Positions 1-64,000 of a DNA stretch of 64,000 nucleotides are shown piece after piece (positions within the stretch are counted from its first letter, which is position 1; the number at the start of each line of letters is the position of its first letter). The stretch covers positions 173,088 to 237,087 of the forward strand of contig NZ_QRAO01000003.1 in NCBI RefSeq assembly GCF_003353425.1, read 5' to 3'. Origin of the DNA: Marinirhabdus gelatinilytica. Its GTDB lineage: Bacteria; Bacteroidota; Bacteroidia; Flavobacteriales; Flavobacteriaceae. The translations under genes and the position numbers were made by a program. The notes beneath the pieces are model-generated. The model saw only the letters and a program-made list of their open reading frames with translations, was not told where the DNA came from and did no database searches.

Positions 1-17
1 AAAATTCTACCAAATAC

Positions 18-60
18 AAAATCCCAAATTCCAATTCCTGGAGTTTGGGATTTTCTTTTG
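18..60 (+). terminator. Probable terminator of the gene upstream of the window
   Basis: A perfect 11-bp inverted repeat (AAAATCCCAAA at 18-28 and TTTGGGATTTT at 44-54) with a 15-nt loop is followed by a T-rich run. It lies before lpd and probably ends transcription of a gene to the left of the window. The following bases up to about 90 repeat the same TTGGAA-type words, a low-complexity pattern common between flavobacterial genes. The assignment rests on the hairpin and T-rich tail only. Confidence 0.55.
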
Positions 61-139
61 GAATTTGGTTTTTGGAAGTTGGGGTTTTTACACTAGCATT
101 TCGTAAATTCGTACCCGCAAATAACGATAAAACTACAAC

Positions 140-1516
140 ATGAGTACATACGATATTATTGTTCTTGGAAGTGGCCCCGGAGGCTACGTAACGGCTATAC
201 GGGCTTCACAACTTGGCTTCAAGACTGCTGTTATTGAAAAGGAAAGCCTTGGTGGCGTTTGTTTAAACTGGGGCTGTATCCCAACCAAAGCATTGCTAAA
301 GAGCGCACAGGTGTTCGATTATTTGAACCACGCCGAAGACTACGGGCTTACCGTAAAAGGAGCCGACAAGGATTTTGGCAAAGTGATAGAGCGCAGTCGC
401 GGGGTAGCAGATGGAATGAGCAAGGGCGTTCAGTTTTTGATGAAAAAGAATAAGATAGATGTGATTGAAGGCTTCGGAAAGCTGAAACCCGGAAAAAAGG
501 TGGAAGTTGAAGGCAAGGAATACAGCGCAGACCATATCATCATTGCGACTGGGGCACGTTCCAGGGAACTACCCAACCTTCCGCAGGACGGGAAGAAAGT
601 AATTGGGTACCGTGAAGCCATGACACTGGAAAAACAACCCAAATCCATGATCGTGGTAGGTAGTGGTGCCATAGGTGTAGAGTTTGCTCACTTTTACAAC
701 GCTATGGGGACCGAGGTGACCATTGTTGAATTTTTGCCAAATTTGGTTCCTCTCGAGGATGAAGAGGTTTCTAAGCAATTTGAGCGTTCGTTCAAAAAAG
801 CGGGTATCAAGGTAATGACCAATTCTTCGGTTGAAAAGGTAGACACTTCAGGTAAGACCGTAAAAGCCACAGTAAAGACCAAAAAAGGGGAGGAAACACT
901 GGAAGCGGACGTGGTCCTTTCAGCAGTTGGTATTGCCGCTAATATTGAAAAAATTGGTCTCGAGGATGTAGGCATTGTAACAGATAAAGGTAAAATCATG
1001 GTGAACGATTGGTACCAAACCAACATCCCAGGCTACTATGCCATAGGTGATGTGGTACCGGGACAAGCTTTGGCACACGTAGCATCTGCCGAAGGTATTA
1101 CCTGTGTAGAAAAAATCGCAGGAATGCACGTGGAGGCTATGGACTATGGTAATATACCAGGCTGTACATACGCCACTCCAGAAATTGCCAGCGTGGGAAT
1201 GACCGAAAAACAGGCCAAGGAAGCAGGTTACGAGCTAAAGGTTGGTAAATTTCCTTTTTCTGCCAGCGGTAAAGCAAGTGCTGCGGGTACCAAGGATGGA
1301 TTTGTAAAGGTAATTTTCGATGCTAAATACGGCGAATGGCTGGGCTGCCACATGATTGGTGCCGGCGTGACCGATATGATTGCTGAAGCCGTTCTGGGTA
1401 GGAAATTGGAGACCACAGGACACGAGGTTCTAAAAGCGGTACACCCACACCCTACTATGAGTGAGGCCGTGATGGAAGCCGTGGCCGATGCGTATGATGA
1501 AGTGATACACTTGTAG
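140..1516 (+). CDS. lpdA: Dihydrolipoyl dehydrogenase (E3)
   Basis: This FAD enzyme reoxidises the dihydrolipoyl groups of 2-oxoacid dehydrogenase complexes with NAD+, in the cytoplasm. The 458-residue protein has the usual family length. It shows the FAD dinucleotide-binding motif GSGPGG at residues 10-15, the redox-active disulfide CLNWGC (Cys41 and Cys46), a second glycine-rich NAD motif near residue 173 (GSGAIG), and the C-terminal dimerisation domain with the catalytic His-Glu pair in HPHPTMSE (about 435-442). The ATG start is supported by the N-terminal FAD motif position. A possible promoter (TTGG, then TAAATTCG about 19 nt later) lies at roughly 80-112. A terminator follows at 1540. 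The complex partner genes are not in view, so which 2-oxoacid complex it serves is unknown. Confidence 0.97.
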   Translation: MSTYDIIVLGSGPGGYVTAIRASQLGFKTAVIEKESLGGVCLNWGCIPTKALLKSAQVFDYLNHAEDYGLTVKGADKDFGKVIERSRGVADGMSKGVQFLMKKNKIDVIEGFGKLKPGKKVEVEGKEYSADHIIIATGARSRELPNLPQDGKKVIGYREAMTLEKQPKSMIVVGSGAIGVEFAHFYNAMGTEVTIVEFLPNLVPLEDEEVSKQFERSFKKAGIKVMTNSSVEKVDTSGKTVKATVKTKKGEETLEADVVLSAVGIAANIEKIGLEDVGIVTDKGKIMVNDWYQTNIPGYYAIGDVVPGQALAHVASAEGITCVEKIAGMHVEAMDYGNIPGCTYATPEIASVGMTEKQAKEAGYELKVGKFPFSASGKASAAGTKDGFVKVIFDAKYGEWLGCHMIGAGVTDMIAEAVLGRKLETTGHEVLKAVHPHPTMSEAVMEAVADAYDEVIHL

Positions 1517-1539
1517 AAAAACTCTATAAAAATTGATAG

Positions 1540-1574
1540 TCCCGTAGCCTCTTTGAAGTTGCGGGATTTTTTTT
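1540..1574 (+). terminator. Terminator after lpd
   Basis: A short GC-rich stem (TCCCG at 1540-1544, CGGGA at 1562-1566) is followed by eight T residues. It sits between the convergent lpd and the beta-barrel gene ending at 1579, so it most likely ends lpd. Confidence 0.7.
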
Positions 1575-1578
1575 GTCT

Positions 1579-2052
1579 TTAGATGCTGAAACCCATGCCC
1601 AAGAAGAGTACATTGGGAGAGAGCTCTTCAAGGCCCAAGGTATATTTTAGGTTCAATTGTAGGTGATCAGAGAAATGATAGGCTGCACTCACGTCTGCAC
1701 GAACCTTAAAACTGTTCACAAAAACATCGAAAAAGTAATTTAAACTGGGGCCTGTCAACAAACTTACATTGTCCGTAACATAGTATTCGGCATACAGGGG
1801 CATATTCAAGAACTGGAACTCCCCCACCCCCTTATACAATAATTCGGGTTGTATGTGGAACCGTTCCCCAATTGGGAAATCTACAAAAACACCAGCGAAA
1901 TAACCCAGCTCGACATCTTGATTTTGACCAAATTGTTCTTGGTTTGTATTATAAAAAGTAAAATTAACCCCTCCCATTGTACCAAATTCAGTTTGGGCCG
2001 TGAGCGGTACAATAGCAAAGAACAGAAATACTATAAAGAGTTTACATTTCAT
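1579..2052 (-). CDS. Small secreted outer-membrane beta-barrel protein
   Basis: A 157-residue protein with an N-terminal signal peptide (hydrophobic run then cleavage near TAQTEF, about residue 20), followed by alternating aromatic/hydrophobic strands and a C-terminal strand ending in GMGFSI, as in short OmpA/PorT-like barrels. The phrases FHIQPELLYKGVGE and ADVSAAYHF resemble the PorT-type barrels at 3251 and 4008, so they may be distant paralogues. It begins one base after aroQ ends, so the two are likely co-transcribed. No function beyond outer-membrane location can be inferred. Confidence 0.75.
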   Translation of the reverse strand: MKCKLFIVFLFFAIVPLTAQTEFGTMGGVNFTFYNTNQEQFGQNQDVELGYFAGVFVDFPIGERFHIQPELLYKGVGEFQFLNMPLYAEYYVTDNVSLLTGPSLNYFFDVFVNSFKVRADVSAAYHFSDHLQLNLKYTLGLEELSPNVLFLGMGFSI

Positions 2053-2484
2053 TTAGGTTGTTGTTTGTTCGGCTAAAAAGCTTTGTATGGCAAGATCGTA
2101 ACTCTGTAGTCCAAAACCAACAATCACTCCCTTAGCGCCACTGGATATGTAGGAATGGTGCCTATAATCCTCCCGCATAAAAGTATTGGAGATATGCACC
2201 TCTACTACAGGGGTCTCAATAGCTTTTACGGCATCGCCTATCCCTACCGAAGTGTGGGTATAAGCGGCTGCATTAAGCACGATACCATCGTACTCAAAAC
2301 CTAATTCCTGTATTTTATCAATGAGTTCCCCTTCAATGTTGGATTGGTAATAAAAAAGTTCTACATCGGTGTATTTGAACTGAAGCTCAGAAAAATATTC
2401 CTGAAACGTTTTATCACCGTAGATGTCTGGTTCTCGCTTGCCCAATAAGTTAAGATTGGGACCGTTTAGTATTGCAATTTTCAT
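2053..2484 (-). CDS. aroQ: 3-Dehydroquinate dehydratase, type II
   Basis: It converts 3-dehydroquinate to 3-dehydroshikimate in the shikimate pathway. The 143-residue length is that of the type II dodecameric enzyme. The N-terminal signature ILNGPNLNLLGKREPDIYG contains the catalytic Arg and Tyr region. NAAAYTHTSVG (about residues 72-82), EVHISN (about 96-101) and FMREDYRHHSY (about 103-113) carry the substrate-binding Asn and His residues. The ATG start places the signature at residue 4, as usual. In many Flavobacteriaceae aroQ sits close to xerD on the opposite strand. Here three beta-barrel genes separate them. Confidence 0.97.
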   Translation of the reverse strand: MKIAILNGPNLNLLGKREPDIYGDKTFQEYFSELQFKYTDVELFYYQSNIEGELIDKIQELGFEYDGIVLNAAAYTHTSVGIGDAVKAIETPVVEVHISNTFMREDYRHHSYISSGAKGVIVGFGLQSYDLAIQSFLAEQTTT

Positions 2485-2501
2485 AGGTTAAATATAGCCA
2501 T

Positions 2502-2537
2502 AAAAAAAGAGGAGGCTAAAAAGTACTTTTTAAGCCT
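2502..2537 (-). terminator. Terminator after the 2665-3153 barrel gene
   Basis: A nearly perfect 25-bp palindrome at 2513-2537 (AGGCTAAAAAGTACTTTTTAAGCCT split around its centre) is followed on the minus strand by a run of seven T (A at 2502-2508). It lies between the barrel gene and the start of aroQ and would stop read-through into aroQ. The rest of 2538-2664 holds a second small hairpin (GAAAAC/GTTTTC) and no gene. Confidence 0.7.
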
Positions 2538-2664
2538 ATTTAAAATCTATCCCCAATTTTAAGATTGTTGATTAAACCAGTAGGTTCCGACTGCGTCCAA
2601 CCTGAAAACAGAATTGTTTTCTGAATTAGGCACCCTTCAAAAAAGGATAAGAATGTGTACAGCG

Positions 2665-3153
2665 TTAAAAAGAAAAGTGGATACCTGCTTTTGCGTGCAC
2701 GTAACCCGCATCCAACAGTACATATTTTATTTCGGCATAAAGGTTTACGTTATCTATAATATTATAACGATACCCTGTACCTAGGTTCACCCCAAAATCT
2801 GAGTCTGACACTTCACTCTCGCTCTCAAGGGAGCCTCCACCCAGACCAAGTGTTTTAACCGTAATGGATAGATATTCCCCACCAGCAAATGCATATAATT
2901 TGTCAACTACGTAGTAACGGCCGTTAAGGTCCAGGGCAAACCATTTGTTACGTACGCCAAAATCTTCATCTACGGCAAATGTCCCACCAAAGGCAACACC
3001 CCATTTTTCGTTAAAATCGTAATTGAGGTCTAGACCACCCCCTACACCTTCCAATTCGGTTAGGTAGCCACCGTGGACCCCTATCCCAAATTCCTGGGCC
3101 TGTACAGTAACTGTTGTAAAAAGAATGGCAATAATGAAGACTATTTTTTTCAT
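2665..3153 (-). CDS. Outer-membrane beta-barrel protein
   Basis: A 162-residue exported protein. Residues 1-19 form a signal peptide ending at VQAQ. The rest is rich in Gly and aromatic residues in amphipathic strands, for example GGGLDLNYDFNEKWGVAFGG and YYVVDKLYAFAGGEYLSI, and ends in the typical outer-membrane C-terminal strand (KAGIHFSF, terminal Phe). It is monocistronic by layout, with a terminator at 2502-2537 and another upstream at 3201. No specific function can be assigned. It is one of four small barrels between lpd and xerD. Confidence 0.75.
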   Translation of the reverse strand: MKKIVFIIAILFTTVTVQAQEFGIGVHGGYLTELEGVGGGLDLNYDFNEKWGVAFGGTFAVDEDFGVRNKWFALDLNGRYYVVDKLYAFAGGEYLSITVKTLGLGGGSLESESEVSDSDFGVNLGTGYRYNIIDNVNLYAEIKYVLLDAGYVHAKAGIHFSF

Positions 3154-3200
3154 GTTCTGGTTTTTAGATTTACTGAATCAAAAATACAATTTTTGGACAT

Positions 3201-3231
3201 AAAAAAAGCAGAAGATCACTCTTCTGCTTTT
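3201..3231 (-). terminator. Terminator after the 3251-3898 PorT-like gene
   Basis: A perfect 12-bp stem (AAAAGCAGAAGA at 3204-3215, TCTTCTGCTTTT at 3220-3231) with a TCAC loop has T runs on either strand. It lies just downstream of the minus-strand barrel gene ending at 3251. Confidence 0.85.
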
Positions 3232-3250
3232 ATAGTTTTTTCAGTTTTTA

Positions 3251-3898
3251 TTAGAAAGAATATCCTACTGAAACTTGGAATACATTGTTTTGGTTTTCTG
3301 GAACGTCAATATCCAAGTCACCAAATATTCCGAAATCCACATCTCCTTCGTTAATATTTGAGAGTCCTAGGGTATATCTAGCACCGAAGAACACTCCCAT
3401 ATCCAAACGGTATGAAGCACCTAGAGCAAGGCCAAAGTCAATTCCACTAACAAAGTCTGAGATATCTTCCTCTCCAGATTCAAATTGCTCATCGTTAGGT
3501 CCCTGTACCTCAAATTCTTGGTTGGCAGATACCAAGAAACCTACTTGTGGTCCCGCTTCTACTGCCAATCCCTCTACTATGTAGTATTTTGCCATTACAG
3601 GTATATTAATGTAGTCCAAATTAGTTTCATCAGAAAATGTAAAACCATCCTCTTCGTCCTCTAGACTATATCCCTGTGCAGAATAAAGTATTTCTGGCTG
3701 GATACCAAATTTTTCAGTAAACATAATCTCTACAAGACCCCCTATATGGAATCCTGTTCTACCTTCCACGTCATCAGTATTATCGCCACCAATCGAAGCG
3801 AAATTAACACCCGCCTTAGCGCCAAAACGTAAATCCTGGGCATTCATAGCGCCAAAAGAAAAGATTGCGATTGCAATGAATAGTACTTGTTTTTTCAT
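3251..3898 (-). CDS. PorT-family outer-membrane beta-barrel protein
   Basis: A 215-residue protein with a signal peptide (residues 1-20, cut after MNAQ) followed by the PorT/beta-barrel pattern: LRFGAKAGVNFASIGG, then GRTGFHIGGLVEIMF, KFGIQPEILYSAQGY, YINIPVMAKYYI, LAVEAGPQVGFL, and a final strand VFQVSVGYSF. These phrases match the outer_membrane beta-barrel (PorT-like) family widespread in Bacteroidota. An acidic insertion (about residues 130-150) is a probable surface loop. The gene at 4008 is a clear paralogue with the same order of strand motifs. The role of most such proteins is unknown; PorT itself is a T9SS component, but this protein is only a relative of that fold. Confidence 0.85.
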   Translation of the reverse strand: MKKQVLFIAIAIFSFGAMNAQDLRFGAKAGVNFASIGGDNTDDVEGRTGFHIGGLVEIMFTEKFGIQPEILYSAQGYSLEDEEDGFTFSDETNLDYINIPVMAKYYIVEGLAVEAGPQVGFLVSANQEFEVQGPNDEQFESGEEDISDFVSGIDFGLALGASYRLDMGVFFGARYTLGLSNINEGDVDFGIFGDLDIDVPENQNNVFQVSVGYSF

Positions 3899-4007
3899 AA
3901 TTAAAATTGTTTATAGTTTATTGTTAATGTTAAGTAAAGCTAATAAATATATTTTTAATGGTATAACACAAGAGCTTCTGTTTTGCTAACTATTGGTTTT
4001 CAATATA

Positions 4008-4577
4008 TTACAGGAAACTGTACCCGATCGATAGTGTCACCACACTATTTTTTCCACTTGCGCCTTCTGCTTCCGGTACATCAGAGAAGCCGAAATTGTA
4101 CCTGCCTTCCAATCGTAATCCCAATGGCACATCGTAGCCTATACCTACAACACCAGATACTTCAAAATCATTTACTGCAATATCGTTTATTACTTCCCCT
4201 ATAACCGTTTGAGCATCATCATTCACAACAACACCAAACTGAGGTCCTGCCTGTACGTGAAAACCTTTCACCAGAAAGATTTTTGCCACGATAGGCACGT
4301 TTACGTAGTCCAGGTTAAACTCTCCTGCATCAAACTCTGCTCCTTGCTGGGAGTACAGTAAGTCTGCTTGGATTCCAAACTTGTCACTTAATTTTGCACC
4401 CACGAAGGCACCCACGACCAGGCCGGTACGGCTACTGAGGTCCAAATCTGCTGCGCCTTGTTGTGCATCAGTGATATTTGCAAAGTTTACCCCTGCTTTA
4501 AGCCCTAAATCGATTCCTTGTGCAACTGCCCCGGTGGTTACCAAGACCATTAACAGCACGACACCTAATTTTTTCAT
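4008..4577 (-). CDS. PorT-family outer-membrane beta-barrel protein
   Basis: The open frame extends upstream to 4610, but the start at 4577 is preferred because it gives a clean signal peptide (MKKLGVVLLM to VAQ, about 19 residues) and a 189-residue protein. The mature part carries DLGLKAGVNFANIT, SRTGLVVGAFVGAKL, KFGIQADLLYSQQGAEF, NLDYVNVPIVAKIFLV and FHVQAGPQFGVVV, then ends in VTLSIGYSFL. This is the same strand order as the gene at 3251, indicating tandem duplication followed by divergence. It is transcribed divergently from xerD at 4678. Function unknown beyond the outer-membrane barrel. Confidence 0.85.
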   Translation of the reverse strand: MKKLGVVLLMVLVTTGAVAQGIDLGLKAGVNFANITDAQQGAADLDLSSRTGLVVGAFVGAKLSDKFGIQADLLYSQQGAEFDAGEFNLDYVNVPIVAKIFLVKGFHVQAGPQFGVVVNDDAQTVIGEVINDIAVNDFEVSGVVGIGYDVPLGLRLEGRYNFGFSDVPEAEGASGKNSVVTLSIGYSFL

Positions 4578-4677
4578 TTTTCTAGTTTTTAAGTTGTTAA
4601 GCGATACCAAATATACTAGAAGATGTATGTTTATTTATTAATATTATATTAAATTGACTGTTTGAAAACCTAACGCT

Positions 4678-5574
4678 ATGAAGTGGCACAATGCCCTAAA
4701 AGACTACAAAAGCTACCTAAGGATAGAGCGGGGACTTTCGCAAAATACGCTTCAGAATTACAGCTTGGACATTCAAAAATTGATACATTGGTGTGAGGAA
4801 CATTCGGTTGCCAAAAGTCCGCTCACTATTTCAGAAAAGGAGATACAGCAATTTATCTACCATATTGGGAAAACAATGAACCCCCGGTCGCAAAGTCGCA
4901 TTATCTCAGGCTTACGTGGTTTTTTTAACTATCTGGTGTTTGAAGAATACCGCAAGGCCAACCCATTGGAACTCATTGAAAGTCCCAAGATAGGCCGTAA
5001 ACTCCCGGACACCCTCTCTACCCAGGAGATAGACCAATTAATTGCTGCCATAGACCTTGGCAGTCCGCAAGGGGAACGCAACCGTGCGATGCTGGAAACG
5101 CTGTATGCGTGTGGCCTGCGTGTCTCGGAACTTATCCATTTGAAAATTTCAGACTTGTTCTTCGAGGAAGGTGTTATAAAGGTAACCGGAAAGGGCGATA
5201 AGGAACGCTTTGTACCCATAGGCAAAAACACCATAAAATACATCACGATATACCGTAACGAGATACGGGTACACCAAAAGCCAAAACCCACCGCTATAGA
5301 CACCCTGTTCCTAAACCGGCGTGGTAACGGGCTCACCCGCGCGATGGTCTTTACCATTGTAAAAAATCTAGCCGAAAAGGCCGGGTTGAAAAAAAGCATA
5401 AGCCCGCATACCTTTAGACATTCCTTTGCGACCCACCTGTTGGAGAACGGGGCCGATTTACGTGCCATACAACAAATGCTGGGGCACGAGAGTATTACAA
5501 CTACTGAAATTTATACCCACGTAGAAACCTCCTACCTTACGCAGGTGATGGAAAAATACCACCCCAGAAAGTAA
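4678..5574 (+). CDS. xerD: Site-specific tyrosine recombinase XerD
   Basis: With XerC-like partners it resolves chromosome dimers at dif during cell division. The 298-residue length is typical. An N-terminal SAM-like core-binding domain covers about 1-95. The catalytic domain has Arg148 (ACGLRVSEL), Lys172 (GKGDKER), His244 and Arg247 (HTFRHSF), His270 (MLGHESI) and the nucleophile Tyr279 (EIYTHV). All active-site residues are present. The gene is divergent from the beta-barrel gene ending its 5' side at 4577. It is the housekeeping recombinase rather than a phage or integron integrase, judging by length and close match to the XerD pattern. It is the only recombinase gene seen near the accessory region that follows. 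Confidence 0.95.
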   Translation: MKWHNALKDYKSYLRIERGLSQNTLQNYSLDIQKLIHWCEEHSVAKSPLTISEKEIQQFIYHIGKTMNPRSQSRIISGLRGFFNYLVFEEYRKANPLELIESPKIGRKLPDTLSTQEIDQLIAAIDLGSPQGERNRAMLETLYACGLRVSELIHLKISDLFFEEGVIKVTGKGDKERFVPIGKNTIKYITIYRNEIRVHQKPKPTAIDTLFLNRRGNGLTRAMVFTIVKNLAEKAGLKKSISPHTFRHSFATHLLENGADLRAIQQMLGHESITTTEIYTHVETSYLTQVMEKYHPRK

Positions 5575-5656
5575 GCTTTCGTTAAATAAAGGCTAAAGTG
5601 ATTTTATTTCTTCAGGAAGCGCGATCTGTTCAGTAAATTTAGAGAAAACTGAAACT

Positions 5657-6664
5657 ATGAAAACATTACAATTTAGCAATAAGGACACTATGCACTGCAT
5701 AGGTCTTGGTACTTGGAAAGCCAAAGGGAACGAAGTAAAACAGGCCGTAAAGGATGCCCTCTACGCAGGCTATAGGCATATAGACACTGCGGCAGTGTAC
5801 GGAAACGAAACAGAGATTGGCGAAGCACTGGCCGAAGTTTTTGCCGAAGGGAACATCTTTAGGGAAGACGTATTTATCACCTCAAAACTTTGGAACAATG
5901 CGCACAAGGAAGGCCAAGTGATCCCGGCGTTGCAACAATCACTGGATAGACTACAATTGGACTATCTGGACCTATACCTTATACATTGGCCCGTAGCCTT
6001 TAAGGGAAATGTAGATTACCCACAAAAACCATCGGACTATTATTCCTTGGAGGAAGTACCTATTATTGAAACCTGGAAACAAATGGAAACCGCAAAGGAA
6101 TCCGGGATGGCCCGCCATATTGGGGTGTCCAACTTTAGCGATATAAAATTGAAGGACCTGGTGAGCAAGGCGAAGCTAAAACCAGAGATGAACCAAGTAG
6201 AGCTACACCCCCTACTCCAACAAGACGATTTGCTGGCATATTGCAGATCTGAAAATATTTTTATGACTGCCTACTCTCCCTTGGGATCTGGCGACCGCTC
6301 TGAAGCCATGAAAGGTGAGGACGAGCCCAACCTATTGGACATAGAAACCATTAAAAAAGTTGCCCGTAAGCACAATGCCAGCGTAGGACAGATTTTAATA
6401 GCTTGGCACTGCCACCGCGGTACGGCCGTGATACCAAAATCTACCAGTAAGGAGCATATCGAGGAGAACTTCAAGGCCGCAAGGATCGAGCTGGACGAGA
6501 CCGATATGAAGGAAATTGCCGCGTTGGACGAATGCCGAAGGTTTATTACAGGTGAATTCTTTGAAGAACCCAGCAAAGGCTACAGAGACATTTACGATGA
6601 AAAATCACCCATCGTGGAAGGTATCAAGGAGGGTATTGCCAAGGTTAAGGATTTGCTTTCTTAA
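5657..6664 (+). CDS. Aldo/keto reductase
   Basis: An NADPH-dependent TIM-barrel oxidoreductase of 335 residues. The catalytic tetrad is complete: Asp43 and Tyr48 (HIDTAAVYGNE), Lys77 (FITSKLWN) and His110 (LYLIHWPV). The C-terminal cofactor-binding phrase VIPKSTSKEHIEENF (about 260-275) is that of the AKR superfamily. The sequence resembles the AKR1-type alcohol/aldehyde reductases more than AKR2E 2,5-diketogluconate reductases, but the substrate cannot be read from sequence. The gene stands alone, with an AT-rich, weak hairpin region at its 3' side (6740-6758, TAGGT/ACCTA). Confidence 0.93.
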   Translation: MKTLQFSNKDTMHCIGLGTWKAKGNEVKQAVKDALYAGYRHIDTAAVYGNETEIGEALAEVFAEGNIFREDVFITSKLWNNAHKEGQVIPALQQSLDRLQLDYLDLYLIHWPVAFKGNVDYPQKPSDYYSLEEVPIIETWKQMETAKESGMARHIGVSNFSDIKLKDLVSKAKLKPEMNQVELHPLLQQDDLLAYCRSENIFMTAYSPLGSGDRSEAMKGEDEPNLLDIETIKKVARKHNASVGQILIAWHCHRGTAVIPKSTSKEHIEENFKAARIELDETDMKEIAALDECRRFITGEFFEEPSKGYRDIYDEKSPIVEGIKEGIAKVKDLLS

Positions 6665-6765
6665 AAGGATGGAGCAACACCAAGGTTGAGAAGGTTGTTG
6701 AGGCTGGGGAGTATTCGGTTTTGTGAAATGTATGGTGTTATAGGTTATAAGACCTAAACGGTATA

Positions 6766-7254
6766 TCAACTTTTTTTCCAACTAATGAATACGAGGAAAT
6801 TACTGATGCCAATATACAATTGTTGCAGCACCCCAATTACAAGCAATAGCTCGAGCCAAGGGATATACCCGAACGCTGCTACAAAATGTAAAATTATGAG
6901 CACTGGACCAATTATGGAATCCACTACATCTTTGAACCCCTTTGGTTCAGGTTTAATCTTATACTTAAAAACCGTATAAATAATCGAACTGAAGTTTGCT
7001 AGGTGCAGTAACCCGATCCCCAAATTAGCCAACCTCCAAACCAGGGAATTGTTCTCAGCCTCAATACTAATTATCTGTGGCAATAAGGAACCTACCAAAG
7101 CGGTTAAGGTTGTTGTGACCAAAGCTTGAAATTGTATTTTTTCATACTTGTCCCAATCATCCGAGCCGTGTTTTAATGCAACAACAACCCCCGTAAAACC
7201 CAATACTCCCAAAGCTATTTGGGCAAGGGTATTCAACAAATCGGAATGTTCCAT
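6766..7254 (-). CDS. Small integral membrane protein of unknown function
   Basis: A 162-residue protein with four predicted membrane segments: about residues 10-27 (QIALGVLGFTGVVVAL), 42-62, 74-96 and 118-150. It lacks a signal peptide and any motif that I recognise. The short loop DDWDKYEKIQFQALVTTTLT after the first helix is polar. It lies alone on the minus strand at the left edge of an AT-rich accessory stretch and has no evident operon partner. It may be an accessory gene of the same region as the barstar and restriction genes. Confidence 0.65.
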   Translation of the reverse strand: MEHSDLLNTLAQIALGVLGFTGVVVALKHGSDDWDKYEKIQFQALVTTTLTALVGSLLPQIISIEAENNSLVWRLANLGIGLLHLANFSSIIYTVFKYKIKPEPKGFKDVVDSIIGPVLIILHFVAAFGYIPWLELLLVIGVLQQLYIGISNFLVFISWKKS

Positions 7255-7451
7255 TGGTTAGTTTGGTTTATGAGCTATAACATTTTTGTATAGAGCCAGT
7301 TGCGGGATTAAAGGTACTGATTTTCGGATTAGTACAGACTTTTGCAATTCTAAGGGCCCACCTATGGGCAGAAAGGGATACGGATAGCCTGTACAGACAT
7401 TCGGGATAGTTGAATGTGCCGTTATTGTGGTTATACTTTGTTGTGATTTCG

Positions 7452-7952
7452 TTATTTTTTTCTGTTTTTATTCAGCCATTCAATTCCATTCCAACTTGGA
7501 CTTGATCCACCGAGTTCAGGAAAATCCAAATCAGGATTATCCGATTGTATTAGTCCGATTAATTTTTGTCCAGTCAAAAGCCAAACTCTTGATTCCCTTG
7601 CAATAATATTGAGAATAGCTTCTGCAAATTTTCCGTCTTCTTTCACAAAGTTGTCATATCGCCTAAAAACTAAAATCAGTCCTTTGTATTTTTTATTATA
7701 CATCTCAGTCAAACAATCCGCAAACGCATTAAGGTTTTCTCCATAGTAATCTGGGAAATTCAGAGCAGTTTTTAAATTCTGATGTGCGTTTTTCCTATTC
7801 CAATTTCGACAATTCACTTCTATAATCTCGAAGTTATTATTGTTAAACCAAATCAAATCTTCGTCGAGAACTCCGTTTTTGAAATATTTGCAAATCGGTC
7901 CGTCTTTTAGAATTTCTATATCCTTTTCTATTTTTTCTTCGTTTAATTCCAT
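7452..7952 (-). CDS. Barstar-family protein without a nearby barnase
   Basis: Barstars are intracellular inhibitors of secreted or injected ribonucleases. The core is visible at about residues 40-95: IIEVNCRNWNRKNAHQNLKT, then the hallmark LNFPDYYGENLNAFADCLTE with the conserved Tyr-Tyr-Gly-x-Asn-x-x-Ala-x-x-Asp pattern. At 166 residues it is longer than classical barstar (about 90), with an N-terminal extension of about 40 residues and a C-terminal tail ending in basic residues. No ribonuclease toxin gene adjoins it. It is flanked by AT-rich non-coding DNA of about 200 bp on each side, including a repeat-like motif at 7989-8014. It could act as immunity against nuclease toxins from competitors; that is inference. 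Confidence 0.8.
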   Translation of the reverse strand: MELNEEKIEKDIEILKDGPICKYFKNGVLDEDLIWFNNNNFEIIEVNCRNWNRKNAHQNLKTALNFPDYYGENLNAFADCLTEMYNKKYKGLILVFRRYDNFVKEDGKFAEAILNIIARESRVWLLTGQKLIGLIQSDNPDLDFPELGGSSPSWNGIEWLNKNRKK

Positions 7953-7988
7953 TTATTAATTCAAATCCAAGAGTTTTGTCATAATGGA

Positions 7989-8014
7989 GCACAACGGGTT
8001 TTCATACAATATGG
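7989..8014. repeat. Boundary motif related to the 9631-9660 repeat
   Basis: Read on the minus strand this segment runs GCCATATTGTATGAAAACC and ends CGTTGTG. The core TATTGTATGAAA matches the + strand core TATTGTGTATGAAA of the motif at 9641-9655. It lies between the barstar-like gene and the VCBS gene. About 110 bp further, GTTGGCAGTTGTTGGCAA (about 8115-8132) shares the word GTTGGCAA with the reverse complement of 9632-9639. The identity is modest and was judged by eye. Confidence 0.4.
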
Positions 8015-8141
8015 CTGGTCTTGAGCTGCAGCAATAATTCGCTGTTCCAATATTTTTTAAAGTTAGGGAATTTTATTTTGAAGAACTGTGCTAGTGCTTT
8101 TCATAGGATACTTTGTTGGCAGTTGTTGGCAAACTAGAAGA

Positions 8142-9530
8142 TTAATAAATTAACAGTTTTTTATTTCCTTCAATACCTTCTTGATCTAAGACTTTAACAA
8201 AATATACTCCAGCAGTTAGTGTTTCTATGTTAACATTTCTTTTATATTCAGATTTTAACACTAAGCGTCCTGCGGAATTTAAAATTCTGATTGAAGCTAT
8301 TTTTTTATCACAGGTTATATTCAACATCTTGGATGTTGGATTTGGAATGATCGAAAATCGCACTGTATCATTTTCTGGCATACCCAATATAGATAAGTTC
8401 TCAAACCAAGTAACTTTATCATTAGAGGCTGATGTAGCAATAAAATCCATGTCACCATCTCCATCAATATCAGCTACAGAAATAGATCTTGGATTATTAA
8501 AATTGCTTTCAATTATAGGTTGAATCGGACCAAAATTCTGACTTCCTAAATTTTCAATCCAAGATACAGATCCATTTAAGTTGCTAGTTAAAACGCTCGT
8601 AAAGACTATATCGTAATCGCCATCATTGTCAAAATCTACAGGCTGTATTGAAGATGGTTTTTCTTCCATATTTGCAATAATTTGAATAGATCCAAAATTT
8701 CCTTCTACGTTAGAATACCATACAATTTCTCCGCCAGGAAGAGTATTATTTGGAACATTGTTATTAGATATTATATCTAGATCGTTATCTTGATCAAAAT
8801 CTACTAGATTTATCCAATCGACATAAGTTTCTTGATCGGCAACTAATAATTGATTTCCAAAATTTCCTTGGCCATCAAGATTTTCAGACTTAGCAATTAC
8901 ACCGGCTTCTGAATTTACATAAACAATATCATTATCACCATCATTATCTAAATCACCTGCTTTAATTCTTCTAGGACGGTTTGTTTGGCTTAAACTAATT
9001 CCTGATCCAAAATCACCTAGACCATCTAGATTTTCATGCCAAAAATATCCGAATGGACTGAAATCAGAACTTGTTAATACATCTATGTCATTATCTCCAT
9101 CCAAATCTGCTGTATCAATGCCGAAAGAACCCATTTCGATATCTGAAAGTATATTTCTAGTTCCAAAATTTCCTTGACCGTCAATGTTTTCGAACCAAGC
9201 AACCTCATGCGATAAATAAGAGCTGGATAAGACATCTAAATCGTTATCACCGTCTAAGTCTGCTAAATGAATGTCGTATAAAGTATTAAATCCATCCGCG
9301 ACAAAATGGCTCACACTAAAATTCCCATCTCCATCAACATTTTCATACCATTCAATTGATTCACTTCCTTGCCCACCAGAAATGATATCCATATCACCAT
9401 CATTATCTATATCTCCAGCAAGATTCACAACGGGAAAAGATAAATTATGAGAGATATCATGTGGACTAAATGTTACTTGAGCGTGAAGTGAGTAATTCAA
9501 TAATAGAAGTAATATTAAACATTTTTGCAT
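8142..9530 (-). CDS. Secreted VCBS/FG-GAP repeat protein with T9SS type A sorting domain
   Basis: A 462-residue exported protein. A signal peptide covers residues 1-18 (cleaved after SLHAQ). Seven Asp-rich repeats follow, including GDIDNDGDMDIISG, ADLDGDNDLDVLSS, ADLDGDNDIDVLTSS, GDLDNDGDNDIVYV, VDFDQDNDLDIIS, VDFDNDGDYDIVFTS and ADIDGDGDMDFIATS. These resemble the calcium-binding blades of VCBS/FG-GAP beta-propellers. The last 75 residues form a type A sorting domain: SIIPNPTSKMLNI, then IRILNSAGRLVLKSE, TLTAGVYFVKVLD and the final KKLLIY, which directs export and surface attachment by the type IX system. The protein is therefore probably a cell-surface propeller, with adhesion or binding as the guess. 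The gene is AT-rich and isolated. Confidence 0.9.
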   Translation of the reverse strand: MQKCLILLLLLNYSLHAQVTFSPHDISHNLSFPVVNLAGDIDNDGDMDIISGGQGSESIEWYENVDGDGNFSVSHFVADGFNTLYDIHLADLDGDNDLDVLSSSYLSHEVAWFENIDGQGNFGTRNILSDIEMGSFGIDTADLDGDNDIDVLTSSDFSPFGYFWHENLDGLGDFGSGISLSQTNRPRRIKAGDLDNDGDNDIVYVNSEAGVIAKSENLDGQGNFGNQLLVADQETYVDWINLVDFDQDNDLDIISNNNVPNNTLPGGEIVWYSNVEGNFGSIQIIANMEEKPSSIQPVDFDNDGDYDIVFTSVLTSNLNGSVSWIENLGSQNFGPIQPIIESNFNNPRSISVADIDGDGDMDFIATSASNDKVTWFENLSILGMPENDTVRFSIIPNPTSKMLNITCDKKIASIRILNSAGRLVLKSEYKRNVNIETLTAGVYFVKVLDQEGIEGNKKLLIY

Positions 9531-9968
9531 GGAGTAAGTTATTTTATATAAAATTAGGTAAAATCAAATATAGGGGGATTTGATTGAGGTCAATGTTATT
9601 TTTTCGTTTAAATGTTAATTCGTCAATCTTGTTGCCAACGGTATTGTGTATGAAACGTAGTGTATAAATAGACACTAACTTTTCGGATTTAGCACGAGCC
9701 GAATTTTATATTTTTATGTTTAATTTTCTTTTCTAAATATAACTAAATAAAAAATTTGGTGTACTTTGTAAATATACAGAAACCTCTCGGAAAGCCTATT
9801 ATAGCTATGTTTTATACACGTTGCTGTAAGTAGTGCCACGTTCTGCTTGGTTTTCGGATGTTTGTTATTTAGTTCAAATGTGAGCTTTGGCAAGACATAC
9901 TCTTTTGCAATTTTTGGCTTGTGTGTTGGCTGAAGCGAATTGCGAATGTGTATGGCTTTGTGCGCTGG
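9531..9968. other. Intergenic region of about 440 bp with repeat motifs
   Basis: No coding sequence is supported here. The region contains the inverted pair described at 9631-9660 and 9805-9837, a T-rich stretch, and G/T-rich low-complexity sequence near 9880-9960 (repeated TTGGC and TGTG words). The left part would hold the promoter of the VCBS gene on the minus strand and the right part the 3' end of the restriction operon. The sequence appears typical of the joins between accessory inserts in this family. Confidence 0.5.
9631..9837. repeat. Imperfect inverted repeat between the VCBS gene and the RM operon
   Basis: The left arm at 9647-9660 (TGTATGAAACGTAG, preceded by CAACG at 9636-9640) is matched in inverted orientation by 9805-9818 (reverse complement TGTATAAAACATAG, adjoining CAACG from 9819-9823). 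Twelve of the 14 core bases agree and both differences are transitions. The right arm continues to 9837 and resembles the motif at 15212-15243 on the far side of the restriction operon. No open frame spans the region. The arms may be ends of a recombining unit or simply decayed shared intergenic sequence. Confidence 0.5.
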
Positions 9969-12842
9969 CTATTTTTCAACTATAATTTCTCGTATTAAAT
10001 TTTCTATTTTCTTATTGCTAAATTGTTTTCTGAATTTAATCTTAATTGTATCTCCAAAGAACTTTTCTGCGTGTCTAATCTTCTGTTTCTCCTCATTCCT
10101 TAAACTTTCTTCTGCTGTATTTTTTGTTTCTACAACAAAGTACAATTTTTTCGATTTGTCCTCATAATTCAAAACATAAGCAAAATCAGGCGAATAACTT
10201 TTTCCGCCAGCAACAGGAATCTTTATTGAGTTTTTTGGGATTTTAGAGAAAACAACTACTTCTTTCAAGTTTTGTTCAATATTCTGTTTTTCTAATTCAG
10301 AATCGTAAAATAATTCATCAAGTAGATAGGTTTGTGCTACTTTATTCTCGGAATACATCACACCAACATCAGAAGCAGAAATTTCTTTTAATACATTTCC
10401 TTTTTCGTCAGTAAATTTAGTTGGATGAATTTCATTGCTCACTTTTTGATATTCAATTCCAAATTTATCTATTGCGTTATACATTAAATAATTCTCGAAT
10501 TTTTGCTTAATAATACGGACTGTGGCAATATTTAGAAATTTGTTTATGTCGATATTAGAATCAATAAATGAACTGTTTAAAGTCTTTATATTGATATTTA
10601 GTGTTTTTGCTAATTCCTTTAAGAAGCTACTGTACTTCATTGTAGAAATTGGCGTTATCTCATTTCCATAAATTTCTTGTTCTTCTTTAACTCCAGCAAT
10701 GTTGTCAGTTATTTCAATTTGCGCTGTTCTTTCTTTTATGCCTTCAATAGTAAAATTACTGTTTTGCTCATTCAAGAAATTAACAAATAAGGATTTGAAT
10801 TTATCTTCTTTTTCAAACTTATACTCTAAAATTACCTTTTCATTTAATTTCTCCCACAGTTCTTTTAATTCGGTGTATTTTTCTGTTCTTATGCTTACTT
10901 GTTTTTTCTTATCTGTAGATTTTCTAACTTTATTAGAGCCAACACCTTCAAATATTTTGGGATAGTTATGTTTAATAAAATCAAAACCACCTTCTTTGAA
11001 TTTATTAGACCTTGTAACAACATTATTATCGTCTAATATTTCAAATAAATCATCTTCTGTTGTTTCGTATAGTTCACAAATTTTCTTTACAATATCGTCT
11101 GATAATTTTTCAGGAATTTCTTCTATTGATATAGCTCCTGATTTCTCATTAATTTCATTCACTAATTTATCTACAAAATCACTTTCTGTAAAATCTACAA
11201 AGTAGTTTAGATAAAACTGTTCGTCTTTTACTCGGTTACCGTATTCATTTACTGGAAGTCTTAAACCTCTACCAACTTCTTGTAATTTTGAAATATCGCT
11301 ACCGCTACTTCTTAATTTACAAATCTGAAAAACATTAGGATTATCCCAACCTTCTCGCAATGTCCATTTTGAAAAAATAAATCGTCTTGGATTATCCAAT
11401 TCAAGCATTGCTTGTTTGTCGTGCAGTATTTCGTTTATTTCTTTTTCAATCGCTTCATCTTTCTCTGAATTATCTTTTGAAAAATAACCTGCGTGTGTAA
11501 GACTTATATCTTGCAAGGTTTTTTCAAGATACGCTTTGTAAAACTTGTTTTTTTCGGTTTTAAGTAAAGTTTCTATTTCTGCTTTTATTAAACTTTCAAT
11601 AGTTGTTCTTAAATATCCATTTTCGTTTCTATACTCTTCTATATTATCAATAAAAAAGAGAGTAATTGGTTTAATTTTTACACTTCTTGTGAGTAATTGT
11701 TTTTCATTTTCAAAGTGGCTTTTTATGGCTTTTTGAATCATTATTTCTTGCAGTTTTTCTGCATAAGAATAAGGGTTTAATTTATCTCCTTTAGATAATT
11801 CAATTCCATTAGATAAAACAACTTTACTTTTGTTTAAACTTTCTACGTACAAATCTTCCATTGCAGAATGTACTCTTTGTAAACTTTCTTTTTTAGTAAG
11901 TTTGAATGTCTTTTTACTCTTGTCTTCCAATAATTCAAAAGTAGCTTCTTTTCCGTCCGTATTATTGAGTTTTACAATAGCATTCTTTCCGCTTTCAAAC
12001 TCTGTAATATGACCTATTACACCTTTTACTAAATTACGATTGAAAGAATCAACCGCAGTTAATGTGTAAACTAAATTCTCATATTCTTTAAATGTTGCAC
12101 CATAACGCAAGACAAATTGCGGTTTCATTTTTTGAATATTCTCCCAAGTTTTGTTCGATTTTGAAAATTTGTGAGGTTCATCTATAATTAGAAAAGGATT
12201 GACAGCAGAAATGGCATCAATAGGTACGGTGTATTTGTCAAATATTCCCCTGTCAAAAGATTGTTGCATCGTTTTAGAGTTTATCATTCCTGCATTGATA
12301 ACTAGTACTTGAATGCTATTTTTTTCATAAACTCCTGCGTTTACAAAGCTATTTACAGCAGGTGGCATAAACGATTTTTTGTTTTTACCTCCTTTTTTAC
12401 TTTCTACGATATGTAATTTAATGGTTTTGCCATATTGTTCTTTAAAATGTGCTCTTGCACTATCACTTTTTAAAAAATCGACTGTTCCAGCTTTAATAGA
12501 AAGTGTAGGAACAATTACAATAAATTTAAAAAGACCGTAATTTTTATTGAGTTCAAAAATGGTTTTGGTATAAGTATAGGTTTTTCCTGTTCCTGTTTCC
12601 ATCATAATATCTATGATGTTACTGTTCAGATTTACCTTTCCTTCAATATTATTTACCTTTTGTAATTCTATAATGTTTTTAGGATAGGTATTATTACCAT
12701 CATAAATTTTCAAGACGGGATTAAGAAATTGTTTATCAACTCCTTTTGCTTGTTCTACTTCTAAACTATCAAAAACTTTAACAGTACTTTTTACCGCTTG
12801 AGTTTGATGTTGTAGGTTCTTTTCAAAATTAAATCCTTTCAT
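9969..12842 (-). CDS. res: Type III restriction enzyme Res subunit (helicase-nuclease)
   Basis: The ATP-dependent DNA translocase and nuclease of a type III restriction system, acting with Mod on DNA carrying two unmethylated sites. The 957-residue protein has superfamily 2 helicase motifs: Walker A ETGTGKT at 82-88, DEPH as motif II near residue 220, and motif VI region around VGRGLRLPVN (about 525). The C-terminal PD-(D/E)xK nuclease is visible as SPDFAYV followed by YFVVETKN near 887-909. All key motifs are intact and the length is typical. It starts one base after mod ends, so the two subunits are translated from one mRNA. Base composition is clearly AT-richer than the flanking core genes, consistent with horizontal transfer. 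Confidence 0.95.
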   Translation of the reverse strand: MKGFNFEKNLQHQTQAVKSTVKVFDSLEVEQAKGVDKQFLNPVLKIYDGNNTYPKNIIELQKVNNIEGKVNLNSNIIDIMMETGTGKTYTYTKTIFELNKNYGLFKFIVIVPTLSIKAGTVDFLKSDSARAHFKEQYGKTIKLHIVESKKGGKNKKSFMPPAVNSFVNAGVYEKNSIQVLVINAGMINSKTMQQSFDRGIFDKYTVPIDAISAVNPFLIIDEPHKFSKSNKTWENIQKMKPQFVLRYGATFKEYENLVYTLTAVDSFNRNLVKGVIGHITEFESGKNAIVKLNNTDGKEATFELLEDKSKKTFKLTKKESLQRVHSAMEDLYVESLNKSKVVLSNGIELSKGDKLNPYSYAEKLQEIMIQKAIKSHFENEKQLLTRSVKIKPITLFFIDNIEEYRNENGYLRTTIESLIKAEIETLLKTEKNKFYKAYLEKTLQDISLTHAGYFSKDNSEKDEAIEKEINEILHDKQAMLELDNPRRFIFSKWTLREGWDNPNVFQICKLRSSGSDISKLQEVGRGLRLPVNEYGNRVKDEQFYLNYFVDFTESDFVDKLVNEINEKSGAISIEEIPEKLSDDIVKKICELYETTEDDLFEILDDNNVVTRSNKFKEGGFDFIKHNYPKIFEGVGSNKVRKSTDKKKQVSIRTEKYTELKELWEKLNEKVILEYKFEKEDKFKSLFVNFLNEQNSNFTIEGIKERTAQIEITDNIAGVKEEQEIYGNEITPISTMKYSSFLKELAKTLNINIKTLNSSFIDSNIDINKFLNIATVRIIKQKFENYLMYNAIDKFGIEYQKVSNEIHPTKFTDEKGNVLKEISASDVGVMYSENKVAQTYLLDELFYDSELEKQNIEQNLKEVVVFSKIPKNSIKIPVAGGKSYSPDFAYVLNYEDKSKKLYFVVETKNTAEESLRNEEKQKIRHAEKFFGDTIKIKFRKQFSNKKIENLIREIIVEK

Positions 12843-12843
12843 A

Positions 12844-14808
12844 TTAGAAGCGTGTTATAAAGTCAATATCAATACTTTTTTTGTTAGCATAAGACTTAAT
12901 ATTTTCGCTTATTTCACGCAAACTTTTACTCTCAAAATGATAACCAAATGCAATGATAGATGTTGGGTTAAAACCTTTATCATTATCTATTTTTTCTAAT
13001 AATAATTTTAGGTTTTCCGTTGTAAATCCTTTATCCATTAAATATAATTTTTCACTACTGTAATGTGCTGTGTAACCATCTAAATTAGTATCTTGTATTG
13101 TTTCAGTAAGTGGAATACCGTCATAGGTTTTCCAAGTAACCAAAAGTGCTTTTATGTCTTCTTTGGTTAGTTTACTTTCGTCAAATAAACTTGTTTGTTT
13201 TTCAAGTTCTTCTGATTCAAAAGTATAATCTTCCCAAATTGGCATTGTTTCAAATACTTTGAAACCTAAATCTTGATTTGATAAGTCTTCGCCTTCTCGT
13301 TCTCCTTGTATTTTTTTACTTGCTCTTACTAATCTTTCTTTGGTAATATCAAAAATGGTAGGCGTTTCTACTTTTAATTCATTTTTCACAAAATCGTAAG
13401 CTGTTTGATTACTTTTTTGGTCAATTAGTTCGGGTAATTGTGCCAAAATAAATTTGCGATTTCCAGCATCTTTTGCGTTGAGTTGCATTACAGCATCTCC
13501 AGTTGTTCCTGAACCTGCAAAGAAGTCTAGAATTATAGCCTTTGGATCATTATAAGAAATTGCCTTAATAATCGTCTTAATCAATTTTGTCGGTTTTGGG
13601 TTGCTAAAAAGGTCAATACCGAAAAGTGATACAATTTGTTTTGTAGCATCCTCATTTGTTTCCATTTCATAATGAGTTGGTGAAAACGAGTTTTTCATCT
13701 TCTTTATTTCGCCACCAATTTTTATATGGTTTGGTCTAAATGGAATTTTGCTAATTGAAATTTTTTCTTTGTTTTTTATTATTTCATTTAAGGTGTTTTG
13801 AGAATATCGCCATTCCCCTTTAAGTGTAAACTCATTTTCATTTAAACCATCTTTAACAATCAATTCGTTAAGTAATTCTGTAATAATTTTGCCTTCAGAC
13901 ATATCTTGTGGCTTAACAGTGCAATCTTCTATTGAAAATTCAACTGTTTGAGGTGGAAAAGTTAGCTCTTCTAATGAATTACCTGCGTTGTTAAATGGGT
14001 ACTTTTTACCTTCTGTAGTTTTTTCTATTGAAAAAGGAAAAGTTTTGCTAGAATTATTTACATAACACGTTATATATTCCGAGAGTTTACCTACATTTTT
14101 ATGCAAAAAAGATGGTTTCTTTTTCTTTTCCCAAATAAACTCACTTACAAAATTTTCCTCTCCAAAAATTTCATCCATCAACAATTTTAATTGTGCCACC
14201 TCATTATCATCAATAGAAATAAAAATGACACCATCATCTTTTAAAAGCTGTTTGGCAATATAAAGTCTTGGATACATAAACGTTAACCAAGCAGAGTGAG
14301 AGTTACTATTACTTTGTGTAAAGTCTAAAATACGTTTGGCACGTTCTTCATTTATTCCTGCTAATTCTTGTAATTCTTCTATGGTAAATTTTCTGTCGTC
14401 TGAGTATACAAAACCATCACTACCTGTATTGTATGGTGGGTCAATGTATATCATTTTAATTTTTTTGTAATAAGCATTTGATAAGTGCTTTAGCACTTCC
14501 AAATTGTCGCCTTTTATGAGTAGGTTCCCAGAATTTTTATTTTCGTCTTTTTGGTTAAAAGTTTCATCTTCTTTTAATAGAGTAGTGGCTTCGTCTGTTG
14601 CCAATAAACGAGCATAAGATTTACCCAACCAATCCATTCCGTAACTTTCTTTTGAAAAATTAATTTCGTTTTTAGAAAGTTGGGTTTTAAATTTTTCAAA
14701 GTCAAATTCTCCGCTTTTGTCAAAACAGTTTGGGAAGTTTTGCCTTAGTATTTCCAAATCCTTGTTTGGTGGTTGTATGTTGCCTGTTATTTTTTGTTCT
14801 TTGCTCAT
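12844..14808 (-). CDS. mod: Type III DNA methyltransferase Mod subunit
   Basis: The beta-class adenine-N6 methyltransferase that supplies sequence recognition for the type III system and protects host DNA. The 654-residue protein has catalytic motif IV DPPYNTG at 123-129 before the SAM-binding motif I FFAGSGTTGD (about 428-437), the order typical of beta-class Mod enzymes. The stretch between them (about 230-400) is the variable region expected to hold the target recognition domain, so the recognition site cannot be predicted. The C-terminal part after about 490 is conserved in Mod proteins. It is the second gene of a three-gene operon, one base from both neighbours. No simple-sequence tract that would support phase variation was found in the coding region. 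Confidence 0.95.
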   Translation of the reverse strand: MSKEQKITGNIQPPNKDLEILRQNFPNCFDKSGEFDFEKFKTQLSKNEINFSKESYGMDWLGKSYARLLATDEATTLLKEDETFNQKDENKNSGNLLIKGDNLEVLKHLSNAYYKKIKMIYIDPPYNTGSDGFVYSDDRKFTIEELQELAGINEERAKRILDFTQSNSNSHSAWLTFMYPRLYIAKQLLKDDGVIFISIDDNEVAQLKLLMDEIFGEENFVSEFIWEKKKKPSFLHKNVGKLSEYITCYVNNSSKTFPFSIEKTTEGKKYPFNNAGNSLEELTFPPQTVEFSIEDCTVKPQDMSEGKIITELLNELIVKDGLNENEFTLKGEWRYSQNTLNEIIKNKEKISISKIPFRPNHIKIGGEIKKMKNSFSPTHYEMETNEDATKQIVSLFGIDLFSNPKPTKLIKTIIKAISYNDPKAIILDFFAGSGTTGDAVMQLNAKDAGNRKFILAQLPELIDQKSNQTAYDFVKNELKVETPTIFDITKERLVRASKKIQGEREGEDLSNQDLGFKVFETMPIWEDYTFESEELEKQTSLFDESKLTKEDIKALLVTWKTYDGIPLTETIQDTNLDGYTAHYSSEKLYLMDKGFTTENLKLLLEKIDNDKGFNPTSIIAFGYHFESKSLREISENIKSYANKKSIDIDFITRF

Positions 14809-14809
14809 C

Positions 14810-15016
14810 TTAATTCCCAGTATTATTTTCGTTATCTACAAGTAAGTCTTTTGCGTTTACTTGAAGTATTTCTGCTATTTTGTATAAGTCTTCCAAACTT
14901 GGTTGTCTTTTGTTTCTTGCGTATTCATTAATGGTCGGATAACTTTTGTCCATTTTTTCAGCAAGCCAAGTCTGACTAATTCCTTTATCTTTTAAAACTT
15001 CTTTAATTCGGTTCAT
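14810..15016 (-). CDS. XRE-family HTH regulator leading the type III RM operon
   Basis: The open frame extends to 15052, but ATG at 15016 is preferred because it places the HTH at the usual distance and gives a 68-residue protein (MNRIKEVLKDKGISQTW). The helix-turn-helix covers about residues 4-58: ISQTWLAEKMDKSYPTINEY as the HTH, then NKRQPSLEDLYKIAEILQV, a standard Cro/cI pattern. It precedes mod by one base. Small HTH proteins at this position commonly act as controller proteins that time methyltransferase and nuclease expression; here that is inference from position and size. Its target would be the promoter upstream at about 15020-15100. Confidence 0.85.
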   Translation of the reverse strand: MNRIKEVLKDKGISQTWLAEKMDKSYPTINEYARNKRQPSLEDLYKIAEILQVNAKDLLVDNENNTGN

Positions 15017-15340
15017 TTTAAACCTTTTTATAATTAGGCAGAAAGATAGCAAAAATACATTGTTAAATAATGAAAATGTTCATTGTATTATCAGAAGTGT
15101 GTGGTTGGAAAAGGCAAGCTCTTTTTATTTTTTGAGGCACGAGAAAAATGAAATGTGCTTGACTGAGCGTTGGCTTTTTAACTTCAGATGTTGATGTTTA
15201 GCACGTTTTTCGGTATTGCTTACAACTTATTATATACTAACATTCATCATAGGTATCCCGGGAAATTTGCAGGTTATCCATAAAAAATTATCATGGGTAT
15301 TCCGTAAAGTTACTGCTAAAAAATAATTTTTTAAAATACC
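15017..15340. other. Intergenic region upstream of the RM operon
   Basis: About 320 bp without a supported gene. It must hold the promoter of the RM operon (minus strand) near 15030-15080, where the DNA is strongly AT-rich. At 15212-15243 is a motif (GGTATTGCTTACA followed by ACTTATTATATACTAACAT) whose reverse complement resembles the 9807-9837 motif on the other side of the operon. Further right, GGTATCCCGG (about 15251) and GGGTATTCCG (about 15295) are partial repeats of each other. The rny terminator starts at 15340. Confidence 0.5.
15212..15243. repeat. Right boundary motif of the RM insert
   Basis: The reverse complement of 15212-15243 begins ATGTT and ends TGTAAGCAATACC. The left motif at 9807-9837 begins ATGTT and ends TGTAAGTAGTGCC. 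The 13-base inner ends agree at 10 positions and the three differences are all transitions. The two are in inverted orientation and enclose the whole res-mod-HTH operon, as imperfect terminal repeats would. Confidence 0.45.
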
Positions 15341-15378
15341 CAAAAGAAAAAGCCCCACAGCGGGTATCGCTATGGGGC
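15340..15378 (-). terminator. Terminator after rny
   Basis: A strong hairpin (GCCCC at 15352-15356 with GGGGC at 15374-15378, and an inner GCG/CGC) is followed on the minus strand by TTTTTCTTTT. It lies just downstream of rny and marks the return to core genome. Confidence 0.85.
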
Positions 15379-15403
15379 CTGTACTTCTTCTTATTACGGG
15401 TCG

Positions 15404-16969
15404 CTACTTTGCAATGTTCACCGCTCGGGTCTCACGTATTACGGTTACTTTTACTTGTCCCGGATAGGTCATATCGGTCTGTATTTTTTGGGAGATCTCA
15501 AAAGAGAGCTGTGCGGCCTTGTCGTCGCTTACCTTTTCGCTCTCTACCATAACGCGCAGTTCCCTACCCGCTTGTATGGCGTAAGCCTTGTTTACACCGT
15601 TAAAGCCAAAGGCAATATCCTCAAGGTCCTTTAAACGCTGGATGTAGCTGTCCAACACCTGGCGTCTTGCGCCCGGTCTTGCACCGCTTATGGCATCGCA
15701 CACCTGTACTATGGGAGATAGTAGGCTGGTCATCTCAATCTCGTCGTGGTGGGCTCCTATGGCATTGCACACTTCTGGTTTCTCACCATACTTTTCGGCC
15801 CATTGCATCCCTAGGATGGCGTGGGGCACTTCGGTTTCGGTTTCTGGCACTTTCCCAATATCGTGCAACAATCCGGCACGTTTGGCAAGTTTGGGGTTCA
15901 ATCCCAGTTCACTGGCCATTACGCCACACAGTTTTGCTACCTCACGGGAGTGGTGCAATAGGTTTTGCCCATAAGAGGAGCGGTAGCGCATACGTCCCAC
16001 GGCTTTTATCAATTCTGGATGCAGGCCGTGTATGCCCAGGTCTATCACCGTGCGTTTTCCTACGTCTATAATCTCTTCTTCAATCTGTTTGCTGGTCTTG
16101 CGCACTACTTCCTCGATACGGGCGGGGTGTATCCTTCCGTCCGTTACCAATTTATGCAAGGATAGCCTTGCAATCTCACGGCGTACGCTATCAAAACAGG
16201 ACAGGATGATGGCTTCTGGGGTATCGTCCACTATAATCTCTACGCCGGTTGCGGCCTCAATGGCACGTATGTTTCGGCCTTCACGCCCAATGATCCGCCC
16301 TTTTACGTCGTCACTCTCCAGGTTGAATACCGAGACGCAATTTTCTATGGCTTCTTCGGTCCCTATACGCTGTATGGTGTTTATCACGATCTTCTTGGCC
16401 TCCTGCTGTGCCGTCATCTTGGCTTCCTCTACCGAGTTTTGGATATAGGCCATCGCATCGGTCTTGGCCTCTTCCTTTAGGCTCTCCATAAGCTGTGCCT
16501 TGGCATCCTCGGCAGAAAGGCTGGAGATCACTTCCAGTTGCTCTATCTGGCTACGGTGCATCTTCTCAACTTCAGCGCGCTTTTTTTCCAAGATGTCCAA
16601 GCGGTCCTCGTATTCTTTTTTCTTGTTCTCAATGGTAGCGTTCAGCTTTTTGTTCTTGGACAATTCGCTGGATACTTGGGACTCCTTGTCACGGGTACGT
16701 TTTTCGGCCTCGTTTATTTTTTTCTCACGATTGGTAATTACTTTTTCGTGTTCGGCTTTTAGTTCGATAAACTTTTCCTTGGCCTGTAAAATCTTGTCTT
16801 TTTTTATGGCCTCTCCTTCTGTCTTGGCTTCCTTTAGGATGCCCTGGGCACTCTTCTTGGCGTTTTTAATGAGCTGCGAGGAATTGTTGCGCTCCAGTAT
16901 TTTTGCAATTATAAAGCCAACGGCAATACCTACAACGGCTGCGATTATGACTATAATAGTGTTATCCAT
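15404..16969 (-). CDS. rny: Ribonuclease Y
   Basis: A membrane-anchored endoribonuclease that initiates mRNA turnover. The frame extends to 17026, but ATG at 16969 is preferred: it gives 521 residues and puts the N-terminal membrane helix ([19 protein letters not shown]) at the very start as in the family. A long charged coiled coil follows (about 25-190), then a KH RNA-binding domain ([20 protein letters not shown], about 215-235) and the HD phosphohydrolase domain with LLHDIGKV (about 370) and the downstream GAHHDEIE. It is downstream of zapA and the 6S-like RNA on the same strand, and ends at a strong terminator. Confidence 0.96.
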
Positions 16970-17040
16970 GTTGTCTAGTTTTAAATTTTGGGTATGGAAA
17001 CCATATCCCGTAACCATACCTCCCAACGAGTTGGGAGAAT

Positions 17041-17208
17041 AAAAAAAGCCTACATTAATATGCGATTTTGAATAAACTCCTTAAAGAAAAGTTTAGGGCT
17101 AACAAGCTGGTCAAGAATCCGCTCGAAGACGGCGCGCTTTTACAACTTAAACTCACCCTTTTTAAAGAATTCGTGTTGAGTTTACCAAAAATAAGTATTA
17201 ATGTAGGC
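17041..17208 (-). ncRNA. ssrS: 6S-like regulatory RNA
   Basis: On the minus strand, between zapA and rny, lies a segment that closes with a perfect 13-bp stem (17196-17208 with 17048-17060) and is followed immediately by seven T (17041-17047), forming an intrinsic end. Inside are further nested helices read 5' to 3': TAAACTC with GAGTTTA, AGGG with CCCT, AAGTTG with CAGCTT, and CCG with CGG around an apical loop. Unpaired stretches of about 11-18 nt on both sides separate them. This single rod of about 165 nt with a large internal bubble is the layout of 6S RNA, which binds the housekeeping RNA polymerase as a promoter mimic. In gammaproteobacteria 6S also neighbours zapA. A 6S-Flavo class has been described for Bacteroidota. 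Confidence 0.8.
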
Positions 17209-17234
17209 AGTAACCTTTTTTATGTAAAGAACGT

Positions 17235-17525
17235 TTACGATAGGTGCTCCTGTAACAACTGGTTAAGCGCGGTTAATTGGGCCTCTACCTGTTGTGTGTC
17301 GGTTTGCGTATCGATTTGTTTTTGCTCTACCTGGGCGGCAAACTGTAAGGCGCACATGGCCAGTACATCCTGCTTGTCCCTAACGGCATAACTATTTTCA
17401 AACTGTTTGATCATAGCCTCTATCTTCTTGGTGGCTTTTCTAAGGCCTTCCTCCTGCGATGGCTGTATGGTTAATGGATACACCCTGTCCGCGATAGAGA
17501 GCTTGATTTTTAACGGGTTTGACAT
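17235..17525 (-). CDS. zapA: Cell division protein ZapA
   Basis: A 96-residue protein that promotes FtsZ filament bundling at the division septum. The N-terminal beta-rich part (LKIKLSIADRVYPLTI) and the phrase QEEGLRKATKKIEAMIKQF are typical of ZapA. The C-terminal half is a coiled-coil helix (about 50-95) used for tetramerisation. It is preceded 13 bp upstream by a small coiled-coil gene, a pairing that recurs in Bacteroidota, and is followed by the 6S-like RNA. The start gives the standard family N terminus. Confidence 0.9.
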   Translation of the reverse strand: MSNPLKIKLSIADRVYPLTIQPSQEEGLRKATKKIEAMIKQFENSYAVRDKQDVLAMCALQFAAQVEQKQIDTQTDTQQVEAQLTALNQLLQEHLS

Positions 17526-17538
17526 TCAATTTATTGTT

Positions 17539-17829
17539 TTATTCGGAAAGCTGACTGATACATTGGTCTATCTCCCGAACTAAAGCATTTATTTTGAGCT
17601 TTGTTTCTCTTTTATGTTGGTCGCTGCCCAGCATTGAATTTGCCAACTGTAACGAGCTGCATTTGTCTTTCCATAGCTGGGTTTCCTCTTGGGAGGTTTC
17701 CAACAATTTTCTTGTTTCTTCCGCTTGAGCCTCTAACCGAATGTTTTTTTGCTTCAGCTTTTCATACCTATGAAGCAATTTACTTATTCTATTTTCAAGA
17801 GAATCAACGATTTTCGAAAGATCGCTCAT
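17539..17829 (-). CDS. Small coiled-coil protein upstream of zapA
   Basis: The frame opens at 17844, but ATG at 17829 (MSDLSKIVDSLENRISKLL) is also possible and gives 96 residues. Almost the entire protein is a charged heptad-like helix (KIVDSLENRISKLLHRYEK, QKNIRLEAQAEETRKLLET), followed by a short C-terminal helix ending in IDQCISQLSE. It lacks a signal peptide or membrane segment. The size, coiled coil and position 13 bp before zapA suggest a cytoplasmic partner in division (a ZapB-like role), but no family motif proves this. Confidence 0.75.
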   Translation of the reverse strand: MSDLSKIVDSLENRISKLLHRYEKLKQKNIRLEAQAEETRKLLETSQEETQLWKDKCSSLQLANSMLGSDQHKRETKLKINALVREIDQCISQLSE

Positions 17830-17973
17830 TTCAATTTTTATCAATACTGCTTACACAAAGTTAACATACATCCCCAAATATGCCAACTGTTTTCTACAAT
17901 TTTTTGTATTATTGAATGTTATTAGTAACAATAACTCACTACTCCCCCTATTTTATAGCGTATTACAATTTTT

Positions 17974-19662
17974 ATGAAGCAATTTTTTATTTCCACAGCG
18001 TTATTTTTCGGGATTTTTGCAACGGCACAACAAGAACTGCCACAAGATTATTTTAGCGATCCGCTAGAAATTCCCCTTATACTTTCCGGTAGTTTTGGCG
18101 AACTGCGCAGCAACCACTTTCACAGCGGCTTGGACATCAAGACCCAACAGCGCGAGGGACTGCCCATATTTGCCCCGGCCGATGGGTATGTGAAACGAAT
18201 TAAGGTGGCGCATTATGGCTACGGAAAAGCCCTGTACATCCAGCACCCTAACGGCTATACTACGGTGTATGCCCATTTACAGCGCTTTGCAAACGATATT
18301 GAAGACTACGTAAAGCAGAAGCAATACGAAAAGGAACGTTACGAGTTTGAGGCCTTTCCCGAGAGCAAACTGCTTTCGGTAAAAAAAGGTGAGATTATAG
18401 GCTACACGGGCAATAGCGGCAGCAGCGGTGGCCCACACCTGCATTTCGAGATTCGCGATGCCGCCTCCCGCCCTATGAACCCTATGCTATTCGGTATTGA
18501 GATTCCTGACACTAAAAAACCGTTGGTCAACTCGGTATTCGTGTATCCCATAGGAGAAGGTGCCCATGCCAACGACAACAGGAACCGCACCAAGCTTCGC
18601 CTCATCAGGCAGAAAGACGGGAACTTTAAGGCCGAAAAGGTTACCGCACTGGGCAAGATAGGCTTTGGTGTTTCTACCTACGACCAGCAAAACGGGGCTT
18701 CCAACAAAAATGGAACGTACCAAATAAAGACCAATTACAACGGTACCGAAAAATTCCACGTGCTCTTCGAAAGATTTTCCTTTGCCGAAACCCGATACCT
18801 GAACCGTTTTATGGATTTTGAATATTTCAAGACCAACAAGAGCCGGGTACAGAAGCTGTTCCGCCAGGAAAACAACCCCCTAAGCGTAATTGTTGCTGAA
18901 GATGACAACGGCTACGTAACTGTTGAAGAAGGGTTCGCTTCAGATTACACCATCACCCTATCCGACTTTAAGGGCAACACCGTAACCATAGTGGTGCCCA
19001 TAGAGGGAAAAGCAGCCGAAAACCCAGAACCCAAAAACAACAAGGAGACAGACCATTACGTGTACCACAAGCAAGGGACTGCCATCACCAAGGGAAAGTT
19101 TGATATTTATATCCCTGCTGAAAGTTTATACGAAAACACGTATCTGGATGTAGAAGCAACCGGCGATACCCTTAGCTTTCACGAGGATGTGCTCCCCATC
19201 CATAAAAATATCACCATAAGTGTAGATGCTTCCAATTATGAGACCGATGATATTTCAAAATTATACATTGGCAGGCTAAACTATAGAGGGCTGCCCCTGT
19301 ACAACAACACCTCCCGGAGAGGAAATAAGCTCACTACACGCACCCGTACCTTTGGAAAATATGTTTTGGCAACGGATACAACGGCGCCTACCGTAGAACC
19401 TGTAAACTTTCAAGATGGGAAATGGATAAGCAAGAACACCACGTTAAAAATTGAGATCGAAGACGATTTAAGCGGTATAAGCTCCTATCGTGCCACGGTA
19501 AACGGAAAGTTCATCTTAATGGAATACAATTACAAAACCGACATCCTGACCCATAATTTTGCTGATGATATAGTTACGGACACTGAAAACAACTTGAAAT
19601 TGATCGTCGTGGATAATGTGGGAAATAGTACTACATTTGAAGCAACATTTTTCAGAAAATAA
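17974..19662 (+). CDS. M23 family metallopeptidase, exported
   Basis: A 562-residue peptidoglycan endopeptidase-like protein. A signal peptide covers residues 1-19 (ATAQQE). The M23 (LytM) domain follows directly: HFHSGLDI gives metal ligands His50 and Asp54, the central YAHLQRF lies at 99-105, and GPHLHFEI supplies His155 and His157. All zinc ligands are present, so it is probably active. The C-terminal 350 residues form beta-rich domains of unknown role, with an Ig-like segment near residues 470-560 (DDLSGISSYRATVNGKFILM). It is divergent from the coiled-coil/zapA operon and is followed 16 bp later by a TonB-dependent receptor, a pairing seen in related genomes. Confidence 0.93.
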   Translation: MKQFFISTALFFGIFATAQQELPQDYFSDPLEIPLILSGSFGELRSNHFHSGLDIKTQQREGLPIFAPADGYVKRIKVAHYGYGKALYIQHPNGYTTVYAHLQRFANDIEDYVKQKQYEKERYEFEAFPESKLLSVKKGEIIGYTGNSGSSGGPHLHFEIRDAASRPMNPMLFGIEIPDTKKPLVNSVFVYPIGEGAHANDNRNRTKLRLIRQKDGNFKAEKVTALGKIGFGVSTYDQQNGASNKNGTYQIKTNYNGTEKFHVLFERFSFAETRYLNRFMDFEYFKTNKSRVQKLFRQENNPLSVIVAEDDNGYVTVEEGFASDYTITLSDFKGNTVTIVVPIEGKAAENPEPKNNKETDHYVYHKQGTAITKGKFDIYIPAESLYENTYLDVEATGDTLSFHEDVLPIHKNITISVDASNYETDDISKLYIGRLNYRGLPLYNNTSRRGNKLTTRTRTFGKYVLATDTTAPTVEPVNFQDGKWISKNTTLKIEIEDDLSGISSYRATVNGKFILMEYNYKTDILTHNFADDIVTDTENNLKLIVVDNVGNSTTFEATFFRK

Positions 19663-19678
19663 AACACACCACTAGCTT

Positions 19679-22150
19679 TTGAAAACTTATATACGCTCCC
19701 TCACCCTCCTACTCCTGTGTATCACCGGAAGTGCGCTGGCCCAAAATGCAACCATTAAAGGAGTAATCCTGGACGAGAACAATGTTCCCATCCCCGCCGT
19801 AAACGTTACTGCTGGCAACGGTTTGGGCACCCAAACAAATTTTGATGGGTACTACATACTGGAAGTACCATCCGGACAGGAAATTACCATAACCTTCTCC
19901 CACGTAAGCCATAAAAATGCTGTAATCACTATTCCCAGGCTGGAGCCCAATGAAGATTTTGAGCTTAATCCAGTTCTCAAGGTAGATGTAGAGCAAATTG
20001 CCACGGTAGTTGTTTCGGCGAACCAGCGCAAACGTGTACAAGGTCTTACCACCATTAGCCCAGAGGCGATCAGGAAAATTCCCGGAGCCAATGCAGGGGT
20101 TGAAAATTTATTGAAATCGCTACCCGGTGTAGTAAGCAACAACGAGCTGAGCACCCAATATGCTGTACGTGGTGGAAATTATGACGAAAACCTCGTGTAC
20201 GTTAACGAGATTGAAGTATACCGCCCATTTTTAATACGTAGCGGACAGCAAGAAGGATTGAGTTTCGTGAACAGCGACCTCACACGCTCTGTAGATTTCT
20301 CGGCAGGTGGGTTCCAGGCAAAATATGGAGACAAGCTTTCCTCGGTATTGGATATTGAGTACCGCCGTCCCGTTTCGTTTGGTGCCACGGCAGATTTGAG
20401 TCTGTTGGGCGCAAGTGTTTCGGTTGAAGGAATTTCCAAGAACGAAAGATTGCGAGGTATCGTTGGAATGCGTTACCGCGATAACAGCTTGTTCGTAGAC
20501 GCAAAACAAACCGAGACCAACTTCCAACCGCGCTTTGCCGATGTACAGACGTACCTTACCTACAAATTCAGCAATAAGTTTGAATTGGGCTTTTTGGGAA
20601 ATGTCGCAATCAACCAATACGACTATGAGCCCCTTACCCGCCAGACCAATTTTGGTACACTCGCTGACCCCATAGCGCTTCTGGTATTTTATGAGGGACA
20701 AGAAAAAGATCGCTATAACACCTATTTTGGAGCCTTAAAAGGAACCTATGCCGTTTCTGATACCTACACCGCAAAATTTATAGGTAGCGCCTACCAGACC
20801 ACAGAGCAGGAATACTTCGACATCTTGGCGCAATACCGCTTGGGAGAAGTAAATACCAATATTGGAGACGACAACCTGGGGGAGGTTGAGTTCAGCGAAG
20901 GGATAGGCTCCCAGCTTACCCACGCCCGTAACGACTTGGACGCTCTTATTTTTAACGCACAACACAAGGGGATTTTCTCCTTGAGCGACGAGACCACGAT
21001 TGAATATGGAGTAAAGTACACCCACGAGGATATTCGAGATCGTGTACAGGAATATGAGATCATCGATTCGGCAGGTTTTTCCATCCGCCCTCCTATCATA
21101 GACTTTGCAAACAACCAACCCTACGAGCCGTTTGAAGCGCCCATAGTCCCCTTTACCGATATTAGAGCAGAAAACGATGTGCAGATAGACCGCTTTTCGG
21201 GATTTGTGCAATGGAGCAAGGCAACCACCTTGGGAAGTAACGACCTATGGCTGAATGCCGGGGTACGATCACAAAACTGGACCGTGAGCGGAGACGGTAT
21301 AGAAAGCGTTACCCAAACCGTAGTAAGTCCGCGAGCACAAATTTCTTTAAAACCAGACTGGGAAATGGATATGCTCTTTAGGCTATCTGGAGGATTTTAC
21401 CACCAGCCACCATTTTATCGAGAGCTGCGTGACTCTACGGGTACCGTACGTCCAGGTGTAAAAGCACAGCAATCTATACACATAGTATTGGGCAACGATT
21501 ATAGCTTCAATCTTTGGGACAGACCCTTCACCTTAAACAGCGAAGTGTACTACAAAGATTTAACGAATGTAAACCCTTATACCCTAGAGAATGTGCGTAT
21601 ACGCTACAGAGCAAGAAACAATGCCGTGGCGTATGCCTATGGACTGGATATGCGCCTAGCAGGAGAGTTTGTTCCCGGCACGGAGAGCTGGGTGAGCTTT
21701 GGGTACCTTAAAACCGAAGAGAACATAGATGACCGTGGCTATATCTTTAGACCCACGGACCAACGCTTAAAGTTTGCGGTACTATTCCAGGATTACGTAA
21801 AGATAATTCCAGACCTAAAGATGTATTTGAACCTTGTGTACCAAACCGGCCTCCCTGGCGGTTCCCCAAGCTATGCAGACCCCTACGACTTCCAGACACG
21901 TCTTCCGGACTATAAGCGTGCAGACTTAGGAGTTTCCTATGTATTGGTGCATGATAAGAAGCAGAAAGATTCAGGAATCTTAAAACCTTTTAAAGAGCTT
22001 AGCATAGGTGCGGAGATTTTCAATATATTTGATGTAAGAAACTCTATCACCAACACATTTGTACGCGATGTGTACACCAAGACACAATACAGCATTCCTA
22101 ACTTTTTATCACCCAGAGTGTTTAATGTTAGGCTAACTGCCAAGTTTTAA
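19679..22150 (+). CDS. TonB-dependent receptor with carboxypeptidase-like N-terminal domain
   Basis: An 823-residue outer-membrane active transporter. It starts with TTG at 19679, which is supported because it directly encodes an intact signal peptide (MKTYIRSLTLLLLCITGSAL, cut near AQN). A CarbopepD_reg-like Ig fold follows (TIKGVILDENNVPIPAVNV, DGYYILEVPSG, about 24-100). The plug then carries NLLKSLPGVVSNNELSTQYA and VRGGNYDENLVYVNEIEVYR (about 145-180). The rest is a 22-strand barrel ending in RVFNVRLTAKF with terminal Phe. It is 16 bp after the M23 peptidase and is probably co-transcribed. The substrate is unknown. A terminator follows at 22171. Confidence 0.93.
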   Translation: MKTYIRSLTLLLLCITGSALAQNATIKGVILDENNVPIPAVNVTAGNGLGTQTNFDGYYILEVPSGQEITITFSHVSHKNAVITIPRLEPNEDFELNPVLKVDVEQIATVVVSANQRKRVQGLTTISPEAIRKIPGANAGVENLLKSLPGVVSNNELSTQYAVRGGNYDENLVYVNEIEVYRPFLIRSGQQEGLSFVNSDLTRSVDFSAGGFQAKYGDKLSSVLDIEYRRPVSFGATADLSLLGASVSVEGISKNERLRGIVGMRYRDNSLFVDAKQTETNFQPRFADVQTYLTYKFSNKFELGFLGNVAINQYDYEPLTRQTNFGTLADPIALLVFYEGQEKDRYNTYFGALKGTYAVSDTYTAKFIGSAYQTTEQEYFDILAQYRLGEVNTNIGDDNLGEVEFSEGIGSQLTHARNDLDALIFNAQHKGIFSLSDETTIEYGVKYTHEDIRDRVQEYEIIDSAGFSIRPPIIDFANNQPYEPFEAPIVPFTDIRAENDVQIDRFSGFVQWSKATTLGSNDLWLNAGVRSQNWTVSGDGIESVTQTVVSPRAQISLKPDWEMDMLFRLSGGFYHQPPFYRELRDSTGTVRPGVKAQQSIHIVLGNDYSFNLWDRPFTLNSEVYYKDLTNVNPYTLENVRIRYRARNNAVAYAYGLDMRLAGEFVPGTESWVSFGYLKTEENIDDRGYIFRPTDQRLKFAVLFQDYVKIIPDLKMYLNLVYQTGLPGGSPSYADPYDFQTRLPDYKRADLGVSYVLVHDKKQKDSGILKPFKELSIGAEIFNIFDVRNSITNTFVRDVYTKTQYSIPNFLSPRVFNVRLTAKF

Positions 22151-22170
22151 AAAAGCTGGAAAAAGAAAAA

Positions 22171-22204
22171 AGCCCAAAACGTTACTGTTTTCGGCTTTTT
22201 TTTG
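22171..22204. terminator. Bidirectional terminator between the TonB receptor and the Lrp gene
   Basis: The stem AGCCCAAAAC (22171-22180) pairs with GTTTTCGGCT (22187-22196), followed by a run of T on the + strand and A/T-rich sequence that would be T-rich on the minus strand. It separates two convergent genes. Confidence 0.75.
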
Positions 22205-22219
22205 ATGAGTATAGTTTCA

Positions 22220-22699
22220 TTAAATATCCTGAAAGATAGAATGCATCAATCGTTTTTTGTCGTTAATGCTTTCTTCTAGCGAGATCATCGTTTCAGTCCT
22301 TGTAACACCTTCTATATCGTCTATACGATAAATAATGTCCTTGGCCTGTGTTGTGTCCTTAGCCCGTATCTTACAAAAGATATTGAATTTGCCGGTAGTC
22401 ACGTGCGCCACGGTTACATAAGGTATCTCACTAATACGCTCCAGCACAAACTGGGTTTGTGAGGTTTTATGGAGAAACACTCCCACATACGCTATAAAGG
22501 AGTATCCCAATTTCTTATAATCAACACGAAGGGATGAACCCGTAATAATACCGGCCTCTTCCATTTTTTTTACACGAACATGGACCGTTCCTGCGGAAAT
22601 GCTCAGTTTTTTTGCAATATCGGTAAAAGGGGTACGGGTGTTATCTATAAGCATATCAAGTATGCTATGGTCTGTATCGTCGAGTTTAAATTTTGCCAT
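22220..22699 (-). CDS. Lrp/AsnC family transcriptional regulator
   Basis: The frame opens at 22726, but ATG at 22699 (MAKFKLDDTDHSILDMLID) is the better start because it gives the standard Lrp N terminus and 159 residues. A winged HTH covers about residues 5-60 (TPFTDIAKKLSISAGTVHVR as recognition region). The C-terminal RAM ligand-binding domain is seen in the phrases YVGVFLHKTSQTQFVLERIS and VAHVTTGKFNIFCKIRAKD, and later in IEGVTRTETMISLEE. Such proteins respond to amino acids or related metabolites. Its targets are unknown. The gene is in its own transcription unit, 56 bp before the M14 gene end. Confidence 0.92.
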   Translation of the reverse strand: MAKFKLDDTDHSILDMLIDNTRTPFTDIAKKLSISAGTVHVRVKKMEEAGIITGSSLRVDYKKLGYSFIAYVGVFLHKTSQTQFVLERISEIPYVTVAHVTTGKFNIFCKIRAKDTTQAKDIIYRIDDIEGVTRTETMISLEESINDKKRLMHSIFQDI

Positions 22700-22754
22700 A
22701 GTTGTTTTAAGTTGTTTGGGGTGCAAAAATATAGTTTTTCAGCCTTAAAAGGAG

Positions 22755-23906
22755 TTAATCCTTGTTAATAAATAACACCAAATTATCTTTTTTATTGAAT
22801 ATTTCTGAAACTTTATCACCCACTCGATATTTTTCTTGAGAATTTACCAAAATTTCAGCACCATCCACATCCACCTCCTTATGTCCGTAATAGTTTTTCA
22901 GGGCAGCAATTTCATCTACACACAACACAAATTTTATTGCACCATCAGTTACTATTTCCTGATACTGAAACGCCACTGAAGTTGGTTTTGACATTTCTGG
23001 AACACTTACGTTTCTAATAATCAAGTCTTTAAAGTTCTTTTTGTTTTCCGGAATACCCCTATATGCAATCGAAGTACCTCCAGTTTCTTTAATGATATCA
23101 AAAAGTGCCAGCAGTGCCACACAAATATATGCCCGGGTATGTTCCCTAACGTAATCGTTAGGATAGTGGCCCGCCTCGAACAATATAGTAGGTACACCGC
23201 GCATCTGGAAACTATCGCCAACACAATTAGGATTAAAGGTATCATCGTAACGACCTATGTGGCCCGGGATGAGCGTTTGTAGCGTAGTGGCCATTTTCTC
23301 GATCAAATCCATTGCCTTACGCCTTGCGGGAGTGATTGTTCGTTTCTTGTTTGCTGCAGGCGACAGAAAAGACACAGTAGCCGTTTTTCCATCCTTAAAA
23401 CCATAAATAGTACGCTGGTCGTGCAGATTAAGACAAAGATCTGGGGCAATATTGTCAAAAATCTTTCTCAAAACCTTGCTTTCCGGCTGTGATAGTTCTT
23501 GGGCATCACGGTTAAGGTCTACCGCTTTTGCATTTTCTCGGGTGTATTTTTCTGCTCCATCAGGATTTAAAATAGGAATGATGTGAAATGTGTAGGTTTC
23601 CAGGAAAGTTGAAATTTCATCTCGTAACAACTTCTTATCGGCCACGAGTTTTAGAAAGTCGAAAACAGCCTTGGTGGTTGTCGATTCGTTTCCATGCATC
23701 TGGGACCATCCCAAAACATTTTTTTTTCCATGTCCCACCGTGATCATGGGTATATCCTTTCCCAGTTGTGAGCTGCCAATCTTGGAAATTTTGAACACGT
23801 TTTTATACCGCTCCAGCAAGGGAGAAATATGGTTCAAAGTAATGTATCTACCCGTTAGTTCAGCTTCAAAAAAAGAGGAATAATCCTTCAGGAGTTTTTT
23901 CATCAT
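22755..23906 (-). CDS. M14 family zinc carboxypeptidase
   Basis: A 383-residue metallopeptidase-like protein. The metal and substrate residues of the family are present: GWSQMHGNESTTTK (HxxE, about 66-80), NPDGAEKYTRENAKAVDLNRD (about 113-133), LNLHDQRTIYG (third zinc ligand His, about 158-168) and FEAGHYPNDYVRE with the catalytic Glu (about 246-258). The C-terminal 110 residues form a separate domain of unknown role. There is no convincing signal peptide (MMKKLLKDYSSFFEAELTG), so it is probably cytoplasmic, which is unusual for degradative carboxypeptidases. The start is ATGATG. A promoter with a perfect 18-bp palindrome lies upstream at 23921-23956. Confidence 0.9.
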   Translation of the reverse strand: MMKKLLKDYSSFFEAELTGRYITLNHISPLLERYKNVFKISKIGSSQLGKDIPMITVGHGKKNVLGWSQMHGNESTTTKAVFDFLKLVADKKLLRDEISTFLETYTFHIIPILNPDGAEKYTRENAKAVDLNRDAQELSQPESKVLRKIFDNIAPDLCLNLHDQRTIYGFKDGKTATVSFLSPAANKKRTITPARRKAMDLIEKMATTLQTLIPGHIGRYDDTFNPNCVGDSFQMRGVPTILFEAGHYPNDYVREHTRAYICVALLALFDIIKETGGTSIAYRGIPENKKNFKDLIIRNVSVPEMSKPTSVAFQYQEIVTDGAIKFVLCVDEIAALKNYYGHKEVDVDGAEILVNSQEKYRVGDKVSEIFNKKDNLVLFINKD

Positions 23907-23920
23907 TCAAAATAGAATCA

Positions 23921-23956
23921 CAAAGGTAACTATTGCTTTGTTTACAATTGTAAACA
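23921..23956 (-). promoter_or_regulatory. Promoter of the M14 gene overlapping an 18-bp palindrome
   Basis: On the minus strand the -7 element reads TACCTTTG (23928 to 23921), a match to the Bacteroidota TAnnTTTG consensus, about 15 bp before the start codon. Sixteen bases upstream the -33 TTG lies inside the perfect palindrome TGTTTACAATTGTAAACA (23939-23956). A dyad over the -33 element is a likely operator. Which protein binds it is unknown; the HTH gene at 24185 is the obvious candidate. Confidence 0.65.
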
Positions 23957-24121
23957 TTAGTTTTTATTGGTTTTGTTGGCTGTGCTAAACATTTCGGCAG
24001 TTCGTAAACTCCCAAAAAAGGCCTAAAAGTAAAATTATGTAGTAATTAATTTATTTTCAGTTGTTTAAAATGTTTTTACTAAATTGAAACTTTAATTATT
24101 TATTAAATAAAAGCGAACAAT

Positions 24122-24157
24122 TTTGTAGCATAATCTACAATATGTTACTTTTGTAAC
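24122..24157 (+). promoter_or_regulatory. Promoter with two operators for the HTH gene
   Basis: The elements are TTTG at 24122-24125 and TACTTTTG at 24146-24153, spaced by 20 bp, an excellent match to the Bacteroidota promoter consensus. Two dyads fall on it. TTGTAG-CATAAT-CTACAA spans 24123-24140, between -33 and -7. GTTAC-TTTT-GTAAC spans 24144-24157 over the -7 element. This is the layout of a repressible promoter, and autoregulation by the downstream HTH protein is the simplest reading. Confidence 0.7.
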
Positions 24158-24184
24158 CGTTAGGATAACAAATATCTTGTTACA

Positions 24185-24589
24185 ATGGTAAACAGCGCGG
24201 ATTTTTCAAAAAGGCTCGAAAAAATACTCGATTATTACGGGTTGTCCGCTACTGCATTTTCAGAAAAAATAGACTTTAACCGCTCTACCATCTCACACTT
24301 GATTTCCGGTAGAAACAAACCTAGTTTGGAGTTTGTGATGAAGGTGGTACAAACTTTTGAAGAAGTGAATTTGTATTGGCTTTTGAACGGGAAAGGCAGC
24401 TTCCCTTCTACCCCAAAAATCGAGACCGTAACACCCCAAAAAGAAACGCCAGAAAATACGGGTGCACCAAAAACTGAAGTTCCAAAAGTGGAACACGGCA
24501 TACTACCATCTTCAAATTCCGGTTCCAATAGCATAGATCGCATCGTGATTTTTTATGCCGATGGAACTTTTAAGGAATACCTGCCCTAA
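24185..24589 (+). CDS. HTH-domain transcriptional regulator
   Basis: A 134-residue DNA-binding protein. The N-terminal lambda-repressor-like HTH covers residues 5-70: LSATAFSEKIDFNRSTISHL as HTH, SGRNKPSLEFVMKVVQTF as following helices, then YWLLNGKGSFPS. A Pro/Thr/Glu-rich linker (about 80-115) leads to a conserved-looking C-terminal tail, IDRIVIFYADGTFKEYLP, which I recall as a feature of a flavobacterial regulator family. No peptidase or ligand-binding domain is attached. Its promoter carries two palindromes, consistent with autoregulation. It is followed 29 bp later by a lipoprotein gene. Confidence 0.85.
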   Translation: MVNSADFSKRLEKILDYYGLSATAFSEKIDFNRSTISHLISGRNKPSLEFVMKVVQTFEEVNLYWLLNGKGSFPSTPKIETVTPQKETPENTGAPKTEVPKVEHGILPSSNSGSNSIDRIVIFYADGTFKEYLP

Positions 24590-24618
24590 GGTTACCTAAA
24601 ATTTCAGAAATTCGCAGT

Positions 24619-25029
24619 ATGAAAACTTTCTATCCTTTTTTGGCGTTCATGCTACTTGCCACAATCCTTACAGGCTGCTATAATACCGAAAGAAACTGTG
24701 CCCATTTTAAAACGGGCACCTTTGAGTTTGAGGCGCTGGTGGGCACCGAACTTACCAAAACTACTTTTGTTCGCAACGATTCCATAGAAATTGATTACTT
24801 TAGAGGAAAGGCAGACACGTCCTATATTCGCTGGATTAACAACTGCGAGTACGTGGTCACCAAGAAAAACCCTAAGAACCAAGCTGAAAAGCGCGCCATA
24901 CACATGAAAATTCTAGCTACCGATGGAGACAGCTATACCTTTGAGTATAATATCGTGGGAGAAACACGAAAGGAAAGAGGAACGGCTGGAAAAATAAGTG
25001 ATGCCACAAGCAGGAGCAAAAAAAACTGA
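24619..25029 (+). CDS. Small lipoprotein of unknown function
   Basis: A 136-residue protein with a lipoprotein signal peptide: hydrophobic residues 5-18 and lipobox LTGC with Cys20, followed by YNTERNCAHFKTG. The mature part is beta-rich and polar (FEFEALVGTELTKTTF, RNDSIEIDYFRGK). Similar small proteins in related genomes are, as I recall, sometimes labelled DNA topoisomerase IV, but nothing in this sequence resembles a topoisomerase; it is clearly an exported lipoprotein. It follows the HTH gene closely and precedes terC by 38 bp. Confidence 0.75.
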   Translation: MKTFYPFLAFMLLATILTGCYNTERNCAHFKTGTFEFEALVGTELTKTTFVRNDSIEIDYFRGKADTSYIRWINNCEYVVTKKNPKNQAEKRAIHMKILATDGDSYTFEYNIVGETRKERGTAGKISDATSRSKKN

Positions 25030-25066
25030 TCAATTAAATTACTAACTCGCCAATTAACCATAAAAA

Positions 25067-25909
25067 ATGTTCGAAATACTTACCTCGCCAGATGCCCTCG
25101 TTGCACTGTTAACACTTACGTTTTTGGAAATTGTCCTAGGGATAGACAATATTATATTTATATCTCTGGCATCCAGCAAACTACCTAAGGAACACCAAAA
25201 GAAAGCAACCAACATCGGGCTGTTTATGGCTATGTTGATACGTATTGTACTCCTTTTTGGGATTTCGTGGCTGGTGGCTATGGAAGCCCCTTTTTGGCAC
25301 ATAAATACTTCTTGGATGCAAGCTGGGATAAGTGGACAAGGGCTCATACTCATAGCAGGAGGTATCTTTTTACTGTACAAAAGTACCAGCGAGATCCATG
25401 AAAAGGTGGAGGACAAAGGGCATGACGAACGCGTTGTGGCCAGGGGTAGAAAAACCACGCTCACGAAGGCTATTACACAAATAGCGCTAATTAATATCGT
25501 GTTTTCTTTCGACTCTATTTTAACAGCTGTGGGAATGACCAATGGCCTGAGTGACGATCCTAACGATGCGCTCGTGATAATGGTGATTGCCGTGGTAGTT
25601 TCAGTAATAATTATGATGGTATTTGCAAACCCCGTGGGACGTTTTGTGAACAAGCACCCTACCGTGCAACTCTTGGGACTCTCCTTTTTAATTTTGATAG
25701 GTTTTATGCTTATTGCCGAAGGTGCCCACCTCTCGCACATCGTTATCTTTGGTGCCGAAGTAGGAACTATTCCCAAGGGCTATTTATACTTTACCATTGC
25801 ATTCTCGTTGTTCATAGAATTCCTGAACATGCGCTACCGCAAGACGACCAGTGGTATTGTGACCACACATCCCGAGAAAATTGACGAACCCGAAAATCCC
25901 ACACTATGA
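25067..25909 (+). CDS. TerC family integral membrane protein
   Basis: A 280-residue protein with about seven to eight transmembrane segments. The TerC signatures are present: LEIVLGIDNIIFISLASSKL (about 20-39) and NIVFSFDSILTAVGMT (about 146-161), both with the conserved Asp residues in membrane helices that are thought to handle metal ions. Members are linked to manganese export or membrane-protein metalation, and the name derives from tellurite resistance. It overlaps the next gene by 4 bp (ATGA), so terC and the TerB-like gene are translationally coupled. The specific ion is not readable from sequence. Confidence 0.93.
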   Translation: MFEILTSPDALVALLTLTFLEIVLGIDNIIFISLASSKLPKEHQKKATNIGLFMAMLIRIVLLFGISWLVAMEAPFWHINTSWMQAGISGQGLILIAGGIFLLYKSTSEIHEKVEDKGHDERVVARGRKTTLTKAITQIALINIVFSFDSILTAVGMTNGLSDDPNDALVIMVIAVVVSVIIMMVFANPVGRFVNKHPTVQLLGLSFLILIGFMLIAEGAHLSHIVIFGAEVGTIPKGYLYFTIAFSLFIEFLNMRYRKTTSGIVTTHPEKIDEPENPTL

Positions 25910-26232
25910 GAACCACTTGGACCGAAAACGAATTTAAAGCCTATATCCTGCTCTATTGTGCCACGATAGACAATGACAAAAGCTGGGAAGAGCAAGAATT
26001 GATCAATACCTACGTGAACGACAAGGACTTTGTAGCGATACGTAGAGAGTTTGAAAAAGACAACGACTATCAAGCTATCGAAAAAATAAACCATACCTTG
26101 GAAAGGTTGGGATATACCAAAAACGATACCGAGAGGCTAATTGCTGAGATAAAACAGCTTTTTCTGGCGGACGGAACCTTTTCTGCTACCGAGAAAGCGC
26201 TCTTTAACGGCCTAAAGAGAATATTGAGATAA
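25906..26232 (+). CDS. TerB-like small helical protein
   Basis: A 108-residue soluble all-alpha protein with a pattern reminiscent of TerB domains: an early acidic helix pair (IDNDKSWEEQELINTYV, about 24-40), a central helical region (IEKINHTLERLGYTKNDTER) and a final segment FLADGTFSATEKALFNGLKR (about 85-104) resembling the calcium-binding-like ADGxFSxxEK loops of TerB. It overlaps terC by 4 bp and trmL by 1 bp. The assignment rests on these motifs and the terC coupling. Possibly it regulates TerC. Confidence 0.65.
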   Translation: MRTTWTENEFKAYILLYCATIDNDKSWEEQELINTYVNDKDFVAIRREFEKDNDYQAIEKINHTLERLGYTKNDTERLIAEIKQLFLADGTFSATEKALFNGLKRILR

Positions 26233-26684
26233 TGCCCTACCACATAGTCCTCATTGAGCCAGAAATACCGAACAACACAGGGAATATTGGGCGATTGAGC
26301 CTTGCCTCTGGTTGCCATTTGCATCTTGTAAAACCATTGGGGTTCGATATTGACGATTCTCGGGTAAAACGGTCGGGGCTGGACTATTGGAAACACGTAC
26401 AGCTCACGGTGTATGAGTCGGTCACAGAGTTTTTAAGCAAACACGGCGACAAAAAAATGGCTTTCCTCTCCAGCCACGGTTCCCAAAGTTTTTGGGACAT
26501 CCCCTTCGAGGAGGATCTATTTTTAATCTTCGGGAAAGAATCGGTGGGACTTTCAGCAGAAATTTTAGAAAAAAATTCACACCGAACCTATAAAATCCCT
26601 ATCCATAGCGAGCATATACGCAGTATCAATCTAGCCAATGCAGTAAGTATCGTGGTATATGAAGGGCTTCGAAATAAAAACTGA
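26232..26684 (+). CDS. trmL: tRNA (cytidine(34)-2'-O)-methyltransferase
   Basis: A SPOUT-family methyltransferase that modifies the wobble base of tRNA-Leu isoacceptors. The 150-residue length is typical. The motifs are VLIEPEIPNNTGNIGRLSLA (residues 5-24), LIFGKESVGLSAEIL (about 97-111) and the knotted SAM-binding end IRSINLANAVSIVVYEGLR (about 128-147). It overlaps the preceding TerB-like gene by one base (TAATG), an arrangement that suggests co-translation of otherwise unrelated products. Confidence 0.94.
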   Translation: MPYHIVLIEPEIPNNTGNIGRLSLASGCHLHLVKPLGFDIDDSRVKRSGLDYWKHVQLTVYESVTEFLSKHGDKKMAFLSSHGSQSFWDIPFEEDLFLIFGKESVGLSAEILEKNSHRTYKIPIHSEHIRSINLANAVSIVVYEGLRNKN

Positions 26685-26715
26685 AAGCCGAAAACTGAAA
26701 TAGAACTAAAATATT

Positions 26716-27534
26716 ATGGGTAAAAACGATCAAGAATACTGGACACAGCGCTATAAAGACGGTGATACGGGTTGGGACGTGGGTGAAGCGACCGGGCCGC
26801 TCATTGCCTATTTTGAACAAGTAACGCAAAAAAACCTAAAGATCCTAATCCCCGGTGCAGGAAATGCCTACGAAGCTGAATATCTGCACAGCAAGGGTTT
26901 TAAAAACGTTCACATCCTTGATATTTCTGAGATCCCCCTTTCAAACTTCAAAAAAAGGAATCCTTCGTTCCCTGAACAACACATACACCAACAGGATTTT
27001 TTTAAGCACAAAGGAACATACGACCTTATTATAGAACAAACATTTTTCTGTTCTTTTGAGCCAGACCCAATGACGCGGGTGAAATACGCTACCAAGATGG
27101 CCTCCCTCCTGGTCCCAAAAGGAAAGCTTGTTGCTGTATTATTTGAAAACACAGCAACCCAAGATTCTGAACTACGGCCTTATGGTGCTTCAGAAACCGA
27201 ATACCGGAAATACCTCAGCCCGCATTTTGAAATCTTAACGCTGGAGCCAAGCTACAACTCTATTCCCTCGAGACAGGGTAGTGAATTGTTCGGGATATTT
27301 CAGAAAAAAATAAAACCCAAGACCCAACCCAATAACCCGTTGCACGGCATTACCCTAAAAACCATTGTTACCGAGCTGGTAGCACACTACGGCTGGGAAG
27401 CGCTGGGCGAACAGGTACGTATAAACAGTTTTGTGGTGAACCCTTCGATTAATTCCAGTTTGAAATTCCTTCGGAAAACAGATTGGGCACGGAAAGAGGT
27501 GGAACAATTGTATGTTAGGACTTTTAAGATGTAA
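26716..27534 (+). CDS. TPMT-like methyltransferase fused to a VF530 DNA-binding domain
   Basis: A 272-residue two-domain protein. Residues 1-200 are a class I SAM methyltransferase of the thiopurine methyltransferase type: [20 protein letters not shown] (8-27), SAM motif [20 protein letters not shown] (about 45-64), and the conserved acidic/aromatic loop [19 protein letters not shown]. Residues about 205-272 match the VF530 (DUF2132) fold: [20 protein letters not shown], then [13 protein letters not shown] and [21 protein letters not shown]530 proteins usually are separate 70-80-residue small DNA-binding proteins. Both parts look intact and continuous in frame. The methylated substrate is unknown. 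The joining could be genuine or could reflect read-through at a stop, but no interruption is visible. Confidence 0.88.
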
Positions 27535-27551
27535 TGATGTATTAATCAATC

Positions 27552-27836
27552 TTACGGTACCAATACAAGCAAACATAAAAACAAAAAAATAAAGAGGAGA
27601 AAAAAAAACAATGTAACCACGAGGTTTTTTCTTCTTCGGTTTTTAAATTTTCTCCTAATTCCTTCTTTTATTTCTTCAAGTTCTTCTTCGGAAACTTTTG
27701 GGAAATTGTATTCGGTTTTTTCGGTTGAATGATTATGTCCTTCAGTTTTAGTATCGAAAAGACTCTTCTTTTTTCTATCACGTGCTTTTTTTCTTGCTAA
27801 CGTAGCTTTAAAAGCATTGAGACTTCCGTGTGGCAT
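27552..27836 (-). CDS. Small protein with a C-terminal membrane anchor
   Basis: The frame extends upstream to 27890, but ATG at 27836 (MPHGSLNAFKATLARKKARD) is the likely start, giving 94 residues. The N-terminal 65 residues are highly charged (KKARDRKKKSLFDTKTEG and SEEELEEIKEGIRRKFKNRR), and the last 22 form one strongly hydrophobic helix with VTLFFFLLFIFLFLCLLVLV. It is a tail-anchored type protein. No family is recognised. It is convergent with the methyltransferase gene, ending 17 bp from it. Confidence 0.6.
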   Translation of the reverse strand: MPHGSLNAFKATLARKKARDRKKKSLFDTKTEGHNHSTEKTEYNFPKVSEEELEEIKEGIRRKFKNRRRKNLVVTLFFFLLFIFLFLCLLVLVP

Positions 27837-27936
27837 TGTTTTAAGTTGGTATTGTAAATTTAAGGAAAACAGTTTTTTAATTCGTCCCAAAAACTGATTT
27901 GACGGCCTAACGAAAAAAAAGTTCAGAATTTACATT

Positions 27937-27995
27937 GCAAGAGAATTAAGATTCCTCCTTCTACGCCCTCCGGAATGACAAATGATTTTTCTTTC
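27937..27995. repeat. Dispersed intergenic repeat-like segment
   Basis: The sequence around GATTCCTCCTTCTACGCCCT and CCGGAATGACAA resembles a short element often scattered between genes in Bacteroidota (a GATTCCTC...GGAATGAC hairpin-type unit). Only one copy is in the window, so this is pattern recall rather than demonstration. Confidence 0.3.
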
Positions 27996-28018
27996 ACAAT
28001 AATCTTTACGTATTTCCA

Positions 28019-28450
28019 CTAAGGTTTCTTTTTCTTTAACAGCGCATTCTGTTCTTGCATCAAACGTTCGATATTGGAGAGCAGCTCGATGTTCTTTGGG
28101 GTTTCCACGGTTTTGTTCTTGGGGTCCTCGGCTTTTTTCTTAAAACGATTGATGCCTTTAATCACTACAAAAATGGTGAGGGCGATGACCAAAAAATCGA
28201 TGAGTACCTCGATCAATTCTCCATAGCCAATAGCAACTTCTTGGACATCTTCTGCAGCTTCGCGCAGGATGTATTTGCGTTCGTTTAAGTTAACATCATC
28301 TGTGAGCAGTGATAAGGGCGGCATAACCACTTTCTTAACCAAGGTGTTCACTACATTGTTGAAGGCGGTACCAATGATGATACCTACCGCCATATCGATC
28401 ATGTTACCCTTTACTGCAAAATTCTTAAATTCTTTAATAAAGCTTTTCAT
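28019..28450 (-). CDS. mscL: Large-conductance mechanosensitive channel MscL
   Basis: A pentameric safety valve that opens under high membrane tension during osmotic down-shock. The 143-residue size fits. It shows the N-terminal amphipathic part and first helix FKNFAVKGNMIDMAVGIIIG (8-27), continuing AFNNVVNTLVKKVVMPPLS, and the second membrane segment LIEVLIDFLVIALTIFVVIK (about 79-98), then a charged C-terminal coiled helix. The gene starts 3 bp after the parC stop, so it is likely the last gene of the parE-parC unit. Compared with E. coli MscL the periplasmic loop is slightly expanded (DVNLNERKYILREAAEDV). Confidence 0.96.
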   Translation of the reverse strand: MKSFIKEFKNFAVKGNMIDMAVGIIIGTAFNNVVNTLVKKVVMPPLSLLTDDVNLNERKYILREAAEDVQEVAIGYGELIEVLIDFLVIALTIFVVIKGINRFKKKAEDPKNKTVETPKNIELLSNIERLMQEQNALLKKKKP

Positions 28451-28453
28451 ACG

Positions 28454-31159
28454 CTAATCGAACAGGGAGCCCTGCTCGCCATTATCCTTTGTTGGGGGTA
28501 CTTTTGTATCTGGGTTTTTAGCAGAAGTTGCTTCAGTATCGTTTTTAACTTCTTCTTCGTCTATAACATCCAGGTCTTCGGTTTTCTTTTCTTCGGAAGC
28601 CTCGTAAGGCAATGCTGCCAAAGCGTTTATCTCCAGTACCTTATCTTTAGTCAGTTGATTCCCCATGGCTGTGATGCCTTTCACCGAAATAAATTCTTCT
28701 AGGCTTACTTCCAGATTTTCCTTTCTTTCTTTTCCGCGTTCTTTCACAAAAACTACTTCGGCTTGTGGCCTATGCTCGGTAAAAATTCGTTCTAGGTAGG
28801 ATTTTGGGTGATCGGTTATTATGAGTTCTTCTTTGTCTGGATTTTCGATCAAAAAACGTTTTACATAGAACAGCTCTTTCTCACCTTCCCAATAAATGGC
28901 CGAAAGCGGTTTTTTAGGATCCCATTTTTCCAGCACGATCATATCCTCATCAAACCGAAGGGTAATTTCGGGAACTACTGTCTTTGCGATACCTTTTTGA
29001 TTAATGATGAGCAAGCGTTCGTGGGATTTAAATTCTCCCAGCAGTTCGCCCCTGCCCTCAAGGTTCAATCGTTGTACCGTATCGTCAAACCAAATTTTTC
29101 GGGGTTTTAGGGTAGAGAGTCCTTTTTCCTTCAGTTCTACCCGCTTTACGGCATATTTGGTCACGATATTACCTTTTGAATTTCGTCCCTTAATCAATTG
29201 ATCGGCAAAGTCGAGGTCCCATTTCAGTTTTTTAATGCTTCCGCTCTGGCGCAAGAGAATGGTAACCACTTCTGCCTCCCCGTTCGGGTTTGCTGAAAAA
29301 TAAAGTACTTTGCTGCCTTTGGTGCCGGCCGTCATATCGTACTCCCTATCGCGCGTCATGGACGTTACGTTAAAGCGCTTAACATAGGTAGCACCACGAG
29401 GGCCGTCTTTATAAATCATATTGTAGGTGGTACGCTTGTCCTTCTTTTTCCACACAGCAACGTGGATAATCCCTTTGCCTATAAAGGTCTTGCTGTCTAC
29501 CTTGGTCACCATCATCTTTCCCTCTTGGGTAAAACAGATGATATCGTCTATATCGCTACAATCTGTTACGTACTCATCACGTCTTAAACTGGTACCAATA
29601 AAGCCTTCATCACGGTTAACATACAGTTTTGTGTTACGGATTACTACCTTGGTAGCCTCAATATCGTCAAACACCTTAATCTCTGCTTGGCGTTCTTTTC
29701 CCTCTCCATAATCTTTTTTCAGCCTTTTAAAATAGTCTATGGCATACTCGATCAAGTTCGCCAGATGGTGTTTCACCTGCGCAATCTGATCTTCCAGCGC
29801 ATCGATTTTTTGTTGTGCTTTATCTATATCGAATTTTGAAATACGCTTGATGCGTATCTCTGTTAAACGCACGATATCCTCTTCGGTAACTTCACGTTTT
29901 AAGTGGCCCGTGTGGGGCTTCAAACCTTTGTCAATGGCCGCAATAACACCTTCCCATGTTTCCTCCTCCTCAATATCGCGATAAATTCGGTTTTCAATGA
30001 AGATTCGCTCCAAAGAGGCGTAGTGCCATTGGTTCTCAAACTCTCCCAATTGTATCTCCAGCTCGCTTTTCAGCAACTCAACAGTTCTATCGGTAGAACG
30101 GCGCAACATCTCCGAAACGCCAATAAATAATGGCTTATTGTCCTCTATCACACAGCCCAACGGAGAGATTGAGGTCTCGCAATTGGTAAAAGCGTATAGT
30201 GCATCAATGGTCTTATCTGGGGATATTCCCGAAGGGATATGTATCAATATCTCAACCTCTGCGGCTGTATTGTCTTCAATCTTCTTGATTTTTATCTTCC
30301 CCTTGTCATTCGCTTTTAGGATAGAGTCTATCAGGGATGAAGTGGTCGTTGTAAACGGAATCTCCCGAATTACCAAGGTGTTTTTATCATGCTGTAAGAT
30401 ACGCGCTCTGCTTCGAATCTTCCCACCACGTAGCCCGTCGTTGTAGTCTGTTACGTCAACCATTCCGCCCGTTGGGAAATCTGGATAAAGGGTAAAACGC
30501 TTTCCCTGCAGATGTTTGATGGAAGCGTCTATCAACTCAATAAAATTATGCGGTAATATTTTTGTGGAAAGACCCACGGCAATCCCCTCGCCCCCCTGTG
30601 CCAAGAGCATTGGGAACATTACGGGTAGGTTGATAGGTTCCTTCCTACGACCGTCGTAACTAGCTTGCCACTCGGTAATCTTAGGGTTATAGACTACATC
30701 CAGCGCAAATTTAGATAGGCGCGCCTCGATGTATCGGGAGGCTGCTGCACGGTCGCCCGTTAAGATATTTCCCCAGTTTCCTTGGGTGTCTATCAACAAA
30801 TCCTTTTGCCCTATCTGCACCATGGCGTCTGCAATGCTGGCATCCCCGTGGGGGTGGTACTGCATGGTATGCCCCACAATGTTTGCCACCTTGTTGTAAC
30901 GGCCATCGTCCAGATCTTTCATGGAGTGCATAATACGGCGCTGTACGGGTTTAAAACCATCCTCAATAGCGGGTACGGCCCGTTCCAGGATTACATAGCT
31001 GGCGTAATCCAGAAACCACTCACGGTACATCCCTGTAACACGGGTAATGGTCTCGCCTGTATCTACCTCTTCCACTTCGCCTCCTTCCACATCTTGGTGG
31101 TGGATGTCTTCGGGGTTTAGGTTTTCTTCGTTTTCGTTATTTTCGAGTTGGTCACTCAT
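28454..31159 (-). CDS. parC: DNA topoisomerase IV subunit A
   Basis: The breaking-rejoining subunit that decatenates daughter chromosomes with ParE. The frame opens at 31249, but ATG at 31159 (MSDQLENNENEENLNPEDI) is preferred as it gives an acidic leader typical of flavobacterial ParC and 901 residues. The catalytic Tyr143 lies in RAAASRYIEARLSK. Preceding motifs HPHGDASIADAM and TQGNWGNILTGD belong to the winged-helix and tower of type IIA enzymes. The C-terminal 250 residues include the beta-pinwheel repeats typical of GyrA/ParC, followed by an acidic low-complexity tail (EEKKTEDLDVIDEEEV). Pairing with parE at 31786 supports topoisomerase IV rather than gyrase. Confidence 0.93.
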   Translation of the reverse strand: MSDQLENNENEENLNPEDIHHQDVEGGEVEEVDTGETITRVTGMYREWFLDYASYVILERAVPAIEDGFKPVQRRIMHSMKDLDDGRYNKVANIVGHTMQYHPHGDASIADAMVQIGQKDLLIDTQGNWGNILTGDRAAASRYIEARLSKFALDVVYNPKITEWQASYDGRRKEPINLPVMFPMLLAQGGEGIAVGLSTKILPHNFIELIDASIKHLQGKRFTLYPDFPTGGMVDVTDYNDGLRGGKIRSRARILQHDKNTLVIREIPFTTTTSSLIDSILKANDKGKIKIKKIEDNTAAEVEILIHIPSGISPDKTIDALYAFTNCETSISPLGCVIEDNKPLFIGVSEMLRRSTDRTVELLKSELEIQLGEFENQWHYASLERIFIENRIYRDIEEEETWEGVIAAIDKGLKPHTGHLKREVTEEDIVRLTEIRIKRISKFDIDKAQQKIDALEDQIAQVKHHLANLIEYAIDYFKRLKKDYGEGKERQAEIKVFDDIEATKVVIRNTKLYVNRDEGFIGTSLRRDEYVTDCSDIDDIICFTQEGKMMVTKVDSKTFIGKGIIHVAVWKKKDKRTTYNMIYKDGPRGATYVKRFNVTSMTRDREYDMTAGTKGSKVLYFSANPNGEAEVVTILLRQSGSIKKLKWDLDFADQLIKGRNSKGNIVTKYAVKRVELKEKGLSTLKPRKIWFDDTVQRLNLEGRGELLGEFKSHERLLIINQKGIAKTVVPEITLRFDEDMIVLEKWDPKKPLSAIYWEGEKELFYVKRFLIENPDKEELIITDHPKSYLERIFTEHRPQAEVVFVKERGKERKENLEVSLEEFISVKGITAMGNQLTKDKVLEINALAALPYEASEEKKTEDLDVIDEEEVKNDTEATSAKNPDTKVPPTKDNGEQGSLFD

Positions 31160-31279
31160 GTATTCTATAAAATTTTTAGGACTAGATCGCTTTCTAGGAA
31201 AATGATCCCTTAGTGTGTTTCTCTCTCGTGCCTCGTTCAACAGAGACAAGTCGAAGGGGCTATTGAATTATTTAAATAT

Positions 31280-31738
31280 TTATTTTGATGTTATGTTATC
31301 CATTGTTTCATACCATTTCTTCCTGAGAATTAAAGAAATTAATTCTCCATCAAATCTTTCAACGAGTCGTATTTCAGAAAAATATGGCCTTGCTTCAAAT
31401 TGTGCTTTATATCTATAGACAATATAAGAATGACCGTCTCCTCTCAATTCTTCAAGAAATATAGAATTTAAGTTTCCAATATCACTTGTCATACCCCTGC
31501 AGCTCTTATATCCGTTTTCTGAAGTCAAATTTTTAAGCTTTTTACTGAACTGAATATCATGTGTTTCTGAAATATTACAATCCATAAAATAATCTTCTAA
31601 GAACAATTTGTAATCTTCAATTTTTTCTTCTGATACAGATGTTCTGTTTAAAGCACCGAATCTTTTATCCCAAGATTTTTTAGTTTTACAGGAAATCAAT
31701 AAAATAACTAGGGTTGTAATTAAACCTATTTTCTTCAT
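31280..31738 (-). CDS. Lipoprotein of unknown function between parE and parC
   Basis: The frame opens at 31789, but ATG at 31738 (MKKIGLITTLVILLISC) gives a clear lipoprotein signal peptide with lipobox LISC at about residues 14-17 and 152 residues in total. The mature protein is polar, without a recognised domain (KTKKSWDKRFGALNRTSVSE, later SYIVYRYKAQFEARPYFSEI). Its codon use and base composition are AT-richer than parE and parC, which usually adjoin. It therefore looks like a later insertion into the topoisomerase operon. Its start lies only 48 bp from the parE stop. Confidence 0.7.
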   Translation of the reverse strand: MKKIGLITTLVILLISCKTKKSWDKRFGALNRTSVSEEKIEDYKLFLEDYFMDCNISETHDIQFSKKLKNLTSENGYKSCRGMTSDIGNLNSIFLEELRGDGHSYIVYRYKAQFEARPYFSEIRLVERFDGELISLILRKKWYETMDNITSK

Positions 31739-31785
31739 AGAACCCAAAACAATTGTTTTTTTAATTCCAAAATAATAATAAACCA

Positions 31786-33636
31786 TCACTCCTCCACCGC
31801 ATCCAGTTCCACTTTCAAGTTCTCAATAATAAACTTTTGCCTATCGGGGGTGTTCTTGCCCATATAAAAGCTCAGCATTTCCTCAATACTCATTTGTTTG
31901 TCCAGCATCACAGGATCCAGACGAATATCCTCACCTATAAAATGCACAAACTCGTCCGGAGAGATTTCACCCAATCCTTTAAATCTGGTGATTTCTGGTT
32001 TCGGCTTCAATTTTTCTATGGCATCACGGCGTTCTTCTTCGCTGTAACAGTAAATGGTCTCTTTTTTGTTCCGTACCCGGAAGAGCGGCGTTTGCAGGAT
32101 ATACAGGTGGCCTTCCTTGATCAATTCAGGAAAAAACTGCAGGAAGAATGTTATGAGCAATAGGCGGATGTGCATCCCGTCTACATCGGCATCGGTAGCG
32201 ATCACGATATTGTTGTAACGCAAGTCTTCGAGGGATTCCTCAATATTAAGTGCCGCTTGTAAAAGGTTAAACTCTTCATTCTCGTACACTATCTTCTTTG
32301 AAAGTCCGTAGCTGTTGAGCGGTTTTCCCTTTAAACTGAAAACAGCCTGTGTATTTACATCCCGGCTCTTGGTAATACTACCACTCGCACTGTCTCCCTC
32401 GGTGATAAAAAGGGTAGTTTCCAGATAACGCTCCTTTTTGTTATCGCCAAAGTGGATACGGCAATCCCGTAGTTTCTTGTTGTGCAGGTTGGCCTTTTTA
32501 GCTCGGTCTTTTGCCAATTTACGAATTCCAGAGAGCTCCTTGCGCTCCCGTTCGGCAGTAAGGATTTTCTTCTGGAGTTTCTCAGCCACCTCTGGGTTCT
32601 TGTGTAGGTAGTTGTCCAGATGGGTCTTCACAAAATCGTTTATGTAGGTGCGTACGGTGGGCAGATCGCCCCCCATATCGGTAGAGCCCAATTTGGTCTT
32701 GGTCTGGCTCTCGAAAACAGGCTCCATGACCTTGATGCTTATAGCCGCCACGATTGATTTACGAATATCGCTCGCATCGTAATTCTTTCCAAAATGCTCC
32801 CGAACGGTTTTTACCAAAGCTTCCCGAAATGCTGAGAGGTGTGTTCCTCCCTGGGTGGTGTTCTGTCCGTTTACAAAGCTATAATAGCTCTCACTGTACT
32901 GGGTCTTGGAATGTGTGATGGCTACCTCAATATCGTCTCCTCGTAAATGAACCACGGGATACAACATATCGTCCTTGTTCATGTCGTCCTCGAGCAAATC
33001 TTTCAATCCGTTTTCGGAAACAAACTTTTCGCCGTTAAAGTCTATGGTAAGCCCTGGGTTTAGGTATACGTAGTTGCGGAGCATTTTTTCCACATATTCG
33101 CTTCGGAACTTGTAGTTCTTGAAAATAGTATCGTCCGGCACAAAAGTAACCTTGGTCCCTTTTCGTTTGGTGGTGTTTTCCACATTAGGATCTTCCACCA
33201 GCTCTCCCAGTTCAAAACGAGCGGCTTTTTGTTGCCCATCGCGAACCGACTCTACCTTAAACGAAGCAGAAAGTGCATTTACCGCCTTGGTACCTACCCC
33301 GTTCAACCCAACCGATTTCTTAAAGGCCCGGCTGTCGTACTTTCCCCCTGTGTTCATCTTGGAAACTACGTCCACGACCTTGCCCAATGGGATACCACGG
33401 CCATAGTCACGCACCTTCACTTCCTTATCTTTTATCTTGATCTCGATGGTTTTTCCGGCACCCATCACAAACTCGTCGATACAGTTGTCGATAACTTCTT
33501 TCAACAAAATATAGATACCATCGTCTGGGGAGGAACCATCTCCCAATTTACCAATATACATTCCGGGACGCATACGTATATGCTCTTTCCAATCGAGCGA
33601 GCGTATGTTGTCTTCGGTATAATTTGTTTCTGCCAT
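31786..33636 (-). CDS. parE: DNA topoisomerase IV subunit B
   Basis: The ATPase subunit of topoisomerase IV. The 616-residue length is that of ParE, shorter than GyrB. The GHKL ATP-binding site is seen in [19 protein letters not shown] (about residues 43-61) and DYGRGIPLG (about 77-85), and [17 protein letters not shown] (about 109-125). The transducer domain follows. TOPRIM features [10 protein letters not shown] (about 411-420) and [19 protein letters not shown] (about 472-490) complete the metal site. It is upstream of the lipoprotein gene and parC on the same strand. Confidence 0.95.
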
Positions 33637-33851
33637 AAAAATCTGCTGAATAAGCGTTAAATATAGGGTTTCGGCTTAAATTGAAAAACCCTAATTCTTG
33701 AAAGTAATTAACAATTGAGCGACAGAAATTGTTAAGAAAATTGAAATATGGATACTTACAGCAATCCATTTTCAAAAAATTTCAGCAAAACTCGCTTAAT
33801 AAATTGTTAATGTATAGTCAGCGAAGTATCATATCTTATATTTTCGCTAGT

Positions 33852-34694
33852 ATGAAAAAACAACTATTACTTACCCTCGCCCTAATTTCAATTACAATTT
33901 CAAACGCCCAAAAAGCTGAAACCCCCTATGAGTGGGACTGGACCACAGATGGTATTTGGACCGGTACTGCCCTTGCTGGAAGTGCAGGGGGATTTTTATT
34001 GATACAGAACAAAGACGATATAGACCCTGATGAGTTTATGCGCATACAGAACAACCTTGAAGGTGAGATCGATAAGATAAACTTTTTCGACAGATGGGCC
34101 GCAGGAAACCATGACGAAGATGCCAATAAGATAAGCGATATTCCTTTTGCCATCTCGTTTGCAGCACCGTTTGCAATGCTTTTCAATGACGAGATAAACG
34201 ACCACACGGGTATTTATCTAGGTATGTATTTGGAAAGTTTATCCACAACTGCCGCAATGTATACAATTACAGCGGGTCTTGTGAACAGAAGCAGACCCTA
34301 TGTATATGACGATAGTGGTACCACTGGTATAGACAGAAGGATGAGTGGCAACGGCCAGCGCTCTTTTTATTCGGGCCATGTTGCAGCAACGGCGTCCTCG
34401 ACTTTCTTTATGGCCAAGGTGTATAGTGATGTACACCCGGAGTCCAATGCAAAATTTTGGGTCTGGACCGGAGCTGCCATTCCTCCTGCCGCTGTGGGTT
34501 ATTTTAGAATACAGGCCGGACAGCATTTTCTTACCGATGTACTACTGGGCTATGCGCTGGGTGCTGGTGTTGGGATCCTAGTCCCTGAACTTCACAAAAA
34601 GAAAAATAATGACGGATTGTCCATTTACCCAACAGGTGGTAGAACGTATTTGGGGGACGAATATACCGCAATGGCGCTCTCGCTGAAATTTTAG
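33852..34694 (+). CDS. PAP2-family phosphatase with beta-barrel-like C terminus
   Basis: The frame opens at 33729, but ATG at 33852 gives a clean signal peptide (MKKQLLLTLALISITISNAQ) and 280 residues. The lipid phosphatase motifs are visible as NRSRPYVYD (about 138-146), RSFYSGHVAATASTFF-like region at about 170, and YFRIQAGQHFLTDVLLGYAL (about 216-235) with the catalytic His and Asp. It is therefore a likely membrane-associated phosphatidic acid or undecaprenyl-pyrophosphate phosphatase type. A -7 element TATTTTCG lies close to the start at about 33837-33844. A terminator follows at 34722. Confidence 0.88.
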   Translation: MKKQLLLTLALISITISNAQKAETPYEWDWTTDGIWTGTALAGSAGGFLLIQNKDDIDPDEFMRIQNNLEGEIDKINFFDRWAAGNHDEDANKISDIPFAISFAAPFAMLFNDEINDHTGIYLGMYLESLSTTAAMYTITAGLVNRSRPYVYDDSGTTGIDRRMSGNGQRSFYSGHVAATASSTFFMAKVYSDVHPESNAKFWVWTGAAIPPAAVGYFRIQAGQHFLTDVLLGYALGAGVGILVPELHKKKNNDGLSIYPTGGRTYLGDEYTAMALSLKF

Positions 34695-34721
34695 AGTATT
34701 TTTAAAAGCTCAAAAGACAAT

Positions 34722-34760
34722 AAATCCTTTCTCTTTAATAAGTTGAAAGGGTTTTGTGTT
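34722..34760 (+). terminator. Terminator after the PAP2 gene
   Basis: The stem AATCCTTTC (34723-34731) pairs with GAAAGGGTT (34745-34753) with one G-U pair and is followed by a short T-rich run. The 150 bp further right to the ychF stop contain no gene; a low-complexity stretch of CTACCAACTA repeats lies at 34884-34915. Confidence 0.6.
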
Positions 34761-34907
34761 TATAGCAATGTAATTATGCGAACAAGTCTTTTGCATAATC
34801 GTACCGGCGCAGCGTGTTATTTTGGAATCAAAAAAAGCGCGCAAAGCAGCTCTTGAGCTACAAGGTACGAAGTAATGTCCTATCGTCTACCAACTACCTA
34901 CTACCAA

Positions 34908-36002
34908 CTACACATTAAACCTAAAGTGCATCACATCGCCATCTTGTACGATGTACTCTTTACCCTCTACGCCAATTTTGCCGGCTTCCTTAACTTTGGC
35001 TTCGCTACCGTACTGTACGTAATCACTATATTTAATTACCTCGGCTCGAATAAAGCCCTTCTCAAAATCGGTATGTATCACGCCAGCGGCTTGTGGAGCT
35101 GTAGCGCCTACTGGAATAGTCCAGGCACGCACTTCTTTTTCGCCAGCGGTAAAGTAGGTTTGCAGGTTCAATAACTTATAGGCTCCCCGAATAAGCTTTG
35201 CAGAGCCTGGCTCTTCCAGCCCAAGATCTTCAAGGAACATCTGGCGCTCTTCGAAGGTTTCCAGTTCGGTTATATCTGCTTCGGTACCTACGGCCAGGAT
35301 GATCACTTCGGCATCTTCGCTTGCTACGGCTTCCTTTACTTTATCTACATAGACGTTCCCTGCAGCAGCGGCATCTTCATCTACATTACAAATGTACATG
35401 ACGGGCTTATCGGTTATGTATTGCAAGGGTCTTACAAATTCTTCCCTGTCATCTTCAGCAATAGTGATAGCACGAACCGAGATACCTTGTTCAAGACCTT
35501 CTTTTATTTTCAACAAAACAGCTTCTTCCTTTTGGGCCTCTTTGTTTCCCGTCCTGGCAGCTCTTTTTACTTTGTCTAGTTTTTTTTCAGTGGTTTCGAG
35601 GTCTTTCAGCTGTAGTTCAATATCTATTGTCTCTTTATCACGTATGGGGTCTACACTACCATCTACGTGTACTACATTATCATTATCGAAACAACGCAGT
35701 ACGTGCAGGATAGCATCTGTCTCTCTTATATTTCCAAGAAATTGGTTCCCCAATCCTTCTCCTTTACTGGCTCCCTTAACCAGTCCTGCGATATCCACGA
35801 TCTCTACGGTAGCGGGAATCACTTTTTCGGGGTTAACGAGTTCCTCCAGTTTCAACAAACGGTTGTCCGGAACGTTCACCACGCCTATATTGGGCTCAAT
35901 GGTACAAAACGGGAAGTTTGCGCTCTGTGCCTTGGCGTTGGACAAACAATTAAAAAGGGTAGATTTTCCAACATTGGGCAATCCTACGATACCTGCTTTC
36001 AT
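34908..36002 (-). CDS. ychF: Redox-regulated ATPase YchF (Obg-like)
   Basis: An Obg-family P-loop ATPase that associates with ribosomes and stress responses. The 364 residues match the family. Seen are the Walker A GLPNVGKSTLFNCL (7-20), the switch region ANFPFCTIEPN, DIAGLVKGASKGEGLGNQFL as G3 and following switch II (about 70-89), and the NxxE specificity element CNVDED (about 206) replacing the GTPase NKxD, which explains ATP preference. The C-terminal TGS domain covers about 280-364 (TAGEKEVRAWTIP, then VIKYSDYV and DGDVMHFRFNV). The start is at residue MKAGIVGLPNVG, as usual. Confidence 0.96.
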   Translation of the reverse strand: MKAGIVGLPNVGKSTLFNCLSNAKAQSANFPFCTIEPNIGVVNVPDNRLLKLEELVNPEKVIPATVEIVDIAGLVKGASKGEGLGNQFLGNIRETDAILHVLRCFDNDNVVHVDGSVDPIRDKETIDIELQLKDLETTEKKLDKVKRAARTGNKEAQKEEAVLLKIKEGLEQGISVRAITIAEDDREEFVRPLQYITDKPVMYICNVDEDAAAAGNVYVDKVKEAVASEDAEVIILAVGTEADITELETFEERQMFLEDLGLEEPGSAKLIRGAYKLLNLQTYFTAGEKEVRAWTIPVGATAPQAAGVIHTDFEKGFIRAEVIKYSDYVQYGSEAKVKEAGKIGVEGKEYIVQDGDVMHFRFNV

Positions 36003-36143
36003 GCGAACTATATTTTAAGGTGCTTTGTAGCTTGTTTTGGGCGCAAATATACGGTATACATCTGTTTTAATGTACAAGGCCAGGTTCAAAAATTATAGGA
36101 AAACTTTGAGGTCTCGTTGGGAGTAATTTAACACGCCTTGACG

Positions 36144-36151
36144 TAACTTTG
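36144..36151 (+). promoter_or_regulatory. Promoter -7 element upstream of the 36180 gene
   Basis: TAACTTTG matches the Bacteroidota TAnnTTTG element, 28 bp before the start codon. A TTGG at 36117-36120 lies 23 bp upstream and could be the -33 region. The match to the -7 consensus is exact. Confidence 0.55.
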
Positions 36152-36179
36152 ATAGTGTAACTTTAAAAATAGCCTAATT

Positions 36180-36674
36180 ATGAAAAATACTATCAGCTTC
36201 CTTTGTGTTGCAGTACTGTTCTCAGCAACATTGACTGCACAGGTACAAAAGGACGTACAGAAAAAAACAACCGTTAAGAAAGTACGTGTAACAGACGATG
36301 AGAATGTGACCACCAAAGTTGTTGAAGACGTAGATGCCGAGATTGACGTAATTGAAGTGGAAGGTAACGATATGCAGGACCAAGCTAAAAAAGTAAAAAA
36401 GCTTGATGCAGATAGAACCCAGGTGGTGCAATCTACTACCGATGAGAATGCTGCCAACAAAATGGTAGTAAAGCAGAAAAAACAGGCCCAACAGATGGAT
36501 TTGGAAAAATCCAAGGAAATGATGGCCCAAAGAGCCAGAGAGGAAAAGATGGCTATGGAGCAAAAGAAAAAGGAAATGATGGCAGAACTTGAAAAAAGAA
36601 GAAAAGAGCTAGAGTCCCGTCCAAAAGGTATGGCAAAGTTGAAGAAAGACCCAGATGGTGATGGAATACAGTAG
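36180..36674 (+). CDS. Small secreted highly charged protein
   Basis: A 164-residue protein with signal peptide (MKNTISFLCVAVLFSATLTA, cut near AQVQ). The mature part begins with Lys-rich KDVQKKTTVKKVRVTDDENV, a segment that resembles the N terminus of the gene at 39045 (KTVKKTVVTDDDGVDVNTKE). A coiled-coil region rich in Lys, Glu and Met follows (KQAQQMDLEKSKEMMAQRAR), ending in KDPDGDGIQ, an Asp-rich motif reminiscent of a thrombospondin type 3/calcium-binding end. It lacks a membrane anchor. A strong terminator at 36692 follows. Function unknown; a periplasmic structural or stress role is possible. Confidence 0.7.
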   Translation: MKNTISFLCVAVLFSATLTAQVQKDVQKKTTVKKVRVTDDENVTTKVVEDVDAEIDVIEVEGNDMQDQAKKVKKLDADRTQVVQSTTDENAANKMVVKQKKQAQQMDLEKSKEMMAQRAREEKMAMEQKKKEMMAELEKRRKELESRPKGMAKLKKDPDGDGIQ

Positions 36675-36691
36675 CCTTTAGGCGACTCAGG

Positions 36692-36724
36692 AAAATCCTC
36701 GGTACATTACCGAGGATTTTTTTT
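36692..36724 (+). terminator. Strong terminator
   Basis: A perfect 11-bp inverted repeat (AAAATCCTCGG at 36692-36702, CCGAGGATTTT at 36710-36720), a 7-nt loop and a run of T after it. It separates the two small secreted-protein genes, so they are independent units. Confidence 0.9.
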
Positions 36725-36768
36725 ATAGCCAAAATTAATGTACGTTTACATACATAATCAAAATAGTA

Positions 36769-37173
36769 ATGATGAAACATTTTACCCTCACACTTACCGC
36801 ACTATTATTTTCTACCTATGGCTTATATGCTCAGGAAACCATCTCAGCAGATAAAGCTAATGCCACCGAAACTACCGTGGGAGCCAAAACCGATGCAGAT
36901 GTGGCCTCTAAAACATTAACGAAAGACGAAGAGGCCGAAGCCGCCATCGCAAAGATGAAGGAAGATCGGGCAGCAAAGATTGAAAAGAAAAGGCAAGCCC
37001 TGATAGAGCGTGCCAAGAAACAAGGTTTGGTAACTAAGGAGATTAGCGAAAAAGACAAGCTAAAACGCCAAAAGCAAATAGAGAAGCAAAGAAAAGCGTA
37101 CAATTCCCGTAAGGAGAAACTTCAGAAAGAAAAAGAAGAAAAAGAAGTAGAAGAGAACGAAGGCGGAAACTAA
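36769..37173 (+). CDS. Small secreted lysine/glutamate-rich coiled-coil protein
   Basis: A 134-residue exported protein. It begins with ATGATG; the signal peptide covers about 1-22 (HFTLTLTALLFSTYGLYA). After an Ala/Thr-rich segment (KANATETTVGAKTDADVASK) comes a long charged helix (KKRQALIERAKKQGLVTKEI, KDKLKRQKQIEKQRKAYNSR) and an acidic tail (EEKEVEENEGGN). It resembles the preceding gene in composition but not in sequence order, so paralogy is not proven. Function unknown. Confidence 0.65.
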   Translation: MMKHFTLTLTALLFSTYGLYAQETISADKANATETTVGAKTDADVASKTLTKDEEAEAAIAKMKEDRAAKIEKKRQALIERAKKQGLVTKEISEKDKLKRQKQIEKQRKAYNSRKEKLQKEKEEKEVEENEGGN

Positions 37174-37181
37174 ACCACTCC

Positions 37182-37988
37182 TTAATACGAGAACATTTTG
37201 TGGATGGTAAGCCAATACTCTTGGAAAGAACCAAGGTTATTGTGCTTACCATTTTTTATGGTAACCAATGTGCGCTGTTGTTCTGGTATTACGTTATATA
37301 GTTGCTCTGCTTCCTTGTAAGGCACAATTCCGTCATCGGCACCGTGTATGATGGTGATGGGACAGGAAACCTGTACAATGTAGTTAGCTGTCTCAAATTT
37401 ATACTTCAAGAGTTTTTCAATGGGCAAGTACGGGTATCTGTTTTTGGCCAACTTCTCCAAGCTGTAAAAGGGAGATTCCAATATGAGTTTTCTTGGGCTG
37501 TTTTTTGAGGCAACATAGGTTGCGAAGGTCGTACCCAAAGATCTACCATACACAATTATCTTCCCTTCGGGTACCAACTCTTTAGCTTTGCTAAAAAAGG
37601 CCATAGCATCTTCGTACAATTGTGCTTCACTACGTTCGCCACTGCTTTTTCCATAGCCCCTATAATCCATCATCAATACATCATACCCGTATTTTGTGAA
37701 CCGTGGCGCAATGGCCCCCCATTTAGCAAGATTCCCTGCATTACCGTGGTAATATAGTACGAGCCCCCTGGTTTTTTCAGCTTTAAAATGAATACCATGT
37801 AGCTTGGCGCCATCATTGGTGTGTAGAACAATTTCTTCAAAAGATTGTGAATCCTTAAAGGTAAAGTTGTGCTCTTGAGGTAATTCTTCAGAAAGAAATA
37901 TGATTTTTTCCTGGAATGCATATAACAACCCAACTGCAGCCACCACCAAGGTAACCAGGACCAATAAAAGTTTCAATAATTTTTTCAT
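37182..37988 (-). CDS. Alpha/beta hydrolase, membrane-anchored
   Basis: A 268-residue hydrolase with an N-terminal membrane helix (LLKLLLVLVTLVVAAVGLLY, about 4-23). The oxyanion region YYHGNAGNLAKWG (about 80-92), the nucleophile elbow YGRSLGTTFA with Ser (about 149), the acid in GADDGIVPY (about 216-224) and the base in NGKHNNLGSF (about 247-256) are all present. It resembles the ABHD13/YfhR group of serine hydrolases. The gene lies 13 bp after the stop side of a paralogue (start at 38883), so the two form a tandem pair transcribed together. The substrate is unknown. Confidence 0.88.
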   Translation of the reverse strand: MKKLLKLLLVLVTLVVAAVGLLYAFQEKIIFLSEELPQEHNFTFKDSQSFEEIVLHTNDGAKLHGIHFKAEKTRGLVLYYHGNAGNLAKWGAIAPRFTKYGYDVLMMDYRGYGKSSGERSEAQLYEDAMAFFSKAKELVPEGKIIVYGRSLGTTFATYVASKNSPRKLILESPFYSLEKLAKNRYPYLPIEKLLKYKFETANYIVQVSCPITIIHGADDGIVPYKEAEQLYNVIPEQQRTLVTIKNGKHNNLGSFQEYWLTIHKMFSY

Positions 37989-38001
37989 CTTAACAAAAAC
38001 T

Positions 38002-38883
38002 TCAATTTGCTTTTTTCGAACTGTGTTTTACGGTATAGCTCGTAGTGGACAAATCTATTTTTTCGTCTTCAAAATTAATAATCTGTCCCAACATTTCATG
38101 ATACGATTCAAAATTATTCAAGTTTTTATGGCCGCCCCCAATTACAGGCCACAAACGAGTTTGTGATGGATTGATCTTAGACAGTTTTACACTGCTCTTA
38201 AAAGGAATTAACTTGTCGTTGGTTCCGTGTATAATGTGTATGGGGCAACGTACGTACTTAATCCATTTATAGGTGGGCATGGGATATTTCAACAAAATTG
38301 AAAGTGGCATAAATGCCATATAGCGGCTTGTCACCTTAAGCAAACTATAGTAGGGTGCATCCAGAATGAGCTTTCTGGGGTGGTTCATCGAGGCCAGTTT
38401 TGTGGCAAAACCAGAACCCAGGGACCTACCGTATAAAATAATGTAACGCTCAGGCACTCGCTCCCGGATCTTGTTATACACATATTGCAGGTCCTTTTTC
38501 ATGTTTTCTTGAGTTCGCTTTCCTATACTTTTGCCAAAGCCCCGGTAATCTACCATAATCACATCGTAGCCGTGACGGGTAAAATCTACCGCAAATTTAC
38601 CCCAGCCCTTCATGCTTTTACTGTTGCCCTTAAGGTATAGCACGATACCACGCGGATTCTCGGTTTTGAAATGAAGTCCATTTATGATAGCTCCATCCTT
38701 TGTTTTCAAGTTGTATTCGTCAACTTTTTGATTCTCATAATAAAATTTGAAATCCTTTGGAAGTTTCTCGGGTTTGAACAAAAAATAATCCTGCAAATAA
38801 TATAACAGTATGCTTATCGCTATGTAAATAGCGACTATCCAGATTGTAATGTGTACCCAATATGGCATACCACTAAGGTACAA
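38002..38883 (-). CDS. Alpha/beta hydrolase paralogue of the downstream gene
   Basis: A 293-residue protein with one N-terminal membrane helix (IWIVAIYIAISILLYYLQ, about 13-30). The catalytic Ser is in YGRSLGSGFATKL, the acid in GTNDKLIPF and the base in GGGHKNLNNF. The region expected to read HGN in relatives is YLKGNSKSMKGWG here, so His is replaced by Lys at the oxyanion-loop signature that the neighbour keeps as YYHGNAGNLAKWG. The rest of the fold is well conserved between the two, implying tandem duplication. It lies 13 bp upstream of the other copy. Confidence 0.87.
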   Translation of the reverse strand: MYLSGMPYWVHITIWIVAIYIAISILLYYLQDYFLFKPEKLPKDFKFYYENQKVDEYNLKTKDGAIINGLHFKTENPRGIVLYLKGNSKSMKGWGKFAVDFTRHGYDVIMVDYRGFGKSIGKRTQENMKKDLQYVYNKIRERVPERYIILYGRSLGSGFATKLASMNHPRKLILDAPYYSLLKVTSRYMAFMPLSILLKYPMPTYKWIKYVRCPIHIIHGTNDKLIPFKSSVKLSKINPSQTRLWPVIGGGHKNLNNFESYHEMLGQIINFEDEKIDLSTTSYTVKHSSKKAN

Positions 38884-39044
38884 AATATTGAAAACGGTAG
38901 CCTAAACTGGGCCAGATTAAGTTAAATTATATTAAAATGGACCTAGAAGCACATATTTTAATAAACACTTACCATAGCATTGTTAAGGCTTAACACAATA
39001 ATTCGTTAGATTGCTTACAGTATTAATTTAAAATTGAAACGGAG

Positions 39045-39590
39045 ATGAAAAAGATACTAATGATTGCTGCACTAGCTGCTTGTACAGTAGGTTTTGCACA
39101 AAATACGAACGAAAAAGAAGTTAAAACAGTTAAAAAGACAGTTGTAACCGATGATGATGGTGTTGATGTAAATACCAAAGAGATTAAAACCCAAACCAAA
39201 ACAGACATTGCTCTTGGTAAAAAAACCAGCTACCACAACTTTAATACAAAAATGCAACCCACCTCGGTGAGCACCAATGTTGACTATTACAACGATGGTA
39301 TTTCATATAGGTTTGTTCCCGAAAAAACTGGTTATTATATAGTAGACACACGTAGCCAGAAAGAAAGAGTTGCTAGATTGTATCCCACATCACAAAAAGG
39401 ATATTATATCTATACACAAGACGGAACGAGTTCATTTGGATATTTTAATGCCGACGGCGATTTTGTAGTAGAAAGTTACGATCCTGATAACGATGGCGTG
39501 ATGAATTATGTCTATAAAATTAAAATGGATGACAATATGAAAATGAAGAAGAAGAAGAAGAAAAGAATGAAAAAGGAGAAAATGAAATAA
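39045..39590 (+). CDS. Small secreted protein with lysine-rich tail
   Basis: A 181-residue protein with signal peptide (MKKILMIAALAACTVGFAQ). The beginning of the mature part (KTVKKTVVTDDDGVDVNTKE) resembles the 36180 gene. A central unique region (SVSTNVDYYNDGISYRFVPE, then LYPTSQKGYYIYTQDGTSSF) and an Asp-rich DPDNDGVMNYVY follow, and the protein ends in a cluster of lysines (KMKKKKKKRMKKEKMK). It is followed by a bidirectional terminator at 39653. Possible -7 element TAGATTGC lies near 39007. Function unknown. Confidence 0.7.
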   Translation: MKKILMIAALAACTVGFAQNTNEKEVKTVKKTVVTDDDGVDVNTKEIKTQTKTDIALGKKTSYHNFNTKMQPTSVSTNVDYYNDGISYRFVPEKTGYYIVDTRSQKERVARLYPTSQKGYYIYTQDGTSSFGYFNADGDFVVESYDPDNDGVMNYVYKIKMDDNMKMKKKKKKRMKKEKMK

Positions 39591-39652
39591 TTTCAGTCCC
39601 TGCACATTCAAGTTGCTCAACTATATCAATAACAATGTTGATTGAGAGTAGC

Positions 39653-39686
39653 TACAAAAAAAACACCCGCTTATCGCGGGTGTTTT
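39653..39686. terminator. Bidirectional terminator
   Basis: A perfect 10-bp stem (AAACACCCGC at 39661-39670 and GCGGGTGTTT at 39676-39685) with a TTATC loop has A-rich and T-rich sides. It lies between convergent genes and can stop both. Confidence 0.9.
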
Positions 39687-39706
39687 GCTATACTAAAAAA
39701 ATCTAA

Positions 39707-40057
39707 CTATTCGTGGTGCATAAATGCTTGTTTACCCAGTAATTCCTCTTCAGTTTCTACATTATCATCATCTGGCACGCAGCAATCTACAGGACATACA
39801 GCCGCACACTGAGGTTCTTCGTGAAATCCTTTACATTCGGTACATTTATCCGGTACAATGTAATAAATCTCATCACTTATGGGTTCTTGTGTTTCGTTGG
39901 CTTCAACTTCCTTTCCACTAGGTAACACAACGTTACCGTCAAGATCGGTTCCATCTGCATAGCGCCAATCGTCTGCTCCTTCATAAATTGCGGTGTTTGG
40001 GCACTCTGGCTCACAAGCTCCACAGTTAATACATTCGTCTGTTATTATAATTGCCAT
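39707..40057 (-). CDS. 4Fe-4S ferredoxin
   Basis: A 116-residue two-cluster ferredoxin. Cluster motifs: [12 protein letters not shown] near residues 9-20, and later [18 protein letters not shown] (about 72-89), with the longer insertion typical of this type (GFHEEPQC). The acidic tail ([17 protein letters not shown]) follows. It is divergent from the acyl-CoA reductase gene, sharing a 60-bp intergenic region. In flavobacteria this ferredoxin is regularly near serC and serA. Its electron donor is unknown. Confidence 0.94.
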
Positions 40058-40117
40058 AGGGAATTTCTTTTTCTAACTTTGCGCAAATTTAATGCCTAAC
40101 ACCCGCAACACCAAACA

Positions 40118-41173
40118 ATGATGCAATTACAACAAAGAATTAACGCATTTGTACAATTAGGCGCCTTTTTTTCCCAGTTTGGGGAAAACCCTCCGCAAAA
40201 AAAACAAGCACTACCGCACAACGATTCCTTTTTTTCTGAAATGGAACACACGCTACAACTCGCAAAAGCGCAGAACACTTGGTTTACCGAGGACAACCTA
40301 AGGTTCACCTGTAAAAGCTGGGGCGAGGCACTCACTGAGAGCAATTTAAAACAATGGCTTTCAGCATACGAGATACCTGAAACAGCTCCAGGTAAAAAAG
40401 TTGCTATCGTAATGGCGGGAAACATCCCGTTGGTAGGTTTTCATGACTTTCTGTGCGTGTTGCTGTCGGGACATTCAGTATTGGGTAAACTATCCTCAAA
40501 CGACAAGGTGTTGTTGCCGTTTGTATGTAAATATCTAATTGCGATCGAGCCTGGTTTTAAAGACAAGATTGAACTCACCACAAAAAAACTAGAGGATTTT
40601 GACGCGGTGATCGCCACAGGAAGCGACAATACCGCACTTTATTTTGAGCAGTATTTTGGTAAATACCCACATATTATACGTAAAAACCGAAATAGCGTTG
40701 CCCTAATCAATGGCAAGGAAACTCCACAGCAAATGGAAGCCCTGGCCGGTGATATTTTTAGATATTTTGGTCTTGGTTGCCGCAATGTTTCAAAAATTTA
40801 TGTACCGGAAGACTATAATTGGGACCACTTCTTTAATGGGATGTTTGCTTGGAAGGACGTTATAAACAACCATAAATACATCAACAATTACGATTATAAC
40901 AAAGCTGTGTACCTTATGAGTACTATTAAATTGTTGGATAACGAGTTCTTGTTACTGAAGGAGGATACGGGCTTCTCCTCCCCTATCTCGGTGGTGTTTT
41001 ATGAGACGTATACCTCGGTTGAAAAGATTTCGGAGCAATTGGCTTCAGCAGAAGAAAAGATACAGTGTATCGTTTCAGAAAACCATATTCCCTTTGGTGA
41101 AGCACAAAAACCTGAACTTTGGGACTATGCCGATGGGGTGGATACAATACAGTTTCTTATTTCTGGTTTCTGA
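40118..41173 (+). CDS. Acyl-CoA reductase (LuxC-like)
   Basis: A 351-residue protein of the aldehyde-dehydrogenase-like LuxC/acyl-CoA reductase family. It shows VAIVMAGNIPLVGFHDFLCV (about 96-115) and the conserved RKNRNSVALINGKE region (about 188-201), and FGLGCRNVSKIYVPE (about 222-236), which holds a Cys in the position expected of the catalytic thiol. Family members reduce acyl-CoA or acyl-phosphate to aldehydes. The metabolic role here is unknown, because no long-chain aldehyde pathway genes adjoin. It precedes serC by 110 bp and is divergent from the ferredoxin. Confidence 0.85.
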   Translation: MMQLQQRINAFVQLGAFFSQFGENPPQKKQALPHNDSFFSEMEHTLQLAKAQNTWFTEDNLRFTCKSWGEALTESNLKQWLSAYEIPETAPGKKVAIVMAGNIPLVGFHDFLCVLLSGHSVLGKLSSNDKVLLPFVCKYLIAIEPGFKDKIELTTKKLEDFDAVIATGSDNTALYFEQYFGKYPHIIRKNRNSVALINGKETPQQMEALAGDIFRYFGLGCRNVSKIYVPEDYNWDHFFNGMFAWKDVINNHKYINNYDYNKAVYLMSTIKLLDNEFLLLKEDTGFSSPISVVFYETYTSVEKISEQLASAEEKIQCIVSENHIPFGEAQKPELWDYADGVDTIQFLISGF

Positions 41174-41271
41174 TACGTTGCTTTTCTATTCTGAGCCTAT
41201 AATATAACAAGCTGCAATCCTTAAAAGATCAAAATGAAACTTATCAATTATTTAACGCCCAATACAGTACA

Positions 41272-41279
41272 TATTTTTG
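41272..41279 (+). promoter_or_regulatory. Promoter -7 element before serC
   Basis: TATTTTTG fits the TAnnTTTG consensus, 29 bp before the serC start at 41308. A clear -33 TTG is not seen at the usual spacing, so the promoter is only probable. Confidence 0.4.
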
Positions 41280-41307
41280 ATATTTGCACATAGAAAAGAC
41301 AACCACC

Positions 41308-42375
41308 ATGAAAAAACACAATTTTAGCGCAGGTCCCTGCATTTTGCCACCGTCGGTTTTTGAAGATGCAGCCCTAGCGGTAAAGGACTACGACAACTCT
41401 GGCCTATCACTCTTGGAGATATCGCATCGAAGCAAAGCCTTTGTACAAGTTATGGAACGTGCCAGAGAACTGTCACTGGAGCTATTGGGGCTGAAAGACA
41501 AAGGATACAAGGCACTATTTTTACAAGGTGGAGCCAGTTTGGAATTTTTAATGGTAGCCTATAATTTATTGGAAAAAAAAGCCGCCTACCTCAACACGGG
41601 TACTTGGTCCAGTAAAGCTATTAAGGAGGCAAAGCTATTTGGAGAGGTGGTTGAGGTAGCTTCATCCAAGGATGCTAACTTTAACTATATACCAAAAAAT
41701 TATACGGTCCCTCCAAATGTGGACTATTTTCACTGCACCAGCAACAACACTATTTTTGGCACCCAACTAAAATCGTTTCCAGATTCCAACGTTCCCTTAG
41801 TGTGTGATATGAGCAGTGACATCTTTTCACGAAGCTTGGATTTTTCAAAATTCGACCTTATCTACGCAGGTGCCCAAAAAAATATGGGTCCCGCAGGTAC
41901 TACCTTGGTAGTGGTAAAAGAAGAGATTTTAGGGAAAGTATCCCGTGAAATTCCTTCTATGTTGGACTATAAGGTTCATATTGGTAAGGACAGTATGTTC
42001 AATACACCAGCGGTTTTTCCTGTATATGTTTCAATGCTTACCCTGGAATGGTTAAAGGAACTGGGCGGTATTAAGGCTATTGAAAAGCTGAACAACAAAA
42101 AAGCAGAACTTCTTTATAACGAAATTGATCGCAACCCTCTGTTCGAAGGTTTTGTACCCCACAAGGAAGATCGTTCTAATATGAATGCAACATTTAACCT
42201 TAAAGACGATGCCCATAAAGAGAATTTTGATCTCTTGTGGAATAAAGCCAATATAAATGGGTTGAACGGCCATCGCAGCGTAGGAGGTTATCGTGCCTCT
42301 ATGTACAACGCTATGCCTATAGAAAGCGTCCAGGTGCTTGTTGAAGTAATGCAGGAACTGGAAAAAAACGCATAA
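41308..42375 (+). CDS. serC: Phosphoserine aminotransferase
   Basis: A PLP enzyme that transaminates 3-phosphohydroxypyruvate to phosphoserine. The frame opens at a TTG at 41284, but ATG at 41308 (MKKHNFSAGPCILP) puts the family N terminus correctly and gives 355 residues. The active-site Lys lies in YAGAQKNMGPAGTTLVVVK. The N-terminal NFSAGPCILPPSVFEDA and the C-terminal region GHRSVGGYRASMYNAMPIES are diagnostic. It lies 57 bp upstream of serA, so serC and serA form one transcript for serine synthesis. Confidence 0.96.
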   Translation: MKKHNFSAGPCILPPSVFEDAALAVKDYDNSGLSLLEISHRSKAFVQVMERARELSLELLGLKDKGYKALFLQGGASLEFLMVAYNLLEKKAAYLNTGTWSSKAIKEAKLFGEVVEVASSKDANFNYIPKNYTVPPNVDYFHCTSNNTIFGTQLKSFPDSNVPLVCDMSSDIFSRSLDFSKFDLIYAGAQKNMGPAGTTLVVVKEEILGKVSREIPSMLDYKVHIGKDSMFNTPAVFPVYVSMLTLEWLKELGGIKAIEKLNNKKAELLYNEIDRNPLFEGFVPHKEDRSNMNATFNLKDDAHKENFDLLWNKANINGLNGHRSVGGYRASMYNAMPIESVQVLVEVMQELEKNA

Positions 42376-42407
42376 CCAATTAAGATAAAACAACTATACA
42401 AATAGAA

Positions 42408-42419
42408 TCGCGAAAGCGA
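42408..42419 (+). other. Short GNRA-type hairpin between serC and serA
   Basis: TCGC-GAAA-GCGA forms a perfect 4-bp stem with a GAAA tetraloop in RNA. It lies in the 57-bp spacer of the serC-serA mRNA. It may stabilise or separate the two messages. No T tract follows, so it is not a terminator. Confidence 0.5.
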
Positions 42420-42432
42420 AGAAATATAACAT

Positions 42433-43392
42433 ATGAAAGTACTAGCAAACGACGGCATTTCTCAAAGTGGTATAAAAGCCTTAGAGCAAGAAGGTTTTGA
42501 GGTAATCATTACCAAAGTAGCCCAAGAACAACTTATAAACTACATAAACGAAAACAACATAGATGTAATTTTGGTGCGTAGTGCCACCAAGGTTAGAAAA
42601 GACATCATAGACGCATGCCCTAGCCTTAAAGTGATTGGCCGTGGCGGTGTTGGGATGGACAATATTGATGTGGAATATGCCCGTGAAAAAGGGCTTCACG
42701 TGATCAATACACCCGCAGCGTCCTCATCGTCCGTAGCAGAATTAGTTTTCGCACACTTGTTTGGTGGCGTTCGCTTCTTGCACGATGCCAACAGGAATAT
42801 GCCCCTGGATGGCGACTCGAAATTCAAGGAATTGAAAAAGAGCTATGCCAAAGGAGCCGAATTACGTGGCAAAACCATAGGTATTATAGGTTTTGGCCGT
42901 ATAGGACGCGAAGTTGCAAAAATCGCACTTGGTTGTGGGATGAAGGTTATTGCCAGCGATAAATATGTTGGACAGGCAGATATCACTTTAGATTTCTACG
43001 ATGGACAGCAAGTGACCCTTCAGATTAAAACTGAACCTGTTGAACAGCTCATTCAGCATAGCGACTTTATTACCTTGCACGTTCCTGCCCAAAAGGATTA
43101 TATAATTGGAAAAGAACAAATTGAAAAAATGAAGGACGGAGCAGCCATCATTAATGCTGCACGCGGTGGTGTTATAGATGAGGTAGCCTTGGTAGATGCC
43201 CTGGAACGCGGGAAACTACGCTTTGCAGCTCTAGACACCTTTGAAGAAGAACCCACTCCGGCCATAAAAGTATTGATGAACGGTAAAATTTCCTTGAGCC
43301 CGCACATAGGTGCCGCCACTAACGAAGCACAGGATAGAATTGGGACCGAGCTTGCCGAGCAGATTATAAGCATTTTAAAACCCGTTTCTTAG
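42433..43392 (+). CDS. serA: D-3-phosphoglycerate dehydrogenase, short form
   Basis: It oxidises 3-phosphoglycerate to 3-phosphohydroxypyruvate, feeding SerC. At 319 residues it lacks the C-terminal ACT regulatory domain of the long E. coli enzyme. The NAD-binding motif GIIGFGRIGREVA is at about 153-165, the substrate/catalytic Arg lies in NAARGGVIDE (about 236-245), and the catalytic His in SPHIGAATNEAQ (about 293-304). Without the ACT domain, end-product inhibition by serine of the usual type would be absent; regulation is therefore probably at transcription. Confidence 0.95.
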   Translation: MKVLANDGISQSGIKALEQEGFEVIITKVAQEQLINYINENNIDVILVRSATKVRKDIIDACPSLKVIGRGGVGMDNIDVEYAREKGLHVINTPAASSSSVAELVFAHLFGGVRFLHDANRNMPLDGDSKFKELKKSYAKGAELRGKTIGIIGFGRIGREVAKIALGCGMKVIASDKYVGQADITLDFYDGQQVTLQIKTEPVEQLIQHSDFITLHVPAQKDYIIGKEQIEKMKDGAAIINAARGGVIDEVALVDALERGKLRFAALDTFEEEPTPAIKVLMNGKISLSPHIGAATNEAQDRIGTELAEQIISILKPVS

Positions 43393-43433
43393 TAGGAATT
43401 TTGTACCTTAACCTTCAATTTAAACCAAAAAAC

Positions 43434-44069
43434 ATGTCAGGAATATTAGAATTACTCAATAGCGACCTAGGAAAACAAATCATTGGCGGCGTAAGCCAAG
43501 AAACAAACCAACCAGCAGATAAAACAGCAAATGTAGTCTCTATGGCCCTACCCCTCTTAATGGGAGCCATGAAGCGTAATGCAAAAACCCCAGAAGGTGC
43601 TGCAGGACTTATGGGTGCTTTAAACAACAAACACGACGGAAGCATCCTCGACAATCTGGGTGGCTTTTTTGGCGGTGGTGTAAACGAGGAAGCAAAACAA
43701 GATGGCCTTGGAATTTTAGGTCACGTTTTGGGGGGCTCTCAAAATAATGTAGTAAGCGCTCTGTCCAACAAATCAGGTGTGGATACAGACAATGTGATGA
43801 AAATCTTAACAGTTGTCGCACCCATAGTGTTGGGTTATTTAGGAAAACAAAAGAAGCAGCAAAGCGTGTCCGACCAGAGCGGAATAGGCAATTTGTTGGG
43901 AGGTCTTTTAGGGGGTGGCAACCAGCCTGAGGAACCAAAACAACAATCGCTCATAGAATCTATCTTAGATGGTGACAATGATGGCAGTGTGATAGATGAC
44001 GTAGCAGGAATGGTTTTGGGAGGCAAAAGAGGTGGCGGAGGTCTGCTAGGAGGACTCTTCGGGAATTAA
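43434..44069 (+). CDS. DUF937 domain-containing protein
   Basis: The frame opens at 43401, but ATG at 43434 (MSGILELLNSDLGKQIIGGV) is preferred as the DUF937 pattern starts there; this gives 211 residues. The DUF937 domain covers about 1-160 and includes the repeated helical phrases VSQETNQPADKTANVVSMAL and GLMGALNNKHDGSILDNLG. Gly-rich segments (GNLLGGLLGGG and GGGLLGGLFGN) mark the C-terminal half. It is a YidB-type cytoplasmic protein of unknown function. A terminator follows at 44093. Confidence 0.85.
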   Translation: MSGILELLNSDLGKQIIGGVSQETNQPADKTANVVSMALPLLMGAMKRNAKTPEGAAGLMGALNNKHDGSILDNLGGFFGGGVNEEAKQDGLGILGHVLGGSQNNVVSALSNKSGVDTDNVMKILTVVAPIVLGYLGKQKKQQSVSDQSGIGNLLGGLLGGGNQPEEPKQQSLIESILDGDNDGSVIDDVAGMVLGGKRGGGGLLGGLFGN

Positions 44070-44092
44070 CATTAAACGTTCTCACATATAAT

Positions 44093-44126
44093 AAACGCTC
44101 CAAATTAGTACTTTGGAGCGTTTTTT
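44093..44126 (+). terminator. Terminator after the DUF937 gene
   Basis: A perfect 12-bp inverted repeat (AAACGCTCCAAA at 44093-44104, TTTGGAGCGTTT at 44112-44123) followed by T residues. Confidence 0.9.
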
Positions 44127-44182
44127 GTTAAATGAAGTTAAAACAATCCTTTTAAATTGAGTATTTCGTAAATTTATATGCT

Positions 44183-44611
44183 ATGAAAAATGTTGTTCTC
44201 ACAACGGTAATTATTGTATTATGCTTGGTTGGTTGCAGTACTCCCCAAGAGGTCGCTATGGATACTGGGGCAGAGAGAACACAGAATTTTGAAGAAGAAC
44301 CCATACGCATTGCAAACGATAGTCTGGAATACGAAATTATTATTACAGATCTTGGCTTTCCACGCTTTTTGAATACCCAACCACCACAAGAATATTACGG
44401 AATTGGATTCCTAGAAGGAAAGAACAATTTTTTTGTAGCAGAATACAATCGCAGGGTTTTAAACAACCGCTTTTCAAGAGAACTTTACCCACAGCAAATA
44501 GATTATAACCCCAATGTACACTACGGAAAGGAAGTAAATTACCTTTTATACCAATATTTCAGGTATTTCTCCAGAACATACAACCAAAAATTCCCCGGAC
44601 TTAGAAATTGA
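44183..44611 (+). CDS. Lipoprotein, DUF6146-like
   Basis: A 142-residue lipoprotein: hydrophobic residues 4-16 and lipobox LVGC with Cys18. The mature part has EIIITDLGFPRFLNTQPPQE and VAEYNRRVLNNRFSRELYP, and NPNVHYGKEVNYLLYQYFRY near the end. I recall the pattern as DUF6146, a Bacteroidota family next to DUF6787 genes. The next gene starts with TTG overlapping the TGA stop by 4 bp, so the two are translationally coupled. Function unknown. Confidence 0.75.
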   Translation: MKNVVLTTVIIVLCLVGCSTPQEVAMDTGAERTQNFEEEPIRIANDSLEYEIIITDLGFPRFLNTQPPQEYYGIGFLEGKNNFFVAEYNRRVLNNRFSRELYPQQIDYNPNVHYGKEVNYLLYQYFRYFSRTYNQKFPGLRN

Positions 44612-44910
44612 AAAAGCTTAAACAACGTTGGAACATTACCTCAAACTGGCAACTCACTGTAATATTTATAGTATTTGCCATTACCGGCAGTACTTCTGCG
44701 AAGTTTGCAGGACCTCTCACTGAATTTATTGGCCTAACAAAGGACGCGGGTTGGTATATTTATTGGCCCGTAAGAATTGTGATCATTTTTCCTATATACC
44801 AAGTTTTGTTGGTATTTTTTGGATGGTTGTTTGGTGAGTACCATTTTTTTTGGAACTTTGAAAAAAAAATGCTCCGTAGCATGAAACTGGGTTTTTTACT
44901 GAAAAACTAA
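44608..44910 (+). CDS. Small membrane protein, DUF6787-like
   Basis: A 100-residue protein beginning at a TTG that overlaps the preceding stop (44609-44611); no better start exists. It has two membrane segments (about 16-34 and 50-75: YIYWPVRIVIIFPIYQVLLV) and the end region FGEYHFFWNFEKKMLRSMKL. The same pattern is found next to the DUF6146-like gene in relatives, and the overlap supports a functional pair. The next gene begins one base after its stop. Function unknown. Confidence 0.75.
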   Translation: MKKLKQRWNITSNWQLTVIFIVFAITGSTSAKFAGPLTEFIGLTKDAGWYIYWPVRIVIIFPIYQVLLVFFGWLFGEYHFFWNFEKKMLRSMKLGFLLKN

Positions 44911-45234
44911 ATGGAAACCATTAAACACATAACATCCTCTTTCGTAGCACAACTTCTTGTGCTAGCTATCGTGTTTCCCTCTGTGCTTCAATTTTCACAT
45001 ATTTTTGAAGACCACGAGCACACCTTTTGCGGTAATGTAGAAACACACCTTCACGAGCAGGAACTGGATTGTGATCTTACCATATTTATGTCTACGGTTT
45101 TTCGTTTGGACCACACACCTCTGGGTTTTAAGGTTGTTCCCATCCCAAATGATACTCCAAATAAAAATTATACTTCTCAAGTTTTCAATAACATACCGCA
45201 GTCTAGATCTTTACGCGGTCCACCCATTAGTTAA
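44911..45234 (+). CDS. Small exported His/Cys-rich protein preceding a TonB receptor
   Basis: A 107-residue protein with a hydrophobic N-terminal helix (about 10-27) serving as signal or anchor. Right after it is a cluster of potential metal ligands: HIFEDHEHTFCGNVETHLHE, followed by QELDCD. Eight His/Cys residues occur within about 35. The C terminus is polar. It starts immediately after the DUF6787 gene and ends 41 bp before the TonB-dependent receptor. Together this suggests a periplasmic metal-binding helper. No named family is recognised. Confidence 0.65.
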   Translation: METIKHITSSFVAQLLVLAIVFPSVLQFSHIFEDHEHTFCGNVETHLHEQELDCDLTIFMSTVFRLDHTPLGFKVVPIPNDTPNKNYTSQVFNNIPQSRSLRGPPIS

Positions 45235-45274
45235 CAAGAATTTGAAATAGATTCATTGTAACTAATTTTCCCCT

Positions 45275-47671
45275 ATGAAATTACCCTTTATGCTCCTTCT
45301 GGCATTGGCCAGTACAGGGGCTATATCACAAAATTGTGACCTTACCCTTACCGGTGAGATCATAGACCTCCACGATAGTAGTACCTTATCTGGAGCCACT
45401 ATTATTATTGCTGAAACCGAAGATGCCGTTGTAAGCAATCTCGATGGCTCTTTTACAATTTCAGGTTTGTGTCCTGGCACATACAATGTACAGGTTTCCC
45501 ACCCTGAATGCGCCACAAGGGCATTTAGTTTTGAAATTTCTGAAAACACCTCACGCACCTTCAGGCTAGAGCACCATTTGGAAGAATTGAACCAAATTAT
45601 AGTAAAAGGTTCCAGCTATGTTACCAAGACTGAAACATTGCTCGAAAACAGGATTGAGACTGAAACCCTTGAAAGTTTCAGCAATGCTTCTTTAGGAGAT
45701 GCACTAAAGACTATAAGTGGGGTTTCCTCATTGAACACAGGTAATGCAGTGGTAAAGCCCGTAATCAACGGGTTGCACAGTAGCCGTATTACCATTGTGA
45801 ACAACGGGGTGCGACAGCAGGACCAAGAATGGGGTGCAGAACATGCACCTAATATAGACCTCAATACCGCAGGAAGCATTACGGTACTCAAAGGAGCTTC
45901 GGCTTTGCAGTTTAGCGGCGATGCCATTGGGGGCGTTGTGGTTTCAGAGCCTGCTAGGGTAGCCATTAAAGATTCTTTGTATGGAAAGACCCTCCTTTCT
46001 GCGCAAACCAATGGTCGTGGAGCAACATTTACCACGGTACTTACCAAAAGTTTCTCTAGTGGATTTTACAGCACCGTACAAGGAACGCTAAAACAATATG
46101 GCGACTTTGAGGCCCCGGACTATGTTTTGACCAATACCGGTACGGAAGAACGTGATTTTTCGGTGAATGTTGGGATCAATAAAATAAAGTACGGCTTAGA
46201 GGGGTATTACTCCTATTTTGAAAATACCCTAGGTATTTTACGGGCGTCACATGTAGGTGGAGCACAAGACCAAGTTGCAGCTATAAACAGTGATACCCCT
46301 TTGGTAATTAGAGACTTTACTTACAATATTGACGTCCCCAGACAGGAAGTAACCCATCATTTGGCAAAACTTTCAGGTTTTGTACAGTTGGACAATGTGG
46401 GAAAACTATCGCTACAATATGATTTTCAGCAAAACAATAGGTTTGAGTTTGATGTGACCAGAATTGATGATGGAATCCCATCTGTAGATCTGGAGCTAAC
46501 CACACACAATCTTATGTTGAGCCTAGAAAGTGATCTTTCGGGAAAAACCAGCACCAAGTTTGGTTTGGTAGGAAATTTCCAAGAAAACTTTGCAAACCCT
46601 GCGACAGGTGTGCGCAGGTTGATACCAGATTATGAGCAATACAAACTTGCTGCCTTTGGAATAGCAGACACCCAACTTACCGAGAAACTAACAGCAGAAC
46701 TTGGATTTAGGTTTGACTATACCTATATGGACACCTTTAAGTTTTACCGAACCTCCTTTTGGGAAGCACGCGGGTACGACGAGCAGTTCCCAGAATTGGT
46801 CGTGGAAGAGTTCAATAATCAAATTCTCACCAATCCAGAGTTGGATTTCGGTACTATTTCTGCAACGGCAGGGATTTCGTATCAGTTGAGCAAAGATTAT
46901 TTTTTGTTTGCTAATTATTCGTTAGCATCACGGGCGCCAAACCCTTCGGAACTGTTCAGTGAAGGCTTGCACCACAGTGCTTCAAGGATAGAGCTGGGAG
47001 ATTTACGGTTTGGACCGGAAATTTCCCAGAAAATAACGAGTGCCCTTCAGAAGAAAGGGAGTGATTTTTCGTTTTCAATTAATCCATACGCAAACTTTAT
47101 AGAAGACTTTATCCTTATTGAACCTACGGGCATTGAACAGACCATCCGTGGGAATTTTCAGGTCTGGGAATATAGACAAACATCTGCAAGGTTATTGGGG
47201 GTTGACACGGACCTACAGTACAAACTTACTGAAGACTTGCACTACAGCAACCAATTTTCATTAGTGAAGGGGTGGGACCGCACAAGGGATCAAGCCCTAA
47301 TAAATATGCCTCCTGCTAATTTGGTGAACGGCATTACCTATGTCCTACCCTGGAAAACACCTGTAAGTATTGGGCTGGATAGCAATTATGTGTTTGAGCA
47401 AAATGAATTTCCGGACAATAATTTTGAAGTCTTTATTCCAGAGACCGATAGTTTTGAGACCGTGGATATAAGTACACCCCCTGCTGCCTATCACCTTATT
47501 GGATTGAGAGCCAGCACTGTATTCAACATACATAAAAACAACAAGTTGAAACTCAATGTAAACGTTTCCAACCTGTTTAATACTTCCTACAGAGATTATT
47601 TGAATAGACTGCGGTATTATGCTGATGATCTAGGAAGAAATATAACCTTACAACTAAAATTCAATTATTAA
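45275..47671 (+). CDS. TonB-dependent receptor, ZnuD-like
   Basis: A 798-residue outer-membrane transporter. A signal peptide covers about 1-19 (cut near AISQN). A carboxypeptidase-like Ig domain (TLTGEIIDLHDSSTLSGATI, about 23-42) precedes the plug, with FSNASLGDALKTISGVSSLN and SSRITIVNNGVRQQDQEWG. In the barrel, SRAPNPSELFSEGLHHSASR and LGDLRFGPEISQK resemble the conserved segment of zinc-uptake receptors such as ZnuD, suggesting metal uptake. It ends in DLGRNITLQLKFNY. It lies in a group with a His/Cys-rich protein upstream and a lipoprotein downstream. The metal and the regulator (for example Zur) are not shown by the sequence. Confidence 0.88.
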   Translation: MKLPFMLLLALASTGAISQNCDLTLTGEIIDLHDSSTLSGATIIIAETEDAVVSNLDGSFTISGLCPGTYNVQVSHPECATRAFSFEISENTSRTFRLEHHLEELNQIIVKGSSYVTKTETLLENRIETETLESFSNASLGDALKTISGVSSLNTGNAVVKPVINGLHSSRITIVNNGVRQQDQEWGAEHAPNIDLNTAGSITVLKGASALQFSGDAIGGVVVSEPARVAIKDSLYGKTLLSAQTNGRGATFTTVLTKSFSSGFYSTVQGTLKQYGDFEAPDYVLTNTGTEERDFSVNVGINKIKYGLEGYYSYFENTLGILRASHVGGAQDQVAAINSDTPLVIRDFTYNIDVPRQEVTHHLAKLSGFVQLDNVGKLSLQYDFQQNNRFEFDVTRIDDGIPSVDLELTTHNLMLSLESDLSGKTSTKFGLVGNFQENFANPATGVRRLIPDYEQYKLAAFGIADTQLTEKLTAELGFRFDYTYMDTFKFYRTSFWEARGYDEQFPELVVEEFNNQILTNPELDFGTISATAGISYQLSKDYFLFANYSLASRAPNPSELFSEGLHHSASRIELGDLRFGPEISQKITSALQKKGSDFSFSINPYANFIEDFILIEPTGIEQTIRGNFQVWEYRQTSARLLGVDTDLQYKLTEDLHYSNQFSLVKGWDRTRDQALINMPPANLVNGITYVLPWKTPVSIGLDSNYVFEQNEFPDNNFEVFIPETDSFETVDISTPPAAYHLIGLRASTVFNIHKNNKLKLNVNVSNLFNTSYRDYLNRLRYYADDLGRNITLQLKFNY

Positions 47672-47685
47672 TTATTAAACTTAAA

Positions 47686-48249
47686 ATGATGAAAAGAATA
47701 AATTTTTTAACCATAGCCATAGTAGCAGTAGTAACACTAGGCTTTATATCCTGTAGTAACGACGATGACACACCCCCGGCTCCTGTAAATGAAGAGGAGG
47801 TAATTACATCGGTTATCGTAACCTTAACTGGAGAAGGTGATGTAGTTGAACTAGAGTCCCGCGATTTGGACGGGGATGGCCCTAACGACCCCGTTGTTAG
47901 CGTTAACGGAACATTTCAAGAAAATATCCCGTATGTAGGTTCCGTACAATTCTTGAATGAAACCGAAAGCCCAGCGGAAGATATCAACGAAGAAATCCTA
48001 GAGGAAGCCGAGGAACACCAAGTATTCTTTGTTTTTGGAGGAGGATTGGACGGTAGCGTAACGTATGGTGACGAGGATAGTAATGGCAACCCAATAGGAT
48101 TGCAATTTACACTGTTGCCAGAATCGGCCAGCTCGGGAACCCTTACAGTAGTGCTAAGACATGAGCCTACTAAGCCAAACGATGGTACTTTGGGAGATGC
48201 AGGAGGAGAGACCGATGTTTCAGCAACCTTTCAGGTAACTATTGAGTAA
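47686..48249 (+). CDS. Acidic lipoprotein downstream of the TonB receptor
   Basis: A 187-residue lipoprotein that starts with ATGATG, 14 bp after the receptor. It has a lipobox FISC (Cys23) followed by an Asp/Pro-rich linker SNDDDTPPAPVNEEE. The mature part shows a beta-sandwich-like pattern with many acidic residues (GDVVELESRDLDGDGPNDPV and AEDINEEILEEAEEHQVFFV). I recall related sequences labelled type 1 periplasmic binding fold superfamily. It is probably a surface or periplasmic partner of the receptor. It ends at a hairpin (48254-48290). Confidence 0.8.
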   Translation: MMKRINFLTIAIVAVVTLGFISCSNDDDTPPAPVNEEEVITSVIVTLTGEGDVVELESRDLDGDGPNDPVVSVNGTFQENIPYVGSVQFLNETESPAEDINEEILEEAEEHQVFFVFGGGLDGSVTYGDEDSNGNPIGLQFTLLPESASSGTLTVVLRHEPTKPNDGTLGDAGGETDVSATFQVTIE

Positions 48250-48253
48250 CGAA

Positions 48254-48290
48254 CAAAAAGGGCTTCAGCAATACAACTGAAGCCCTCTTT
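48254..48290. terminator. Bidirectional terminator
   Basis: A perfect 10-bp stem (AGGGCTTCAG at 48259-48268, CTGAAGCCCT at 48277-48286) with A-rich sequence before and a T-rich one after. It lies between the TonB/lipoprotein unit and the convergent gene at 48309. Confidence 0.85.
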
Positions 48291-48308
48291 ATATACTTTT
48301 ATATTTAT

Positions 48309-48617
48309 TTACTCCACAACCTCAACCTCGATGGTTTGCGGAACGGGGTCTTTCTTCCCTTGCCATACATACGTATACAACCACATAAGGGTAAATGTTG
48401 GGATAATGTCCGATATGGGTAGTATCTCTTCAATAAACACTACTACCGAAGCTATCTTCCCCTGTTCCCCACTATACATATCGCTCATCTTCTTAGCTGC
48501 ATAAGGTGCCCATAGGATATCTAAAAAAGGTCCAATAACAGGAATTGCCATAGTAACCATACCAATAGCATCGAATAAGAGCCCTTTTTTAAGATTTGAA
48601 ATTTTTGTGTTTTTCAT
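48309..48617 (-). CDS. Small membrane protein of unknown function
   Basis: A 102-residue protein with hydrophobic segments at about 12-35 (LLFDAIGMVTMAIPVIGPFL) and 58-86 (VVFIEEILPISDIIPTFTLM), both with Pro residues. There is no signal peptide or recognised domain. Its C terminus (QTIEVEVVE) is acidic. It lies alone between a terminator and folE on the same strand and is read as a separate unit. Confidence 0.65.
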   Translation of the reverse strand: MKNTKISNLKKGLLFDAIGMVTMAIPVIGPFLDILWAPYAAKKMSDMYSGEQGKIASVVVFIEEILPISDIIPTFTLMWLYTYVWQGKKDPVPQTIEVEVVE

Positions 48618-48683
48618 GGTATTCTTGTGTTATAGATTCTACATACCATAACGCAAGAAAGATGCCAGAAATTGTTGTGACAG

Positions 48684-49283
48684 TTAGGACAAATCACTCG
48701 TTATCAACTTCAGGAACTCGTTACGGGTCTCTATTTTTTCAAACTGTCCGCGGAAACCAGAGGTAGTGGTAACACTGTTCTGCTTTTGTACGCCGCGCAT
48801 CATCATACACATGTGGCTGGCTTCAATTACAACGGCCACTCCCTTGGGTTTTAACGTATTGTTGATGCACTCCAAAATATCATGCGTAAGTCGCTCTTGT
48901 ACCTGTAAGCGCCTTGCAAATACATCTACTACTCTGGGTAATTTACTCAATCCCACAATATGACCATCTGGAATATAAGCGATGTGCGCTTTCCCAAAAA
49001 AAGGTAAGATATGGTGCTCGCAAAGGGAATATAGCTCAATATCCTTTACCACTACCATATCATTGTAATCTTCGGCAAACATGGCGCTTTTTAATATACC
49101 TGCAGGGTCTTGGCAGTGTCCCGAGGTTAGAAACTGCATGGCTTTTGCGGCGCGCTCTGGGGTTTTTACAATGCCCTCCCTTTCAACATTCTCCCCAATG
49201 CCCTTTAGGATTTCTGAAAAGTTCTCAGCAAGTTTTGTAGTGGTTTCAATAGCATATTCTTCGGTATTTTTATAACTTCCCAT
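48684..49283 (-). CDS. folE: GTP cyclohydrolase I
   Basis: It opens the imidazole ring of GTP to give 7,8-dihydroneopterin triphosphate, the first step of folate synthesis. The 199-residue length fits. The zinc ligands are in [20 protein letters not shown] (about 87-106), [20 protein letters not shown] (about 112-131) follows, and [20 protein letters not shown] (about 156-175) holds the second Cys and the product-binding region. It is followed by no coupled gene, and msrA lies 7 bp upstream on the same strand, so the two probably share a transcript. Confidence 0.97.
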
Positions 49284-49289
49284 GTAGGT

Positions 49290-49817
49290 TTATTTCAATT
49301 TATCTGTGTAGTATTTTTTTAGTTTATTCACTTTTGGATCTATGACGTACTGGCAATAAGGTTGGTTTTTATTTAAGTTGTAATAGTCGTGGTGATCCAC
49401 TTCAGCTTCATAAAAAACGTCCAGCGCATTTACCTCGGTCACAATATCGTTTTCAAAAACGTTTTCTTTCTCAAGTAGCGCAACCATTTGCTCTGCAGCT
49501 TCCCGTTGTGCCTCAGTTGTATAGAAAATAGCACTGCGGTATTGTGTACCCCTATCGTTCCCTTGTTGGTTCAGGGTGGTGGGGTCGTGGGTAGCAAAAT
49601 AGATTTCAAGCAGCTCCTCAACAGTAATTACGGATGGATCATAGGTTATGGATATCCCTTCGGCATGACCGGTACGGCCTTGGCACACCTCACGGTAGGC
49701 AGGGTTTTTTATATTTCCGCCAGTGTATCCTGGGATTACTTTTTCAACTCCCTTTATACGTTGGAAGACAGCTTCCGTACACCAAAAACAGCCTGCTGCA
49801 AAAACTATTTGTTCCAT
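49290..49817 (-). CDS. msrA: Peptide-methionine (S)-S-oxide reductase
   Basis: It repairs oxidised methionine in proteins. The active-site motif is GCFWCTEAVFQR at 9-20 with the catalytic Cys. The following VIPGYTGGNIKNPAYREVCQ and GRTGHAEGISITYDP, and FFATHDPTTLNQQGNDRGTQY-type region, are as in MsrA. It is 175 residues, a typical length. The gene begins ATG with the motif at residue 9. It ends 7 bp before folE. Confidence 0.96.
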   Translation of the reverse strand: MEQIVFAAGCFWCTEAVFQRIKGVEKVIPGYTGGNIKNPAYREVCQGRTGHAEGISITYDPSVITVEELLEIYFATHDPTTLNQQGNDRGTQYRSAIFYTTEAQREAAEQMVALLEKENVFENDIVTEVNALDVFYEAEVDHHDYYNLNKNQPYCQYVIDPKVNKLKKYYTDKLK

Positions 49818-49981
49818 ATCTTTTATAAAACTATCATCAAAGTTACGGGTATGGGGATTTAGGTTTACAAAAAATCGATTTTTTAACTTTTTGTTAGTAA
49901 GCCCAACGAACCCATACTGCTAGATTTGTCTTCTTTTGTTTACTCCATCGTTGGCACAACACATAAATCTAGTTTTTATTA

Positions 49982-52426
49982 ATGGGCAAATTTAATTTAA
50001 GTTTATTATTTCTTTTTATTTCTATTACGCTAACTACTGCCCAAGAAAACCTAACACCAGACAATAGGCCCCACAAAATCCTTAATGCCCAGCGTATCTC
50101 TGAAAGCCCTACAGTAGATGGTGTCCTCAATGATGCCGTGTGGCAGAATATTACCCCCTCCGGGGACTTTAACATGTACCAACCGGGAAATGAAGGGAAC
50201 ATTCCGCAAGAATTCCAAAGCCAAGTTAAAATGGCCTATACGGATAAAGCAATCTATATAGCAGTCTATATGTACGACCCAAATCCAGAGGGCATCTTTA
50301 GACAATACTCACAACGTGATGATGTGTTTGCTCAAGCAGACCGTCTTGCAATTGCCATAAATACCTACAACGATGGCATTAACGAAACCCGTTTTTACGT
50401 AACCAGTGCCGGTACAATTGGAGATTCGCGCGTGAGTAGCAACGATCAAGATTTTGGGTATAATGTGGTATTTTCCTGCCAAATATCCTACGACCAAAAG
50501 GGATGGTATGCCGAGTTTGAAATCCCCTATAACGCATTGCGCTTTCCCGAGAAAGAAATACAGGATTGGAGTATTAATTTTTATAGGGAAATAAAAACAC
50601 GTAACGAAACACACACTTGGAGTTTTATAAACAACAGCATTGGTAAAGAGACCCAGTACAATGGCCTGATAACAAACCTCAAAGATATTGACCCCCCAGT
50701 ACGTCTCACACTATTTCCCTTTGCCCAAGGTGTCATCTCACAATTTGGCGGGGAGACTGAAACCAATGTAAGCGCAGGATTGGACCTAAAATATGGTCTT
50801 AGCGATAGTTTTACATTAGACGCCACACTAATACCAGACTTTGGGCAAGCAGCATTTGACGAAGTGGAATTAAACTTAGGTCCCTTTGAACAAACCTTTA
50901 GGGAAAATAGGCAGTTTTTTTCTGAGGGGATAGAACTCTTTAAAAAAGGAGGTATCTTTTTCTCAAGAAGAATTGGCAATGCTCCATCGGGCATCGCAGC
51001 GTTGGAAGATGAAGAAAAGTTTTTGGAAAACCCAAGTCGAGTTAAACTTTTAAATGCCGTAAAGATCTCGGGACGCACTAAGAACAATCTGGGAATAGGG
51101 GTTCTTAACACAGTTACGGGAAAAACAAAGACCGTAATCCAAGACACTGTTACAGGAGTTATTCGAGAGGTTGTTACAGAGCCCATTTCAAACTATAACG
51201 TTTTTGTGTTGGACCAACAGTTCAATGGAAATAGTTCTATCTCACTTATCAATACCAATGTAACACGCGATGGCAGCTTTAGGGATGCCAACGTCTCGGC
51301 ACTGGCGTTCGATGTAGCAGATAGCGGCAATAATTACAGAACCTCGGGACGCGCTATTGTAAATAATGTAAACGAGCCCAATGGCTTTAAAACTGGGTTT
51401 AGGAGCGAGTTGGACATTTTCAGGATTAAGGGAAACTTTAGGTATCGGGTGGGTCATGACTTTGCCAATAGAACTTTCGACATAAACGACCTAGGAGTAA
51501 ATTTCACCAATAATTACAACAACTTCGTAGCAGGGGTTTCTTATGAAATATTTGAGCCTACAACAGTGTTTAACCGGTATAGATTTTCACTCACTGCAAG
51601 GCACCGAAGATTGTATAAACCTAGCGTACAAACTAGGAATGATTATAGTTTTGACACCTTCTTTTTTACTATCAATAGATTTGCATTTGGCTTAAACGGG
51701 AACTACAGCACAAAGAACAAGGATTATTTTGAGCCCAGGGTAGATGGCCGTTTTGTTATATTTCCCGCAGCGCTGGGGGGAAGAGGATTTATCTCAACAG
51801 ATTTCAGGAAAAAATTTGCATACGACATAGGCGTGGGAGCCCGTGTAGCCTTTAACGACCCCAGTAGGTCGATCTTTGTAGATGTTTCGCCAAGATATAG
51901 GTTCTCAAACAAGTTTGCTATGATACTGAGCTCTGAATATGCCATCAATAATGATGAGTTTGGATATATAGACAATACCGAAGAAGAGATATTTTTCGGT
52001 CAAAGAGACAGAAAAAGTATTGAAAATTCTATTACCGCAAGTTATAATTTTGACCCTTTTAAGGCAATAGACCTGCGTTTCAGGAATTTTTGGAGTACTG
52101 CAGACTATAGTGACAATATCTTTTTTTCACTAAATGAAGATGGTACCAAGGAGGTAACCCCGTATGATATTTCAGAAAACGACCCCAATACCAATTTCAA
52201 TATCTGGAACTTGGATTTGGGCTTCCGGTGGCGGTTTGCTCCTGGCAGTGAGGCTTCCCTTCTCTATCGCAACCAGATCTTTAAAATAGACGAAATGGCG
52301 CAACTTGGTTACGCCGAAAGCCTACAAAATTTATTTGAACAAGACCAGCAGCACACGCTATCATTACGGATAACCTATTTTATAGATTACAACAACGTAA
52401 AATATCTCTTCAACAAAAAAGCGTAG
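49982..52426 (+). CDS. DUF5916 outer-membrane protein with CBM9-like N-terminal domain
   Basis: An 814-residue exported protein. A signal peptide covers about 1-20 (SITLTTAQEN). The N-terminal 200 residues resemble the carbohydrate-binding family 9 domain: TVDGVLNDAVWQNI, YTDKAIYIAVYMYDPNPEG, LAIAINTYNDGINETRFYV and FEIPYNALRFPEKEIQDWS. The rest is the DUF5916 beta-barrel region with ADATL-like segments (TLDATLIPDFGQAAFDEVEL) and a C-terminal strand set (HTLSLRITYFIDYNN). It is common in flavobacteria and possibly a surface glycan or lipid-binding transporter. No TonB box or plug is visible. No partner gene is coupled. Confidence 0.85.
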   Translation: MGKFNLSLLFLFISITLTTAQENLTPDNRPHKILNAQRISESPTVDGVLNDAVWQNITPSGDFNMYQPGNEGNIPQEFQSQVKMAYTDKAIYIAVYMYDPNPEGIFRQYSQRDDVFAQADRLAIAINTYNDGINETRFYVTSAGTIGDSRVSSNDQDFGYNVVFSCQISYDQKGWYAEFEIPYNALRFPEKEIQDWSINFYREIKTRNETHTWSFINNSIGKETQYNGLITNLKDIDPPVRLTLFPFAQGVISQFGGETETNVSAGLDLKYGLSDSFTLDATLIPDFGQAAFDEVELNLGPFEQTFRENRQFFSEGIELFKKGGIFFSRRIGNAPSGIAALEDEEKFLENPSRVKLLNAVKISGRTKNNLGIGVLNTVTGKTKTVIQDTVTGVIREVVTEPISNYNVFVLDQQFNGNSSISLINTNVTRDGSFRDANVSALAFDVADSGNNYRTSGRAIVNNVNEPNGFKTGFRSELDIFRIKGNFRYRVGHDFANRTFDINDLGVNFTNNYNNFVAGVSYEIFEPTTVFNRYRFSLTARHRRLYKPSVQTRNDYSFDTFFFTINRFAFGLNGNYSTKNKDYFEPRVDGRFVIFPAALGGRGFISTDFRKKFAYDIGVGARVAFNDPSRSIFVDVSPRYRFSNKFAMILSSEYAINNDEFGYIDNTEEEIFFGQRDRKSIENSITASYNFDPFKAIDLRFRNFWSTADYSDNIFFSLNEDGTKEVTPYDISENDPNTNFNIWNLDLGFRWRFAPGSEASLLYRNQIFKIDEMAQLGYAESLQNLFEQDQQHTLSLRITYFIDYNNVKYLFNKKA

Positions 52427-52471
52427 GTCGCTTCTAATTTAAATATGTACTTTCGTAAAAACTGAAACCAA

Positions 52472-53125
52472 GTGATACAGGCACATAATATCCATAAATA
52501 CTACGACGACCTCCACGTACTCAAGGGTGTAGATCTTCATATAAAAAAATCTGAAATCGTATCTATCGTAGGTGCTTCGGGGGCAGGGAAAACTACCTTG
52601 CTGCAAATATTGGGTACATTGGACCATTTTTCCGAAGGTGAGCTAAAAATACACAACACCGCAATAGCTACATTAAACCGGAAGGAGCTGGCAAAGTTCA
52701 GAAATGCCTCTTTAGGTTTTATCTTTCAGTTCCACCAGTTACTGCCAGAGTTTACGGCGCTGGAAAATATCTGTATCCCTGCGTTTATAAAGAAAACCCA
52801 AAAACCAGAAGCTGAAAAAAGAGCCAAGCAATTACTGAAATTTTTAGGGCTATCCCACCGCGAAAGCCACAAACCCAATGAGCTCTCTGGTGGCGAACAG
52901 CAACGTGTTGCTGTGGCTAGGGCGTTGATAAACAATCCTGAAATTATATTGGCAGACGAACCCAGCGGTAACCTCGACACCGAAAGCGCGGAAAATCTCC
53001 ACAACCTTTTCTTTAAATTACGTGATGAGTTTGGACAAACCTTTGTTATCGTGACCCACAACGAAGAACTTGCCGAAATGGCCGATAGAAAGCTGGTCAT
53101 GCAGGATGGAGTGATCGTGAGTTAG
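52472..53125 (+). CDS. LolD-like ABC transporter ATP-binding protein
   Basis: A 217-residue ATPase of the MacB/LolD type. The start is GTG at 52472 ([14 protein letters not shown]), supported by the position of the Walker A. The elements are [13 protein letters not shown] (about 34-46), Q-loop [10 protein letters not shown], signature [15 protein letters not shown] (about 137-151), Walker [13 protein letters not shown] (about 157-168) and the H-loop VTHNEEL (about 195-201). The partner permease is not next to it, so it may serve a distant MacB/LolCE-like complex in lipoprotein release. It lies 19 bp before the TIGR02757 gene. Confidence 0.92.
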
Positions 53126-53143
53126 TGAATTGTGAAGAGTACT

Positions 53144-53908
53144 ATGAACAAAAAACAACTCAAGGAATTTCTGGATGCCAAGGTGTTGCAGTACAATACA
53201 CCAGAGTTTATTGAAAGTGATCCTATCCAGATTCCCCACCAATATAATAAGAAGGAAGATATTGAGATTTCAGGGTTTTTAACCGCTACAATCGCTTGGG
53301 GCAACAGGAAGAGTATCCTAAACAATAGCAAAAAGTTGATGCATTTGCTAGATAACGCCCCCCACGACTATGTGATGAATGCTTCAGAGAGTGACCTTGC
53401 ACCACTTTCAAGTTTTGTGCATAGAACCTTTAACGGCGAAGATCTACACTATTTTATAAAAGCGCTCCGGTATATCTATTCAGAAAAAGGTGGGCTCGAG
53501 GCAATTTTCAGCAAATACAGCACCTCCACTTCTACGCAAGGGGCGATTTCGGCTTTCAAGAAAGATTTCTTTAGCCTTCCACATCCTGCCCGTACCCAAA
53601 AACATGTAAGCGACCCTTCAAAAAATTCGGCTGCCAAAAGAATAAATATGTTCCTAAGATGGATGGTTAGGGAGAACACCACCGGTGTAGACCTGGGGAT
53701 TTGGCAATCAATCCCACCAAGCGCCTTAAGTTGTCCGTTGGACGTGCACAGTGGGAATGTTGCAAGAAAACTGGGTATCTTGAAAAGAAAGCAGAACGAC
53801 GGCAAAGCCTTGGCGGAATTGGACAAGAGCCTTCGGAAATTTGACCCCGAAGATCCCGTTAAATATGACTTTGCACTTTTTGGCTTAGGTGTTTTTGAGC
53901 GTTTTTAA
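53144..53908 (+). CDS. TIGR02757 (DUF2400) family protein
   Basis: The frame opens upstream at 53132, but ATG at 53144 (MNKKQLKEFLDAKVLQYNT) is preferred and gives 254 residues. The signatures of this conserved Bacteroidota family are FLTATIAWGNRKSILNNSKK (about 40-59), RRINMFLRWMVREN-like region near residue 167, then GIWQSIPPSALSCPLDVHSG and NVARKLGILKR. The latter resembles a helix-hairpin-helix DNA glycosylase fold. The function is not established. It follows a LolD-like gene by 19 bp. Confidence 0.87.
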   Translation: MNKKQLKEFLDAKVLQYNTPEFIESDPIQIPHQYNKKEDIEISGFLTATIAWGNRKSILNNSKKLMHLLDNAPHDYVMNASESDLAPLSSFVHRTFNGEDLHYFIKALRYIYSEKGGLEAIFSKYSTSTSTQGAISAFKKDFFSLPHPARTQKHVSDPSKNSAAKRINMFLRWMVRENTTGVDLGIWQSIPPSALSCPLDVHSGNVARKLGILKRKQNDGKALAELDKSLRKFDPEDPVKYDFALFGLGVFERF

Positions 53909-54013
53909 GTAATTTATTAACATAATACACACATGCCGTTAAATCTATCATAATTATACACTATATTAGTTGATAGATAGCTCATCTTTGGGCACTATAA
54001 CAAAACCTAATGC

Positions 54014-55219
54014 ATGATTGCACCTGTACTTCCACATAATGAAGAACAAAGACTGGCTGCGTTACGTGGATATGGCGTACTCTATACTGAAAGAGAAGAA
54101 GAATACGACCAGATAACCGACCTCGCAACACATATTACCGATATGCCCATTTCCTTGATATCGCTGGTAGAAGAAAATGATGTTTGGGTCAAATCTACAC
54201 AAGGGATGGATATTTGTAGTACAGATCGCTCCAACTCCTTTTGTAGTTATGCAGTAGAAAATACAGATGATAGCTTTGTGGTAAACAATACCAAAAACCA
54301 TCCAAAATTTAAAAATCACCCCTTTGCCATCTTGGAGGACGATCCAGTGATATTTTATGCAGGGGTCTGTTTGATAGATAAAAATGGTTACAAGCTGGGA
54401 ACACTGTGTGTAATTGATAGTAAACCTAATAAAATCTCAGAAAAACAGTTGAATGGCCTAAAAAAATTGGCCAAACAAATTGTAAAACTTATAGAGTTGA
54501 ACAAGGCCAACTCGGTTTTAAAGGGCATACAACTTGAACTTGAAAAAAGGAATAACGAACTAAAGAACTTTGCAGGAGTAGTTTCCCACGACATGAAGAT
54601 GCCCCTGGCCAACATTATTGTAACTACAGATATCCTAAAAGCTAAGTATGCCTCTAAATTGGACCAAAAGGCCGTTGACTACCTTACTTACTTAAAACAG
54701 AGCTCTTTTACCCTTAGCGACTATATAACAGGCCTCTTGAACCATTACGAAAGTGACAAATTAGCTGAAGGCGATATGGAAAGTTTCGATATCCAACATC
54801 TATTGGAAGAAATAATCGAACTTTTAAATATTAATATTGATTGCGAGATCAACCTCCCGGAAGAAAATTTTGATCTGCACTGCAACAGAGCGGCTCTTGA
54901 GCAAATATTCTTGAACCTTATTGGCAATAGCCTAAAATACAGTGATAAAGATAAAATTGTAATCGATATTGAAGCTACACAAATGTCTGACCAGTACTTT
55001 TTCAAAGTTAGTGATAATGGTGTGGGCATTCCTAAGGATAAACAGGAGGACATCTTCAATCTGTTTTCCGTAGTTGGCAATCTGGACAGAAACGGCCAAA
55101 AAGGCAGCGGCATAGGCCTTTCTACCGTGAAGAAATTGGTCAATAATTTAGGTGGAGTGATTTCTGTTGCTTCAGAAATAGAAAAGGGCACAACTTTTGA
55201 GTTTTCCATTAAGAAATAA
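54014..55219 (+). CDS. GAF-domain sensor histidine kinase
   Basis: A 401-residue soluble kinase. An N-terminal GAF domain covers about 20-160 (YDQITDLATHITDMPISLIS, AGVCLIDKNGYKLGTLCVID). A coiled linker precedes the HisKA domain with the phospho-acceptor in FAGVVSHDMKMPLANIIV (about 191-208). The HATPase domain has LEQIFLNLIGNSLKYSDKD (N box), VSDNGVGIPKDKQEDIF (G1) and GSGIGLSTVKKLV (G2). It has no membrane segments, so the signal is cytoplasmic. The next gene (55288) is a close paralogue with the same layout. No response regulator gene adjoins either. Confidence 0.93.
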   Translation: MIAPVLPHNEEQRLAALRGYGVLYTEREEEYDQITDLATHITDMPISLISLVEENDVWVKSTQGMDICSTDRSNSFCSYAVENTDDSFVVNNTKNHPKFKNHPFAILEDDPVIFYAGVCLIDKNGYKLGTLCVIDSKPNKISEKQLNGLKKLAKQIVKLIELNKANSVLKGIQLELEKRNNELKNFAGVVSHDMKMPLANIIVTTDILKAKYASKLDQKAVDYLTYLKQSSFTLSDYITGLLNHYESDKLAEGDMESFDIQHLLEEIIELLNINIDCEINLPEENFDLHCNRAALEQIFLNLIGNSLKYSDKDKIVIDIEATQMSDQYFFKVSDNGVGIPKDKQEDIFNLFSVVGNLDRNGQKGSGIGLSTVKKLVNNLGGVISVASEIEKGTTFEFSIKK

Positions 55220-55230
55220 GAGCTATTCCC

Positions 55231-55238
55231 TATATTTG
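55231..55238 (+). promoter_or_regulatory. Promoter -7 element before the second histidine kinase
   Basis: TATATTTG is an exact match to TAnnTTTG, 50 bp before the start at 55288. It suggests that the second kinase has its own promoter despite the tandem arrangement. No clear -33 was found. Confidence 0.4.
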
Positions 55239-55287
55239 AAATGCTCTTTAATTTACAAAATCGTTTTATAGCAACCTACAAACACGT

Positions 55288-56484
55288 ATGATCTCCCCTC
55301 AAAACCCTGAAAATGAAACAGAACGGTTAAAAGAAGTAAAATCCTATAGTTTATTAGACACACTTCCAGAGCAAGAATATGATGATATTACAGAACTTAT
55401 CGCAAATATCTGTGACACCCCAATCTCGCTTGTAACCCTCTTGGACTCAGACAGGAATTTTTTGAAATCACACTACGGTGTACCTTTTAACGAGTCTCCC
55501 AGAGCCATATCCTTCTGTGGACATGCTATATTAGAACCCGAGGATATATTTGTGGTTGAAGATGCCAGGATGGATCCCCGCTTTGCCGAAAACCCCTTGG
55601 TAAAAGAACATAACGCCATATTTTATGCAGGAGCGCCCCTCCGTAGTAAAAATGGATACCCCTTAGGCACCCTCTGTATTTTTGACACCAAACCCAGAAC
55701 AGTCTCAAAAAGACAAAAAACCATTATCGTGGCCATGGCGCAACAAGTAGTAAAGCTATTTGAACTGCACAGAAATAACATTCTGCTAGAAAACAACAAG
55801 AAGCAATTGGAAAAAAGAAATGAAGAACTGAAAAATTTTGCTGCAGTGGTATCGCACGACCTAAAATCCCCTTTGGGAAACATCACCTCACTGGCCAAGT
55901 TATTAAGGGAGGAGTACAAATTTTCTTTTGATGAACCCGGGATACAGTATCTAGATTATATTGAAGAATCCTCGCTCACACTCAATAAATACATTGATGG
56001 GATGTTGGGTTATTATAAAAGTGATGACCTCTTGGCTGAAAACAGAAAGGAAACCTCCCTCCTATCCATCTACGAAGAAATTGAAGACATACTTTTTGTA
56101 GACAATGAAGAGTTTAAGCATCCCACCGAAGATGTTACCATAAAAGTAAACCGTTCGGCCTTATTGCAAATTTTCTTGAACTTGGTAGGAAACGCCCTAA
56201 AATATAACCATAATGAAGTGCCGCACGTAAGCACAACCTTCTCCCAGGACGAAACCCATTACATCTTTACCGTACAAGACAACGGTATAGGTATAGACAA
56301 AGAGAAACAAGAGGTTATATTTCAACTATTTAAAACGGTGGGGGATAAAGACAGGCACGGTGAAAAAGGCTCTGGTATAGGTTTGGCAACGGTTTTGAAT
56401 CTCGTAACAAAACTTGGCGGCACCATATCGTTGGAGTCCAAACCAAAAAAAGGGACTACTTTTACCTTTACTATTCTTAAATAG
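55288..56484 (+). CDS. GAF-domain sensor histidine kinase, tandem paralogue
   Basis: A 398-residue kinase with the same order as the previous gene. GAF (YDDITELIANICDTPISLVT, AGAPLRSKNGYPLGTLCIFD), linker, HisKA with FAAVVSHDLKSPLGNITSL (about 190-208), and HATPase with LLQIFLNLVGNALKYNHNE, VQDNGIGIDKEKQEVIF and GSGIGLATVLNLV. The acidic opening LLDTLPEQEYDDI also corresponds to VLYTEREEEYDQI in the first. This is a clear tandem duplication; differences in the GAF pocket imply different ligands. No partner regulator is nearby. Confidence 0.93.
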   Translation: MISPQNPENETERLKEVKSYSLLDTLPEQEYDDITELIANICDTPISLVTLLDSDRNFLKSHYGVPFNESPRAISFCGHAILEPEDIFVVEDARMDPRFAENPLVKEHNAIFYAGAPLRSKNGYPLGTLCIFDTKPRTVSKRQKTIIVAMAQQVVKLFELHRNNILLENNKKQLEKRNEELKNFAAVVSHDLKSPLGNITSLAKLLREEYKFSFDEPGIQYLDYIEESSLTLNKYIDGMLGYYKSDDLLAENRKETSLLSIYEEIEDILFVDNEEFKHPTEDVTIKVNRSALLQIFLNLVGNALKYNHNEVPHVSTTFSQDETHYIFTVQDNGIGIDKEKQEVIFQLFKTVGDKDRHGEKGSGIGLATVLNLVTKLGGTISLESKPKKGTTFTFTILK

Positions 56485-56505
56485 TATTTTATCCAAACCA
56501 TTTTT

Positions 56506-56513
56506 TATCTTTG
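56506..56513 (+). promoter_or_regulatory. Promoter -7 element before the BatA-domain gene
   Basis: TATCTTTG matches TAnnTTTG, 17 bp before the start at 56531. It lies in the 3' spacer of the kinase gene, whose stop is at 56484. Confidence 0.5.
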
Positions 56514-56530
56514 GGCAATCTTATAACAGC

Positions 56531-58456
56531 ATGCAGTTTAAACACCCAGAACTTCTCTACGCCCTATTTTTACTGCTCATCCCTATTATTATCCATCTTT
56601 TTCAGTTACGTAAGTTTCAGAAGATAGATTTTACCAATGTAGCTTTTCTTAAAAAAGTGAACATACAAACCCGCAAGAGCTCCCAACTTAAAAAGTGGCT
56701 AACACTAGTATTGCGCTTGTTTGCATTGGCCTGTATCATTTTGGCTTTTGCACAACCTTTCACAGCTTCAAGAACAGCCCTTAACACACAAAAAGAGACC
56801 GTTGTGTATCTCGATAACAGTTTCAGTATGCAAGCGAAAGGGCCCAATGGGCCATTGTTGCAACGGGCCATCCAACAACTGTATGCCCAAGCCAATGGTA
56901 CAGAGACCATAAGCTGGTTCACCAACTCACAAACACATAAAGATGAAGGCCTACAAGATTTTAAAGCCAAATTGCTGGATGTAGACCATACCGCAAACCA
57001 GTTACGCCCAGAAGATGTTATATTAAAATCTGGCCAACTATTTTCCAAGAGTGAGGGAGCCAACAAGCGTTTACTGTGGGTTTCGGATTTTCAGGGTGTT
57101 GGCGCTTTTCCTGAAATCCCTGAGGATATTAAAGTAGAGGCGGTACAGCTGGAGCCAGTAAACCAAAATAACATAAGTATAGATTCGGTTTTCGTGGCAT
57201 CGAGAAACAGTACTATTTCCAAACTTACCGTACAGGTTTCATCACAGGGAGAGGTTCCTATTTCGGTACCAGTGTCCTTGTACAACGGGAACGAGCTCAT
57301 TGCAAAAGCTGCTGTAGACTTTTCAGAAAGAAACGAAAGCTTTGTCACATTTGATATTGATGCGACCCAGACGTTTAAAGGAAAGATAACCATAGAGGAT
57401 CCCAACCTTACCTATGACAACAGTTTATTTTTCAGCATAAATACCCCTAAAAAAATCAAGGTGCTCTCCATCTCTGGGGCCAACGCTACTTTTTTGCAGC
57501 ATATTTTTGAAACCACAGAATTCAACTATACAGCACAAACCGATACGAACACAGACTATAACAGTTTCACCCAACAAAACTTCATCATCCTCAACGAGAT
57601 CACTTCAGTCCCAGCTTCTTTAAGGACAGCATTGGCAGACTTTGTGGACAAAGGAGGGAGCCTATTTGTAATACCCTCAAAAAATGGACAGCTTGAAGAA
57701 TATAACGGTTTGTTGAGCAGTCTTGGTGCTGGAAGTTTCGGAAATTATAACGAACAAGAAAAGAAAATCACACAGATTGTCTTTGCCCACCCTCTCTATA
57801 AGGACGTTTTTGAAAAGCAGGTGGTCAACTTTCAGTACCCAAAAGTGAACAGTGCCTATAAATTTGCTGCCAATGCCTCTTCCGTATTGAAATTTGAGGA
57901 TGGCACCCCTTTTATTTCCCAGACTGGTAACGTATACACCTGTGTAGCTCCCATAAACAGCGAGAACAGCAATTTTAAGAATTCACCTTTAATAGTACCT
58001 ACCCTGTACAATATGGCGCAACAAAGTTTACCTCTTTCACAATTGTACTTTACCGTAGGCCAAGCAAATACCTTTGCGGTTCCCGTAACGCTTATCCAGG
58101 ACGAGATCCTTACCCTCAAGGACAGTACGAGTAGCTTTGTACCCCTGCAACAAACAAAGGCAACCAATGTGCTCATTACCACAACCGAAGAGCCTACCAG
58201 CGCGGGAGTTTACGAAATACATAACAAAGACCAATACCTCGAGGATGTGAGTTACAACTATGGCAGGGTCGAGAGCAACTTGCAATATGCGGACGCCTTA
58301 AACTGGGATGGCGCTAGAACCTATAACAGTATCGAGGGATTGTTCGATACGCTACTTGAAGAGAACAGCATAAACAGCTTCTGGAAATGGTTTGCTATTT
58401 TTGCACTATTGTTCCTTATCCTTGAAATGTTAGTACTGAAATTTTACAAAACTTAA
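56531..58456 (+). CDS. BatA-domain membrane protein with von Willebrand factor-like region
   Basis: The frame opens at 56414 inside the kinase gene, but ATG at 56531 (MQFKHPELLYALFLLLIPII) is the right start and gives 641 residues. The N-terminal BatA domain contains two membrane helices (about 7-25 and 58-78, LTLVLRLFALACIILAFAQ). A von Willebrand-like segment follows (VVYLDNSFSMQAKGPNG, about 95-111), where a MIDAS-type DxSxS is present as DNSFS. A large periplasmic part comes next and a C-terminal helix (FWKWFAIFALLFLILEMLVL). It is related to Bacteroidota aerotolerance proteins. It is followed by 2 bp and the dihydroorotase-like gene, so the two are coupled. Confidence 0.88.
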   Translation: MQFKHPELLYALFLLLIPIIIHLFQLRKFQKIDFTNVAFLKKVNIQTRKSSQLKKWLTLVLRLFALACIILAFAQPFTASRTALNTQKETVVYLDNSFSMQAKGPNGPLLQRAIQQLYAQANGTETISWFTNSQTHKDEGLQDFKAKLLDVDHTANQLRPEDVILKSGQLFSKSEGANKRLLWVSDFQGVGAFPEIPEDIKVEAVQLEPVNQNNISIDSVFVASRNSTISKLTVQVSSQGEVPISVPVSLYNGNELIAKAAVDFSERNESFVTFDIDATQTFKGKITIEDPNLTYDNSLFFSINTPKKIKVLSISGANATFLQHIFETTEFNYTAQTDTNTDYNSFTQQNFIILNEITSVPASLRTALADFVDKGGSLFVIPSKNGQLEEYNGLLSSLGAGSFGNYNEQEKKITQIVFAHPLYKDVFEKQVVNFQYPKVNSAYKFAANASSVLKFEDGTPFISQTGNVYTCVAPINSENSNFKNSPLIVPTLYNMAQQSLPLSQLYFTVGQANTFAVPVTLIQDEILTLKDSTSSFVPLQQTKATNVLITTTEEPTSAGVYEIHNKDQYLEDVSYNYGRVESNLQYADALNWDGARTYNSIEGLFDTLLEENSINSFWKWFAIFALLFLILEMLVLKFYKT

Positions 58457-58458
58457 GT

Positions 58459-59715
58459 ATGAGTGCCACACTATTAAAAAACGCGACCATAGTTGACCCA
58501 ACGAGCAAACACCATCTCAAAAAAAGAGATGTTTTGGTTGAAAAGGGGATCATAAAAAAAATAGCGGCCAGCATTTCGGAACCCAAAGCGAAGGAGATCG
58601 TCCTAAAGAACCTACATATTTCACAGGGATGGTTTGATAGTAGCGTGTGCTTTGGCGAGCCCGGTTACGAGGACAGGGAAACCATTGAAAACGGACTGAA
58701 AACTGCAGCAAGATCTGGCTTTACGGCCATTGCGCTAAACGGTGCCACACAACCAGTATTGGATAGTAAGTCTGGCATACAGTACGTAAAGGGAAAAACA
58801 GCTGGTAATGTCGTAGAGGTTTATCCCGTAGGGACACTAACCATGCAAGCAAAAGGAGAAGATCTTGCAGAATTGTTCGATATGAAAACCGAAGGAGCCA
58901 TATCCTTTTACGACTACCAAAAGCCTATTGAGAATGCCAATCTCCTTAAAATAGCACTACAATACACCCAGAATTTTGAAGGGTTGGTACAGTCCTTCCC
59001 TATGGATCCTTCCATAGCACGCAAAGGTCTCGTAAACGAAGAAATAAACAGCACAAAACTAGGGCTTAAGGGAATCCCTGCCCTTTCAGAAGAATTGCAG
59101 ATTACTAGGGACCTCTACCTCTTGGAGTATACCGGCGGAAAATTGCACATCCCCACCATTTCTACCAAAAAATCGGTTCAACTTATAAAGGAAGCCAAAA
59201 AGAAAGGTCTGGACGTAACGTGTAGTGTTTCCATAAACAACCTTTGCCTAACCGATGACGAATTGGAAAATTTTGATACCAATTTCAAAGTACTCCCGCC
59301 CTTAAGGACAAAAAAAGACATAAAATCGCTTCTTAAAGGGTTGAAGGACGGCACTATAGATGGAGTGACCAGCAACCACGACCCACACACCATCGAGGAC
59401 AAGAAAACTGAATTTGACCACGCCGCTTATGGCAGCATAGGTCTGGAAAGCTGTTTTGGCGCGCTGCAAGCAATTGTAAATACCGAAACCTCCATAAAGG
59501 CACTTACCGGTCTTAAGGAACGTTTCGGGATACATACCACTCCTGTTTCCGAAGGCTCCAAGGCCAATCTTACACTGTTTAACCCAGAGGGTACTTTTCA
59601 GTTTTCAGAAGAACATATAGTATCTACATCGAAAAATGCAGCTATGTTGGGCAAAACATTAAAGGGAACCGTGTACGGGATTTTTCACAACAAAAAAATA
59701 TTTCTAAATGAGTAA
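58459..59715 (+). CDS. Dihydroorotase-like protein lacking the metal-binding HxH
   Basis: A 418-residue amidohydrolase-fold protein related to PyrC. In active relatives the motif after the first strand reads as DxHxHxREPG. Here the corresponding segment is WFDSSVCFGEPGYEDRETIE (about 53-72), so both metal-ligand His are replaced (Ser and Cys). Further segments fit the fold: FVLP-like DTNFKVLPPLRTKKDI (about 273-288) and TSNHDPHTIEDKK (about 305-317). The usual substrate loops are partly retained but metal ligands look missing, so it is probably catalytically inactive and may act as an assembly or regulatory partner, as known for PyrC-prime of Pseudomonas. It overlaps the next gene by 8 bp. 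Confidence 0.82.
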   Translation: MSATLLKNATIVDPTSKHHLKKRDVLVEKGIIKKIAASISEPKAKEIVLKNLHISQGWFDSSVCFGEPGYEDRETIENGLKTAARSGFTAIALNGATQPVLDSKSGIQYVKGKTAGNVVEVYPVGTLTMQAKGEDLAELFDMKTEGAISFYDYQKPIENANLLKIALQYTQNFEGLVQSFPMDPSIARKGLVNEEINSTKLGLKGIPALSEELQITRDLYLLEYTGGKLHIPTISTKKSVQLIKEAKKKGLDVTCSVSINNLCLTDDELENFDTNFKVLPPLRTKKDIKSLLKGLKDGTIDGVTSNHDPHTIEDKKTEFDHAAYGSIGLESCFGALQAIVNTETSIKALTGLKERFGIHTTPVSEGSKANLTLFNPEGTFQFSEEHIVSTSKNAAMLGKTLKGTVYGIFHNKKIFLNE

Positions 59716-60028
59716 AGCTCCTGCAGGAAAAACCAAAGCGATAATAGCCTATATCACTTTTATCGGTTTTTTTATTGCTGTTTCTATGAACAAGGATAAG
59801 CCAGAGGCCTTTGCTACTTGGCACATAAAGAACATGTTCGGTTTGTTGCTGTTGCTTATCATTGCTATTGTTACGCAATTCAACATTCATTTATTGATTG
59901 GTGATACTATATACTGGTCTGCTGTAGTATTATGGGGTTTTTCTCTCACAATGGCCATTTCGGGCAAAAAAGCGGGTATTCCATTTTTTAGTAAGAAGTT
60001 TCAGACGTGGTTCACGTTTTTAGGGTAG
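59708..60028 (+). CDS. Small membrane protein, DUF4870-like
   Basis: A 106-residue protein with three hydrophobic segments (about 10-25, 41-60 and 69-88). It starts 8 bp inside the dihydroorotase-like gene. The pattern KTKAIIAYITFIGFFIAVSM and HIKNMFGLLLLLIIA, and the end FSKKFQTWFTFLG, are matched in order by the next gene (60068: TMAIIAYVTVIGLIIAFIIN, HIRQSLGIYILW, GEKFQEWFKNIG). It belongs to a paralogous pair of DUF4870-type membrane proteins. Function unknown. Confidence 0.75.
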   Translation: MSKAPAGKTKAIIAYITFIGFFIAVSMNKDKPEAFATWHIKNMFGLLLLLIIAIVTQFNIHLLIGDTIYWSAVVLWGFSLTMAISGKKAGIPFFSKKFQTWFTFLG

Positions 60029-60067
60029 ATTTTATACCTTTAGTGAAATTTTTACTAAAAATAGCGT

Positions 60068-60412
60068 ATGGAAACGCAGCAAACTGTTGAAGAAGGCAAG
60101 ACTATGGCTATCATTGCGTATGTTACCGTAATTGGTCTTATCATTGCCTTTATTATTAACAACGACAAAAAAAATAGCTTTACCGCATACCATATCCGGC
60201 AAAGTTTGGGTATTTATATTTTGTGGTTTGCATTATCATTGGCCCATACCGCACTTTCGTTTATAGTGCACATCCCCCTACTTTCTTGGATTATCTATAT
60301 CTGCATGATAGCTCTAGTGGTTATTGGTCTTATCGCTGCAATGCAAGGTGAGCGAAAACCTGTACCCATTGTAGGAGAAAAATTTCAAGAGTGGTTTAAA
60401 AATATTGGTTAA
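60068..60412 (+). CDS. Small membrane protein, DUF4870-like paralogue
   Basis: A 114-residue protein with three hydrophobic segments (about 15-32, 47-70 and 77-99). It shares the framework KTMAIIAYVTVIGLIIAFII, TAYHIRQSLGIYILW and the final EKFQEWFKNIG with the preceding gene, 40 bp upstream, implying tandem duplication. A terminator at 60437 follows. Function unknown. Confidence 0.8.
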   Translation: METQQTVEEGKTMAIIAYVTVIGLIIAFIINNDKKNSFTAYHIRQSLGIYILWFALSLAHTALSFIVHIPLLSWIIYICMIALVVIGLIAAMQGERKPVPIVGEKFQEWFKNIG

Positions 60413-60436
60413 ACACTAATTCAAACATTCCCTATT

Positions 60437-60470
60437 GAGGCCGCAGTTTTGTAACTTGCGGCTTCTTTTA
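60437..60470 (+). terminator. Terminator after the DUF4870 pair
   Basis: The stem GCCGCA (60440-60445) pairs with TGCGGC (60457-60462) and extends with G-A side bases; TTCTTTT follows. It ends the unit before the esterase gene, whose start at 60489 lies directly after. Confidence 0.65.
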
Positions 60471-60488
60471 TGTTACACATTATTTTCT

Positions 60489-61166
60489 ATGGAAAAACAA
60501 ACTCTTTCACTGGAACACAACATACAATTTGCTGATAGTGCTTCAGAAAAATCACCTGTTATCATTATGCTACACGGTTTTGGAAGTGATGAAAACGATT
60601 TGTTTTCGTTTGCACCAGAACTCCCCTCCCACTACACCATTATTTCGTTGAAAGCACCTATCCCAATGCAACCCTACGGAAATGCTTGGTACAATATATA
60701 TTTTGATGATGCCAACGGAAAATTCAGCGACGACGAACAGGCCATTGCTTCACGGGAGTTGGTCGTTAAATGTATAGATGAAATTATCGAAAAGTATAAA
60801 GTTTCCGAAGAAAACGTAACACTTTTGGGCTTTAGCCAAGGAACCATCCTTAGCTTTTCGATAGCGCTTAGTTATCCCGAAAAAGTACAGCGGGTTGTAG
60901 GGTTGAGTGGTTATGTAAATGAAGGCATCTTAAAAAAAGGATATGAAAACAACGATTTCAGTAACTTAAAGATATATAGCTCGCACGGAAGTGTAGACCA
61001 AGTGATACCCGTTTCTTGGGCGCAAAAAACCAAACCATTTTTGGAAAAGTTAAACATCCCCTGCAAATACTCTGAATTTCCCGTGGGACACGGTGTGGCA
61101 CCACAAAATTTCTATGAATTCAAGGAATGGTTGGAAACAACTGAAGGATCCAACAATAAAAAGTAA
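60489..61166 (+). CDS. Alpha/beta hydrolase, phospholipase/carboxylesterase type
   Basis: The frame opens at 60435, but ATG at 60489 (MEKQTLSLEHNIQFADSASE) is preferred because it avoids the terminator; this gives 225 residues. Active-site residues are clear: HGFGSDENDLFSF (oxyanion loop), the nucleophile elbow LLGFSQGTILSFS with Ser (about 115), the acid in HGSVDQVIPVSWA and the base in FPVGHGVAPQNF. It resembles bacterial carboxylesterases of the acyl-protein-thioesterase-like group (YpfH type). Cytoplasmic. No operon partner. Confidence 0.9.
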   Translation: MEKQTLSLEHNIQFADSASEKSPVIIMLHGFGSDENDLFSFAPELPSHYTIISLKAPIPMQPYGNAWYNIYFDDANGKFSDDEQAIASRELVVKCIDEIIEKYKVSEENVTLLGFSQGTILSFSIALSYPEKVQRVVGLSGYVNEGILKKGYENNDFSNLKIYSSHGSVDQVIPVSWAQKTKPFLEKLNIPCKYSEFPVGHGVAPQNFYEFKEWLETTEGSNNKK

Positions 61167-61180
61167 ATGCTTGGCTATTG

Positions 61181-61675
61181 CTAATTCACGTATAAAACCT
61201 CGTCCAATCGCTCGATGGAAAGCTCATTGTTCTGGTCAAAGAAATATTCTATTAGCACCTCGCCCCAATTGTCCCCATCACTAAACTCGGCAATTATCCA
61301 GCGATGGTTCAAGAATTTTATTTTATTGATCTGCATGGTTCCTTCTATGCTTTCCACAGGCACTAAAGGGTTCCCTCCTGGGGCTACATTCATATCCAAT
61401 ATTTTGTCCCTCACCATGTTTTGTACATCTGCCGCTTCCATGCCAAGACGTTCAAGATAGGTCATAGCGTCATCATTACCCATTAAATTGAAATAATTGA
61501 GCTCCCCTATCCGCTCTTCCTGCAGGTTTGCAAGAGAGTCGGCCTCTTTTTGCTTTTGGGTGAGGCTTTCGATCTTTCGTTCCTGGTTTTCAAAGATAGA
61601 TTTCTCGTTCATATACTGAAATATGATAAACAGCACAGCAAAGAAAAACAGGTACATAAATATTTTATTCTTCAT
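61181..61675 (-). CDS. Membrane-anchored coiled-coil protein of unknown function
   Basis: A 164-residue protein. An N-terminal membrane helix covers about 4-20 (IFMYLFFFAVLFIIFQY). A coiled coil follows (ENQERKIESLTQKQKEADSL). The C-terminal 90 residues form a small alpha/beta domain with LNYFNLMGNDDAMTYLERLG and FLNHRWIIAEFSDGDNWGEV, ending FDQNNELSIERLDEVLYVN. No recognised family. It is located 26 bp downstream of the MBL-fold gene on the same strand and probably shares its transcript. Confidence 0.7.
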   Translation of the reverse strand: MKNKIFMYLFFFAVLFIIFQYMNEKSIFENQERKIESLTQKQKEADSLANLQEERIGELNYFNLMGNDDAMTYLERLGMEAADVQNMVRDKILDMNVAPGGNPLVPVESIEGTMQINKIKFLNHRWIIAEFSDGDNWGEVLIEYFFDQNNELSIERLDEVLYVN

Positions 61676-61700
61676 CTCGGGTAATTTAAATAGTTACGTA

Positions 61701-62477
61701 TTAAACTGAAATTTTTAATCCATCGTATGCCAAATGGATATTGGGAGGTAATTTTTTTTCAATCTCTTTATGAAAGCCAAACATATGGCTTATGTGCGTA
61801 AAATAGGTTGTTCCTGGGTTTATTTTTTTTACAAGTGCCAGTGCTTCTTCAAGATTTAGGTGGGAATGGTGTGGTTTTTCACGAAGACAGTTCAGCACGA
61901 GGACTTCAGTGTTTTTTATTTTTTCAATTTCGGTATCGGCTATTGTTTTAACATCGGTCAAATAGGTAAAGTTTCCAATCCTGAAACCTAGGACCGGCAA
62001 AGATGCGTGATGGGCTTCAACTGGTATAATCAGGGTTTCAGCTATATGGAAATTTGAGTTTTTGTCTATTTTGTGTTCAGCAATGGTAGGGGCACCGGGG
62101 TATTTATTTTCAGTTTCAAAAATGTAACCGAAACGTTGGTGCAAGGCCTTAAAAACTCGCTCGTGGGCATAAAAGTCTACAAGTCCTTTCTGAAAAGAAA
62201 ACGGTCTTATATCGTCCAGTCCTGCGGTGTGGTCACTATGTTCGTGGGTTAACAGGATACCGTCTATCTCTTGTACGTCCTCCCGTAACATCTGCTGCCT
62301 GAAATCTGGCCCACAATCTATAATATACCGGTGAGGGCCCCACTCCAACATTACCGAGACCCGCAATCTTTTATCCTTACTATCGTTACTTAAACATACT
62401 GGGTGCGAGCTGCCTATTACAGGTATTCCCTGTGAAGTTCCAGTACCCAAAAATGTTACGGTGAGCTCATGTTTCAT
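61701..62477 (-). CDS. MBL-fold metal-dependent hydrolase
   Basis: A 258-residue metallo-beta-lactamase-fold protein. The core motif LTHEHSDHTAGLDDIRPF gives the HxHxDH metal site (about 76-93). Further ligands are in HHASLPVLGFRI, YLTDVKT (about 170-176) and the C-terminal THISHMFGFHKEI. The N terminus TFLGTGTSQGIPVIGSSHPV is typical of the PhnP/RNase Z-related group of hydrolases. The substrate is unknown; cyclic phosphodiesterase-like activity is likely. It is divergent from the gene at 62558. Confidence 0.92.
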   Translation of the reverse strand: MKHELTVTFLGTGTSQGIPVIGSSHPVCLSNDSKDKRLRVSVMLEWGPHRYIIDCGPDFRQQMLREDVQEIDGILLTHEHSDHTAGLDDIRPFSFQKGLVDFYAHERVFKALHQRFGYIFETENKYPGAPTIAEHKIDKNSNFHIAETLIIPVEAHHASLPVLGFRIGNFTYLTDVKTIADTEIEKIKNTEVLVLNCLREKPHHSHLNLEEALALVKKINPGTTYFTHISHMFGFHKEIEKKLPPNIHLAYDGLKISV

Positions 62478-62524
62478 TATGACAAAAATAACAGGATTTT
62501 TTTTAGTTTGCCTTGCCTATTCGT

Positions 62525-62532
62525 TACCTTTG
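62525..62532 (+). promoter_or_regulatory. Promoter -7 element before the 62558 gene
   Basis: TACCTTTG matches TAnnTTTG, 25 bp before the start. It is in the divergent spacer with the MBL-fold gene. A TTTG at 62507-62510 is too close (14 bp) for a good -33. Confidence 0.4.
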
Positions 62533-62557
62533 TTAGAGCACATTTAAATAGTGTATT

Positions 62558-64000
62558 ATGCCAGATATGATTAAAGGGGATAAAGAATTTGAGAATATCC
62601 CTTCCATAAGAAGTAAAGCCTTGCGTATTAACCTGAACGAGAACATCTATGGTACTTTTGCCGAGATTGGGGCCGGACAGGAAACCGTTAGAAATTTCTT
62701 TAGGGCAGGTGGAGCCTCTGGTACCATTGCCAAGACTATGTCTGCTTACGATAAGGATTTTAGTGATGCAATTTATGGCGTAGAAGAAGATGCCAGGTAT
62801 GTTACGGAGTCGCGTCTCAAAAAAATGCTTAACCACGAAATGAACCTTATTGAGGAACGAATCGTGCGTGAAAAACATCCTGAGAAATTGTTCTTTGCCT
62901 ATGCAAACACCGTAGCAACTATAGATTTTGCCAAAAAATACAAAGGACACGGATGGCTGGGAATACGCTACCAAACCAAACCAGAAGAAGACTATAGCGA
63001 AATTATTCTCCACATACGTTTCCATGAGAACGATGCCGTGGCACAACAGATCACGCTGGGAATATTAGGGGTAAATTTAATTTATGGCGCTTATTATAAA
63101 TACGACCAGCCCCGAAAATTACTCCGCTACCTTTATGACCATATTGACAAGGACAAAATTGAGATTGACACCATTAATTTTTCGGGACCCAAATTTGACG
63201 ATAATGTGGATAATAGGTTGATGAGCCTTCAGCTTATTAAAAACGGTATGACCGATGCTGTGATGTTTGGCCCGGATGGGAACAACATACTTCCCGCCCG
63301 TATACTCTACAAAAAGAACATCTTAGCGCTCCGTGGAAGTTTCCGCCCTGTAACAAAGGTGAATATTGATATGTATGAGAGGTCGTACGAAATGTTCCTA
63401 GAAGAAAACAAGGTTGAAAAAGATCGCACCGAGGTGATCTTCGAAATCACCCTCTCCAACCTGCGTGCCGAGGGAGAAATTGACGAAGAAGACTTTATGG
63501 ACCGTGCCCGACTACTCTGCTCATTGGGCCACACGGTAATGATCTCCAATTTCCAAGAATATTACAAACTGGTAGAATATTTTTCGCGATATACCAAAAT
63601 GCGCTTAGGGCTTGCCATGGGCGTAAACAATCTAGTGGATATTTTTGATGAAAAATACTACCGTCACTTAAGTGGTGGTATCTTGGAAGCCTTTGGTAAA
63701 CTGTTCTTTAAGGACCTTAAGGTATATCTATACCCTATGCGAGACCCAGAAACGGGCGAATATACCACAAGCGAAAATCTAAAGGTGCACCCTCGTATGA
63801 AGGAGCTCTACAAGTTCTTTAAATACAACGGCAAGGTTGTGGATATTAAAAACTTTAACGAGAATATCCTCAATATTTTCTCTAGAGAAGTCCTCCAAAA
63901 AATTGAGGACAATGAAGACGGTTGGGAGGATATGCTGCCCAAAGGAGTTTCTGAAATTATAAAGGAAAAACAACTATTTAGTTGTCAATACGCAAACGAA
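62558..64000 (+). CDS. Large conserved protein of unknown function, partial at the right edge
   Basis: The frame starts with ATG at 62558 (MPDMIKGDKEFENIPSIRSK) and is open for 481 codons to the last base, so the C-terminal end is missing. It is a soluble protein with no signal peptide or membrane segments. Recognisable conserved-looking segments include YGTFAEIGAGQETVRNFFRA, YANTVATIDFAKKYKGHGWL, FGPDGNNILPARILYKKNI, and MISNFQEYYKLVEYFSRYTK. Such genes are, as I recall, highly conserved in Bacteroidota and often carry misleading database names. The sequence shows no TonB-type plug or barrel. I do not assign a function. Confidence 0.85.
   Translation, partial: MPDMIKGDKEFENIPSIRSKALRINLNENIYGTFAEIGAGQETVRNFFRAGGASGTIAKTMSAYDKDFSDAIYGVEEDARYVTESRLKKMLNHEMNLIEERIVREKHPEKLFFAYANTVATIDFAKKYKGHGWLGIRYQTKPEEDYSEIILHIRFHENDAVAQQITLGILGVNLIYGAYYKYDQPRKLLRYLYDHIDKDKIEIDTINFSGPKFDDNVDNRLMSLQLIKNGMTDAVMFGPDGNNILPARILYKKNILALRGSFRPVTKVNIDMYERSYEMFLEENKVEKDRTEVIFEITLSNLRAEGEIDEEDFMDRARLLCSLGHTVMISNFQEYYKLVEYFSRYTKMRLGLAMGVNNLVDIFDEKYYRHLSGGILEAFGKLFFKDLKVYLYPMRDPETGEYTTSENLKVHPRMKELYKFFKYNGKVVDIKNFNENILNIFSREVLQKIEDNEDGWEDMLPKGVSEIIKEKQLFSCQYANE

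Follow-up and report, generated by a model that had tools for sequence, protein, structure and literature searches.

The window, by which we mean the whole 64-kb stretch of DNA that was analyzed, carries a small array of accessory genes flanked by an aldo/keto reductase gene on one side and by rny on the other. Its order is an attI-like site, a type III restriction-modification (R-M) operon with xre, an attC-like site, an FG-GAP protein, a decayed attC-like site, barstar, a second decayed attC-like site and an unknown gene; the array has no integrase. All four cassette bodies lie on the minus strand. Cassette 1 (9823..15226), with ends GTTGTAAGC.. and GCTGTAAGTAG.., contains res (9969-12842), mod (12844-14808) and an ORF read by eye as Xre-like (14810-15052), and its Pfam matches are RE_endonuc, ResIII, N6_N4_Mtase and T3RM_EcoP15I_C. 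The 3' tail of this cassette (9878..9970, minus strand) is shared with other cassettes, recurring at nine further places with 76-94% identity, and a tail of this type lies 31-57 nt from attC at the seven places where the scan described below detected one. Cassette 2 (8125..9639) encodes an FG-GAP/VCBS protein with a Por secretion tail (8142-9530) and has GTTGGCAA at both ends. Barstar (7452-7952; Pfam Barstar, 6.3e-17) occupies cassette 3 (7440..7995), whose ends, GTTGTGCTCCATTATG and GTTGTGATTTCGTTAT, match at 12 of 16 positions with one gap allowed. Cassette 4 (6737..7281) encodes a 162-aa protein (6766-7254) with no Pfam match, and its ends, GTTATAGCTCATAA and GTTATAGGTTATAA, match at 14 of 16 positions, also with one gap allowed; the gene is probably part of the array. 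The window cassette ends were placed by eye ahead of a pairing test in which the four own pairs scored 50, the top of all 24 pairings, with the next at 43. Neither this fourth gene nor the attI-like head at 15226 had figured in the original prediction.

The first attC-like site (9637..9825) folds stably as the plus strand, opposite to the genes. Its L arm, TGTATGAAACGTA (9647-9659), pairs with TATGTTTTATACA (9806-9818) and includes G.T pairs at 9652/9813 and 9657/9808, and its outer GTT is altered to GCT at 9823-9825. The second site (7993..8127, plus strand) is a decayed copy of the long type; positions 7990-8130 scored 74 against known sites (best of 20 shuffles, 53), and its right half gave an 80-85% match to other DNA of the same genome. 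The third (7279..7442, plus strand) is also decayed, and positions 7276-7445 scored 57 (best of 20 shuffles, 43). No attC was recognizable after cassette 4: a candidate at 6665-6745 scored 30, under shuffles that reached 37, and was rejected, and two control stretches likewise fell below their shuffles in the same test. Given that two sites are decayed, the fourth is unrecognizable and the first has a changed GTT, the window array is probably inactive.

The original prediction had described a family of short intergenic words bordering successive accessory genes. All of these words are present where it had placed them, and they are real pieces of a genuine site, but alone they occur at chance level in the 64-kb window: 16 observed versus 13.5 expected for TATTGTGTATGAAA with at most 3 mismatches, 4 versus 3.0 for GTTGGCAA and 19 versus 12.1 for TGTATAAAACATAG. 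Word-level enrichment in the window was therefore rejected. The words at 9641-9655 (plus) and 9805-9818 (minus) had been taken for two boundary elements; they are real, but they are the two arms of one hairpin site of ~190 nt. In our reading, the FG-GAP ('VCBS') cassette is bounded on one side by GTTGGCAA at 8125 and on the other by its inverse at 9632-9639, and, by eye, the word at 7989-8014 is the left arm of the decayed site at 7993-8127.

Matches to the aldo/keto reductase gene and to rny are separated by only ~40-240 bases in three of four congeners (G535, G073 and G533) and in G012, and no part of the block is found in that gap; from the fourth congener, G534, no aldo/keto match was available for comparison. 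Given this empty site, the block from ~6665 to 15330 looks like an insertion. An array of G101, a genome of another genus, contains a block that shares 91% identity with the R-M block (9812-15226), and the two blocks have the same ends, being bounded by a site and by ..CTTACAAC. The core gene rny is 76% identical between the two genomes, so the comparison points to horizontal exchange of the R-M cassette.

A profile search across the family had been suggested with the original prediction. By blastn, positions 9560-9970 of the window had matches in 96 of 149 family genomes (E <= 0.001), and the matches listed mostly spanned ~9636-9827, 9883-9970 or both. The better copies in the window's own genome were on short contigs and close to contig ends, which fits the expectation for repeat arrays, and these contigs, when read out, showed a gene/hairpin/gene/hairpin order. 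On the strand opposite to the genes, the left side of the site reads NNNNNNN-AAC-GGTNTT-G(5 nt)G(4 nt)G(TA..), which is followed by a variable inner part and then by a right arm reading (..TA)T(4 nt)T(5 nt)C-NTT-GTT-NNNNNNN, with T opposite both G of the left arm. We scanned 1,022,927 bases in 71 stretches chosen for carrying matches or integrases and found L arms paired around two fixed G.T mismatches in 158 sites, compared to 1 in 2-mer-block-shuffled sequence. The arms of 142 of the 158 were perfect in the 11 pairs tested, in a scan that sought ungapped arms; they pair base for base, with G.T instead of the extrahelical L-stem bases that set strand choice in an IntI attC. In 51 of the 71 stretches, G.T occupied both positions in 135 sites, A-T in 18 and T-A in 7, and each of the other 13 combinations in 0-3; the first window site, with its GCT, was excluded from the strict 158-site scan and included in the 135-site scan. 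The four-base stem word took 15 different forms. Site lengths were 117-221 nt, mostly 122-126 and 186-193 nt; the boundary is a site of this size and not a short word, an observation beyond the original prediction.

Given that the 158-site scan assumes pairing, a separate test kept only the left arm fixed. Of 89 distinct matches, 80 had a right arm with no more than one mismatch in 12 pairs, with T,T opposite both G in 80/80 and GTT then following in 73/80. The same level of mismatch was reached by 59/445 controls in which contexts were swapped between sites and by 1/445 shuffled contexts. Folding with DNA energies favored the non-coding strand in 58 of 59 sites and neither strand in one (mean difference, 4.8 kcal/mol), an asymmetry that is partly built in because the scan required the two G.T positions. 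The site's own R arm was better than that of another cassette in 58/59 folds, and in the best fold 8 or more of the 10 R pairs were retained in 52/59 and the L arms in 47/59.

The ~7 nt after GTT form the complement of the 7 nt that precede AAC in the following site, i.e., across the gene. The mean run was 4.72 in 95 neighbor pairs, compared to 1.09 after shuffling (maximum of 2000 shuffles, 1.64). Pairs taken with one site skipped (n=77) gave 1.03, and the two ends of a single site (n=158) gave 1.13. Complementary R boxes with AAC/GTT were therefore present, 64 of the 95 neighbor pairs having runs of 5 nt or longer after GTT; many of the remaining 31 may have a missed site in between. All 41 seven-nt runs were followed by G against A, a third G.T. 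Because the ends are complementary across the gene, a circular cassette would have its hairpin closed by a 10-bp R stem. The R box consensus of integrons is GTTRRRY/RYYYAAC; it is not kept here, given that the first base after GTT was R in 62 of 64 cases and the second in only 17 of 64.

The 64 end-matched cassettes mostly carried one ORF in one orientation, the longest ORF being on the cassette strand in 53. One ORF-less cassette occurs at three places in the window's own genome (contigs C9, C12 and C13), in copies that differ at one base. Identity between these copies starts at AAC and ends at AAC (C9 versus C12) or 12 nt into the next site (C13 versus C12), and the C9 copy abuts attI. Other homologous cassettes, e.g., L160:13049, L162:6122 and L164:7026, start within 3 nt of AAC. 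On sequence comparison, the unit common to different places is a gene plus its downstream site, as in integrons.

The same genome has six tyrosine-recombinase matches, one of which (C9:2190-3353) adjoins an array. Its relatives (E <= 1e-40) were present in 101 of 149 family genomes, and the site word AACGGTNNTGNNTATGNNNNGNNG was present in 82 of 149, compared to 3 occurrences in all of the reversed control. At the same threshold for the integrase (E <= 1e-40), the word and the integrase occurred together in 69 genomes, the integrase only in 32, the word only in 13 and neither in 35 (p 3e-6); at E <= 1e-70 the association was weaker (36 both, 14 integrase only, 46 word only and 53 neither; p 0.003), and given that the genomes are related, these p-values are guides only. 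We compiled 46 integrase loci, most picked from integrase matches and a few for arrays too. This one kind of integrase adjoined sites at 29 of the loci, with 69/69 sites 3' of the integrase, all antisense to it, and 0 sites in 308,797 bases of 5' flank. At the other 17 loci the scan detected no site; 38 of the 46 had 3' flanks of 1000 bases or more, and 9 of these 38 were among the loci without a site. A search of named genomes covered 80 loci, of which 8 had sites, including those of Algibacter onchidii (probably genome G145, already among the family genomes used), Winogradskyella ursingii, Seonamhaeicola aphaedonensis and Algoriphagus ornithinivorans; 20 of 21 sites were in the predicted place, and the other was a 2-mismatch match on the 5' side. 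The idea of a cassette array with attC-like boundary elements, with which the original prediction had ended, is supported by these results: the elements flank single accessory ORFs, fold as hairpins and co-occur with a particular recombinase, the three points it had proposed to test.

An attI-like junction of the form ..ATATAACNA joined to GTT adjoins many of these integrases. When the GTT-N7 of the first cassette was sought between the integrase stop and the first site, it followed an ATATAA sequence at 10 of 24 loci; by reading, 8 of the other 14 end at an attC missed by the scan, 3 have other sequence and 3 have no match. The motif ATATAA, 1-3 nt, GTT lies near the integrase stop at 27 of 46 loci, so that by cassette end as well as by motif there is an attI-like site beside the integrase where cassettes join. 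In leave-one-out scoring of these 27 sites, 25 reached at least 19.8, one scored 14.0 and one, probably a wrong pick, scored -25.6. The matrix of the 27 sites had its best match in the window, on both strands, at 15226 on the minus strand, with a score of 15.2 (next, 9.25); without the site from the same genome the score was 13.5, below 25 of the 27 leave-one-out scores. This attI-like site (15224..15268, minus strand) has the core ..AAATTTCCCGGGATACCTATGATGAATGTTAGTATATAATAA followed by GTT, with the junction AAC at 15224-15226, which joins TTATTATATAC.. straight to the R-M block at the predicted junction. A head region resembling attI extends from the site to ~15330 and aligns over ~95 nt with four other dispersed heads and with the integrase-adjacent attI; the heads carry repeated words of the GGATA.CCATGATAAAT type. 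Such heads occur at five places in this genome, including the window, each within ~3 kb of a site or site-like match; no such head occurs in any of four congeners, one of which is 81% complete. We found no integrase remnant at the dispersed heads, the lowest tblastn E within 1.5 kb of them being 2.2, and the notion that the window head is a remnant of an integrase 3' end was rejected, its alignment being weak (score 29; shuffle maximum 26).

The residues R, K, H, R, H and Y, which we take to be catalytic, were invariant in 31 integrases. Against the IntI profile TIGR02249, the integrase of the window's genome scored 208 bits (cut-off, 265); the profile was above its cut-off in 0 of 149 genomes and below it at E <= 1e-30 in 67. 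The best NCBIfam match was NF040815 (recomb_XerA_Arch), at 218 bits versus a cut-off of 220, and the best Foldseek E-value was to XerA (5hxy); among the 50 Foldseek matches listed, the highest TM-score over the query, 0.57, was to the V. cholerae IntI-attC complex 2a3v. In the alignment to 2A3V, ~40-45 residues have no counterpart, and this is where we place the IntI-specific insertion. The additional domain given as an IntI feature (PMC9668308; PMC2426708) is not found in this integrase. Relatives of the integrase on plasmids and phages were all below 60% identity.

The first ~75 residues of the integrase form a separate domain in the predicted structure (pLDDT 90), an extra domain of ~75-95 residues that is perhaps HARP/XPB-like. 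Pfam HARP matched 2 of 31 integrases (best E 7.8e-4), Foldseek gave weak matches of the modeled domain to XPB (E 0.04) and SMARCAL1 HARP (E 0.17), and no PDB sequence matched under E 0.24. By VIA, the domain reached Z 7.3 to XPB (rmsd 2.1, 58 aligned), a value tied with that for the unrelated CASTOR1 (7.1) and not high enough to exclude a common arrangement. The function of HARP is fork/junction binding.

We consider it very likely that the window holds a partly decayed mini-array of an integron-like system that has a non-IntI-type recombinase and attI-like and attC-like sites. In the mechanism we propose, the tyrosine recombinase C9:2190-3353 would capture circular cassettes through recombination between an attI-like site and an attC-like hairpin of folded single-stranded DNA. 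Each cassette would run from GTT-N7 through the gene to N7'-AAC and the hairpin, N7 and N7' being complementary, and in the excised circle the hairpin would consist of the 10-bp R stem, an asymmetric unpaired spacer (~6 versus 3 nt) and the L stem, with the AAC/GTT triplet as the putative break point for excision and insertion. The G.T pairs lie on the non-coding strand, where the other strand has A.C mismatches, and the better folding of the non-coding strand that follows should fix the orientation of the cassette. The window array would have been seeded at an attI-like site without an integrase of its own.

We considered that the genes of the window might be separate insertions that came to lie beside rny by accident, an account to which the two decayed sites, the unrecognizable one and the imperfect end pairs lend some weight. 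We think this quite improbable, given that the own cassette ends gave the best of all pairings, that the genes share a single orientation with an attI-like head at the rny end and that three of four congeners have an empty site without these genes. The repeats could also be RNA elements, such as terminators or small RNAs, between the genes of ordinary accessory islands; structure is predicted for the inner part of the site, which lies in the 3' regions of genes, and several cassettes have a common 3' tail. However, the outer ends pair across the gene and not inside the site, repeated copies break at AAC and in one case at attI, polarity beside a recombinase is strict, and in the five stretches searched (window 7000-10100 and L084-L087) every Rfam family stayed below its gathering score, which makes this account highly unlikely. 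Still less credible to us are MITE- or REP-like hairpin repeats moved by a transposase and found between genes by accident. Their hairpins with inverted arms and many copies would fit, but the unit common to different places is a gene plus the hairpin, and the arrays keep one orientation and lie on one side of a tyrosine recombinase.

The reading as an integron-like system with a recombinase of another kind must also be weighed against a canonical integron, i.e., a plain member of the integron family with an unusual IntI. The logic is shared, from attI and attC-like hairpins with AAC/GTT to a better-folding non-coding strand and a unit of gene plus downstream site, and the highest TM-score over the query among the 50 Foldseek matches listed is to an IntI-attC complex. 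We nevertheless judge this unlikely: the IntI profile is above its cut-off in none of the 149 genomes, ~40-45 residues of 2A3V lack a counterpart, GTTRRRY is not kept at the cassette ends, G.T pairs stand in place of extrahelical bases and the 3' end of the integrase faces the array.

Integrons are the textbook example of how genes can be captured by way of folded single-stranded DNA, with IntI taken as their hallmark, and Bacteroidota are among the listed integron carriers. Like a sedentary chromosomal integron (V. cholerae IntIA with VCR attC; class 1 IntI1), the system described here has a tyrosine recombinase, an attI-like site and one-orientation arrays of mostly single-gene cassettes, each a gene with a downstream hairpin; the likeness extends to the AAC/GTT core with G after AAC, the R and L stems with an unpaired asymmetric spacer, the variable inner part and the non-coding strand that folds better. 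Unlike an integron, its recombinase lacks the IntI-specific insertion and has an extra N-terminal domain, its R stem of ~10 bp is cassette-specific in sequence and does not keep GTTRRRY, its integrase points its 3' end at the array, and attI-like heads are dispersed. It also has fixed G.T pairs where integrons, as described in PMC2727003, have two or three extrahelical bases; the integron features used in this comparison come from PMC2727003, PMC8618304 and PMC8946536. CALINs, defined with IntegronFinder as attC clusters lacking an integron-integrase (PMC9024848), resemble the window block as an attC-like cluster without a nearby integrase; by definition they have at least two attC recognized by the published attC model and no integrase. 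The block differs in having an attI-like head, and its sites belong to the family described here. Archaeal and Xer-like recombinases (NF040815; XerA 5hxy) gave the best NCBIfam match and the best Foldseek E-value but differ from the present system, which has cassette arrays, attI/attC-like sites and an added N-terminal domain.

The system would work like an integron but does not pass as one when judged by IntI. An integron-like capture system seems to be common in Flavobacteriaceae, with a recombinase different from that of known integrons. Going further, we lean somewhat toward the view that it represents a second integron class, with a non-IntI tyrosine recombinase that has a HARP/XPB-like junction-reading domain, a hairpin strand coded by G.T and dispersed attI-like landing pads, and that it would be a main gene-capture system of Flavobacteriaceae, overlooked because surveys require the IntI insertion. 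A literature search, outside which most subscription journals and preprints lay, gave no description of such a system. For Bacteroidetes, one large survey reports just integrases that lack cassettes and then a single complete integron, that of Salinibacter (PMC9024848). If our reading is correct, cassette arrays are carried by many Flavobacteriaceae and depend on another recombinase and another strand code than those of IntI, which would open to test how often capture of folded DNA arose, for what the IntI insertion is needed and how strand choice can be encoded.

A pattern search of the whole phylum gave matches in 33 of 392 genomes (7 control matches), including 12 of 46 in the window's own family; of the 21 genomes outside it, only 4, all of family f24, look like they have true arms. 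The arrays in G014 and G101 are tens of kilobases long. The cargo of Flavobacteriaceae arrays would, on the same reading, be of the restriction-modification, reverse-transcriptase and other defense types. When 49 of 56 cassette ORFs were scanned, the families listed (the best 25 of 46 from Pfam and the best 25 of 151 from PADLOC) included ApaLI- and PvuRts1I-like restriction enzymes, a cytosine methylase, AbiEi, a reverse transcriptase, a PRTase-CE protein and an E1-E2 ATPase.

Some cassettes have in common a 3' tail of about 90 nt with GCCAACGCACAAAGCCATACACATT-type words, located between the stop codon and the attC-like hairpin site and 76-94% identical from one to another. Copies of this tail lie at 9878-9970 in the window and at L086:6130-6216, L177:293-380, L190:14432-14520 and L211:14652-14735 in the stretches compared, and the ORFs of the cassettes that have it end differently, as judged by eye. 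The tail is perhaps a terminator or a vestige of cassette formation.

Five attI-like heads without an integrase are scattered through the M. gelatinilytica genome (L368-L372, at C1:741322, C3:427686, C2:503661, C3:385750 and C3:188311), and none was found in the four congeners examined. The tyrosine recombinase at L087:2190-3353 has an N-terminal domain (residues 1-75) with weak likeness to HARP/XPB; a possible role of this domain is to recognise the junctions of hairpins or the G.T pairs.

On a single contig of the Flavobacteriaceae genome G014, two arrays (L163 and L164 versus L159-L162) that lie about 0.5 Mb from each other on the same chromosome have cassettes in common at 90-100% identity, and the sole integrase match at E <= 1e-40 adjoins the second array. 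Beyond Flavobacteriaceae, attC-like sites adjoin integrase relatives at L273, L285, L297 and L268, which come from Bacteroidales, Sphingobacteriales and Bacteroidetes MAGs and from Algoriphagus.
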